Below, piece by piece: positions 1 through 34,597 of a stretch of DNA of 34,597 bases. Both the position numbers and the translations under genes were made by a program. The notes below the pieces were generated by a model that was not told the DNA's origin, searched no databases, and was given only the letters and a program-made list of their open reading frames with translations. The stretch spans positions 1 through 34,597 of IMG/VR virus record IMGVR_UViG_3300048836_001247, one strand, 5' to 3'. How positions within the stretch are numbered: the first letter of the stretch is position 1; every line of letters starts with the position of its first letter. Source of the DNA: a virus.

Positions 1-465
1 CTGATTCGCGCCCTGCATCTCGTTCCACGCGGAGCCACCGAAGGCCCCTGCGCGAGCGAATCGCGCGTCCGTCTGCGCAGCCGTGCCACGCGAAAACGCA
101 TCCGTCACTCGGTTCGCCGCTTGGTCAAACGTCTGTTGCAAGTACGGGTTCGTCGACGGATTCAGGTAGTCGCCGTTGATCGTGTTCAATGTCTGCTGTT
201 GCGCGGCATTGACCACAGGTGAGCCGGCCAGCGACCGTTGTCGAACCATGTCCATCGCGGCGTTCTGATCCTGCGTGAACGGCGCGACCGTCTCGAACGG
301 ATACGGGTTGAACGGCTGCTGTGACAGGTTGTAACCCATCTGCGCGTACAGCGGCGCATAGGGTTGCAGGAACGACGGCAACTCTTGCCGTTGCGTTACT
401 TCGTCGTCGCCGCTGCCGAACAGGCCGCCGAGCGCGCCAATCCCGCCGAGAATCGAACCTAGCAT
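1..465 (-). CDS. Predicted tail-associated or ejected virion protein (3' end outside window)
   Basis: The last late gene visible; it runs off the left edge, so only its first 155 codons are seen. The start is the ATG at 465, seven bases after the stop of the preceding gene. The N-terminus is Gly-rich and hydrophobic (MLGSILGGIGALGGLFGSG). A Gln/Asn/Pro-rich region with short motifs such as NPYLQQTFDQAANRV and GGSAWNEMQ follows. This composition is typical of podovirus proteins encoded after the tail-stabilisation gene, which belong to the tail tip or are ejected with the DNA. No catalytic motif is visible. The position at the end of the morphogenesis operon supports a virion role; the exact role is inferred. 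Confidence 0.6.
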   Translation of the reverse strand, partial: MLGSILGGIGALGGLFGSGDDEVTQRQELPSFLQPYAPLYAQMGYNLSQQPFNPYPFETVAPFTQDQNAAMDMVRQRSLAGSPVVNAAQQQTLNTINGDYLNPSTNPYLQQTFDQAANRVTDAFSRGTAAQTDARFARAGAFGGSAWNEMQGANQ

Positions 466-472
466 TGCATCC

Positions 473-733
473 TCACTTTGCCGTCCAGCCGGTTGCCTGC
501 CCGTCGTCGGCAGTCTTCACATACAGCGTGGTCGCCGCCGCCCCATCCGTGCGGACGTACATCCGCCCCCGATTCGCCACAACCACTCCCTCGGGGCTTC
601 CTGCGCCCCGCAGCACGCTTCTGTCGTCCAGATCGTTCACCGCACGCGCGTATTCCCGAAACACGTCATACAGGCGCACGATCAAACGGCCTAGATCCCC
701 TAGAGGAAGCCTCGGATCGGAGCCGACCTTCAT
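473..733 (-). CDS. Small conserved-type phage structural protein, function unknown
   Basis: An 86-residue protein whose ATG overlaps the upstream stop (ATGA). The N-terminal half (DLGRLIVRLYDVFREYARAVNDL) looks like an amphipathic helix. The C-terminal half (VVANRGRMYVRTDGAAATTLYVKT) looks like short beta strands of the kind found in tail-fibre or collar proteins. It lies between the tail-stabilisation gene and a predicted ejection protein, so a minor tail component is likely. I do not recognise a named family with certainty. Confidence 0.6.
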   Translation of the reverse strand: MKVGSDPRLPLGDLGRLIVRLYDVFREYARAVNDLDDRSVLRGAGSPEGVVVANRGRMYVRTDGAAATTLYVKTADDGQATGWTAK

Positions 734-2169
734 CGGGCGCCGTCCGGTTGAAGGTCAGCATTCATGCCCGAGACTTCAACGGAACCAGTGAAGTCGAACC
801 GCAGCCGGTGCCACAGGTCGGATTGCAGTACGTCGAATTTCCCCGAATCTTCCGTCACCGTTTCACCTTCGATCAGGTCGCCGTCGCTCTTGTGATACGC
901 CGTTACCTGCGCCGTATCGGGTCGATCCGCATACCGCAGGCGCACCCGGCGCATTAGCGTGTGCGTGTCGTCGTCGCCCAAGTCGCCGGTCGTGATCGAC
1001 GAAGCCCCCGGAACACCGGAGAGCGACAGCAGCGTGTGCGAGTCGTCAATGACGGCCGGCAACTCCGACCGAGCCAGCCAGTAGGGCGAATCGAACGACT
1101 GCGAGATAGCCAGCGTGTCGTATGTCACCGAAGCAAGAACACCCGCCGAGTCATAGGTGATCGACGCGGAAACGTAATCGACTAGCGCCTCGACATTCCG
1201 ATCCGCCCGGCCCCACTGCCCGGAACGGGTATCCAGCACGATGCAGCGCGTCGGCTCGGTTTCACCTGGAGCAACGAAGTACCAGCGGATAAGCCCCGAA
1301 GCCCGGTCGTAATCGCCGGCCATCTTGAACAGGTACGCCGGGTCGGAGTTCTGCGCGAACCACTTGCGGACGAGCTTGCCGATCGGCTGCGGCCGGGAAC
1401 CGTCAAACCGATAGAAGTCGTCGCCGCCCCACCAGTAATGTGCGGAGCCGTCCGAAACAACGCCTTCCTGCGAGAACGCGCCGACTTCGCCCGGTACAGG
1501 TTGCCATGCCCAAATCACATCCGGGCCAACGTACTGCCCGAGATACATGGAACGCTCTTTGTAGGCCACCAGAAGGCTTCCTAGCGCCCTCAGAGCCTTG
1601 ATCGGCCCCGGTGTATCCAGAAGCCTCGCCCGCGCGCTCTGCGTCGCTATAGCGGGAGTCCAGTTCGTGTGATCGTACAGAGCAGAACACCACCACGCAT
1701 CGGCGTGCGGATAGGCCGCGTCCGTGATATTGGCGACGACAACGAAACCAGCGGCGGTTGCGACCAGACTTGCGACCGGCATCGCCGTGAGAGCCGAGAA
1801 CGCCCCGCTCGAACTCGTCTGCGGGTCGTCCGTGCCATTGATGGCAATCGTCACGTCGCCGAACTGCGCGAAACGCCACTTGCCGTCGCCGGTCGTGTAT
1901 GCGCTAGATGTGCGATCCGTCCACGCGCCCGAGCCTGCCTCGTACAGCGCGGCTTCGGTGCCGGCAAACAGGCGCTTCGTGCCGTCCAGTTGCGTTATGA
2001 GCGCGGCCCCTTTGCAGGCAGCGGCCAACGCGGGAAGATCGGTGACGACGGCAGACGGTGCCGCTTTCATGCCACGCGGCGAAGGCTCCATCATCTCGAC
2101 ATCGACGAGGATGCCGGGCGTCGTTGCGTCGGCGTCAGGCGCCCATCCGAGGAACGGCTGAATCGCCAC
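730..2169 (-). CDS. Packaged-DNA stabilisation / tail accessory protein (P22 gp10-like position)
   Basis: A 479-residue protein starting at a GTG directly after the TAA of the adaptor gene. It is rich in short beta segments and aromatic blade-like repeats (for example DGKWRFAQFGDVTIAING, YKERSMYLGQYVGPDVIWAW, WGGDDFYRFDG). This is the propeller-like pattern of proteins that close the portal channel in short-tailed phages. Its place right after a small adaptor-like gene matches the gp4-gp10 order of P22-type podoviruses. It probably plugs the portal and tail tube and retains DNA in the head. Family assignment is by pattern and context; a general tail tubular protein is the alternative. Confidence 0.65.
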   Translation of the reverse strand: MAIQPFLGWAPDADATTPGILVDVEMMEPSPRGMKAAPSAVVTDLPALAAACKGAALITQLDGTKRLFAGTEAALYEAGSGAWTDRTSSAYTTGDGKWRFAQFGDVTIAINGTDDPQTSSSGAFSALTAMPVASLVATAAGFVVVANITDAAYPHADAWWCSALYDHTNWTPAIATQSARARLLDTPGPIKALRALGSLLVAYKERSMYLGQYVGPDVIWAWQPVPGEVGAFSQEGVVSDGSAHYWWGGDDFYRFDGSRPQPIGKLVRKWFAQNSDPAYLFKMAGDYDRASGLIRWYFVAPGETEPTRCIVLDTRSGQWGRADRNVEALVDYVSASITYDSAGVLASVTYDTLAISQSFDSPYWLARSELPAVIDDSHTLLSLSGVPGASSITTGDLGDDDTHTLMRRVRLRYADRPDTAQVTAYHKSDGDLIEGETVTEDSGKFDVLQSDLWHRLRFDFTGSVEVSGMNADLQPDGAR

Positions 2170-2823
2170 TTACGCAGCCCTGATGAACAGCGCCGAGCCG
2201 CCGAAACGGCGGTTCACGTCCTTCCGCTGAATGGCATCCCACTCACCTTGCAGTAGGCCGGTGTACCGCTCAATACCGCGATCGTCTTTTGTCCAGATCG
2301 CCGCGTTGCGTAGGCACGCATACAGGTACAAGTTGGGGTGCGCGTTAATCAACCAGTTCGTCAGGTTCAACGCCGACAACGCGGGAATCTTCGCCCAATA
2401 GTGCAGCGTGATCGGCACTTCGCCCGACTGGAACGGCGCAACGTCGTCGCCGAATCCGTCTACGTCGGGATCATCCGCGCCGAGGTTCGGCAACAGTTCG
2501 ATATGCAAGCCCCGAAGCGTGTACGCCTTCGAGTCACCCGAAGGCGACGCCCTGCGCCACTCCGAGATAAATTCCGGCGTGGCATAGGTGAGATTGCTGA
2601 TTGTGTCGCCCTCGAACTCGACCGCGCGCAGTTCGAGAAAGTCGTCCGGCAGAGCCGTATAGCGCGTGTTGCAGACAAGCTCGGCAACCGTCTCCTGATC
2701 GACCGTGCGAAGGCGCGTATTGAACTCGGCTTCGGCCAGAGCAATGAACGTGTCGGCTTGCGCGGACACGTCCGAGCGGTGCGCCCAAGACGTGATCGCG
2801 GCTTTCAGTTCGGTGTAATTCAT
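2170..2823 (-). CDS. Head-tail adaptor-like protein
   Basis: A 217-residue protein whose ATG overlaps the stop of the upstream gene (ATGA). The N-terminus (MNYTELKAAITSWAHR, then DTFIALAEAEFNTRLRT and LPDDFLELRAVEF) has the helical layout of phage adaptor proteins that sit under the portal in podoviruses. The next gene is the predicted DNA-stabilisation protein, as expected for an adaptor-plug pair. It likely connects the portal ring to the tail. Assignment rests on the N-terminal pattern and gene order. Confidence 0.65.
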   Translation of the reverse strand: MNYTELKAAITSWAHRSDVSAQADTFIALAEAEFNTRLRTVDQETVAELVCNTRYTALPDDFLELRAVEFEGDTISNLTYATPEFISEWRRASPSGDSKAYTLRGLHIELLPNLGADDPDVDGFGDDVAPFQSGEVPITLHYWAKIPALSALNLTNWLINAHPNLYLYACLRNAAIWTKDDRGIERYTGLLQGEWDAIQRKDVNRRFGGSALFIRAA

Positions 2824-3146
2824 GGCACTACCACCACGTATTGCTTCTGAACCTTGCCCGCAGTCGACATATCCAGCCCCAGGTTATTGACGACGACGTT
2901 GACCGACTCCCCGCTGTACCCGGCCGAAAGCGTGATGCTCAAGATGCCGTCAGCGTCCGTCGTCGCCGTGCCGCTAGCGATTACTTCGTCGGCACTGTTA
3001 ATGATCCAGTAGTCGAGCGCGAGCAGCGCAAGCGGCACGCCGGCGCGCGTAATCGGGATCGAGATCGTCGCCGGTGCGAGTGCGCCAGAGCCGATAAACG
3101 TATTCGCCGAGAATGCACGAAGGCTGAACGTCTGAGCGTTGAACAC
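2820..3146 (-). CDS. Small beta-rich virion protein (Ig/carboxypeptidase-regulatory-like)
   Basis: A 108-residue protein with a GTG start two bases after the preceding stop region. The sequence reads as one Ig-like beta sandwich: ISIPITRAGVPLALLALDYWII, then ASGTATTDADGILSITL and GESVNVVVNN. The 'T-D-A-D-G' turn followed by strands resembles domains used as decorations on capsids or tail fibres. It sits between the depolymerase-like appendage gene and the adaptor. Likely a small appendage or decoration subunit; the exact role is unknown. Confidence 0.55.
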   Translation of the reverse strand: MFNAQTFSLRAFSANTFIGSGALAPATISIPITRAGVPLALLALDYWIINSADEVIASGTATTDADGILSITLSAGYSGESVNVVVNNLGLDMSTAGKVQKQYVVVVP

Positions 3147-3148
3147 GA

Positions 3149-4774
3149 TCAGTCCAGATCGACCGCGACGTTAGAACGATCCGAGCCAACCAACGTCACC
3201 GTCGCGCGTATCTTGTGATTCGCCACGGCGGCGAGGAACTTCTCGCTATTCGTGTCGGCGCCTTCCGTCTGCCCGCCGAGGATGGAGGCAATAAACCGAA
3301 GGGCTTGGCGCGGCGTCATGCCTGTTTCGATCCCGTCTGTCAGGTCGAGCAACGCTGTCGCCATGTTTGCCGGTGCGTTGCTCGATACCGTCGTGTCCAA
3401 ATTCGACAGGCCGAGGCTCGATGCCGACATCGGATCGAACGCGACCACCTGAAACGGATACATGCGCGCGTAGCAGGTGGCCTGCGCCACCCGAACGTAA
3501 CCGGCCCCGAGCGTTCCAACCTCATCGGTGGTCAGCACATACTTGTAGCAACCGCCGCCCAGGTGCGTCGCCGTGCCGTCGGAGTTCGCTTCGGCACCTC
3601 CGGCCTTGGAGATCTTGAGGTCCGACGTCGCCAGCGGGGCGGTATAAGCCGTGCCGTCCGAGGTCTTCGTGAGCTGCACGTAGACGGTGCGACGCGCTGC
3701 GGTCGTTTCGTTTGTCTTGATGAGCATCGCGTGGCCCTCTGTTCCGATGAGATCGTGGTCGTAGCCGGTCTGGCTGGAATCCGGCGCATCGCCGGCGATG
3801 GCGCCGAAGTGTTGTCGCGACGATTCGTCGTCGGTCGTGGCGAAGCGCGTGACCGCCGCGATGGGCACGCCGGTCCACGGCGGCGCGGGCTCCGGTTCCG
3901 GTTCCGGTACGCCACCCGCTTCGCGCATGAGCGCGAGCATTTCGTTCTGGTTGAGCGTCGGCGTGCCCGCCGCAGCGCGGATGAGTCGGAACCCTTTCGT
4001 CCACATCGTTCTGCTGGTGGAACCGGAGGGCCACGTCGCGTCCCAGTAATACAATCCGTGCTTCGCGAAGTTCGAGCGAGCAGTAGTGGCCGAGTCGTAA
4101 CCGATGCGGCCGGTGTAGTCGATGATCTGGTTGAGAGCCCCGCTTCCCTGCGCGTGCCACAGACGAAGAAAATTCGCAGGGTTGTCCGCGCCGAGACGAA
4201 AATTGATTACGAAGTAGTGCCAGACGTTCCGGGTTGCAGCGATAGAAACATCGCGGGCAACGGTGTAGTCGTTCTGGTTTGATGGATAGCCGGCGTTATA
4301 GCGAACGACCGCCCGGAAATTCCCCGACCCGCACAGCATGTAGAACGGAGAGACTGCAACGGGATTCGGTTGCGGATACGGAACGTGGAACTCGAAGATG
4401 TTGATCAGCGGGTCCGGCGCGGCCCAGTCGTCCGCGAGTCGCACAGCGACCGCTAGCCAATACTCGGTATCCCACTCGGGGGTGTCCATCGTATTGCTGA
4501 CCTCGGACCGCCACGTACCCGGCAGATATGCGCTTCCAACTGCGCGGTCCTTGTGGATCTGCAACCGATAGACGTACTGCCCAGAGCCTTCGGGGTCCAG
4601 CACCCGCTCGAACGTCTGGTTAACGCCGTCGTTGACCGGTAGAACGCCTGGGTCCGTCCAGTTCGCCCACACCATGTCGGACACCTGACGATTGCCGCGA
4701 TACGCCGTGAGCGCGCCGAACGACTGCCTGGGGTCCATGTCCCAGACCCAGCGCGGATCATTGTCGGCGATCAT
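3149..4774 (-). CDS. Tail appendage with polysaccharide-lyase-like (ConA-fold) domain
   Basis: A 541-residue protein; its ATG overlaps the stop of the gene upstream. Residues of about 45-270 resemble heparin-lyase/PL20-type jelly rolls. Visible elements are WRSEV, a strand EYWLAVAVRLADDW, NIFEFH, NVWHYFVINFRLG, FLRLWHAQG and FAKHGLYYW. A Pro/Glu hinge (PEPEPEPAPPW) follows. A phage-type beta domain comes next (about 335-450, including KISKAGG and YPFQVVAFDP), then a helical tail with 'TPRQALRFIASILGG'. The layout suggests a receptor-binding appendage that binds or degrades host surface polysaccharide. Catalysis is inferred from fold-like motifs; a non-enzymatic lectin is possible. Confidence 0.65.
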   Translation of the reverse strand: MIADNDPRWVWDMDPRQSFGALTAYRGNRQVSDMVWANWTDPGVLPVNDGVNQTFERVLDPEGSGQYVYRLQIHKDRAVGSAYLPGTWRSEVSNTMDTPEWDTEYWLAVAVRLADDWAAPDPLINIFEFHVPYPQPNPVAVSPFYMLCGSGNFRAVVRYNAGYPSNQNDYTVARDVSIAATRNVWHYFVINFRLGADNPANFLRLWHAQGSGALNQIIDYTGRIGYDSATTARSNFAKHGLYYWDATWPSGSTSRTMWTKGFRLIRAAAGTPTLNQNEMLALMREAGGVPEPEPEPAPPWTGVPIAAVTRFATTDDESSRQHFGAIAGDAPDSSQTGYDHDLIGTEGHAMLIKTNETTAARRTVYVQLTKTSDGTAYTAPLATSDLKISKAGGAEANSDGTATHLGGGCYKYVLTTDEVGTLGAGYVRVAQATCYARMYPFQVVAFDPMSASSLGLSNLDTTVSSNAPANMATALLDLTDGIETGMTPRQALRFIASILGGQTEGADTNSEKFLAAVANHKIRATVTLVGSDRSNVAVDLD

Positions 4775-5718
4775 ACGGACTCCACCGAGCCGAGCGAGAA
4801 AAACGAGTACTTGGTGCTGTTATAAATCATTGCAACAACACTATCCGAGCCGGAGACATCAGGTGGCAAACCGGAGGTGATCTCCAGACGCCCCGGTGTT
4901 GCGTGACCGGCTAGCCCCTCGTAAACCTCCGGGAAGGTCGTTTTATAGTCCCCGTTGCGCCACACAAGCGCCGTGATGCCGGTGTCGGCGTCGGTCAGGT
5001 CGTCGGGATCGAAATTCGGGAATACGTACTTGTAGTCGCCGACCTCGGCGGCTTTCACGACGAGCACGAAGCCGGTCGTGGAATACCCCGACGCTGACGT
5101 ACTGCCGGCGGTGACCGTTTCGGATGCGAGACTCGTGACCTTCTTGTCGCCGATGACGACGCCGGTGACCCCGCCGGTGCCGTTCGAGTTCTTGAGGATC
5201 TGGTTCCAGCCGTCCGTAATGATGCCTTGGTTCCAGTTGGCCCACACCCCCCAGCATGCAACCAAGATATTGTCGGTCTGATCGAGGACGCCCGTCGTTA
5301 TGGGTACCGTCAGCGTGCCGGATGGAGACGTTCTGGTTGCAACAAGGGAAACCGCAGCGGATGATTTCGCGCCGCTGATCTCGATCGCGGCCCACGCGAT
5401 GCGTCGGCTGTTGGCGTGGCTCGTGAACGTGGCGGTGATCGTCGTGTCACCGGCGGCCACGTTGTGCGCCACGGCCGCGAACAGGATCCCGCCAGGGCCG
5501 TCCGCGTCCTGGTTGTTCTCGATCACCGCCCAGGTATTCGACTGGTCGTCGGCCACCGACAGCAGCTCGGACGTGATGCCAGTAGTGATGTAGTACGAAC
5601 CGACGACGATGAGCGTCGATCCGGCCTTGACGCCGGTCAGCGTGAGATCACTGGTCGCGCCGGCTGGCGTTGCCAGGCCGGTGACTGCCTGCTCTCGCTT
5701 GATGTCTGCGTATGCCAT
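4771..5718 (-). CDS. Beta-rich virion appendage or decoration protein
   Basis: A 315-residue protein. The ATG at 5718 is chosen because it has an AGGGA Shine-Dalgarno and follows the glycosyltransferase stop by two bases; a longer in-frame extension would read back through that gene. The sequence is Gly/Thr/Ser-rich with alternating strands (GSTLIVVGSYYITTG, TTITATFTSHANSRRIAWAAIEI, STTGFVLVVKAAEVG). The same sandwich style occurs in the middle of the 765-residue appendage gene at 11410-13707. It lies between the glycan cassette and the lyase-like appendage, so it may be an appendage subunit and a possible glycosylation target. That last point is inference. Confidence 0.6.
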   Translation of the reverse strand: MAYADIKREQAVTGLATPAGATSDLTLTGVKAGSTLIVVGSYYITTGITSELLSVADDQSNTWAVIENNQDADGPGGILFAAVAHNVAAGDTTITATFTSHANSRRIAWAAIEISGAKSSAAVSLVATRTSPSGTLTVPITTGVLDQTDNILVACWGVWANWNQGIITDGWNQILKNSNGTGGVTGVVIGDKKVTSLASETVTAGSTSASGYSTTGFVLVVKAAEVGDYKYVFPNFDPDDLTDADTGITALVWRNGDYKTTFPEVYEGLAGHATPGRLEITSGLPPDVSGSDSVVAMIYNSTKYSFFSLGSVESV

Positions 5719-5720
5719 GC

Positions 5721-6299
5721 TTATCCCTGAATCACCGGAACCCACGGAGCGAGAACGTGCCAGGGCCTCGGTTTGCCGTGAAAGCACACAACCTGCGTGC
5801 CCTCTGGCACGCCGTCTTGGCAATGCGCCTTGAACGAAACGACCCTCGCAACGTCCTGCCACTTCTGGCAGTCGCCGAGGTGTTGCTGCAAGAAAGCCTG
5901 ATCGCCTTCAACCGAATGCCGGCGCATGTGCAGGCTCGGTTGCCGCATGAAATCCTCGAACACCCGCGCCTTGTCTTCCTGCGCGATGTACATCAGCCCC
6001 GAACCCATCGTCTCGGGGTAGTAGAAGTCCCGCAGCACCGTCGTCTTATCGACCTTCGGCACGTCGAACACGACCGTATCGAGGTCGAAGTACATGAGGT
6101 CGCCGTCGAAGGCGTCGCTGCACAACTCGATCTTCGACCACCAACCCGGGAACCCGTAGCGCATCGGCACCGTCTCGACGCCTTGCACGGGCACGTCCGA
6201 CAGGCACACGAGGTCGGGAACCTGCTTTGCCAGCCACCGAACATGCTCGGGGCCGTAGTCACCGCCGCTGCGCAGTACGCAGACGTTCACTGAAGGCAT
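5721..6299 (-). CDS. Glycosyltransferase, GT-A-like
   Basis: A 192-residue protein. Motifs match small GT-A enzymes common in phages: VNVCVLRSGGDYGPEHV at the N-terminus, LVCLSDV, then GWWSKIELC. These are followed by the metal/nucleotide-sugar site DGDLMYFDLDTVVF with a D-x-D core (DLD), and later EGDQAFLQQHL. Such enzymes transfer a sugar from a nucleotide-sugar donor in the cytoplasm. The start overlaps the pyruvyl-transferase gene by 41 bases, so the two are translated together. It is the last gene of a four-gene glycan cassette within the late operon. Substrate is unknown: a virion protein or host envelope glycan. Confidence 0.75.
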   Translation of the reverse strand: MPSVNVCVLRSGGDYGPEHVRWLAKQVPDLVCLSDVPVQGVETVPMRYGFPGWWSKIELCSDAFDGDLMYFDLDTVVFDVPKVDKTTVLRDFYYPETMGSGLMYIAQEDKARVFEDFMRQPSLHMRRHSVEGDQAFLQQHLGDCQKWQDVARVVSFKAHCQDGVPEGTQVVCFHGKPRPWHVLAPWVPVIQG

Positions 6300-6981
6300 T
6301 CAGTACGCTCGCAATGTTGTCGACACGAACCGGCAGCGTGAAATCCGGTTCCTCTACCGTTGATAGCGGCATCTCGGCCAAACCGACCGAGCGCGCGTGA
6401 TCGTGAAACTTGATTCCGTCTCCCGCCAGTTGCGTGCTGAACCTCGCCCAAGCAGCCGGAATCCCGTATGCGTGCGCCGCGATGATCCCGTGCAGCGAAC
6501 TCGATACCACCCGCTTACAGCGCCACAGCGACCGCAGAACGTCCTGCGGGGGAGCGAGCGGGTTAATGACGACCGGATACCGCTCGCCGCAGTAACCAAG
6601 ATCGTTGTAATGCGCGAACACGCCGACCTCTCGATCAGCCTCTACCGTCCGGGGAAACACCTGCGGCAACAGCATTGCTGGATCGCCGTACACCTCCGGG
6701 CACACACCCCCGGACTTCCTCACCTTCTCGCCCGTCAGCGGCCCGCGCACCCAATGGAACTTGGCGCCGGGGTTGATTCGGTCGCTCGTGTCGATCGCAC
6801 CCGACCCGAGTACATCCATGCCATCTGTCGCAAAGCGGATGATCGAACCCGTCGAAATCGCGTCGCACTGGCCTTGATCGGCCCACCGATGCGCGATGCC
6901 GAAGTGATGGAGGATGTGCGGAGTCAGGATGTCGCCGAAGTTTCCAGGCGACGGTTCGCGCGACCACCAAACCCTCAGCAT
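6259..6981 (-). CDS. Polysaccharide pyruvyl transferase-family protein
   Basis: A 240-residue protein starting at the ATG at 6981, which overlaps the methyltransferase stop by 7 bases; a slightly longer in-frame start is possible but lacks this coupling. Family features are the N-terminal SPGNFGDILTPHILHHFG, the VLGSGAI strand, FHWVRGPLTGEKV, YGDPAMLLP and the C-terminal SSSLHGIIAAHAYGIPAAW. These enzymes add ketal-linked pyruvate to sugars in surface polysaccharides, usually from phosphoenolpyruvate. Some members are sugar transferases. Its presence in a phage late operon suggests it decorates a glycan built by the flanking transferases. Confidence 0.78.
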   Translation of the reverse strand: MLRVWWSREPSPGNFGDILTPHILHHFGIAHRWADQGQCDAISTGSIIRFATDGMDVLGSGAIDTSDRINPGAKFHWVRGPLTGEKVRKSGGVCPEVYGDPAMLLPQVFPRTVEADREVGVFAHYNDLGYCGERYPVVINPLAPPQDVLRSLWRCKRVVSSSLHGIIAAHAYGIPAAWARFSTQLAGDGIKFHDHARSVGLAEMPLSTVEEPDFTLPVRVDNIASVLNAFSERLRTAQRR

Positions 6982-7442
6982 CGCACCAGCCTGTACACCC
7001 TCTGCCCCATCCAGTCGCACGACTGATCGACACGCATTCCTGCGCTGGCGAACTCTGCTTCCAACTGTGCGAGCGGCATCAACTCATAGGCAGTGTGTGA
7101 ACAACTATCCATGTAAGACACCGCCCACACCCGGCCCACCATCTTGCGAATTACGCTGCGAGGTTTGGCGACGTGTTCCAAAATCCCCGCCATTGCGACG
7201 CCTTCGACTTCCGGCAGATCGCTCCAATCCGAATCCAGGTCCATCACAATCGCGTCATCGGACATCCTTACGCAGTCCAACGGGATATACCGCCCCGACA
7301 CGAACCTGCGCAGCGCCTGCGTCCCGGCGCCCACATCCAGCACCGAATCGCAACCCGCTAGATACCCGCCGATTATTTTCGATCGCTCGATCCATTGCGG
7401 CAGGTAACTCTCGGCCGCAGACCACCGCTTTAGATCGGGCAC
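6975..7442 (-). CDS. SAM-dependent methyltransferase, class I, compact
   Basis: A 155-residue protein overlapping the upstream TPR glycosyltransferase by 13 bases. The SAM-binding motif I is clear (DSVLDVGAGTQAL), followed by YIPLDCVRM, DAIVMDLDSDW and the motif IV-like region GVAMAGILEHVAKP. The glycine-rich loop and 'LEHV' segment match small Rossmann methyltransferases often paired with glycosyltransferases. Methylation of a sugar is the likely job in this cassette, but the acceptor is not shown by sequence. Confidence 0.7.
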   Translation of the reverse strand: MPDLKRWSAAESYLPQWIERSKIIGGYLAGCDSVLDVGAGTQALRRFVSGRYIPLDCVRMSDDAIVMDLDSDWSDLPEVEGVAMAGILEHVAKPRSVIRKMVGRVWAVSYMDSCSHTAYELMPLAQLEAEFASAGMRVDQSCDWMGQRVYRLVRC

Positions 7443-8782
7443 GAATCAACGAACCGGGATACCGCCGACTTCCAATCCTCGTCGGCACTCTTGCGGAAAA
7501 TCCGCATGTCCGCATACCACGGCATGTCATCGCGGTTGAACATCCATTGCGGCATCTCCGGCGTCAGGCACCATGTCGGCACCCCTAGCGACGCCGCCAT
7601 GTGTAAGGCAGTCGTCGGCACGCCGATTACCATGTCGAGAGCGCCGATCAGGCCCGCCGTCTCGTCGTAATCGCGCGCCATCGTCGCCCGCTCGAACCAG
7701 CGCACAGGCAAACCAGACGCGGCAATCTCTTGACTCGCGTCGTGGTACTCCAACGATACGAACGTCGCGTCAACCGACTCGATCAGCGGCCGGAAGCCTT
7801 CGATCCCCGCCTGCCTCAATCCCGACTGCGTGAGGAACGTGCCACCGGACCACGCAAGGCCGATCGTCTTGCCCTTGAAGATCGCTTTCCACTGCGCAAC
7901 CCGCTCCGGGTCGGCTTGCAGGAAAGCATCACGAGGGAACGACTTGTCGTCCCTGCGGTAGAACCGGCCAAGATCGGCCAGCGCGATATGGGCATCCGGC
8001 TTGTACTCGGCGAGCCACGGCACTGCCTCGGACTTCCGCGTGCCGTACACCTTGATATTCGGGAACGACCGGCGCATCAGCCCTTCCAACCGTGCGTCGC
8101 AGTCGTACACGACCGTCCCGCAGTCCTTCGCCGCGTCCAACAGCATCCGCGAGTAACAAATCTCGTCGCCCAATCCTTGCTCGCCCGTGACTACCAGGCA
8201 GTCGACCGGCTTGCCGTCCCACTCGGGCTCATCGCCATAGGCCACGGGCTGGCGGAACTTCCCGCCCAAAGCCCGGTGATACCCATCCCACCCCCGGCCC
8301 CAATCGCCCTTAGCGAGCGACGCAAAGCCGACGTTGATCCATCCCGCAGGCGCAGCAGGATCGAGTGCTACCGACCGTTCTGCGGCCTCTAGCGCCTCGT
8401 CGTAACGCGCCTGATTGATGAGGCTGACCGCGAGGTTCGCCCATGCGCCCGCGTATTCCGGGTTGAGCGACAGCGCCCGCCGGAACGAGGCTTCCGACTC
8501 GTGGTACAGGTGCAGTTCATCCGCCGCCCGACCGAAGTTGTTCCAGATTTCCGCGTGCTTCTGTTCGACCTGCAACGCCCTGCGGTAGAACTGGTACGCC
8601 AATACCTGCTTGTCCACTTGCAGGTAGATGTAGCCGAGCATGTGCAGAGCCAAAGCACTGTTCGGCGCCCGCTCTAGCACCTGATAGGCGACCCGCGAGG
8701 CACTCTCGTAATCCCCGGCTTCGGCAAGACGCCGAGCATCGACGAGGATCGCGCCCTGCTCTGCAATGGGCATTTCCCTCAT
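7430..8782 (-). CDS. TPR-repeat glycosyltransferase (GT9/GT41-like C-terminal domain)
   Basis: A 450-residue fusion. Residues of about 10-155 are tetratricopeptide repeats (ALHMLGYIYLQVDKQVLAY, EIWNNFGRAADELHLYHE, AGAWANLAVSLINQARYDEA, AGWINVGFASLAKGDW). Residues of about 185-445 form a GT-B domain: VTGEQGLGDEICYSRML, then TIGLAWSGG, IGVPTTALHMAASLGVPTW and PWYADMRIFR. Proteins of this shape transfer sugars to proteins or polysaccharides, with the TPRs choosing the partner. It is first in the glycan cassette and overlaps the stop of the small gene before it by four bases. A virion protein is a plausible substrate. Confidence 0.8.
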   Translation of the reverse strand: MREMPIAEQGAILVDARRLAEAGDYESASRVAYQVLERAPNSALALHMLGYIYLQVDKQVLAYQFYRRALQVEQKHAEIWNNFGRAADELHLYHESEASFRRALSLNPEYAGAWANLAVSLINQARYDEALEAAERSVALDPAAPAGWINVGFASLAKGDWGRGWDGYHRALGGKFRQPVAYGDEPEWDGKPVDCLVVTGEQGLGDEICYSRMLLDAAKDCGTVVYDCDARLEGLMRRSFPNIKVYGTRKSEAVPWLAEYKPDAHIALADLGRFYRRDDKSFPRDAFLQADPERVAQWKAIFKGKTIGLAWSGGTFLTQSGLRQAGIEGFRPLIESVDATFVSLEYHDASQEIAASGLPVRWFERATMARDYDETAGLIGALDMVIGVPTTALHMAASLGVPTWCLTPEMPQWMFNRDDMPWYADMRIFRKSADEDWKSAVSRFVDSCPI

Positions 8783-9114
8783 CGGTGCATCTTGTCCGTG
8801 GTCTTGGTGTACGGGTATTGCTCGTTGATCGCCTTAAGCAAGGCTTTCGTATGCCCCGGATTGAAGATGTCGATGCCCTTGTTACGAAGCTCGACCTGCA
8901 CAATCGGCGGGATCTGCGCGTAGCGCCAGAACGAATTCTTGATGCCCTGCCGGCTGATTTCCGGGTCGTTGCGCACCCGCTCGGTATGGTCGAGAAACCG
9001 CTTTAGATCGGCCTCTTTCTGCTCCGAGTACACCGTCACCTCGTCGGCTACCGGGTCGTAATTGAACCACTCGGTAAGCCCGGTGAACGGGTCTTTGTCT
9101 AGAATTGTTTTCAA
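8779..9114 (-). CDS. Conserved-type phage protein of unknown function downstream of capsid
   Basis: A 111-residue protein. No ATG is available near its N-terminus; the best start is the TTG at 9114, immediately after a strong hairpin terminator and without a good Shine-Dalgarno. The sequence is charged and helical (EQKEADLKRFLDHTERVRND), then NSFWRYAQIPPIVQVELRNKG and FNPGHTKALLKAINEQYPY. Proteins of this style are often found after the capsid gene in short-tailed phages. No function is recognised. The terminator and TTG start suggest low expression relative to capsid. Confidence 0.6.
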   Translation of the reverse strand: MKTILDKDPFTGLTEWFNYDPVADEVTVYSEQKEADLKRFLDHTERVRNDPEISRQGIKNSFWRYAQIPPIVQVELRNKGIDIFNPGHTKALLKAINEQYPYTKTTDKMHR

Positions 9115-9144
9115 AGAAAAACGGGCGAGGTTTCCCCCGCCCGT
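9115..9144 (-). terminator. Rho-independent terminator after the capsid gene
   Basis: Read on the minus strand, the arms ACGGGCG (9144-9138) and CGCCCGT (9127-9121) form a 7-bp GC-rich stem with a 10-base loop. The tract TTTTTCTTT follows. It lies between the major capsid gene and the next gene, whose TTG start follows within a few bases. It should cap a capsid-rich transcript while allowing some read-through into the glycan and tail genes. Confidence 0.8.
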
Positions 9145-9163
9145 CCTAGTGGTTGACTAGCGA

Positions 9164-10135
9164 TTAGCCGCCCGTGTTGCACACCTTCGCGTGCGCAAGC
9201 GGGTTCTGCACGACCAGCGTCGCTTCGCACAGAATCGCCTTCTCGGTGCCGTCACGCGCGGCCGGGATGTCCTTCGTCTGGAACCCACGAAGGAACGCAA
9301 CCCCGACGTACTCGGGATCGATACACAGCACCGCTTCGTCCCGCATGTAGCGGTTCATGACGGCTTTGTGGACCCCGTAGTCCGACACGTAGATGTCGGC
9401 CGCGCTGATGATGTTCGCCTCGGTCGCGCCCCGAACGTCGTTGAAGCGCGTGGCGATGCCCGTGAACCCGGAGAACTTCTCCTTGTTCTTGGAACTCATC
9501 ATGATGACGCTCGGGTCGCCGCCATCGGTCCACGCATACCCGAGCGCGGTCTTCAGGTTGGCTTCGCCAAACGCCTTTGCCGTGACCGTCGCAGCCGGGG
9601 CCGCAACCGTGCCGCCCGAGTAGCCGACAGTCGTGCCGCCGCTCGAACCCGTCGCTTTCACGCCGTTGCCAACACCAGAGGTCGCAATCCACGACTCAAG
9701 CGAAGCCATCGTGCGGGCGGTAGCGGCACTGCCGTTTTCCGACGCTTGGTTGCGCACCAGCGCGTATTCCAGATCACGCTTGATCTCCTTCGACATGCGC
9801 GCGACTTGGCGGGCCATCTCCGACTTACGACCCACTTTGTCGACCGCCTCGAAGGTGCCCGACACGCTCGCCGTCTTGACGAGGATCTGCGTGTAGTTAC
9901 CGAGAGTCGTCGGCTGTGCGCGCGCCGTGATCGAATAATCGCCGCCTTCCAGTGCGGCATTCGCCCCCGGAGGGGTCAGCGCGTCATACGTCCATTGATG
10001 CAGCGTGTTCTTCGCTTTCAGCCGCTTCGCCATCGTGAGAAGCGGCGTGTCGGTCGGGCTGATGTCATAGATGACATCGTGGAAGTCCTCGCGGATCTTG
10101 TTACCCGTGTAGCTGTGATTTTTGGCAATAGCCAT
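9164..10135 (-). CDS. Major capsid protein (DUF5309/SU10-type)
   Basis: A 323-residue protein with a strong Shine-Dalgarno (AAGGAG, 6 bases before the ATG). The N-terminus MAIAKNHSYTGNKIREDFHD with ISPTDTPLLTMAKR, the segment TASVSGTFEAVDKVGRKSEM, the ELEYALVRNQ-like helix (KRDLEYALVRNQ) and FNDVRGATEANIISAADIYVSDYG match the SU10-type capsid family (HK97 fold). It directly follows a scaffold gene and is followed by a terminator, both typical of a highly expressed capsid gene. No protease gene is seen nearby, and the protein has no obvious long N-terminal delta domain. Confidence 0.88.
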   Translation of the reverse strand: MAIAKNHSYTGNKIREDFHDVIYDISPTDTPLLTMAKRLKAKNTLHQWTYDALTPPGANAALEGGDYSITARAQPTTLGNYTQILVKTASVSGTFEAVDKVGRKSEMARQVARMSKEIKRDLEYALVRNQASENGSAATARTMASLESWIATSGVGNGVKATGSSGGTTVGYSGGTVAAPAATVTAKAFGEANLKTALGYAWTDGGDPSVIMMSSKNKEKFSGFTGIATRFNDVRGATEANIISAADIYVSDYGVHKAVMNRYMRDEAVLCIDPEYVGVAFLRGFQTKDIPAARDGTEKAILCEATLVVQNPLAHAKVCNTGG

Positions 10136-10145
10136 TTCAAACTCC

Positions 10146-11105
10146 TTAGACGAATCGCTCGAACAATCGAGCCGCGTCGTCGATCTTTCCGGTTTTCTTC
10201 AATTGCTGCCGTAGCACTTTCGTCTGCTCGTCGTTCGCTTGAGCCGGCGACGTACTGGCACCCGGTTTCGCCACCTTCGGCTTCGTGCCGAGGGACTTCG
10301 CCGATGCCTTCAACGCCTTTTGACTCTCACGGAAACGGGCAGCGTCATAGCCCATTAGCAGCGCCTTGTGATTCCGTTCCATCAGCGACACGATTTCTGG
10401 ATCGAGGCGCTCTTGCGCATAGGCAAGAATCCGCGCCTTCGCCTTCTGGAACTTTTCAGCGTCTTGCCAGTCAGGAACCGCCTTGAACAGAGCTTCGCGC
10501 TCACGTTTCAACGCCTCGGACTGGAACTGCTGCTGCGACTGAGCGAATTGCTGCGCGGCTGCCTGGTGCTTCGCTTGCGCCTCGGTCAAACGCCGGTTGA
10601 GCGTGTTGTACTCGGCGAGCTTGGCAAGGTATTGCGCCGGATCTTCCGTCGCAAGCTTTTGCATGTCCGCGATGTCGATGGATTCGACCGCTTTCTGGTA
10701 CATGGATACCAAAGCGGCGGCTTCCTGCAACTCGGGAACCGTCTGCAACTGCTGCGTAACGAACTGCTGGACTTCCTGCGCCTGCTTCCAGTGCTGATCG
10801 ACTTGCGCTTGATTGCGCTCGTAGTACAGCCCTTGCTGGGCGAGGGCCTTCGCACGATCCTTCGGCACCTTTTCGGTCGTGCCGTTGTAGTGCAATTCAA
10901 ACTCTTCGGCTTCCGGTTCTTCCTCGGCTTCTTCTTCCGCCTCGGGTTCGTCGTCAGCCTCTTCCGCAACAGGCTCGGTGTCCTCGTCGTCCTGCGGTGC
11001 AGGTTCGTCGTCTTGCGGTTCGTCCTCGTCGGGAGCGTCCTGCTCCAATTCCATCAGACGAGAAACAATGTCGGTTTCGCTCGCTGGCGATTGTTCGTCA
11101 GGCAT
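10146..11105 (-). CDS. Scaffolding protein
   Basis: A 319-residue protein. Residues 18-70 are extremely acidic (runs of Asp/Glu with Pro). The middle is Gln/Ala/Glu-rich and predicted coiled coil (HQAAAQQFAQSQQQFQSEAL). The C-terminus is basic and helical (QLKKTGKIDDAARLFERFV), as in scaffolds that bind capsid protein through a short C-terminal helix. It lies directly before the capsid gene with a 10-base gap. The ATG at 11105 has a GAGGT ribosome site that abuts the T-tract of an upstream terminator. It should direct procapsid assembly and leave before maturation. Confidence 0.88.
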   Translation of the reverse strand: MPDEQSPASETDIVSRLMELEQDAPDEDEPQDDEPAPQDDEDTEPVAEEADDEPEAEEEAEEEPEAEEFELHYNGTTEKVPKDRAKALAQQGLYYERNQAQVDQHWKQAQEVQQFVTQQLQTVPELQEAAALVSMYQKAVESIDIADMQKLATEDPAQYLAKLAEYNTLNRRLTEAQAKHQAAAQQFAQSQQQFQSEALKREREALFKAVPDWQDAEKFQKAKARILAYAQERLDPEIVSLMERNHKALLMGYDAARFRESQKALKASAKSLGTKPKVAKPGASTSPAQANDEQTKVLRQQLKKTGKIDDAARLFERFV

Positions 11106-11115
11106 GGATTACCTC

Positions 11116-11141
11116 AAAAAAAACGCCGCTCGGTGGCGGCG
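11116..11141 (-). terminator. Rho-independent terminator abutting the scaffold ribosome binding site
   Basis: On the minus strand, CGCCGC (11141-11136) and GCGGCG (11129-11124) pair around a 6-base loop and are followed by eight T residues (11123-11116). The next bases are the GAGGT Shine-Dalgarno of the scaffold gene. It is a good intrinsic terminator placed inside the late operon, so late transcription must read through it, or it acts as an attenuator or processing site. Confidence 0.82.
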
Positions 11142-11143
11142 CG

Positions 11144-11413
11144 TCAACGAAAGATTCCGCGTCTTGGTCGGTCGCGGTCCTCTCGCTCCTTCCTCGCAAT
11201 GGCGGCGTCCGTCTGCGTAGACTGCCAGCGGAACATCAGCCGTTGCATGGCCTTCATCTGCTCGTGAACCGCTAGGGCCTGCTCGGGTTCCGACGCTTCC
11301 CGGAACTCACGCAGCAAGGCGCCTTCGACCGATTCCCATGCAGCCTTGAATTCGTCCGATTCGAGAAACACCCGCACGAGGCGGGCGTGTTCGATGATTT
11401 CTTCCGGCGTCAT
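11144..11413 (-). CDS. Small helical phage protein of unknown function
   Basis: An 89-residue, mostly helical and charged protein (EEIIEHARLVRVFLESDEF, EPEQALAVHEQMKAMQRLMF) ending in a basic tail (KEREDRDRPRRGIFR). Its ATG overlaps the stop of the repeat protein by four bases (ATGA). It lies just before the scaffold gene and its terminator. It may be a head morphogenesis cofactor; no family is recognised. Confidence 0.65.
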   Translation of the reverse strand: MTPEEIIEHARLVRVFLESDEFKAAWESVEGALLREFREASEPEQALAVHEQMKAMQRLMFRWQSTQTDAAIARKEREDRDRPRRGIFR

Positions 11414-13707
11414 GCGGCTAGCAACAGCATCAGTGAATCTTCCTCATCCTGTAGCCGCTCCAATACCCTGAAAGCGACCGTTTCTAGTGCCTGCATGAGC
11501 CATGCGTTATCCGGCTCTATGCGCGCCTTGATCTCCTGCACGGCCTGCCGTACCTCGGCGACCGTCTTGACCGGCTGTGGCGCCTTTCTGGCCCGTTTGC
11601 GGCGCGGTTTCGGTCCTTCGATAACCTCTGCCGTAGTCGGCGGCGCACGGTTGAACAACTCCGCCTCTAGCAGCGCCGGTACATCGCGCTCCAGGACGTT
11701 GTAAAGCCGCTCGCCGAGGATTACGCGGCGATACCTCGGACGGCCCGCTGGCTTGGGCGCGACAACCGCTACTACCGGAGTTGCGCTTGCAAATGCCGCT
11801 GTGTCCTGCCCGGACTCCGTTGCGGCCAGCGCGCCCGTGACCAGCACGAGCCCGGCAAACGCTGCCGAGTCGTTCGCCGCCTCGGTCGCGGCCAGCGAAC
11901 CCGATACCAGTACAACACCGGCAATCGAAGCCGTGTCGCTGCCGGATTCCGTCGCGGCCAGCGAACCCGTCGCAATGACCGCAAGGCTTCCCTCTATCGC
12001 AGCCGTGTCACTACCGGACTCGGTAGCGGCCAGAGCACCGGAGATATACACATCACCGGCAAGTGCCGCTGTGTCAGCCCCGCTTTCCGTTGCGGCCAGC
12101 GTCCCGCTTACCGGAACGTCGCCCGCTATCGCCGCTGTGTCGCTGCCGCTTTCAGTCGCGGCTAGTGCGCCCTCGACCAGTACCGTCCCGGCAATCGAAG
12201 CCGTGTCGGCCCCGGATTCCGTCGCCGCTAGCGATCCGGTCGAAACCTGTTGGGCCGTGCCCTGGATCGCCGCAACGTCGGCCCCTGACTCCGTAGCCGC
12301 AAACGTGCCGGAGATCAGCACATCCCCGGCTAGCGCAGCCGTATCACCGCCGCTTTCCGTCGCGGCTAGAGAACCGTCAATCAGTACGTCGCCAGCGAAT
12401 GCTGCGGTGTCAACACCGCTTTCGGTGACCGCGAACGATCCCGTGACCGGACCGGCGCCGCCAGCAGGCGGGATCGCAAACGTCTGTGCGCGCCATTCCT
12501 CCGAGGCACTCAGCGCGAACGCCGACGGATCGTAGCTCGATGCTTCGAGCCAGCGATACGCGACACCAGTCATGCACGATGACGTGCCCGTCGCGCTCTT
12601 GATCTGCGCTACCGGCGCTCCCTCCGCAGGCCACCACAGCGCGGTGTTGTCATCGTCGTCTGCGGCGTAATGCGTGATCCAGAGATACTTGCCCGACGTG
12701 CCCGGATTGCAGTTCGGCCCGTTCGGCGCGTTGCTCGATCCCGTCGCGGCGGTGCCCTTGATGATGTCCGTAGCGACGTTCGTGACGCCGTGATTGACGA
12801 TGCGCGAGACGACGACCGCAATGTCCTGCGCTTCGCCCGTGATCGTCAGTGCATCCGATCCGGTAGCGATGCGCGCCCATGTCGCGCCCTGCACCGCAGA
12901 CCCATTCGCGCCGTCGTCGATGCTCGTCCAATTCGCACTCCACGACACGCTGCTGTCGTTGGCCGCTTGCGCGAGCAGCAGGTCGCCTGCTTCGATGCCC
13001 GAGGGCATGTTGCACGACAGCCCGCCAGAGCTTGTGGTGCCTGCCGTCGTCGCACTACTGGCTACACGCGGACCTTCCCACACCTCTGCGACATTTGCGG
13101 GGCCGGCGACGGTCGTGGGCGTCTGATTGATCGCGGTCCACGACCCGGCAATCTCGTCGGACAGATCGGTGTGTGCGGTGAACTTCGTGTAGGACACGAG
13201 GTTCGCGGTGCGCACCGGAGCGCGCTGCTGGCTTTCGAGCGCCAATTCCTCCGGGGTGAGCGCTGCGGCCCAACACTTATCGTCAGCCACCGCACGACCC
13301 GCAGCATTCCCCTCACCGTCGTACCCCAGGAGAGTCTCGACTTCGATCGTCAGCGCATCGGCCGTATTGCGCGAAATCAGCAGGGCTACGCCGTTGTCCA
13401 ACCGATAGAGCGCCCGATCGTTGCCGCTGCGCGTAAGAGCGAACTGATGCCACGTGTCATCGGACCAGACACTCGTCGCGGAATCGGTACTGCCCGAGTT
13501 TGTTAGGAGCCGCACGAAGTTGGGCTCTCTCACCTCTGGATTGTCGTACTGCGTGGCCGCCTCGTTCTCCAGGCTCCACATCGTCGAACCCTTATCGTCG
13601 TCGTCGAACTTGAACCAGGCAACGCGCGTATAGGGCGCACCCGAAATCTCCGCAGGGCGTGTGAGATACCCCGTGTTTGATGATGCGTCAGCTAGATAGA
13701 CGGCCAT
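11410..13707 (-). CDS. Large virion appendage: LamG-like domain plus ten 22-24-residue repeats
   Basis: A 765-residue protein with four parts. Residues of about 1-190 form a LamG/ConA-like lectin domain (TRVAWFKFDDDD, DDTWHQFALTRSGNDRALY, CWAAALTPEELALESQQ). Residues of about 215-415 are a beta sandwich (IEAGDLLLAQAAND, AYRWLEASSYDP). Residues 423-646 are ten tandem repeats of the form GxLAATESGxDTAAIAGDV, 22 residues each except two of 24. The C-terminus is basic (PKPRRKRARKAP) and then helical. It probably forms a fibre or head/tail appendage with a glycan-binding tip. It lies between the decoration-like gene and the scaffold. The start follows a TAG directly, so translation coupling is likely. 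Confidence 0.72.
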   Translation of the reverse strand: MAVYLADASSNTGYLTRPAEISGAPYTRVAWFKFDDDDKGSTMWSLENEAATQYDNPEVREPNFVRLLTNSGSTDSATSVWSDDTWHQFALTRSGNDRALYRLDNGVALLISRNTADALTIEVETLLGYDGEGNAAGRAVADDKCWAAALTPEELALESQQRAPVRTANLVSYTKFTAHTDLSDEIAGSWTAINQTPTTVAGPANVAEVWEGPRVASSATTAGTTSSGGLSCNMPSGIEAGDLLLAQAANDSSVSWSANWTSIDDGANGSAVQGATWARIATGSDALTITGEAQDIAVVVSRIVNHGVTNVATDIIKGTAATGSSNAPNGPNCNPGTSGKYLWITHYAADDDDNTALWWPAEGAPVAQIKSATGTSSCMTGVAYRWLEASSYDPSAFALSASEEWRAQTFAIPPAGGAGPVTGSFAVTESGVDTAAFAGDVLIDGSLAATESGGDTAALAGDVLISGTFAATESGADVAAIQGTAQQVSTGSLAATESGADTASIAGTVLVEGALAATESGSDTAAIAGDVPVSGTLAATESGADTAALAGDVYISGALAATESGSDTAAIEGSLAVIATGSLAATESGSDTASIAGVVLVSGSLAATEAANDSAAFAGLVLVTGALAATESGQDTAAFASATPVVAVVAPKPAGRPRYRRVILGERLYNVLERDVPALLEAELFNRAPPTTAEVIEGPKPRRKRARKAPQPVKTVAEVRQAVQEIKARIEPDNAWLMQALETVAFRVLERLQDEEDSLMLLLAA
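11770..12441 (-). repeat. Ten in-frame tandem coding repeats (66-bp unit)
   Basis: The 672 bases encode ten repeats of 22 residues (two carry a 2-residue insertion). They are conserved at protein level (AATESG core, DTA, G near the end) but differ at many third positions. Selection on the protein, not very recent duplication, therefore keeps them alike. A repeat number change would alter the length of the appendage in 66-base steps. Confidence 0.9.
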
Positions 13708-13758
13708 CTACTGCACCCGATAGACGTGCACGATGGGGTAGGAACCGTCCTGTTCCAC
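13708..13758 (-). other. Possible 16-residue ORF or stop-codon read-through extension
   Basis: After the TGA of the decoration-like gene (13762-13764) the same frame stays open for CCC plus GTG-GAA-CAG onward to a TAG at 13708-13710. It encodes VEQDGSYPIVHVYRVQ. Third positions are mostly G or C, as in real genes here. It could be a tiny GTG-initiated peptide or a short extension made when ribosomes read through the TGA-C stop. The next gene begins at the base after the TAG. Coding status is uncertain. Confidence 0.35.
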
Positions 13759-13761
13759 GGG

Positions 13762-14142
13762 TCAGGCGTGCGTAATCGTGCCGGTCGTCAGCGTCACCGT
13801 TTGCCCCGTGGTGATCGACACCGAATCGAGCACAATGTCGGTGCCGCTCGTGCCGACCGTCAGGCCGGTAATGACAGCCGTGCCGTCGCCATTCTTGATC
13901 TGTGCTGCGGCAGCAGTGCCGTCGTTGTTGGCGCTTGCGTCGCTGAGGTCCGGGTCCATGTCAAAGGTGAGCACGCCATTCGTGACGGTGCCACACGGAT
14001 TGGGAAGATCGAACACCGCGAGCACGGATGCCATTGCGGCCGTACCAATCTCGATGGTCGAGGTTCCAGCCCCGGCGTCGATTTGAGCGACAACCGCTTC
14101 CATGCGCGCCGTCTTGCACGCGGTAGAGTACGTAACAGCCAT
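13762..14142 (-). CDS. Conserved phage head/decoration-type protein
   Basis: A 126-residue protein of a pattern found repeatedly in phages: MAVTYSTACKTARMEAVVAQ at the start, then STIEIGTAAMASVLAVFDL. This is followed by a TAAAAQIKNGDGTAVITGL strand pair and a final SITTGQTVTLTTGTITHA. It is beta-rich and lacks catalytic motifs. It lies two bases after the small coiled-coil gene and precedes the large appendage gene. It likely decorates the capsid or anchors the appendage; that role is inferred from position and composition. Confidence 0.6.
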   Translation of the reverse strand: MAVTYSTACKTARMEAVVAQIDAGAGTSTIEIGTAAMASVLAVFDLPNPCGTVTNGVLTFDMDPDLSDASANNDGTAAAAQIKNGDGTAVITGLTVGTSGTDIVLDSVSITTGQTVTLTTGTITHA

Positions 14143-14144
14143 GT

Positions 14145-14387
14145 CTATCCCTCGTTCACCGTTTCAACACCCAAAGCACGCCCCGACGAATCGCGGACGA
14201 TCCGCTTCGGCCTCGTCAATTGCTGCGCCAGAACAGCCAACAACTGCAACTGCTGCTGCTGCAACGTAATCAGCGTCGTAATGCCATCCATGATTGCCTG
14301 CGCGGCGTCTACCATCTCGCCGTCCAACTCGCCGGCAATCGGCTCGGAGAAATCCATCTCCCCGACGATGGGCTGGTTAGTGTCCAC
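14145..14387 (-). CDS. Small acidic/coiled-coil phage protein
   Basis: An 80-residue protein whose start overlaps the end of the portal gene by 11 bases. The N-terminus is acidic (MDTNQPIVGEMDFSEPIAGE), followed by a Gln/Leu helix (TTLITLQQQQLQLLAVLAQQL) likely to oligomerise, then a basic tail. Its place after the portal suggests a minor head protein. Function unknown. Confidence 0.6.
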   Translation of the reverse strand: MDTNQPIVGEMDFSEPIAGELDGEMVDAAQAIMDGITTLITLQQQQLQLLAVLAQQLTRPKRIVRDSSGRALGVETVNEG

Positions 14388-16482
14388 GCTTCACCTTCGC
14401 GCCGCCCATGTTCGACTGCCGCTGCGTGTACGCATTCATCCGCGCGATCTGCAACTGCGTCTGCCGCTGCATCTCCGACTTTTCGCGCTCTAGTTGCGCG
14501 TCCAACTCGGCTTTGTATCGCTGGATTTCGGCCTGCAATTGCGCCTTGAACTGCTCGGCCTGCATCTCGGCTTGCAAACGCTGCTGCTCGATCTGGAACT
14601 GGCGCTGATCGTCGGCCGCCTGCGCCTGCATCTCGGCGCCCTTGATCTGCATCTGAGCCTGCGCCTTGATCTTCTCCGCTTCGATCTGCGGATTCGGCGG
14701 AGGCGGCTGCGGCGGCTGCTTGCTCGGGTCGGTCCAGAATTCCTCGGGCGACCGGAAACCCATCGCCTGCGTTAAGCGGGATGCTGTGTTGTAGAGGTTT
14801 TCCGGCTTGACCATGCCCACCGGCAGCAACTGCATCTGCATCGCCATGAGTTGTTGCAACTGCTGCGTCTGCATCTCTTTCGAGCCAGCACCCAAAGCGA
14901 CTTGCACGCTCAGATTCGACCGGCGCACCCACTCTCGAGGGTCAATCGGCACCCACTCGTTAGACAGCCGTACCTTCTCGGCCTTCGTCGCGTTCTTAAG
15001 CGTGATCTGGTGCAGCAGCAGGAACAGGTCTCGCACGCCGTCCGACAGGGATCGCGCAACCGCTTCGATCCGGCTCTGTGCCTGCGTGATTAGCTGCGAA
15101 ACACCCGAAGCGGTCTTGTTCAGCGCCTGGCTATCGAGCATCGCCCCGCCTTGAAAGTACGGGTTGATACCGCTGGCGTCTTGCTTCCAAGCGTCGACGT
15201 ACTGAATGCCCGACAGAGCCGTCTTGCCAACGTCAGGCGTCACAAGCGGCATGGTCGCGCTAGCAGGGTCGCCCTGCACCCGAACCACGCCACCGGGCCG
15301 CGACACCAGCATGTCGTCCAGATTCACCCGGTTTACATCGACCGCAGTCCGAGGTTGAACCGCAAGGTACTGGCTATCCAGCATCCCGCGAATCAGCGCC
15401 GTCTTGATCGCCGTAATCTCGGCCAGCAAGTCGTAGAAACTCAGCCCGTGGTGCCGGTGCCCGAACAGGATCGGCGAGAAAGCCGCAAACGGCACGCAAT
15501 CGGCCGCGTCGTTGTCCAGAACTTTCTTGTTCGCGACGCAGACCTTGCGCAGTTCCGCGATTCCATCACGGTCGATGTCGGCCCGCAGGTAGCACTCGCG
15601 GTACAACACCCGGCGCATCGACGGATCGGGGTCGACCGATTCTCCGAACTCGTCCTCGAATCGGTTGCGGGCGTCTTCCTCCGCGCTGTCCATCCACTCG
15701 TCGGGGCCGAACTCGTCGTCGGCGATGTCGTAACCCATCTCCCGCAGCTCGGAGATCGTCACCATCCGACGGTGTTCGACGAATGTCGCGCGTTGCAGCG
15801 AGACGGTACGTACCGTCTTGTGAACGAGCAATTCCTCAGGGGGCACCGCCGCGTACTTCGCCATTTCCTCGGCGTAGCGGCGCCGGACCTTCACGTCGTG
15901 CAGCATCGGCGCCGGAATCTCCACGGGCCCGGCCATCGGGTCCATGTACAAGCCGCCGCCGTTCGGGTCGGGGTACGCCGTGTGCTCGACGACCTCGACA
16001 TCCGCGTCGCCCAGCAGCAGACCCAGCTCGTCGTCGCTCTTGCCGCGGTATTCCTCGGTCTGGATGTCCTCGCTCGAATCCCACCAGACCTTCGCGTATC
16101 CAGTGCCGAGCAAGAGCGCGTCCTGCACGATCACGCAGAAATGCTGGAATGCGTCGTTGCGTTCCAACGCCAGCCAGTTGATGTATTCCGTCTCCAACTT
16201 GGCCTGCTTTTCATCTTCCGGGCCGCGAGCATCGAACCGAACCAGTTCATCGCCGCCGAGGAACACCCGCAGCAATTGCGGCATGGCCCACAGCACCGTA
16301 TCGCGCAAGTCCGTTGCGACCACTTGCGAGCGGCCTTCGCGTTCGTCCCCGTAGGGTTCGCCCAGGAATCGCGCAATCGCCTCGGCACGCTTCTCCGATA
16401 GCTCGCCGTCGCCATACCCATACGACTCACCCTCTCGCGCTTCGATCAGCGCCAGAAGTTCGTCGTCAGTCATGCGAGCCAT
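14377..16482 (-). CDS. Portal protein, P22-like with C-terminal coiled-coil barrel
   Basis: A 701-residue protein. The ATG at 16482 is chosen: it overlaps the terminase stop (TAATG) and has a GAGGAA site 8 bases upstream; an in-frame upstream start lacks both. P22-type elements include SQVVATDLRDTVLWAMPQLL, ALLLGTGYAKVWWD, FSPILFGHRHHGLSFYDLLA, RTAVDVNRVNLDDMLVSRPG and NKTASGVSQLITQAQSRIEA. Residues of about 575-690 are a long Gln/Glu/Ala coiled coil, like the helical barrel of the P22 portal. It forms the dodecameric DNA channel at one vertex and docks the terminase. Its length fits this family. Confidence 0.93.
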   Translation of the reverse strand: MARMTDDELLALIEAREGESYGYGDGELSEKRAEAIARFLGEPYGDEREGRSQVVATDLRDTVLWAMPQLLRVFLGGDELVRFDARGPEDEKQAKLETEYINWLALERNDAFQHFCVIVQDALLLGTGYAKVWWDSSEDIQTEEYRGKSDDELGLLLGDADVEVVEHTAYPDPNGGGLYMDPMAGPVEIPAPMLHDVKVRRRYAEEMAKYAAVPPEELLVHKTVRTVSLQRATFVEHRRMVTISELREMGYDIADDEFGPDEWMDSAEEDARNRFEDEFGESVDPDPSMRRVLYRECYLRADIDRDGIAELRKVCVANKKVLDNDAADCVPFAAFSPILFGHRHHGLSFYDLLAEITAIKTALIRGMLDSQYLAVQPRTAVDVNRVNLDDMLVSRPGGVVRVQGDPASATMPLVTPDVGKTALSGIQYVDAWKQDASGINPYFQGGAMLDSQALNKTASGVSQLITQAQSRIEAVARSLSDGVRDLFLLLHQITLKNATKAEKVRLSNEWVPIDPREWVRRSNLSVQVALGAGSKEMQTQQLQQLMAMQMQLLPVGMVKPENLYNTASRLTQAMGFRSPEEFWTDPSKQPPQPPPPNPQIEAEKIKAQAQMQIKGAEMQAQAADDQRQFQIEQQRLQAEMQAEQFKAQLQAEIQRYKAELDAQLEREKSEMQRQTQLQIARMNAYTQRQSNMGGAKVKRGH

Positions 16483-17735
16483 TAAATGATTCCTCGGTTG
16501 TCGTACTTGATCTCGCCCCATTGCTCGTTGCGCATCTGGTCGGCAATGACTGCGAGATAGCGAAAAGCGTCTGCCGAGTGCGAGTGTTCGTCGTGAACAG
16601 GCGCCGTCGGCTCGTTCGTGGTTACGGGAATGTTTCGCCGGTATCGCTTCAAGTGCTCTAGAAGCGCCTGCGTCTTTGTCTCGTCGAAGTACACCTGCCC
16701 GAACAGCATCCGGGCGGCTTTGATGCCCTGCTCAACCCCGATGTTCGGCACGATCTGCACCGCACCTAACTGCGTTGCCAGAATCTCGCGCGCCGTCTTG
16801 CCGGTCTTGAAGTCCTTCGCATCCCCGTCGTGCGGCAGGTAGTGCGTGCCGAAGTTCAAGAGCCGCTGCTTAATCATCGCGGCGTATTCGTCCAGCGTCC
16901 GGTGCGAGTCCTCGATGAAGTCGATTACCCGAATCTCGCTCGTGGACTTCTGGACTAGCAGGATCGACATGCTGTCGTTCCAGCCCAAGTCCCAAACCGT
17001 GTGAACTTTCAGCTTCGGATCGTAGGGAACCGGCCGCACCCTGCCGTCCAGGTACGCCTTGTCAATCTCTTTCGCGTAGATAGCCCCGGACACCGACCGG
17101 CGTGGCACCCCCTCCCAAATGTTTTCATAGGAGTCCGGGTCGCGCTTTAGCGTGTCCTGCCGCTCGGCTTCCAACTCGGGCGGAAACCACGGGTTGTCGC
17201 GCCAGTTCAGTTGTTCGATCACCGATCCCGCAGGCGGCACAGCAACAAACCGGCGATACGTCTCGTCGGTTTCCAGTTCCGGGTTAAACGACACCCATAT
17301 TTCCGAGCCTGGCTTGCGAATCGTCGGCGTCAGCACATCCCACGACCGCTTGGAGACTGCCTGCGCTTCCTCGATCCATACAACGTCGATGCCCTCGAAG
17401 GACTTGATCGACTCGACAGTCTGTGTACTCAGCCCGGCAAAGATGAATTCGGAGCCGTTCTTGCAGCGAATCTCGGTGGCGAGGATGTCGTACAGCTTCC
17501 CAAGCCCTAGCCCCTCGATCTGGTCCGAGAGCAGCTTGTGCACCGAATCCTTGATCGACCGCTGTACTTCCCGCGTACACAGCACCCGGAGAGGCTTTTG
17601 CGCGGCTTGGATCAGAAGTGCCCTTGCAAAGCCCCAGGACTTCGCCGATCCCCTGCCGCCGTGGGCTACCTTGTACCGGGCAGGCTCAAACAGGAACGCG
17701 AGCTTGTCGGGAAACTGCGCATCAATTTCCGCCAT
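16482..17735 (-). CDS. terL: Terminase large subunit
   Basis: A 417-residue packaging motor of the Terminase_3 (PBSX-like) type. The ATPase has Walker A GGRGSAKSW at residues 26-34, and Walker B IDVVWIEEAQAV near residues 115-126 with the catalytic Glu. The nuclease domain shows VWDLGWNDSMS, PHDGDAKDF and HDEHSHSADAFRY, the spaced acidic residues expected for RNaseH-like metal binding. It overlaps the small subunit gene by 14 bases and the portal by one base. It cleaves concatemers and drives DNA into the procapsid. Confidence 0.96.
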   Translation of the reverse strand: MAEIDAQFPDKLAFLFEPARYKVAHGGRGSAKSWGFARALLIQAAQKPLRVLCTREVQRSIKDSVHKLLSDQIEGLGLGKLYDILATEIRCKNGSEFIFAGLSTQTVESIKSFEGIDVVWIEEAQAVSKRSWDVLTPTIRKPGSEIWVSFNPELETDETYRRFVAVPPAGSVIEQLNWRDNPWFPPELEAERQDTLKRDPDSYENIWEGVPRRSVSGAIYAKEIDKAYLDGRVRPVPYDPKLKVHTVWDLGWNDSMSILLVQKSTSEIRVIDFIEDSHRTLDEYAAMIKQRLLNFGTHYLPHDGDAKDFKTGKTAREILATQLGAVQIVPNIGVEQGIKAARMLFGQVYFDETKTQALLEHLKRYRRNIPVTTNEPTAPVHDEHSHSADAFRYLAVIADQMRNEQWGEIKYDNRGII

Positions 17736-18009
17736 CGGGCTTTACGAAGCGCACGGCAACCGACACGGGAATGTCGCCCCCGTTCGGCCCACTCAATGAC
17801 ACTGCCTGCGCCGGCTTACCCTCTAACCGGTCGCCGAGTTCCTTAAGCGCCGTCATGTCGCCTTCCAGCGCCTTGTCGATCAGCGCATTGGCGCACGCTT
17901 CGAGCGCATCTTTCCTGTCCAGTGCCGATCGTGCGGACAGTGCCCGCTCTACCGCAGCCGTCCAGACTTTCGCCTTTGCCGCGTTCTGATTTCCGAGGGG
18001 TGCAGCCAT
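17722..18009 (-). CDS. Probable terminase small subunit
   Basis: A 95-residue protein at the head of the late operon, overlapping terL by 14 bases. The N-terminus MAAPLGNQNAAKAKVWTAAV is the start seen in a widespread family encoded next to terL. Helices LSARSALDRKDALEACANAL and MTALKELGDRLEGKPAQAV follow. It would recognise the packaging site and load TerL. The position is the strongest evidence; the family is not certain from sequence alone. Confidence 0.7.
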   Translation of the reverse strand: MAAPLGNQNAAKAKVWTAAVERALSARSALDRKDALEACANALIDKALEGDMTALKELGDRLEGKPAQAVSLSGPNGGDIPVSVAVRFVKPDGGN

Positions 18010-18050
18010 TGTCTTAATCTAAGTGCCTGTTATTTGGGCACATTCCGGCG

Positions 18051-18074
18051 AAAAAAAGCCGGCGCTAGGCCGGC
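18051..18074 (-). terminator. Strong terminator between the Q-like gene and the late operon
   Basis: On the minus strand, GCCGGC (18074-18069) and GCCGGC (18063-18058) pair around a short loop and are followed by seven T residues (18057-18051). It lies after the possible antiterminator gene and before terS. This is where lambda-like phages keep the late terminator that Q overrides. I looked for a -35/-10 pair in 18075-18180 on this strand and saw only weak matches. Confidence 0.8.
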
Positions 18075-18142
18075 GTAACGCGCTTGATGCGCGAGGGGAG
18101 GAGACTGCGGAAACACGCCGGCAACTATCAGGCGTATCTCAA

Positions 18143-18541
18143 TCAATCGACATTTTCCGTTATTTGACAAGGGGCCGCCACAGAAATTGTGTCAACCCCT
18201 GCATATACTCGGCGGCGCGCATCCTTCACGAGTTGATACCACCGCTGCCGCGAGAATCCGAGCGCGCTGGCGATGCGCTTTACCGGCACTTTCGGGCGCG
18301 AGTAGGGGCGCCACAGATATTCGATGCTCACGATCTGGCCGTCCCTGCCCTCTGCGCCGAGAATTGCCATGTGCAACGCGGCTAGCATCGGGTCTAGGCG
18401 TGCATTCCCTTCTCGACCACCCGGCAGGCGCACGAGCGAGCCGATGACGCTCTGCGGATTCGGACTCGGCGCGTACAGCCGGCGCGACCGTGCCCATGCT
18501 CCCCATTCGTAGAACAGCGCGTGCAGGTCGCTATCAGTCAT
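18143..18541 (-). CDS. Possible Q-type late antiterminator
   Basis: A 132-residue protein. The N-terminal LHALFYEWGAWARSRR resembles the 'L-x-x-WGAWAR' start of one lambdoid Q antiterminator family. The C-terminal half holds an HTH-like region (KRIASALGFSRQRWYQLVKD) after a basic stretch. The ATG at 18541 has an AGGT ribosome site. It is the last gene before a strong terminator and the terminase genes, the usual site of Q. It may let RNA polymerase read through the terminators of the late operon. A DUF1133-like DNA-binding protein is the alternative. Confidence 0.5.
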   Translation of the reverse strand: MTDSDLHALFYEWGAWARSRRLYAPSPNPQSVIGSLVRLPGGREGNARLDPMLAALHMAILGAEGRDGQIVSIEYLWRPYSRPKVPVKRIASALGFSRQRWYQLVKDARRRVYAGVDTISVAAPCQITENVD

Positions 18542-18562
18542 ACCTACGGACCTCGGACACGT

Positions 18563-18730
18563 TCATCGCTTCCTCGCCCACATCCAATGCGCCCGCCTAC
18601 CGAAGAAGTAGACATACACAAATAGCCAATATTGGGGGAGCAACCATGATGCGTGGACATTCACGGGAGTGCCGCCCTCGTTCAGCGAGAAGCCCCACCG
18701 GCGCAGGTACGAAACGCCTTTCACAGCCAT
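18563..18730 (-). CDS. Small predicted membrane protein
   Basis: A 55-residue protein overlapping the preceding gene by 10 bases. After a basic start (MAVKGVSYLRRWGFSL) it has an aromatic hydrophobic segment, WLLPQYWLFVYVYFFG, followed by RR and a basic tail. This reads as one membrane segment with a positive flank. Function unknown. Confidence 0.5.
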   Translation of the reverse strand: MAVKGVSYLRRWGFSLNEGGTPVNVHASWLLPQYWLFVYVYFFGRRAHWMWARKR

Positions 18731-18894
18731 TCGGTCGTCTCCTTAAGGCGCTGTTCTTCTTGCATGTCCTCGATCTTTCGGCGCGTGCGGGTCAACTCAG
18801 GATTCCTCGGCTCGGTCGGCCTGCGGATGCCTTTCCTGCGGTCGGTGGCCGCTTTCACTTCCTCGGCGATGTGGTCGCGGATCGGGCGCCTCAA
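18721..18894 (-). CDS. Small charged helical protein
   Basis: A 57-residue protein. The proposed start is the TTG at 18894, which overlaps the upstream stop as TTGA. It is charged and helical (HIAEEVKAATDRRKG, TRRKIEDMQEEQRLKETTEWL). An in-frame extension upstream only reads the neighbouring gene in a wrong frame and is not counted. No family recognised. Confidence 0.55.
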   Translation of the reverse strand: MRRPIRDHIAEEVKAATDRRKGIRRPTEPRNPELTRTRRKIEDMQEEQRLKETTEWL

Positions 18895-19085
18895 TTCAGC
18901 GCCCCGCGCCGGACCCGCTTCGCCGCTGCCAACGCCTGCTCTATCGCCAGAATCACGACCTCGGGATCTTCGAGTGAACTTCCGACGCACACCCGATCCG
19001 GCGCATGAAACGTGATACAGACGACTTCGCGTAGGTTGTCCGTGTCCATCTCGTCTACTGCGGCGTGTAGTTCGTCGGCAGTCAT
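18891..19085 (-). CDS. Small phage protein of unknown function
   Basis: A 64-residue protein with ATGA overlap to the upstream stop. It is acidic at the start (MTADELHAAVDEMDTDNLRE), then a strand VVCITFHAP, then a helix (PEVVILAIEQALAAAKRVRR). It is compact and soluble, possibly a small regulator. Function unknown. Confidence 0.6.
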   Translation of the reverse strand: MTADELHAAVDEMDTDNLREVVCITFHAPDRVCVGSSLEDPEVVILAIEQALAAAKRVRRGALN

Positions 19086-19186
19086 TCGTCGCCCATCGCG
19101 CTAAACGCCCACCATGCACAGGCGGCGCAGGCAGCCATAGCGCCGACGATGAAGCCGAGCAGGAAGGGGAATAGGCCGGGCGTCAT
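19082..19186 (-). CDS. 34-residue single-pass membrane peptide
   Basis: The product MTPGLFPFLLGFIVGAMAAC-to-end is almost wholly one hydrophobic segment with a short acidic tail (MGDE). It overlaps both neighbours by four bases (ATGA), which argues that it is a real gene. It is too short to be a pinholin of a known type with confidence. Function unknown. Confidence 0.55.
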   Translation of the reverse strand: MTPGLFPFLLGFIVGAMAACAACAWWAFSAMGDE

Positions 19187-19815
19187 GCGTGCCCTTCTTG
19201 GGTACGTCCGTGCCCGGATTGGGTTTCCAGCGTTTCGACCCACTTCTGCGCGTAATGGGCGCATTTGCGGGCATCGTCCAGAGCCGGGCCTTTCGCACCG
19301 GCACGCATCGCGTACTTCAAGACGTTGCCGCGCAGGAAACCCGGGAAACCGTCCGGCATACACGACGCCATAACGGTCCACGGCTGCACCGGCATTTCGC
19401 GGTAATGCGTGCCGGCTTCCTGCCGATCGTCTGCGCGGTCGTTCACTGGCAAGTCGAACGGCGAACTAACAATGCGGTATCGAACAATGTCTGAATCGAG
19501 GCCTTTGTGGCCCCAAGACCACCGTTCCGCCGGTCCACGTCCCCGCGCCCTAGCATCGAAACGGCAGCAAATCTCCACTACCGTATTCGGGGAAACCGGG
19601 CACTCGCCGCCCGCCCAGTCGATCCATCCGTCGTCGGCAGGCACCGTCCGCGCGTCTGCATACCCTTCCGGCATCCGCACCCGATACCGGCGCACCGACG
19701 ACCAATCGACCGACTCGGCGAGCATCGTCATCTGCACTGCCCCGTAATCCGCTTCGACCAGCGTGCCGGGCTTTACCGGGCATTCGTCGCCGTTATGGGG
19801 TATCCACTCGATCAT
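19183..19815 (-). CDS. DUF3310-domain protein with duplicated N-terminal module
   Basis: A 210-residue protein starting at the ATG at 19815 (GGAG site; overlaps the upstream stop). The first part has two related modules: WIPHNGDECPVKPGTLVEA near residue 4 and WIDWAGGECPVSPNTVVEI near residue 65. The C-terminal part is DUF3310: AGTHYREMPVQPWTV, GFLRGNVLKYAMRAGAKG and DDARKCAHYAQKWVETLE. DUF3310 proteins are common in phage replication regions; the activity is not settled. A longer in-frame ORF overlaps the HNH gene and is not the real start. Confidence 0.75.
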   Translation of the reverse strand: MIEWIPHNGDECPVKPGTLVEADYGAVQMTMLAESVDWSSVRRYRVRMPEGYADARTVPADDGWIDWAGGECPVSPNTVVEICCRFDARARGRGPAERWSWGHKGLDSDIVRYRIVSSPFDLPVNDRADDRQEAGTHYREMPVQPWTVMASCMPDGFPGFLRGNVLKYAMRAGAKGPALDDARKCAHYAQKWVETLETQSGHGRTQEGHA

Positions 19816-19919
19816 CGCCGCTTCTCCATCTGCGCCAATCTGCGGTGATACCGCGCCACGGCCCGCAGGTGCTTCCGGAGACGCCAATGGGCGATGATTG
19901 CTGCATATAGCGATTTCAT
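19812..19919 (-). CDS. 35-residue basic peptide
   Basis: MKSLYAAIIAHWRLRKHLRA followed by a strongly basic helix (VARYHRRLAQMEKRR). It overlaps its neighbours by four bases on each side (ATGA twice). The hydrophobic start and Arg-rich rest could bind membrane or nucleic acid. Function unknown. Confidence 0.5.
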   Translation of the reverse strand: MKSLYAAIIAHWRLRKHLRAVARYHRRLAQMEKRR

Positions 19920-20428
19920 GCTGGCTCCACAGAGACACGAACAAGCCCTGCGATATGGTCGCGGGAGACCGGGTTATGCGTATGGAAACGAGCAGCGCCC
20001 TTTGAGTAAGCCGCCGAGGCATCATCCACGTTCGGAAATGTTCCGAGGCAGACCGTCCTTCCGTTTACACAGATGTTCGCCCTGAATTTCCCGGAAGCGG
20101 ACGCGCACACGCCCTTAACTCCAACCCGATTGTTGATGTTCGGACTGGCGCGGTTTTGCTGGTTCTGGCTATGACTCGTTGCACGAAGATTCGCAATCCG
20201 GTTGTCTAATCGATCGCCGTTGACGTGATCGATCTGGGCACCGGAGGAAACTGGGCCGTGTACATGCTCGTAGATGTAGCGATGCACGCGAATCAACCGG
20301 CCGCCGATCTTCGCAATCAGGTAGCCCTTCGCGTTCACACTACCGATTCCTCTGCGTAGCGAGCCATCCGGCATTAGCCGATCGATTTGGCCCTCGTCTG
20401 CGCGAACGATGACAGTGCTCCGGTTCAT
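19916..20428 (-). CDS. HNH homing endonuclease with AP2-like DNA-binding domain
   Basis: A 170-residue free-standing homing endonuclease. The HNH core lies near the middle: RVHRYIYEHVHG, QIDHVNGDRLDNRIANLR and ATSHSQNQQN. The C-terminal AP2-like domain follows: GVKGVCASASGKFRANICV and VCLGTFPNVDDASAAYSKGA. Its base composition looks less GC-rich than neighbouring genes. It overlaps both neighbours by ATGA, so insertion has not broken the operon. It is similar in layout to the HNH gene at 25437-25901. Confidence 0.88.
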   Translation of the reverse strand: MNRSTVIVRADEGQIDRLMPDGSLRRGIGSVNAKGYLIAKIGGRLIRVHRYIYEHVHGPVSSGAQIDHVNGDRLDNRIANLRATSHSQNQQNRASPNINNRVGVKGVCASASGKFRANICVNGRTVCLGTFPNVDDASAAYSKGAARFHTHNPVSRDHIAGLVRVSVEPA

Positions 20429-20901
20429 TTAATAGCCCTCACTTCAATGCGAATCAAGCCGCCAATTTGGTCAGACAACTCGAAGTTCATCGACCACCTA
20501 CTGTCGTCAACTCCGAGCGCGTCAGACACGCCATCGATTCCAGACTTCATCCGAGCAATGCAGTTGTCGATGTCGATCCTTCTGCGCGACGGCGGAAAGA
20601 AGGTGAATTTCACATCGAGTCGGTCCGCTTCCATCGGCTGCGCACCTTGCGCCAAGACTTGCAGCCGGCAGGCTTCCCGGTATTGCTTCTTGAGCTTCGA
20701 CAGCGCCGCCCAATGCAGCCGGGCATTCGGGCTTAGGCCCTTCGGCGGCCACGGCAGGACGAATCGGCCCGTGAGCGGCTTTCGCGGTGGCGTGGCTACT
20801 ACCCCCTTGCCCGCTTCCTGTTCGGCGCGTGGCGCGGCCATACGTTCGACCGGAGCGCGTTTACGCATGAGGTCGTTGTACTGTTCCTCGGTTAGCCTCA
20901 T
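20425..20901 (-). CDS. rusA: RusA-family Holliday junction resolvase
   Basis: A 158-residue protein with a 40-residue N-terminal extension. The RusA core has FVLPWPPKGLSPNARLHW, the helix LSKLKKQYREACRLQ, then FFPPSRRRIDIDNCIARMK and DGVSDALGVDDSRW. The Asp residues of IDIDN and the later D-D pair match the metal site. The enzyme resolves branched DNA during recombination and before packaging. It is in the replication-side operon, ATGA-coupled to the small gene before it. Confidence 0.88.
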   Translation of the reverse strand: MRLTEEQYNDLMRKRAPVERMAAPRAEQEAGKGVVATPPRKPLTGRFVLPWPPKGLSPNARLHWAALSKLKKQYREACRLQVLAQGAQPMEADRLDVKFTFFPPSRRRIDIDNCIARMKSGIDGVSDALGVDDSRWSMNFELSDQIGGLIRIEVRAIK

Positions 20902-21074
20902 GCGTACCAGAACCCGACGTCATCTCGGCAGCGCGTATACGCGCCGACGAGGCTCTTGAAACCATGCGCGTGCAGGAAGTCGACTAGCAGTCGGTCGGCC
21001 TCTATGTGCGCGATTTCTTCGTCGCCGAGCAGCGCGAGTTCCTCCATCCGCTGAACCGCTTCGCTTTCCGTCAT
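20898..21074 (-). CDS. Small helical phage protein
   Basis: A 58-residue protein with a strong AAGGGGG ribosome site before the ATG at 21074. Helical and acidic (SEAVQRMEELALLGDEEIAH, ADRLLVDFLHAHGF), ending RCRDDVGFWYA. The final DDVGFWYA and 'FL..HGF..LV.AY..' pattern is the sort seen in small phage accessory proteins. Function unknown. Confidence 0.6.
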   Translation of the reverse strand: MTESEAVQRMEELALLGDEEIAHIEADRLLVDFLHAHGFKSLVGAYTRCRDDVGFWYA

Positions 21075-21214
21075 GCATCCCCCTTGTCGTCGTCCGCGCC
21101 GGCTTCGCGCTCGTAATCCCCGCACGCCGTATCCGCGCGCCGGTCGTGCAGCAGGCACCAGAGGCAGTGCATAGACTCGGAGTGCTGGCTGTGAGTGCAG
21201 TGCGCGCAGGTCAT
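21071..21214 (-). CDS. 47-residue Cys/His-rich protein
   Basis: It begins MTCAHCTHSQHSESMHCLWC, giving CxxC, HxxH and CxxC patterns, with a further Cys near residue 31, then an acidic tail. It probably binds zinc. The gene overlaps both neighbours by four bases (ATGA). It lies between the helicase loader and a small helical gene. Function unknown. Confidence 0.6.
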   Translation of the reverse strand: MTCAHCTHSQHSESMHCLWCLLHDRRADTACGDYEREAGADDDKGDA

Positions 21215-21597
21215 TCGGCAGGCATCCGCTTGGACTTCGATAGCCCGGACAACAGTTCTGCGACGCGCTGCTTGGCCGTCTCGTTGTCGGTGAATGAGTC
21301 GCCCGGCGCAGGCAGTGCAAGCCCGTCCATTTGCTTCCGCTCATGCGCGCCCTGGCGGCACAACTCGCAGAACTCGGGCAATGTCGGCGGCCATCCGCTA
21401 CCCGAGTCGATCAGCCGTTGGATCGCCACGCCAATCGACTGCGGCGCGTACCGAGACAGCGATTGCGCCCATACGCCTTTGACCTCATTCAGATCGCTAT
21501 CGGCCCACATGGCACCGACCTTTTGCGCCCCGTAGATCGCAGTGAAACGGCTGAAAAGCCGGTCAACGAGCGATGCGGGTAAGGGCTGGCTCGACAT
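21211..21597 (-). CDS. Lambda P-like replication protein (helicase loader)
   Basis: A 128-residue protein with a good GGAGG site; its start lies 35 bases inside the end of the DUF1376 gene. Family-type motifs are LFSRFTAIYGAQKVGAMWAD, LNEVKGVWAQSL, then WPPTLPEFCELCRQGAHERK. Lambda P homologues bring host DnaB helicase to the origin. The partner gene upstream carries the candidate origin repeats, which mirrors the O-P arrangement. It is shorter than lambda P. Confidence 0.72.
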   Translation of the reverse strand: MSSQPLPASLVDRLFSRFTAIYGAQKVGAMWADSDLNEVKGVWAQSLSRYAPQSIGVAIQRLIDSGSGWPPTLPEFCELCRQGAHERKQMDGLALPAPGDSFTDNETAKQRVAELLSGLSKSKRMPAE

Positions 21598-22303
21598 CGA
21601 TAACCTCCGGTTGCTTCGTGCGCCCGGTCAGGGCGGCGATCGTGGCGCCATAGCGGCTTGGGGCTGCCTGCGTTCGCGGCCGGTCGGCGATCCATCCGGC
21701 GTTGAACCCCTGCCATCCCCGCTCGCAGCAAAGCGTTAAGGCTTCGGCCAGCGTCATGCCGGCCTTCGCGGCTTCCCGTGCAATTCCTTCGAGGGCGGTG
21801 TCGGTCAACGGCGAACGCTTCGCTTTGCGGATCGCCAGAAAGTCCTGCCATACCGGCTCCGTTACGGAATCCGGCCGAAGTGGAACGCGCGCACGCGCTG
21901 TCTTTTCTTTTGGTGTTGGTGTTGGTGTTGGTGTTGGTAGCTCACCATCCGTTGAGCGTTCGTTGAGCGTTCGTTGAACGTTCGTTCGGCGGGCGTTAAC
22001 GGATGCCTCGGCAGATGCCTTAGCCTTCGTTTGACGGTCCTGCATGCGCAGGATTTCGTCGTCGCAGCGGGCGTGCCGCCACCCGCCATCTGCCTCGAAG
22101 AAGAACTCGTTTAGGACCGTCTGGACTTCTTCGGCGTGTTCACGCAGGCGCAGCAGGCGCGCGACTTCGGCCGGATCGGCCGGCAGCGGGCCTTCGCGCA
22201 GGTAATACAGATCAAGCAACCGCCGGTAAGCCAAATCCTCCATTGGCTCCAGGTGGGCCGTGTGGGCCGCGTAGTCGCCCAGGTGGAAAGGGTAGTAGTT
22301 CAC
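21563..22303 (-). CDS. DUF1376 (YdaU-like) replication initiator-type protein
   Basis: A 246-residue protein with a GTG start. The N-terminal DUF1376 domain is clear: MNYYPFHLGDYAAHTAHLEP, EDLAYRRLLDLYYLREGPL and WRHARCDDEILRM. A variable linker follows, including a Thr-Pro run coded by hexamers. The C-terminal domain has WQDFLAIRKAKRSPLT and AGMTLAEALTLCCERGWQGF, as in initiators of lambda O-like position. It lies just before a P-like loader, so it likely binds the origin. The 11-bp repeats in its own gene are candidate binding sites. Confidence 0.75.
   Translation of the reverse strand: MNYYPFHLGDYAAHTAHLEPMEDLAYRRLLDLYYLREGPLPADPAEVARLLRLREHAEEVQTVLNEFFFEADGGWRHARCDDEILRMQDRQTKAKASAEASVNARRTNVQRTLNERSTDGELPTPTPTPTPKEKTARARVPLRPDSVTEPVWQDFLAIRKAKRSPLTDTALEGIAREAAKAGMTLAEALTLCCERGWQGFNAGWIADRPRTQAAPSRYGATIAALTGRTKQPEVIDVEPALTRIAR
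21910..21938 (-). repeat. Hexamer microsatellite coding a Thr-Pro linker
   Basis: Four full copies and a partial fifth of TTGGTG on the plus strand, giving a Thr-Pro run in the linker of the DUF1376 protein. It lies beside the 11-bp repeats and an A-rich minus-strand stretch at 21901-21910. Copy number could change by slippage without a frameshift. Confidence 0.85.
21951..21983. repeat. Three tandem 11-bp iteron-like repeats (candidate origin)
   Basis: Plus-strand units are GTTGAGCGTTC, GTTGAGCGTTC and GTTGAACGTTC, with a degenerate fourth copy after them. They sit in the linker region of the initiator-like gene next to the TTGGTG hexamers and a short A-rich tract. Lambda-like phages place initiator iterons inside the O gene in the same way. 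The origin call is inference. Confidence 0.6.
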
Positions 22304-22310
22304 GAGGGAA

Positions 22311-23189
22311 TCAGGCGGCTTTGCGGGCCTGCTGCTGGATGATCGCCAGCGCCCGGAACACCGGCTCGCATCGTTCGAGTTGGATCGTCAGCGCGGCGGC
22401 ATCCCAATCCATCTCATCGAGAAAGCGTGTGGCGATCGACGGGCCGTCCTTCTCGCCGTCCTCCGCGCAGATCATCGCAACGCGCTCGATGCCGGAAAGG
22501 AACTTGCGGACGAACGATGTAGACAACTGTTCGACCGGAGCGAACTTCTTTGCGTCCCTACGCTTCGCCGAATCGCTGCGATTCATGGCCTCGCGCAAGG
22601 CATCCCCGCGTTGCTGCTTCGGAGCTTCGATAACCTTGCGTTGCGCGGACGGGTTCAATTGCACAATCTTTTCGGCTTGGTTCAAGGCAATCTCTCCTGC
22701 CGCAACAGCCGCGTTTAACTCGGGCGTTCCGTGCTCGCGGACCTTGATAGCCCGATTGATGCTCGACACCCCCACCCCGGCTTTCATCGCCAGTTTCTCG
22801 GCTGTTCTGCCCTTGTCGCTTTCAATTGAAACCGACTTGCCTGTGACATTCGCCGTACCAGCAGCAATCTGCCGCTCGCGTGCCTTGCGTTCCTCATACG
22901 GCTTCATTGCCGCAACCGCATGAGCGATCTGCGAAGGCGTCAGATGCCGCCGCGCCGCGTTCTCGCTCGTCACATAGGCGACCGGATCGGCACCGTCGAA
23001 CGTCGTGAATCGCGGCTCGACGCCGACCTCTACGCAGGCGCGGTAACGATGGCGGCCGTCGAGAATCGCGCCATCAAAGAGCACGATCGGATGGTGCAGA
23101 CCGTGCGCCTTGATGTCGTCAGCGAGCCGCCGGTACTGGTCCGGCGCCATGTCAGGAAACGCAAGGCTCAGCTCGTGCGGCTCGTACAT
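22311..23189 (-). CDS. ParB/Srx-like N-terminal domain protein
   Basis: A 292-residue protein. The ATG at 23189 overlaps the upstream stop (TGATG) with a GGAG site; a GTG one codon earlier is also possible. The ParB-type domain is at the start: LADDIKAHGLHHPIVLFDGA, ILDGRHRYRACVEVGV and PVAYVTSENAARRHLTPSQI. An HTH region follows (GRTAEKLAMKAGVGVSSINR and EIALNQAEKIVQL). Such phage proteins can bind DNA as regulators or act as nucleases. It is directly followed by the initiator-like gene. No ParA partner is present, so plasmid-type partition is unlikely. Confidence 0.78.
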   Translation of the reverse strand: MYEPHELSLAFPDMAPDQYRRLADDIKAHGLHHPIVLFDGAILDGRHRYRACVEVGVEPRFTTFDGADPVAYVTSENAARRHLTPSQIAHAVAAMKPYEERKARERQIAAGTANVTGKSVSIESDKGRTAEKLAMKAGVGVSSINRAIKVREHGTPELNAAVAAGEIALNQAEKIVQLNPSAQRKVIEAPKQQRGDALREAMNRSDSAKRRDAKKFAPVEQLSTSFVRKFLSGIERVAMICAEDGEKDGPSIATRFLDEMDWDAAALTIQLERCEPVFRALAIIQQQARKAA

Positions 23190-24058
23190 CACTGAATCTC
23201 CGGGAACGCTTCGCCTTCACGCACTCGCATGAAAACTTCGGATTTCACCGAGCCGCCACGACGCACGCTGTTCCATGTTTTGACGATGAAGGCGAGTTGC
23301 TCGAATGCCGACCGGGACCGTTTGTCGATCAAGTCGGACAGCAACCGTTGGCGTAGGTGGAAGATCGGCGAGGACTTCGACAGACCTTCGCCAGTCGTCA
23401 GGCGCGTGAAGAATTGATCTGCGGCGTCACGGTCAAGCTTGGCGAAGATGTAGTGCAGCGCCATCGACCGGGCGTGCGGCACGATCGGATGTTTGCGCGG
23501 CAGGGCCTTGCAGACCTGCACCGTTGCCTCGATCGAGGCGCGGTGTTCGAGGTAGTAGTTCCGTACCTCGCGGTTCAGGAACTTGCGCGCGCTATACAGC
23601 GCCAGCCCTGACTCATAGGCCATGATGGTATGGACGGCCGATCCGAGCGTGCTGGACTCCCATTTATCCAACCCCTCGATCGACAGCACATCGCGCGGCG
23701 TTCGACCGCGACCCGTATCCATGTTGGCCTGCGTTTCCGGGTCCAGACCGTGAACGATCAGCATCGGTAACGTCACGCCGGACAACGCGACCGCCATCAA
23801 TCGGTGTTGCCCATCGAGCAACTTCCCGTAGGCAAACCGGATCGTGTCACCTTGAATCTTCCACTCGCCGCGCTCCATCTCGTGATGGAACTGTTCGAGC
23901 TTGGCCTGCGTCACTTCCCGGTTCGACGTGTTAAACGTCATCCAGTGCTGTGCTATTTCCGGCGTGACACGAACCTCGGTCGTTCCGTATGCCTTGCGCA
24001 GCGGAATATCGAACGCAGGATTGATGTTTGCCGCGTTTCCGAATAAACTCTTAGCCAT
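23189..24058 (-). CDS. Second ParB-like (DGQHR motif) protein
   Basis: A 289-residue protein. The ATG at 24058 has a GGAGGT site; a long in-frame extension upstream crosses other genes and is not used. Residues of about 20-100 are ParB/Srx-like: EVRVTPEIAQHWMTFNTSNR, FHHEMERGEWKIQGDTIRF and YGKLLDGQHRLMAVALSGV. The rest is helical (AVHTIMAYESGLALYSARK, ARSMALHYIFAKLDRDAADQ). It pairs with a second ParB-like gene downstream. The DGQHR loop is the nucleotide-binding element of this fold. The role in replication or regulation is inferred. Confidence 0.72.
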   Translation of the reverse strand: MAKSLFGNAANINPAFDIPLRKAYGTTEVRVTPEIAQHWMTFNTSNREVTQAKLEQFHHEMERGEWKIQGDTIRFAYGKLLDGQHRLMAVALSGVTLPMLIVHGLDPETQANMDTGRGRTPRDVLSIEGLDKWESSTLGSAVHTIMAYESGLALYSARKFLNREVRNYYLEHRASIEATVQVCKALPRKHPIVPHARSMALHYIFAKLDRDAADQFFTRLTTGEGLSKSSPIFHLRQRLLSDLIDKRSRSAFEQLAFIVKTWNSVRRGGSVKSEVFMRVREGEAFPEIQ

Positions 24059-24075
24059 CTGAAGTACCTCCCGAG

Positions 24076-24103
24076 CGCCCGCCTGCCAGCGGGCGTTTTT
24101 GTT
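24076..24103 (+). terminator. Plus-strand terminator antisense to the early-left operon
   Basis: CGCCCGC (24076-24082) and GCGGGCG (24089-24095) form a 7-bp stem with a 6-base loop, followed on the plus strand by TTTTT and GTT. There is no T-tract for the minus strand. It sits in the 80-base gap before the second ParB-like gene. It would stop transcripts running rightward against the operon; on the leftward mRNA it would be a 5' hairpin. Confidence 0.6.
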
Positions 24104-24138
24104 CCCGGTAATCGGCGCGGGAACGCCGCCGTTTCTTT

Positions 24139-24360
24139 TCATTGCTCTCGGTATCCGATCAGCACGCCAGCCGCAGCCGCAGCGACGTGCTTGAAGCGCA
24201 CGTATTGATCCGCCGTCGCTTCCGGGTAGTCGCGGTGAAACTCGGCCATGAATCGCTCGTAGGCCGCGTGATCTGGCGCCGCCCCACGCTGCCATCCGAG
24301 TAGGCGCACGGATCGGATGTGCTGCTCAAGTGCGGCGCTGAGTTCGGCGACGGCGCTCAT
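24139..24360 (-). CDS. Small helical phage protein
   Basis: A 73-residue protein starting at the ATG at 24360, overlapping the HNH gene stop (ATGA). Helical: VAELSAALEQHIRSVRLLGW, AAYERFMAEFHRDYPEATAD and FKHVAAAAAGVLIGYREQ. No known family; a longer in-frame ORF only shadows the HNH gene. Confidence 0.6.
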   Translation of the reverse strand: MSAVAELSAALEQHIRSVRLLGWQRGAAPDHAAYERFMAEFHRDYPEATADQYVRFKHVAAAAAGVLIGYREQ

Positions 24361-24878
24361 GCGACGGCCCGCCATTCGGAAACACCAGCACGGCGCCACG
24401 CTGCAAGCGCGTGCCCGACAGCGGCACCCGTCACGCCGTACCGCTCCCCGATCTGCTTGTAAGTCCATCCTTGCTCGCGCAGTTGCAGGACTTCCGGCGC
24501 CTTGTCGATCCCCATGCGCGAAGTCTTTGCGCGGCTCATGGCGCCGATCAGCGAACGCCGGGCACCTGACAGGTACGCGCCTTCCTTGACCCGTTGCTGG
24601 TGCGCCTGGGCGTGCGTGCCGACCTTCAAGTGCGCGAGCGTCATGCACTTGCGGTTGCCGCATGTCTCGAATACGCGATCCTTATCGAGTAGCGGGCGCC
24701 CGGAGAGCGTGACGAGCAGCCGGCGTGCAACCCATTGCTTGCGGTTCCACATGATTCGCGGCTCGCCCTGCGCGTGAAACGGCCCGGCCCACACGAGACA
24801 GTCGCCGTCCCTGTATGTGTGCTCTTGCAGATAGGTGAGCATCGCCTCAGGCGAGAGGACGGGGCGGCCGATGGTCAA
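24357..24878 (-). CDS. HNH-type endonuclease with C-terminal HTH
   Basis: A 173-residue protein. The best start is the TTG at 24878, which has a GGGAGGT site and overlaps the upstream stop as TTGA. The core has DGDCLVWAGPFHAQGEPRIM, then ETCGNRKCMTLAHLKVGTHA, the Cys/His arrangement of an HNH family in which CGN..C and AHL motifs are typical. The C-terminus has a resolvase-like HTH (VLQLREQGWTYKQIGERYGV). Likely a homing or phage-encoded DNA nuclease. The unusual start depends on the Shine-Dalgarno evidence. Confidence 0.72.
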   Translation of the reverse strand: MTIGRPVLSPEAMLTYLQEHTYRDGDCLVWAGPFHAQGEPRIMWNRKQWVARRLLVTLSGRPLLDKDRVFETCGNRKCMTLAHLKVGTHAQAHQQRVKEGAYLSGARRSLIGAMSRAKTSRMGIDKAPEVLQLREQGWTYKQIGERYGVTGAAVGHALAAWRRAGVSEWRAVA

Positions 24879-24982
24879 CGCGACCTCCCGAGCATGGCTC
24901 TGCCGATCGCGTACAGGACGGCCAGCACGCCGATCATTGCGAACAGGTCGCGCAGCATGGCTTCGAGTTCGGCGAGGGTCAC
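24875..24982 (-). CDS. 35-residue membrane peptide
   Basis: GTG start at 24982 with an AGAGGT site; the GTG overlaps the upstream stop (GTGA). The product (MTLAELEAMLRDLFAMIGVL onward) has an amphipathic start, one hydrophobic segment and a basic end (GRAMLGRSR). It overlaps the HNH gene by TTGA. Function unknown. Confidence 0.5.
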   Translation of the reverse strand: MTLAELEAMLRDLFAMIGVLAVLYAIGRAMLGRSR

Positions 24983-25104
24983 CTGGCGACCTCTCGGAGA
25001 TACACCCGCACGAGCGTTGCAATGGCGTGCGGGTTGGCCGTTCGCATGAGCCGGCATATCTGCGTCAGGCGTCGGCGCTGCGTGGGGTGCATGAAGGCCG
25101 ACAT
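24979..25104 (-). CDS. 41-residue basic peptide
   Basis: ATG at 25104 preceded by AGGTGA. The product is strongly basic (HPTQRRRLTQICRLMRT) and helical to the end (AIATLVRVYLREVAR). It overlaps the next gene as GTGA. Likely a real small gene of unknown function, possibly nucleic-acid binding. Confidence 0.45.
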   Translation of the reverse strand: MSAFMHPTQRRRLTQICRLMRTANPHAIATLVRVYLREVAR

Positions 25105-25109
25105 AGGAT

Positions 25110-25352
25110 TCACCTATAGGCCTCTGCATTGCTATTCCCCGGCTTGCCCTCGCCCGCGCTTTCGGCTCCCTCGCGCTTGCCACGGAAGAGCCGTTTAATC
25201 ATTTCGTGCTCTTCCCAACGCGACTGGAACCAGCCTTGAACAATCTCCCGCACCAATTCGGACTTGTCCTTGCCGGTCGATTTCGCAATCGCTTCGAGCA
25301 TCAGGTCGGCTTCGGCGGTGATCTTGCTGCGGCAATCGACGAGGTCGGCCAT
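25110..25352 (-). CDS. Ribbon-helix-helix-like small DNA-binding protein
   Basis: An 80-residue protein if translation starts at the ATG at 25352; a GTG nine codons upstream (25379) is also open and neither has a clear Shine-Dalgarno. The segment DCRSKITAEADLMLEAIAK with STGKDKSELVREIVQGWF has the strand-helix-helix pattern of RHH regulators. The C-terminus is basic then Gly/Glu-rich. It lies early in the leftward operon, where regulators are common. Target unknown. Confidence 0.55.
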   Translation of the reverse strand: MADLVDCRSKITAEADLMLEAIAKSTGKDKSELVREIVQGWFQSRWEEHEMIKRLFRGKREGAESAGEGKPGNSNAEAYR

Positions 25353-25436
25353 AGGGCTCAGGAAAGGGATGCCCGCCACACCCGGCCCGTGACTGATGGC
25401 GCAGACGTGAGCGTTGATGGGCGGGCGGGCATAGGG

Positions 25437-25901
25437 TCAGGCGGCAAGCCTGTACGGGCTGAATTCGCCATGCAGACGTCGAGAGGCCGCACGGTAGACG
25501 TCTGCGGCTCTATTGGCGTCATCGAACAGACCGAGGTGTACTACCGCGCCATCGACATAGATTTCCGCGCGCCACTTTGCCCCGGCCCGTCTGACACCGG
25601 GGAAGCCGGACGTGTTGTTCTTGTGAGGCTTTCGATTGCGCATGTTCTCGGCGTGAGAACACATGCGCAGGTTCGATCGCCTGTTGTCCAGTCGGTCGCC
25701 ATTTACATGATCGACAACTCGGCCACGTTCGGCGCCAACAATCATCCTGTGCAACAGAAGAAGTGGATTTCGGCCAGAGACCACGTAGCGGTAATCACCG
25801 GCTCGCTTGTTGGTGTTGGCGACCCGCCACGAATGCGCGGCCAGCAGAGGCAAATCGCACTCATCCACTTGGATCAACCCGCCGCGGATCGTGACAAACA
25901 T
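25437..25901 (-). CDS. HNH homing endonuclease with AP2-like domain (second copy)
   Basis: A 154-residue protein immediately downstream of the Cro-like gene. The HNH core is LLLHRMIVGAERGRVVDHVN with GDRLDNRRSNLRMCSHAENM, followed by the AP2-like SGFPGVRRAGAKWRAEIYV and VVHLGLFDDANRAADVYRAA. It shares the GDRLDNR core and domain order with the gene at 19916-20428, so the two are related mobile genes. It separates Cro from the rest of the leftward early genes without blocking the operon. Confidence 0.88.
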   Translation of the reverse strand: MFVTIRGGLIQVDECDLPLLAAHSWRVANTNKRAGDYRYVVSGRNPLLLLHRMIVGAERGRVVDHVNGDRLDNRRSNLRMCSHAENMRNRKPHKNNTSGFPGVRRAGAKWRAEIYVDGAVVHLGLFDDANRAADVYRAASRRLHGEFSPYRLAA

Positions 25902-25904
25902 TGC

Positions 25905-26099
25905 TCAGGCAGCCTGCTTGTCCTGCTGCTCGAAGTAATCGCGCAGCGCGTCGATCAGCGATGCGCGCGGGTCGGTCGTGACCCCATAGCGCACCTTCGA
26001 GATGGTCGGCAGGGGGATGCCGGTTGCTGCGCTGGCGTGCCGTAATTGATCGGCACTCATCCCCCGGACTCGCTTGATGATTTCAACGGAAGTGCTCAT
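25905..26099 (-). CDS. Cro-like HTH repressor
   Basis: A 64-residue HTH protein. The start is taken as the ATG at 26099; an ATG three codons upstream would lie within a few bases of the -10 element, so it is unlikely to be transcribed. The HTH is SADQLRHASAATGIPLPTIS followed by KVRYG. As the first gene leftward of the switch it takes the place of lambda Cro. It should bind the TACCG operators and repress early transcription. With a start predicted about 4-5 bases before the ATG, its mRNA may be nearly leaderless. Confidence 0.72.
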   Translation of the reverse strand: MSTSVEIIKRVRGMSADQLRHASAATGIPLPTISKVRYGVTTDPRASLIDALRDYFEQQDKQAA

Positions 26100-26109
26100 A
26101 TGAGCCATC

Positions 26110-26138
26110 ACCTTACCGGATTCGGTAACGTCTTGCAA
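26110..26138 (-). promoter_or_regulatory. Leftward early promoter (PR-like) with operator in spacer
   Basis: On the minus strand, -35 TTGCAA (26138-26133), a 17-base spacer, and -10 TAAGGT (26115-26110). The spacer contains almost all of a perfect operator (26113-26128). Repressor binding there would block RNA polymerase. It drives cro and the replication genes. Confidence 0.65.
26113..26128. promoter_or_regulatory. Operator O1, perfect TTACCG-GATT-CGGTAA
   Basis: A 16-bp perfect inverted repeat with a 4-base centre, lying between the -35 and -10 of the leftward promoter. It shares its half sites with the operators near 26.88 kb. Confidence 0.8.
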
Positions 26139-26151
26139 CCACATTCGGTAG
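26136..26151. promoter_or_regulatory. Operator O2, one strong half site (CATT-CGGTAG)
   Basis: Same spacing and centre as the consensus; the right half is exact and the left half is degenerate (AACCA). Its centre is 23 bp from O1, the same spacing as the pair near 26.87 kb. It overlaps the -35 of the leftward promoter. Confidence 0.6.
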
Positions 26152-26161
26152 GCGAATTTCG

Positions 26162-26177
26162 CTACCGTATGCGGATG
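26162..26177. promoter_or_regulatory. Operator O3, degenerate (CTACCG-TATG-CGGATG)
   Basis: The left half is exact and the right half is partial. Its centre is 26 bp from O2. It covers the proposed repressor start codon, so it could mediate autoregulation of the repressor. Confidence 0.5.
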
Positions 26178-26654
26178 CGACGACCGGACCCGAAACGCCA
26201 GCTATGGGAAAGTGCTCTGGCGCTCATGGAGCACGCCTATGGCGGCGAGCAGCTCAGCCGGCTGGCAAAGGAATGCGGATTCGGTCCTGCGACATCTACC
26301 AGACTGAAGAAACAGGAAACCAGCGTCGGCATCGACATCGTTGATGCCATCGCCAAACGGTTCCGTTTCGCCGCGTGGCAGATCATGGTGCCGGGGTTCG
26401 ACCCAAAGAACCCGCCGGTCCTAGCCGACGCGGATACCGTGTCCGCCGCTACTCCTGAGGAACGGGCGATCCTGCGACACTTCCGCTCCCTGCCCGAGGA
26501 TCAAGATCGCGCCGCGCTCCTGCGAGCCCTGAGAGTTTCGGTTGAACAGGGACGCGATCGAGCGCCGGACCCGGAGGTTCCGGCCTCCGGGGGGCGAGAA
26601 GGCGGCGAACGGCGCCAAGGCGAGCGCCGACAGAGAGACCGTCGGGCAGCCTAA
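26169..26654 (+). CDS. Phage repressor (CI-position HTH protein without S24 peptidase domain)
   Basis: A 161-residue protein diverging from cro. The start is placed at the ATG at 26169; a second ATG two codons later is possible, and there is no Shine-Dalgarno, so the message may be nearly leaderless. The N-terminal half has an HTH: GEQLSRLAKECGFGPATSTR then KKQETSVGIDIVDAIAKRF. The rest lacks the Ala-Gly cleavage site and Ser-Lys catalytic pair of S24 repressors, and ends in a Glu/Arg-rich tail (GGERRQGERRQRDRRAA). It should maintain lysogeny by binding the TACCG operators. Induction would need a route other than RecA-driven autocleavage. Confidence 0.72.
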   Translation: MRMRRPDPKRQLWESALALMEHAYGGEQLSRLAKECGFGPATSTRLKKQETSVGIDIVDAIAKRFRFAAWQIMVPGFDPKNPPVLADADTVSAATPEERAILRHFRSLPEDQDRAALLRALRVSVEQGRDRAPDPEVPASGGREGGERRQGERRQRDRRAA

Positions 26655-26852
26655 GCCGAAAGTCCTTCGATTTCTCGACTACTTCCATCCGCGCCCACCG
26701 AGCAGGTGTGCCGGCTGCCCTGCCCCATGCGGCAAACGAGGGCAGGTGCTGCTACTGCCCCCCCCCCGCTCTCACCAGCTAGCGATCTAGGCTGACCGCC
26801 CGGTCGCTTTCTTGATCCGGACGTCGGTCCGGGAAATCAATTCGCCCTCGAT
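26655..26852. other. Non-coding stretch between repressor and early promoter
   Basis: About 200 bases without a convincing gene. It holds an imperfect hairpin (CTGCCCT paired with AGGGCAG, around 26716-26746), a run of ten C residues at 26758-26767 and a short palindrome CCGGAC-GTCG-GTCCGG near 26817-26832. No T-tract follows either hairpin, so neither is a clear terminator. Confidence 0.5.
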
Positions 26853-26868
26853 CTACCGAAAACGGTTG
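26853..26868. promoter_or_regulatory. Operator OL-a (CTACCG-AAAA-CGGTTG)
   Basis: A near-perfect copy of the consensus; its right half touches the -35 of the rightward early promoter. Its centre is 23 bp from OL-b. Confidence 0.7.
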
Positions 26869-26894
26869 ACCTTGATTACCGCATTCGGTAGGAT
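26866..26894 (+). promoter_or_regulatory. Rightward early promoter (PL-like) with operator in spacer
   Basis: -35 TTGACC (26866-26871), a 17-base spacer, -10 TAGGAT (26889-26894). An operator fills most of the spacer. The predicted start near 26901 leaves a leader of about 33 bases with a GGGAG site before the first gene at 26934. It should drive the recombination, accessory and integrase genes. Confidence 0.78.
26876..26891. promoter_or_regulatory. Operator OL-b (TTACCG-CATT-CGGTAG)
   Basis: Core TACCG-CATT-CGGTA is a perfect inverted repeat between -35 and -10 of the rightward promoter, in the same relation as O1 to the leftward promoter. Confidence 0.8.
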
Positions 26895-26933
26895 GAACCC
26901 TGTCGTCACCAACAACAGCAGGGAGCCGAGCAC

Positions 26934-27263
26934 ATGACTACCCCCATAGACGTGATCTTCGAGGCCCTCGGCGAGACGTGGCGAGTCTCGGGCGAGTTCA
27001 CCCCGACCCGGCCGGGCCGCACGACCGGCCCCATTGACAACTGCTACGACGCAGACCCCGCCGAATGGGACGACGTATCGGTCGTCATGATCGGTTCGGA
27101 AGGCGAGTCGCCGGAAATGTGGGGCCTGATGGAACGGCTGCGTGCGCCTGGTTCTGCTGGTAGTGCGCTCGATCACATCTTGGAAATGGCCGAGTTGACG
27201 TGGCTGCGCGACCGCGATGCGCGTGCGGCGGGCGATGACTACTACGGGCAGGAGGCGGCGTGA
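26934..27263 (+). CDS. First gene of the rightward early operon, function unknown
   Basis: A 109-residue protein with a GGGAG site about 8 bases before the ATG. It is acidic and soluble: PIDVIFEALGETWRVSGEF, DPAEWDDVSVVMIGSEG, and a helical C-terminus (ALDHILEMAELTWLRDRDAR). Being first after the repressor-controlled promoter, it would be made soon after infection or induction, where host-takeover or anti-defence proteins are common. That role is only positional inference. Confidence 0.65.
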   Translation: MTTPIDVIFEALGETWRVSGEFTPTRPGRTTGPIDNCYDADPAEWDDVSVVMIGSEGESPEMWGLMERLRAPGSAGSALDHILEMAELTWLRDRDARAAGDDYYGQEAA

Positions 27264-27634
27264 AATCCGGCGACGTTCATCGCGTGCCATACCCGTTCCG
27301 CCTCGACACGTTCACCGATTTCTACGGGGACGGCGGCGCGACAGTCAGCACTTGGATTCCCGGCACGAGAAACGAGCCAGTGCCGCCATACGGTGAAGAC
27401 TTCGAGTCGATCGCCGACGGCATGGGTTTCATGCACCTGCAAGTCGTCTCGCTGCACAAGCCGGGCAAGTACCCCGAGCGCGTGTTCTACGTCCGCAAGT
27501 GGGAAGACCCGGACGGGCGCCAGTTCGGCAAGGGTGCGCTGCGCATGACGACACTCGGCGCGTTCCGGCAACTGCTGAGCGGCTATCGATTCCCTTACAC
27601 GATCGCGCCAGAGCGCGAGAAGGAGGCGGCATGA
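27260..27634 (+). CDS. Early phage protein of unknown function
   Basis: A 124-residue protein with a GTG start overlapping the previous stop (GTGA). Aromatic-rich: VPYPFRLDTFTDFYGDGG, STWIPGTRNEPVPPYGEDF, VFYVRKWEDPDG and a C-terminal KGALRMTTLGAFRQLLSGYR. The last motif looks like a conserved helix in phage early proteins. No catalytic site recognised. Confidence 0.65.
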   Translation: MKSGDVHRVPYPFRLDTFTDFYGDGGATVSTWIPGTRNEPVPPYGEDFESIADGMGFMHLQVVSLHKPGKYPERVFYVRKWEDPDGRQFGKGALRMTTLGAFRQLLSGYRFPYTIAPEREKEAA

Positions 27635-27774
27635 ACCGCGACAACGCACTCCTGCTCGCCGCTGCCGACGACGACCCAATCGGCGCATTTCGCGGGCTAG
27701 TGAATGGCACCGCCCTATCGCTCGTGCTGTGGATCATCGGCGGGCTGTGCGGGCTGTGGCTCGCAGGTGGCTGA
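27631..27774 (+). CDS. 47-residue single-pass membrane protein
   Basis: ATGA overlap with the preceding gene. An acidic N-terminus (MNRDNALLLAAADDDPIGAF) is followed by a hydrophobic segment (LSLVLWIIGGLCGLWLAG) at the C-terminal end. Likely inserts in the inner membrane. Function unknown. Confidence 0.55.
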   Translation: MNRDNALLLAAADDDPIGAFRGLVNGTALSLVLWIIGGLCGLWLAGG

Positions 27775-27775
27775 C

Positions 27776-27982
27776 ATGACGCCGACCGACATCACCCGCT
27801 GCGGCGACTGGGCCGGCTCCTGCGAGTACGGGCCGCATTGCCTGCGGACTGCGCCGATAGCCGAAGGGCAGGTAGCGCCGCATGGTGCGTTCAACGCGCA
27901 CCGGCTCGCGCTCGGGCTGAACGCTGATCGGTGCCTGCACCTGTTGCGGAACGAAACGACCTATTGCGAGGCAGAGGAATGA
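27776..27982 (+). CDS. Small Cys-rich early protein
   Basis: A 68-residue protein with Cys residues in RCGDWAGSCEYGPHC, DRCLHLL and TTYCEAEE, plus nearby His. The spacing suggests a small zinc-binding or disulfide-bonded fold. It starts one base after the previous stop and is ATGA-coupled to the next gene. Confidence 0.58.
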   Translation: MTPTDITRCGDWAGSCEYGPHCLRTAPIAEGQVAPHGAFNAHRLALGLNADRCLHLLRNETTYCEAEE

Positions 27983-28137
27983 AACCCGCTCTCACCTTCT
28001 CGGAGCGCAAGGCGCTGGCCGACGCTGCCGCCCGCCGACTGGCGCAGGAAGCCGAGCGCAAAGCGTGCGCCGAGGCACTGAGGAAGTGGCGAGCGCCGTT
28101 CGCGCTGACGAAGTGGATTGCGGAGCGGGTGCGGTAA
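27979..28137 (+). CDS. Small basic helical early protein
   Basis: A 52-residue protein, almost all helix: ALTFSERKALADAAARRLAQ then EALRKWRAPFALTKWIAERV. It has a GAGGA-like site and overlaps neighbours (ATGA before, TAATG after). Function unknown. Confidence 0.58.
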   Translation: MKPALTFSERKALADAAARRLAQEAERKACAEALRKWRAPFALTKWIAERVR

Positions 28138-28418
28138 TGCAATCGCCGAACAAGCGTGCGCCGACCATGGCCGAGCGCCGGCATATCGCCCGCGTGGCCG
28201 AGCTCGAGTGCGTCGTCTGCGACGAGCACGGCCCAAGTGAAGTGCATGAGCCGGAACAAGGCATGTGGCATATCGCGTTGCCGCTGTGCACGCCATGCCA
28301 TCGCGGGCCGGACGGCTGGCACGGCACCCGCCTGCGCTGGACGCTTCGCAAGATGACCGAGTTGAAGGCGATCAACAAGACGATCGGCCGGTTGATGGCT
28401 GAGAGGGAGAAAGCATGA
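28137..28418 (+). CDS. Zinc/HNH-like nuclease, Ref-type candidate
   Basis: A 93-residue protein starting at the ATG that overlaps the upstream stop (TAATG). It has VAELECVVCDEHGPSEVHEP and IALPLCTPCHRGPDGWHG, which give two CxxC pairs and an His-rich end like phage Ref/HNH zinc nucleases. It directly precedes the ERF annealing gene, and Ref-like nucleases assist recombination. The family call is tentative; a non-catalytic zinc protein is possible. Confidence 0.55.
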   Translation: MQSPNKRAPTMAERRHIARVAELECVVCDEHGPSEVHEPEQGMWHIALPLCTPCHRGPDGWHGTRLRWTLRKMTELKAINKTIGRLMAEREKA

Positions 28419-29158
28419 ACGCAGTCACGAAACTGCCGGCGCAGGAGTTGGCGCCGGTCCAAGACCAACAAGCGGCGCTGCTGCAAGTCATCGCCCGCGC
28501 CGCTGCCGATCCGCAAGTCGACATCGACAAGATGGAGCGCCTGTTGGCGATGCAGGAGCGCGTCATGCAGCGCAACGCCGAGGCTGCCTTCAACGAGGCG
28601 ATGCGGGCTGCTCAAGGCGACATGCGCCAAGTGGCGACCGACGCGAACAACCCGCAGACCCGCAGCCGGTATGCCACCTATGCGGCGATCGACGCTGCCC
28701 TGCGCCCTGTCTACACGCAGCACGGCTTCTCGATCAGCTTCGGCACCGGAGACGCGCCAGAGGGCTACGTGCGCGTCGTGGCTTACGTCTCACACGTCGG
28801 CGGGCACACGCGCCAGTACAAGGCCGACATGCCTGCCGATGGCAAGGGCGCGAAAGGCGGCGACGTGATGACCAAGACGCACGCCTTCGGCGCCGGCACG
28901 TCCTACGGCATGCGCTACCTGCTGAAGATGATCTTCAACGTAGCGATCGGCGAATACGACCTCGATGGCAACGATCCGGCGCCGAGCTGGGAAGTCCCTG
29001 CCAAGCTACTTGAGGATGCCCGTAGCGCCGCAGGGAAAGGCACCGGAGAGTACCGGGCGTTCTTCTCGATGCTCACGAGGGACCAGCGGAACGCATTGCT
29101 GCCCGAGCATGAGTCGCTGAAAGCCGCTGCCGCCGCCGCCGATGGTGACCGGAAGTGA
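28415..29158 (+). CDS. erf: ERF-family single-strand annealing protein
   Basis: A 247-residue protein, ATGA-coupled. Motifs of ERF are clear: MQRNAEAAFNEAMRAAQGDM, then SRYATYAAIDAALRPVYTQH, GFSISFGTGD and THAFGAGTSYGMRYLLKMIF. It coats single strands and anneals homologous ends, working with the exonuclease encoded next. The order ERF-exonuclease-SSB is a complete phage recombination module. Confidence 0.92.
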   Translation: MNAVTKLPAQELAPVQDQQAALLQVIARAAADPQVDIDKMERLLAMQERVMQRNAEAAFNEAMRAAQGDMRQVATDANNPQTRSRYATYAAIDAALRPVYTQHGFSISFGTGDAPEGYVRVVAYVSHVGGHTRQYKADMPADGKGAKGGDVMTKTHAFGAGTSYGMRYLLKMIFNVAIGEYDLDGNDPAPSWEVPAKLLEDARSAAGKGTGEYRAFFSMLTRDQRNALLPEHESLKAAAAAADGDRK

Positions 29159-29814
29159 CGCGCCAGCACCTGCCCGATGGCTCGCTCAATCCCGAGTGGA
29201 TCGTCGTCAGGCGCGGATGCCTGGGCGCTTCCAGCATCGCCGACATCCTCAAGTCCGGAAAGAAGAAGGGCGAGCCGTCACAGACCCGGATCAGCCTCGC
29301 CCGCAAGCTCGCCGCCGAGCGGTGGGCCTCGATGGCGATGGACAACGTGAACCCGGAGAACGAGGACATTGCGCGCGGCAACAGGAACGAGCCGCTTGCG
29401 CTTTCCGAGTACGAAGTCATGCGCGGCTGCCTGCTTGATCCCGCTGCATGGGTCGAGCACCCGACGATCTTCGGCACCGGCGCGACTCCCGATTCGTTCG
29501 CCGATCACGACGGCCTGGTGCAGGTGAAGTCGCCTCGCCCGATGAAGATGGTTTCGATCATCTGCGATGGGAAAATCCCTGCCGAGTACATCGACCAGCT
29601 CGATTGGGAGCTCGCCGTAACCGGGCGCGAGTGGAATGACTTCGTTCTCTACAACCCGGAAATGCCGCAGGGGAAACACATCTGGATCAGGCGCCGGCAC
29701 CGGGACGAAGAGCGCATCGCGTTCCTCGAGGCCGAAGCGCGCAAGTTCATGGAGGAGGTCGAGGCGTATTTCGACTTTCTGTGCAACCTTGAATTCAACA
29801 CGGAAACCGCATGA
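29155..29814 (+). CDS. YqaJ/lambda-exonuclease-family protein with Glu-to-Gln change in the ExK motif
   Basis: A 219-residue protein with a GTG start overlapping the ERF stop (GTGA). Family motifs: [39 protein letters not shown], then [20 protein letters not shown] and [19 protein letters not shown]. The family normally has E-x-K in the third of these; here the codon is CAG, giving Q-V-K. This removes a metal ligand if the alignment is right. It should resect dsDNA ends for ERF. Whether it is fully active is open. Confidence 0.85.
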
Positions 29815-30215
29815 GCAACGACCTGAACCTATGCCAGTTCATCGGCCGCCTCGGCCGTGACCCGGAAACGAAGTACCTGCCGAGCGGCGATGCCGTTACG
29901 AACTTCTCGCTTGCCGTTGGTTGGAAGGGCAAGGAGAAGGAAGGCACCGAATGGGTTAGGTGCAATGCCTTCGGGAAGGTGGCCGAGATCGCCGGCAAGT
30001 ACCTGGCGAAAGGCAAGCAGTGCTACATCGCCGGCCGCATGAGCACGCGCGAATGGACGGACAAGGACGGCCAGAAGCGGTACACGACCGAGATCAATGT
30101 CGACCGGCTGCAGTTGCTCGGCAGCAAGGATGATGGCGAGCGCAACGAGCAGCCGAGACAGGCGCCGGCCAAACCGAAGCCCGCGCCGAGCTTCGACGAC
30201 GACATCCCCTGGTGA
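29811..30215 (+). CDS. ssb: Single-stranded DNA-binding protein
   Basis: A 134-residue SSB. The OB fold spans residues of about 6-105: [60 protein letters not shown] and [20 protein letters not shown]. After a Pro-rich linker it ends DDDIPW, close to the bacterial partner-binding tip. ATGA-coupled to the exonuclease. Confidence 0.95.
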
Positions 30216-30338
30216 ACCATTTCCGCCCCGCGTGCCGAGTCGGGCTCGGCGATGGCAACACACGGCGTCCGCTGTTCGCCGTGCATCTGGGGACCGCAGG
30301 AATCAGCCTGCCGGGGCGACCCTATAACGAGGACAACG
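30216..30338 (+). other. Intergenic segment with two strong hairpins
   Basis: GCCGAG/CTCGGC with a 5-base loop at 30234-30250, and CACGGCG/CGCCGTG with a 9-base loop at 30261-30283. Neither has a T-tract. This is one of the few gaps over 100 bases in the rightward operon, so it may be an mRNA processing or regulatory element. An in-frame GTG start at 30212 leads only to a shadow of the next gene. Confidence 0.5.
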
Positions 30339-30545
30339 ATGCAAGAGACCATCACCTGGACCCCCGTCACCGAGCGCCTGCCCGACGACGACACGAGCGT
30401 ATTGCTCCAACTCAGCGACGGCGAAGTCACGACCGGCTGGCACGAGGGGCGCCGCTGGATGGACGTGACCGGCTACCCGGTATTCGACGTGTCGCACTGG
30501 GCGCCGATGCCCGTTGGCGTGCAGGCGCAGGAGGCGGCACGGTGA
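30339..30545 (+). CDS. DUF551-like protein
   Basis: A 68-residue protein; ATG at 30339 with a GAGGA site. It has the DUF551 pattern: ITWTPVTERLPDDDTSVLLQ, then GEVTTGWHEGRRWMDVTGYP and DVSHWAPMP. These small domains are frequent in phage accessory regions. Activity unknown. Confidence 0.78.
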   Translation: MQETITWTPVTERLPDDDTSVLLQLSDGEVTTGWHEGRRWMDVTGYPVFDVSHWAPMPVGVQAQEAAR

Positions 30546-30733
30546 GCGTAATGACCAGCACAACAACGATGATTCGCCGACTCGAAGGAATGCTCGGCAC
30601 ACGCGACCTCTCCGATTGGGAGCAGGGATTCGTCGAGACGCTCGTTGCCAAGCTCGAAGCCGGCGAAGTGACGCAGCTCACCGAGCGCCAGGTCGAAACG
30701 CTGGAACGACTTCACGGGAAGCATTTCGCATGA
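30542..30733 (+). CDS. Small helical accessory protein
   Basis: A 63-residue protein with a GTG start (GTGA overlap). Helical: TTTMIRRLEGMLGTRDLSDW then FVETLVAKLEAGEVTQLTER and a VETLERLHGKHFA end. The motif 'L-s-x-W-E-x-x-F' followed by 'L-T-x-x-Q' is common to small phage proteins. Function unknown. Confidence 0.6.
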   Translation: MSVMTSTTTMIRRLEGMLGTRDLSDWEQGFVETLVAKLEAGEVTQLTERQVETLERLHGKHFA

Positions 30734-31287
30734 TCGACTACAAAGCACTTGCCGAGCGGATCAAGAAGATCGCAGACGGATATGAAACATCGTCTATCGC
30801 TGATGGATTGCGCGGGGAGATCGCCGACCTGCGTGCCGTCGTCACGATGCTGGAAGAGAGGGCGGATCAGGAACCTGTTGCCCACATGATGCCGAGCGAC
30901 CTTGAGCGTTTCGCTGAGAGCGAGACGTTCGCGCAGGCGTTCTCGGTTGCAGTGAGCAATCCGGAAGAACGAAGCATTCCGCTCTACACGCACCCCGCGC
31001 CGCAACCGCAGCCCGTTCGGCGCTCTCTACAACAACTGTGCGATGCGCTGCCCGAAGGCGTGATGTGGGGCGACCCACTGACACCGGATGTGCTCTCGGC
31101 CGCTGTCGACGCGCTGAGTGCTGCCGTGCCGCAACCGCAGCGCGAGCCGACCGAGGCGCAGATCGAGGCGGCAACTGACGCATGGCAGGCCCACTGTGGG
31201 CTGCTTCTTCTCAGCCGCGAGGGCGCACGCGATGAAGTGCTGATCGTGCTTCGTGCCGCACTCGCGGCGAAGGAGCAGCCGAAATGA
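30730..31287 (+). CDS. Accessory protein with EPVAHM / IPLYTHPAP phage motif
   Basis: A 185-residue protein, ATGA-coupled. An N-terminal coiled coil (ALAERIKKIADGY to AVVTMLEERAD) leads into QEPVAHMMPSDLERF and SIPLYTHPAPQPQP, a recurring element in phage accessory proteins. The C-terminus is helical (IEAATDAWQAHCGLLLL). Role unknown. Confidence 0.6.
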   Translation: MIDYKALAERIKKIADGYETSSIADGLRGEIADLRAVVTMLEERADQEPVAHMMPSDLERFAESETFAQAFSVAVSNPEERSIPLYTHPAPQPQPVRRSLQQLCDALPEGVMWGDPLTPDVLSAAVDALSAAVPQPQREPTEAQIEAATDAWQAHCGLLLLSREGARDEVLIVLRAALAAKEQPK

Positions 31288-31883
31288 CCGAAGCCGAACG
31301 AGAGATTCGCGAGGCGCTGGCAGCAGGGCCGACGCGCAAACCAATTCCGAGTTGCGCAGGGTATGAAGCGGACTCCGAAGGTTATATCTGGTCTGTCGCT
31401 TCGAATTGGCGCGGCATTGGATCGCGGAGGATCAGTGCATTTGCAGACAAGGGGTATTTGCGGGTCCGCATTACAAGTGCAGGAAAGCGGCAGAAAAGGC
31501 CGGTCCATCAGCTCGTTTGCGAGGCATTCCACGGAGAGCGGCCGGATGGCAAAGAAGTTCGACACATCGACGGCAATCCATTGAACAACAAGCCGACAAA
31601 TCTAGCGTGGGGCACTCGATCCGAGAACGCCAAAGATAGACAACTGCACGGCACAGAAAAGGCCACGCAGAACGGACTGCGTGGCGCGTTATCAACTAGA
31701 GAGAAGTTCGCGCACCTCGCCCGAGTAGCAATCTGTCCTGTATGCGAGAACGAATTCAGAACGCGAGCGTGGAAGATAGCAGCGGCCGTGCGTCGCTCAA
31801 GGCTCTTAACGTGCTCAACGGGGTGCGCCCGTAGGGCGGGAGCCGCCGCATCAAACGAGAAAAGGGCCGGCCATGCCAATTGA
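31284..31883 (+). CDS. HNH endonuclease with NUMOD4-like region
   Basis: A 199-residue protein. The first 20 residues (MTEAEREIREALAAGPTRKP) resemble the start of the next gene. The region after is NUMOD4-like (GYEADSEGYIWSVASNWRGI), and the HNH is RPVHQLVCEAFHGERPDGKE with RHIDGNPLNNKPTNLAWGTR and SENAKDRQLHG. The C-terminus has CPVCENEF and a CSTGC motif, perhaps zinc-binding. Its base composition is lower in GC than its neighbours. It looks like a mobile nuclease inserted next to, and partly using, a resident gene start. Confidence 0.82.
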   Translation: MTEAEREIREALAAGPTRKPIPSCAGYEADSEGYIWSVASNWRGIGSRRISAFADKGYLRVRITSAGKRQKRPVHQLVCEAFHGERPDGKEVRHIDGNPLNNKPTNLAWGTRSENAKDRQLHGTEKATQNGLRGALSTREKFAHLARVAICPVCENEFRTRAWKIAAAVRRSRLLTCSTGCARRAGAAASNEKRAGHAN

Positions 31884-32469
31884 TGAAATCATTGCCACGA
31901 TTCGTCGCGCATTATCTGCCGGGCCGACGCCGGGTCCGTGGACCGTGATGCCAGCCAATGCCGGCGAGCAATGTGTGGCACGTATAAACGCGTGGGAGGC
32001 AGTTCCGCCGAACGGCGTCGAGCTTTCCCACGACAGCCTAGACGCCGCTTTCATCGCCGCCTGCAACCCCGCCGCTATTGCCGCCCTGCTCGCCGACCGC
32101 GACGAGCGCGAGGCGAAGCTGCTCAACAGCGCGAACTACTGGAAGGCAGAGCATGTCGCCGCGAACGCCGAAATCGACCGCCTCACCCGCGAGCGCGACG
32201 AGGCACGGGCAGAGCGCGACACGCTCATCGACTCCGTATTGCACGCGCTGGACCGCGCGGGCGTGTCAGACGTGGCCGATCCCGGCGACGCGATCGACCT
32301 GCTCGCCGCCGATGCGAAGCGATACGGCTTCATCCTCAATTGCGAGTTCATCGCGGCGAGAAAGTACCTGCCGAATCTCGACGAACATGAGTTCAAGACG
32401 AAGCGGATCGCCCACCACGACGCGCAGATCGAGCAGGAGCGCAGCGAGCAGGCGAAGGAACAAGCATGA
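31873..32469 (+). CDS. Accessory phage protein with AGPTPGPW N-terminal motif
   Basis: A 198-residue protein overlapping the HNH gene by 11 bases. It starts MPIDEIIATIRRALSAGPTP then GPWTVMPANAGEQ. It contains SLDAAFIAACNPAAIAALLA, a long coiled coil (AEIDRLTRERDEARAERDTL) and ALDRAGVSDVADPGDAIDLL. The 'TPGPW...DA.FIA...P..I..LL' pattern is widespread in phage accessory proteins; function not known. Confidence 0.68.
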   Translation: MPIDEIIATIRRALSAGPTPGPWTVMPANAGEQCVARINAWEAVPPNGVELSHDSLDAAFIAACNPAAIAALLADRDEREAKLLNSANYWKAEHVAANAEIDRLTRERDEARAERDTLIDSVLHALDRAGVSDVADPGDAIDLLAADAKRYGFILNCEFIAARKYLPNLDEHEFKTKRIAHHDAQIEQERSEQAKEQA

Positions 32470-32654
32470 GCGACCAGACGAAAGGCAATCTCCCGAACGG
32501 CTGCATGTGCGATCCGCGCGACTGGTATCCGCTCGATGCTCCTGTGCCGGACGTATGCGCGGACTTTGCCGCCTGCGAGGGCCGCGACGATTGCGCCACA
32601 TGCAGCCACGAGTACGAATGCCATCAGCAGGCGAAGGACGCGGAGGAATCGTGA
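32466..32654 (+). CDS. Small Cys-rich phage protein
   Basis: A 62-residue protein with seven Cys residues in CMCDPRDWYPLD, DVCADFAACEGRDDCATC and HEYECHQQ. The spacing suggests two small zinc or disulfide knots. ATGA-coupled. Function unknown. Confidence 0.6.
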   Translation: MSDQTKGNLPNGCMCDPRDWYPLDAPVPDVCADFAACEGRDDCATCSHEYECHQQAKDAEES

Positions 32655-32866
32655 GCGACACGCAGAAGCTAGCGAAGCTGTACGACGCACTCAAGCGGAT
32701 TGCCACCTACGACAGTCCGGAGAAGCTGCGCCGGAACGCATGGCGCGACTACGGATTGGGCACTGACGAGGCGATCGAGTACGCCTACGAGAACGTGCGC
32801 GCCGAGGCTAAGGCGGCGATTCGTGGGATGCGCCGGCCGGTGGCGAAGGACGCGGAGGCGCGGTGA
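32651..32866 (+). CDS. Small helical accessory protein
   Basis: A 71-residue protein, GTG start (GTGA). Helical: TQKLAKLYDALKRIATYDSP, EKLRRNAWRDYGLGTDEAIE and ENVRAEAKAAIRGMRRP. No known family. Confidence 0.58.
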   Translation: MSDTQKLAKLYDALKRIATYDSPEKLRRNAWRDYGLGTDEAIEYAYENVRAEAKAAIRGMRRPVAKDAEAR

Positions 32867-33201
32867 TGGAGAAATACCGGCCGAGCAACGGCAGCGAAGG
32901 CGAATGCTTCTTCGAGTCCTGGTGCCGTCAGTGCGCGCGCGATCGTTCGATGCGCGAAGGCGAGCCGATCGAGGAATGCGACGACGACGAGCTGTGCGAC
33001 ATCATCGCGCGTTCTTATCGCGGCGACGTAGACGAGTGGGTTTACGGGCCCGATGGCGAGCCGATGTGCACGGCGTTCGTGCCGGCAGGGCAGCCGATCC
33101 CGCCGCCGAAGGACGACCGCACACCCGATATGTTCGGGGACGTGGAGTTGAACGACGCCATCGACGAAGCGGTCAGGAAGTACGCGGAGGCGCGCGGCTG
33201 A
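32866..33201 (+). CDS. Conserved phage protein (SNGSEGECF motif)
   Basis: A 111-residue protein. The ATG at 32866 (TGATG) is preferred to the GTG one codon before, because GGAGG is 7 bases away. The N-terminal PSNGSEGECFFESWCRQCAR is a recurring phage motif with Cys residues that could bind metal. The middle is acidic (IEECDDDELCDIIAR) and the end helical. Function unknown. Confidence 0.65.
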   Translation: MEKYRPSNGSEGECFFESWCRQCARDRSMREGEPIEECDDDELCDIIARSYRGDVDEWVYGPDGEPMCTAFVPAGQPIPPPKDDRTPDMFGDVELNDAIDEAVRKYAEARG

Positions 33202-33581
33202 TGCTGCCCGACACGCTCAATCTGGCCGGCGCGGCTGCTCTGCTGCATCAGCACGAGCACACGGTCGAGGATTGGGCTCGGCGGCGTATGATCCCCGCGC
33301 ACAAGGTCGGCCGTCGCTGGCTGTTCCTGCGCACCGAACTGATAGCGTGGATCGCCGAACAGCCGGCGACGAAGGAAGCACGATGCTCTACAAACGCGGC
33401 CGTGTCTGGTGGGTCAAGCTATCCGTCGCTGGACAGAAGCCGGTTAGAGAGTCTGCTCGCACAACCGACCGGCAAGCCGCACAGGAATACCACGACACCC
33501 GCGCGGCGCAGCTCTGGCGCGAGCACCAGCTCGGCGAACGTCCGAGAGTTGCATTCTCGTCGGCCGCTGCCGATTGGGTGA
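33201..33581 (+). CDS. Excisionase-like HTH protein overlapping the integrase
   Basis: A 126-residue protein. The ATG overlaps the upstream stop (TGATG). The HTH_17/AlpA-type domain is LNLAGAAALLHQHEHTVEDW then RRRMIPAHKVGRRWLFLRTE and LIAWIAEQPA. The frame stays open for 66 more residues (from CSTNAAVSGGSS onward), 199 bases of which are also the start of the integrase in another frame. It probably binds the att arms and directs excision. The tail may be functional or just tolerated. Confidence 0.7.
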   Translation: MLPDTLNLAGAAALLHQHEHTVEDWARRRMIPAHKVGRRWLFLRTELIAWIAEQPATKEARCSTNAAVSGGSSYPSLDRSRLESLLAQPTGKPHRNTTTPARRSSGASTSSANVRELHSRRPLPIG

Positions 33582-34597
33582 CGACGCACGCCAGCCGCAA
33601 GAAGTCGTTCGACGACGACCGGCTGCGCCTGGCGCAGATGCTGCCGATGATCCCCGAATGCGGGATCGAGGAAATCACGACCGCCTTCATGACGCGCCTG
33701 CGCGATCGGCTGCTCGAGCGCCAGGTGCGCGCCGGCAAGAATGCGAAGGGCGAGCAGCTCTATCGGCCGATCGCGCCGTCCAGCGTCAACAAGTACCTCG
33801 CGATCCTCTCGGCCATCCTGCACCACGCGCACAAGCGCGAATGGCTCGAGGCCGTGCCGCACGTGCCGATGTTCCCGCCCGGGCCGAAGCGTCGCCTGCC
33901 GATGCTCTCGGCCGGCGACGTTGCGAGGATCCTCGCCGAGCTCCCGCCGCACCTGTTGCCGATGGCGCGCTTCGCACTGGCGACCGGACAGCGTCAGTCG
34001 AATGTGCGCCTGCTGCGGTGGGAGAACGTCAACCTCGCGCGTCGCGTGGCGATCGTCTGGGCCGACGAGGCGAAGGCCGGCGACGAGATCCCGATTCCGC
34101 TGGGCGACGAAGCGATCGCGATCCTGCAGGCACAGATGGGGGCACACCCCGAGTTCGTGTTCACCTATCCGCAGCCGAAGAAGAACGGCCTGTTCGAACA
34201 CCGGCCGATCGCCGGCAAGCTCACGAACACGGCATGGGTGAAGGCGAGAAAGCGCGCCGGATTCCCGACGCTGCGCTGGCACGACTTCCGGCACATCTGG
34301 GCGACCTGGCACGCGGCCAGCGGCACGCCGGCGCAGATCCTGCAGGCGATGGGCGGCTGGAGCGACCGGCGTATGGTCGACCGCTACACGCACCTGGCCG
34401 CGCAACATCTGCTCGAGCACGCGAACGCCCTCGTGATTCCGAAGGCACAACCACGGGCACAGTCGGGAGTGAAAGCGACGCGAGAATCAGCCGTGGAAAC
34501 GTCGCAAGGTGCTGATTCTTCGGATGAAAATCTTGGGGTGGGCGATGGGATTCGAACCCACGACAACCGGAATCACAATCCGGGACTCTACCCCTGA
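33383..34597 (+). CDS. int: Tyrosine-family phage integrase
   Basis: A 404-residue tyrosine recombinase; the ATG at 33383 is preferred, since the upstream in-frame extension only shadows the HTH gene. N-terminal arm-type and core-binding regions span residues of about 1-180. The catalytic set is Arg204 (TGQRQSN), Lys231 (DEAKAGD), His300 and Arg303 (HDFRH), Trp326 (GGWSDRR) and Tyr335 (DRYTHL). The last 20 or so residues (from GVGDGIRTHDNRN) are encoded inside tRNA-His, so the real end after excision may differ. It recombines phage and host sites at the tRNA. Confidence 0.94.
   Translation: MLYKRGRVWWVKLSVAGQKPVRESARTTDRQAAQEYHDTRAAQLWREHQLGERPRVAFSSAAADWVTTHASRKKSFDDDRLRLAQMLPMIPECGIEEITTAFMTRLRDRLLERQVRAGKNAKGEQLYRPIAPSSVNKYLAILSAILHHAHKREWLEAVPHVPMFPPGPKRRLPMLSAGDVARILAELPPHLLPMARFALATGQRQSNVRLLRWENVNLARRVAIVWADEAKAGDEIPIPLGDEAIAILQAQMGAHPEFVFTYPQPKKNGLFEHRPIAGKLTNTAWVKARKRAGFPTLRWHDFRHIWATWHAASGTPAQILQAMGGWSDRRMVDRYTHLAAQHLLEHANALVIPKAQPRAQSGVKATRESAVETSQGADSSDENLGVGDGIRTHDNRNHNPGLYP
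34534..34597 (-). tRNA. tRNA-His (GTG), 5' end outside window; integration site
   Basis: On the minus strand the 3' end is CCCACCCCA with encoded CCA (34536-34534). A T-arm with TTCGAAT precedes it, then the anticodon stem CCGGA/TCCGG with loop TTGTGAT; the anticodon GTG is 34576-34574. The D-arm end (CAGGGGTAGAG) is at the window edge, so about 11 bases at the 5' end are missing. The integrase stop lies within it. The 3' half is the likely attachment core. Confidence 0.92.

Follow-up and report, generated by a model that had tools for sequence, protein, structure and literature searches.

Four genes for glycan-active enzymes lie between the capsid and tail genes of a temperate-type phage, on the strand of the late operon, and they raise the question of what their product is attached to. 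The window analyzed here is a viral contig of 34,597 nt (IMG/VR record IMGVR_UViG_3300048836_001247) with an integrase gene on the opposite strand. A plasmid search aimed at assigning a host gave no match.

The four genes and their enzymes

We confirmed four ORFs on the minus strand, in series and with overlapping ends. Genes for terminase, portal, scaffold and an SU10-type major capsid protein (MCP) lie upstream and tail and adaptor genes downstream, all on the same strand, so that ORF and family evidence bears out the gene order given in the initial annotation. No promoter-like site above chance was found for the cassette. The features of the region are the following:

2170..2823, minus strand: SU10-type adaptor (PF24175); in relatives it bounds the slot on the downstream side
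3149..4774, minus strand: tail protein with a PF14099 polysaccharide lyase domain (1.3e-14)
4771..5718, minus strand: tail appendage-type protein directly downstream of the cassette, fast-diverging (34% identity to L006)
5721..6299, minus strand: GT-A glycosyltransferase, 192 aa, phrog_1962, DLD motif, PmgQ relative; accessory
6259..6981, minus strand: polysaccharide pyruvyl transferase family protein (PvyT), 240 aa, PF04230; accessory
6975..7442, minus strand: SAM-dependent methyltransferase (MT6975), 155 aa, GTG start, from AF2/Foldseek; accessory
6289..7470, no strand: swapped segment; nucleotide homology with the near relative L006 ends at 7471 and restarts at 6288
7430..8782, minus strand: TPR-GT-B enzyme (TPR-GT), 450 aa, TPR superhelix at about 1-175 and GT-B at about 176-450; conserved core
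8779..9114, minus strand: small protein of the head operon, 111 aa, phrog_3982; lies between MCP and TPR-GT
9164..10135, minus strand: MCP, SU10_MCP PF17236 (7.4e-84), phrog_1328 major head protein (3.5e-88); proposed acceptor
9572..9688, minus strand: MCP residues 150-188, a Ser/Thr/Gly-rich loop; candidate acceptor site, as a lead only

The start of the tail gene following the cassette was corrected to the ATG at 5718. That of PvyT is most likely the ATG at 6981 (240 aa), because the GTG frame at 7020 lies 5' of the conserved MLRVWWSREPSPGNFGD start.

The enzyme identities proposed initially also held, on the strength of Pfam and AF2 for TPR-GT, AF2/Foldseek for the methyltransferase, PF04230 for PvyT and PHROG 1962 for GT-A. 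The TPR repeats of TPR-GT were recognized by Pfam (6e-18) and its C-terminal half was matched by PHROG 36377 only; a PDB sequence search with the whole profile returned mainly TPR matches and did not inform the GT domain. The AF2 model (pLDDT 94.3, confident) consists of two domains, a TPR superhelix at the N terminus and GT-B at the C terminus. In the PDB it most resembles SPY and OGT (Foldseek E 1e-10 to 4e-13, with VIA in agreement), which likewise combine TPR and GT-B, although identity is about 10-22%, the domain orientation differs and the overall rmsd is about 15 Å. On this confident model, the enzyme appears closest to the TPR protein O-glycosyltransferases OGT and SPY; we do not claim membership in GT41. 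The residues EQGxGD, RSF, D373, D383, T390, H394 and W413 are near-invariant among the phage copies (n=32) and mostly common to 181 bacterial TPR-GT domains, in which position 390 is T or N. The dN/dS ratio of 0.06-0.21 indicates purifying selection.

DNA is the substrate of some phage glycosyltransferases (cited in PMC12619734), and the cassette might by analogy act on phage DNA with hypermodified bases, or on a host component targeted for takeover, for instance RNA polymerase. We consider this exceedingly improbable, given the late-operon position, a TPR-GT architecture typical of enzymes with protein acceptors, and the lack of any base-hypermodification gene among the window proteins searched.

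MT6975 had no match in Pfam, PHROG or NCBIfam. Its AF2 model (pLDDT 76.5, built from two sequences only) matched SAM methyltransferases with a Foldseek probability of 1.00, and the protein combines the Rossmann-type fold of class I enzymes with their glycine-rich motif I, here LDVGAGT. PvyT scored 43.8 bits against PF04230 (gathering cutoff 25.3), the best stretch being profile positions 118-274 of 280. GT-A falls in the PHROG 1962 glycosyltransferases (1.4e-48) and is 35% identical to PmgQ of phage P1. PDB sequence searches with these three accessory proteins gave no useful direct match.

Inheritance of TPR-GT with the capsid gene

Among the best 80 TPR-GT loci, the enzyme is encoded between MCP and the tail adaptor wherever the contig permits checking. 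MCP was found in 67 of these loci, the small protein in 74 and the adaptor in 72, the others being mostly short or cut contigs. The small protein (phrog_3982) occurs also in relatives without TPR-GT. An independent survey of metagenomic contigs with a complete slot, seeded from MCP and not from TPR-GT, recovered the enzyme in 20 contigs, all of one clade, while 43 relatives outside this clade are devoid of it. On the MCP tree (67 rows), one change explains the distribution of TPR-GT, with zero losses within its clade; as this statistic rests on one clade, the retention counts as a single evolutionary event. Mantel correlations with MCP distances were 0.89 for the TPR domain, 0.88 for the GT domain and 0.78 for the adaptor, the tail appendages being outside this comparison. 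TPR-GT is a core gene co-inherited with MCP, and across the clade these phage-encoded glycosyltransferases are linked to virion genes, in the slot between MCP and adaptor.

In relatives without TPR-GT, the slot is either empty or occupied by HNH genes, by genes for small proteins or by one GT-like gene. LUZ24-like PaP4, a known phage of the wider MCP family, also lacks the enzyme, which counts against a role on virions. We considered whether the mutually exclusive states of the slot (TPR-GT, a single GT-like gene or two small proteins) might reflect functional equivalence, and dropped this argument because the states are distributed by clade, with 6 changes on the MCP tree. Since the slot accepts other genes or stands empty, the cassette could be passive cargo, a hotspot of glycan genes hitch-hiking behind capsid genes and having no action on the virion. 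Purifying selection, the loss-free retention of TPR-GT and the conservation of the GT motifs make this very improbable.

Exchange of the tailoring genes

The other three genes behave differently. In L006, a phage about 90% identical to that of the window, the methyltransferase and PvyT genes are replaced, with sharp breakpoints, by a segment encoding two other methyltransferases, one of them an FkbM methyltransferase and the other a SAM methyltransferase of 172 aa. Across the 72 slots that are complete, 91 of the 137 ORFs downstream of TPR-GT belong to methyltransferase or glycosyltransferase clusters, some of them assigned by motif and neighbourhood only, and the count reaches 123 of 137 with a weakly identified GT-like cluster. 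No fetched locus outside the window pairs TPR-GT with MT6975 and PvyT, and relatives of the window PvyT (L002-L005) sit elsewhere, without TPR-GT or a capsid match. The fixed four-gene cassette was rejected on these grounds: our survey of whether the genes travel together, which the initial annotation had treated as a unit, found TPR-GT alone constant among relatives. The cassette is one conserved TPR-GT with exchangeable accessories.

Similar modules were found behind unrelated capsid genes. In L271, the trio of methyltransferase, PvyT and GT-A genes lies in the same order 49 nt behind an unrelated MCP gene (PF20036), with identities of 48, 60 and 48%, respectively. L026 carries a methyltransferase of the L006 type (62%) and a GT-A (47%) directly behind the same type of MCP, and in L273 similar enzymes are again encoded directly behind MCP. 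A third capsid family (PF13252) precedes cassettes of TPR-GT, methyltransferase and glycosyltransferase genes in L116 and L029.

These observations bear on whether the glycan is made for the virion or for the host. Temperate phages often alter the host O-antigen, and bacterial exopolysaccharides commonly bear pyruvyl and methyl groups. The genes could sit in the late operon and yet serve superinfection exclusion or serotype conversion by modifying LPS, capsule or a surface protein, and the polysaccharide lyase domain of one tail protein fits such a role. However, the cassette has no promoter-like site of its own and encodes four soluble proteins, with no membrane enzyme, flippase or polymerase. 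The membrane flippase and membrane-anchored glucosyltransferases of gtr-type O-antigen serotype conversion are absent, the four proteins showing neither a transmembrane-like segment (maximum KD19 1.46) nor a corresponding family match. Moreover, a single TPR-GT is kept loss-free alongside MCP and similar modules occur behind unrelated capsids. We regard action on the host surface as quite unlikely. The fixed position of TPR-GT behind the capsid gene, its inheritance together with that gene, and the arrival of similar tailoring modules behind capsid genes that are unrelated make the virion a more likely site of the product than the host surface.

The acceptor and relation to known systems

Here the initial proposal, a phage glycan on the phage's own appendage proteins, is partly supported: the link to the capsid favors its first part, and for its second the capsid is the better candidate. 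The same chemistry directed at a tail or appendage protein, where the glycan would mask or tune receptor binding, nonetheless has points in its favor. In this window a tail gene directly follows the cassette; its product is only 34% identical in L006, the relative with the swapped middle, and relatives of GT-A have tail or neck genes nearby in both L022 and L023. Against this, the adaptor follows the cassette at once in most TPR-GT relatives, similar enzymes lie directly behind MCP in L271, L026 and L273, and TPR-GT tracks MCP more tightly than the adaptor does. We judge a tail acceptor unlikely. Since the adaptor directly follows the cassette in most relatives, and since in other phages the cassette directly adjoins the 3' side of MCP, the capsid is, by its gene neighbourhood, the more likely substrate. 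Adjacency is no proof of MCP, and the 111-aa small protein, the adaptor and tail proteins are possible acceptors.

The MCP loop at residues 150-188 has a mean length of 37.8 residues in 32 TPR-GT phages against 30.1 in others, and contains 12.5 against 9.3 serines and threonines; this difference is not independent, because it maps to one branch of the tree and one event. There is no overall enrichment of MCP in these residues in TPR-GT phages (0.183 vs 0.186 and 0.199), and only this loop differs.

We consider it probable that the cassette is expressed late and O-glycosylates a virion protein in the host cytoplasm, with the capsid a likelier target than a tail appendage and with exchangeable capping. 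TPR-GT would function like OGT, SPY or FlmG. Its TPR superhelix would grip a virion protein, most likely MCP, whose gene lies just upstream, and the GT-B domain would transfer the initial sugar to Ser/Thr from a nucleotide-sugar supplied by the host. In this phage, GT-A would extend that sugar, and the methyltransferase and PvyT would cap the glycan with a methyl ether and an acidic pyruvate ketal. As related phages retain the first enzyme and exchange the later ones, the outer chemistry of the coat would vary on a constant anchor. We infer in this way the enzymatic activities, the acceptor, the order of the steps and a benefit that may lie in altered adsorption, shielding or antigenic change.

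The nearest parallel is FlmG, the flagellin O-glycosyltransferase of Caulobacter, which binds its protein substrate through the TPR domain and has a GT-B glycosyltransferase as its C-terminal domain (PMC7591256). Both are soluble, with an N-terminal TPR and a C-terminal GT-B domain, and FlmG modifies its subunit in the cytoplasm before surface assembly. FlmG, compared here by its description, is a bacterial protein of 596 aa that transfers pseudaminic acid to flagellin, whereas the phage enzyme has 450 aa, is linked to the capsid and is accompanied by swappable tailoring genes. GT-A has relatives in P1 (PmgQ) and P7 (HdmD), accompanied by the sialyltransferase-like PmgO, and the P1 annotation gives PmgQ a putative morphogenetic function; in P1, pmgQ and pmgO are dispensable for plaques (PMC10695390), and no TPR-GT was seen beside pmgQ.

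In mycobacteriophages that encode glycosyltransferases, the major capsid and the tail-tube proteins are reported to be glycosylated (Freeman et al. 2023, cited in PMC11256854 and PMC12619734). The general idea of a phage glycosylating its own virion is therefore not new. Those are different phages, for which the citing accounts, as far as accessible, describe neither a TPR-GT core co-inherited with the capsid nor methyl and pyruvyl swapping. Glycosylation is known both for phage capsids and, separately, for proteins modified by TPR-GT enzymes; our literature search found no description of the two combined and no paper on phage TPR glycosyltransferases or phage pyruvyl transferase cassettes.

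We tentatively propose that TPR-led protein O-glycosylation belongs to the core of the capsid module in a widespread environmental podovirus lineage and is passed on vertically. There it would build a glycan on the capsid, and exchange of tailoring genes would switch the outer chemistry of this glycan (methyl groups, pyruvate, additional sugars), similar modules moving between phages with unrelated capsids. To our knowledge, capsid glycosylation in phages has been described for a few mycobacteriophages. If the proposal is true, the trait would be fixed in a large environmental podovirus lineage and would depend on a viral enzyme related to FlmG-like proteins, and coat chemistry would be altered by cassette exchange between phages with unrelated capsids. 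It would also provide a compact pair of enzyme and substrate with which to study protein selection by TPR glycosyltransferases, and it predicts a sugar mass on the capsid protein of hundreds of uncultured phages.

Gene order in the late cluster

As proposed in the initial annotation, four genes encoding a TPR plus GT-B enzyme (TPR-GT), a SAM methyltransferase (MT), a polysaccharide pyruvyl transferase (PvyT), and a GT-A transferase follow one another with overlapping ends between the capsid and tail genes, on the same strand, as seen in the gene order of this 34.6-kb virus.

Late gene cluster and integrase of the window
17735–16482, minus: terminase
16521–14377, minus: portal
between portal and scaffold, minus: 765-aa protein without assigned function
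11105–10146, minus: scaffold
10135–9164, minus: major capsid protein (MCP)
9114–8779, minus: 111-aa small protein, between MCP and TPR-GT
8782–7430, minus: TPR-GT
7442–6975, minus: MT
6981–6259, minus: PvyT
6299–5721, minus: GT-A
2823–2170, minus: SU10-type adaptor, beyond the tail genes
33272 onward, opposite strand: integrase

TPR-GT starts 4 nt within the 111-aa gene, MT overlaps TPR-GT, PvyT (ATG at 6981) overlaps MT, and GT-A overlaps PvyT. A tail gene begins 2 nt past the GT-A stop, and the minus strand continues with tail genes, the adaptor, and one more virion protein. No promoter-like site above chance was detected between MCP and the four genes. The Erf/exonuclease genes, like the integrase, lie on the strand opposite the late cluster. 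The integrase 3′ end reaches a stretch that reads on the minus strand as the 3′ part of a tRNA with a GTG anticodon (tRNA-His; 34533–34597), where the contig ends; the phage therefore probably integrates at tRNA-His. Three HNH endonuclease genes (19916–20428, 25437–25901, and 31284–31883) are possibly homing. The 765-aa protein gene contains four copies of a 187-nt repeat (11789–12449), and its product is just 65% identical to that of L006, the nearest relative, versus ~90% for neighboring proteins. A tail protein (3149–4774) carries a PF14099 polysaccharide lyase domain; the corresponding L006 region consists of separate ORFs.

Identity of the four enzymes

The predicted TPR-GT structure is confident (pLDDT 94.3, pTM 0.88). 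Its best structural matches, across TPR and GT-B, are the protein O-glycosyltransferases SPY and OGT, with a large overall rmsd, so that the match shows the TPR-GT architecture and not close kinship. TPR protein glycosyltransferases are known from bacteria and eukaryotes. Our literature search found no paper reporting them in podoviruses, which does not prove their absence. PvyT scores above the Pfam cutoff for PF04230, and GT-A belongs to phrog_1962, with 35% identity to PmgQ of phage P1. MT matched no curated family, and its model has a SAM-methyltransferase fold.

Core and exchangeable genes

Viral contigs were searched with a TPR-GT alignment; among the best 80 loci retained (more relatives exist), the common neighborhood is MCP, small protein, TPR-GT, accessory genes, and adaptor. 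Against circularity, a second survey used MCP alone as query: TPR-GT is present in 20 and absent in 43 contigs with a complete MCP-to-adaptor stretch. In a quick MCP tree of 67 deduplicated rows, many of whose carriers derive from the TPR-GT-started search, the carriers form one group and one change explains the trait; those found through MCP alone give the same picture. MCP distances correlate with those of the TPR (r = 0.89) and GT (r = 0.88) domains, values reached by 0 of 2000 permutations, and more weakly with those of the adaptor (0.78) and small protein (0.71). TPR-GT dN/dS is 0.06–0.21, and glycosyltransferase motifs are retained across 32 phage representatives, mostly matching those in 181 bacterial TPR-GT domains. 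Judged from these sequence comparisons, TPR-GT is a core gene of the capsid module.

Between window positions 7430–8782 and L006 7900–9249, TPR-GT dS is 0.23 in the TPR domain versus 0.87 in the GT domain, a sharp contrast hinting at recombination inside the gene. The bacterial domains occur in chromosomal tandem arrays, with a flagellin gene nearby in 5 of 75 loci; these relatives (L113–L187) stand in tandem in many genomes of proteobacteria and planctomycetes, with up to seven genes per array and, for the most part, no flagellin gene close by.

The four genes had been taken as a fixed set, which does not hold. In L006, MCP, TPR-GT, and GT-A are 93%, 89%, and 98% identical to those of the window, and a SAM methyltransferase distinct from MT, together with an FkbM methyltransferase, takes the place of MT and PvyT; nucleotide homology ends at window 7471 and restarts at 6288. 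Accessory sets vary over 72 complete slots: one MT in 24, GT9-like and GT-like genes in 20, FkbM and GT-A-like in 8, MT with GT9-like and GT-like in 6, and others. L216 and L221, found via MCP, carry TPR-GT with no accessory ORF called before the adaptor, and TPR-GT alone may thus be sufficient to act. By gene content, then, the genes other than TPR-GT are exchangeable. Within the same MCP family, another clade has one GT-A-like gene after the small protein (L255 9750–10415 and relatives; cluster 4, phrog_1574; 22 copies), and a third has two small proteins without assigned function ahead of that small protein.

Similar modules lie behind unrelated capsid genes. L271 carries MT, PvyT, and GT-A in window order (48, 60, and 48% identity), starting 49 nt downstream of an MCP of a different family (PF20036); no TPR-GT was seen within this 5.98-kb contig. 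In L026, with the same MCP type, a homolog of the L006 methyltransferase (62%), a GT-A (47%), and a sialyltransferase-like gene directly follow MCP, and L273 has at the corresponding place a methyltransferase and a relative of the latter gene. In L116 and L029 (PF13252 capsids), TPR-GT, methyltransferases, and glycosyltransferases lie downstream of MCP, from which one or two small genes separate them. PvyT relatives in L002–L005 have no identified capsid gene nearby, so this position is not the default for such enzymes. Sialyltransferase-like genes (L026 3379–4092, L273 7548–8381, L275 3129–3791, L272 7466–7996) are repeatedly neighbors of a GT-A or methyltransferase gene; the unrelated phages that show this include P1 (pmgO) and Citrobacter phage phiNP.

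A putative virion-protein glycosylation system

In Caulobacter, the TPR domain of the flagellin glycosyltransferase FlmG binds the protein substrate, which the GT-B domain glycosylates in the cytoplasm (PMC7591256). By analogy, TPR-GT would select a virion protein ahead of assembly; judging from their enzyme families, GT-A would extend the glycan, and MT and PvyT would cap it. MCP is the favored acceptor, on the basis of linkage, co-inheritance and, weakly, a Ser/Thr-rich loop (residues 150–188) that is longer in TPR-GT phages; the lengthening represents one evolutionary event and is thus a lead only. In Sinorhizobium phage phiM5, a wider relative, the equivalent slot codes for a GDSL/SGNH hydrolase as well as a protein of 91 aa, and the annotation of each records its detection in the particle proteome; the slot is therefore able to encode particle proteins. 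That mycobacteriophages can carry glycans on their capsid and tail-tube proteins is already known (work by Freeman et al. 2023, cited by PMC11256854 and PMC12619734). As P1 pmgQ and pmgO are nonessential (PMC10695390), effects may be subtle. The cassette is real, not a product of chance, and functionally maintained; most likely, it is a virion-protein glycosylation system combining a conserved first enzyme with swappable tailoring.
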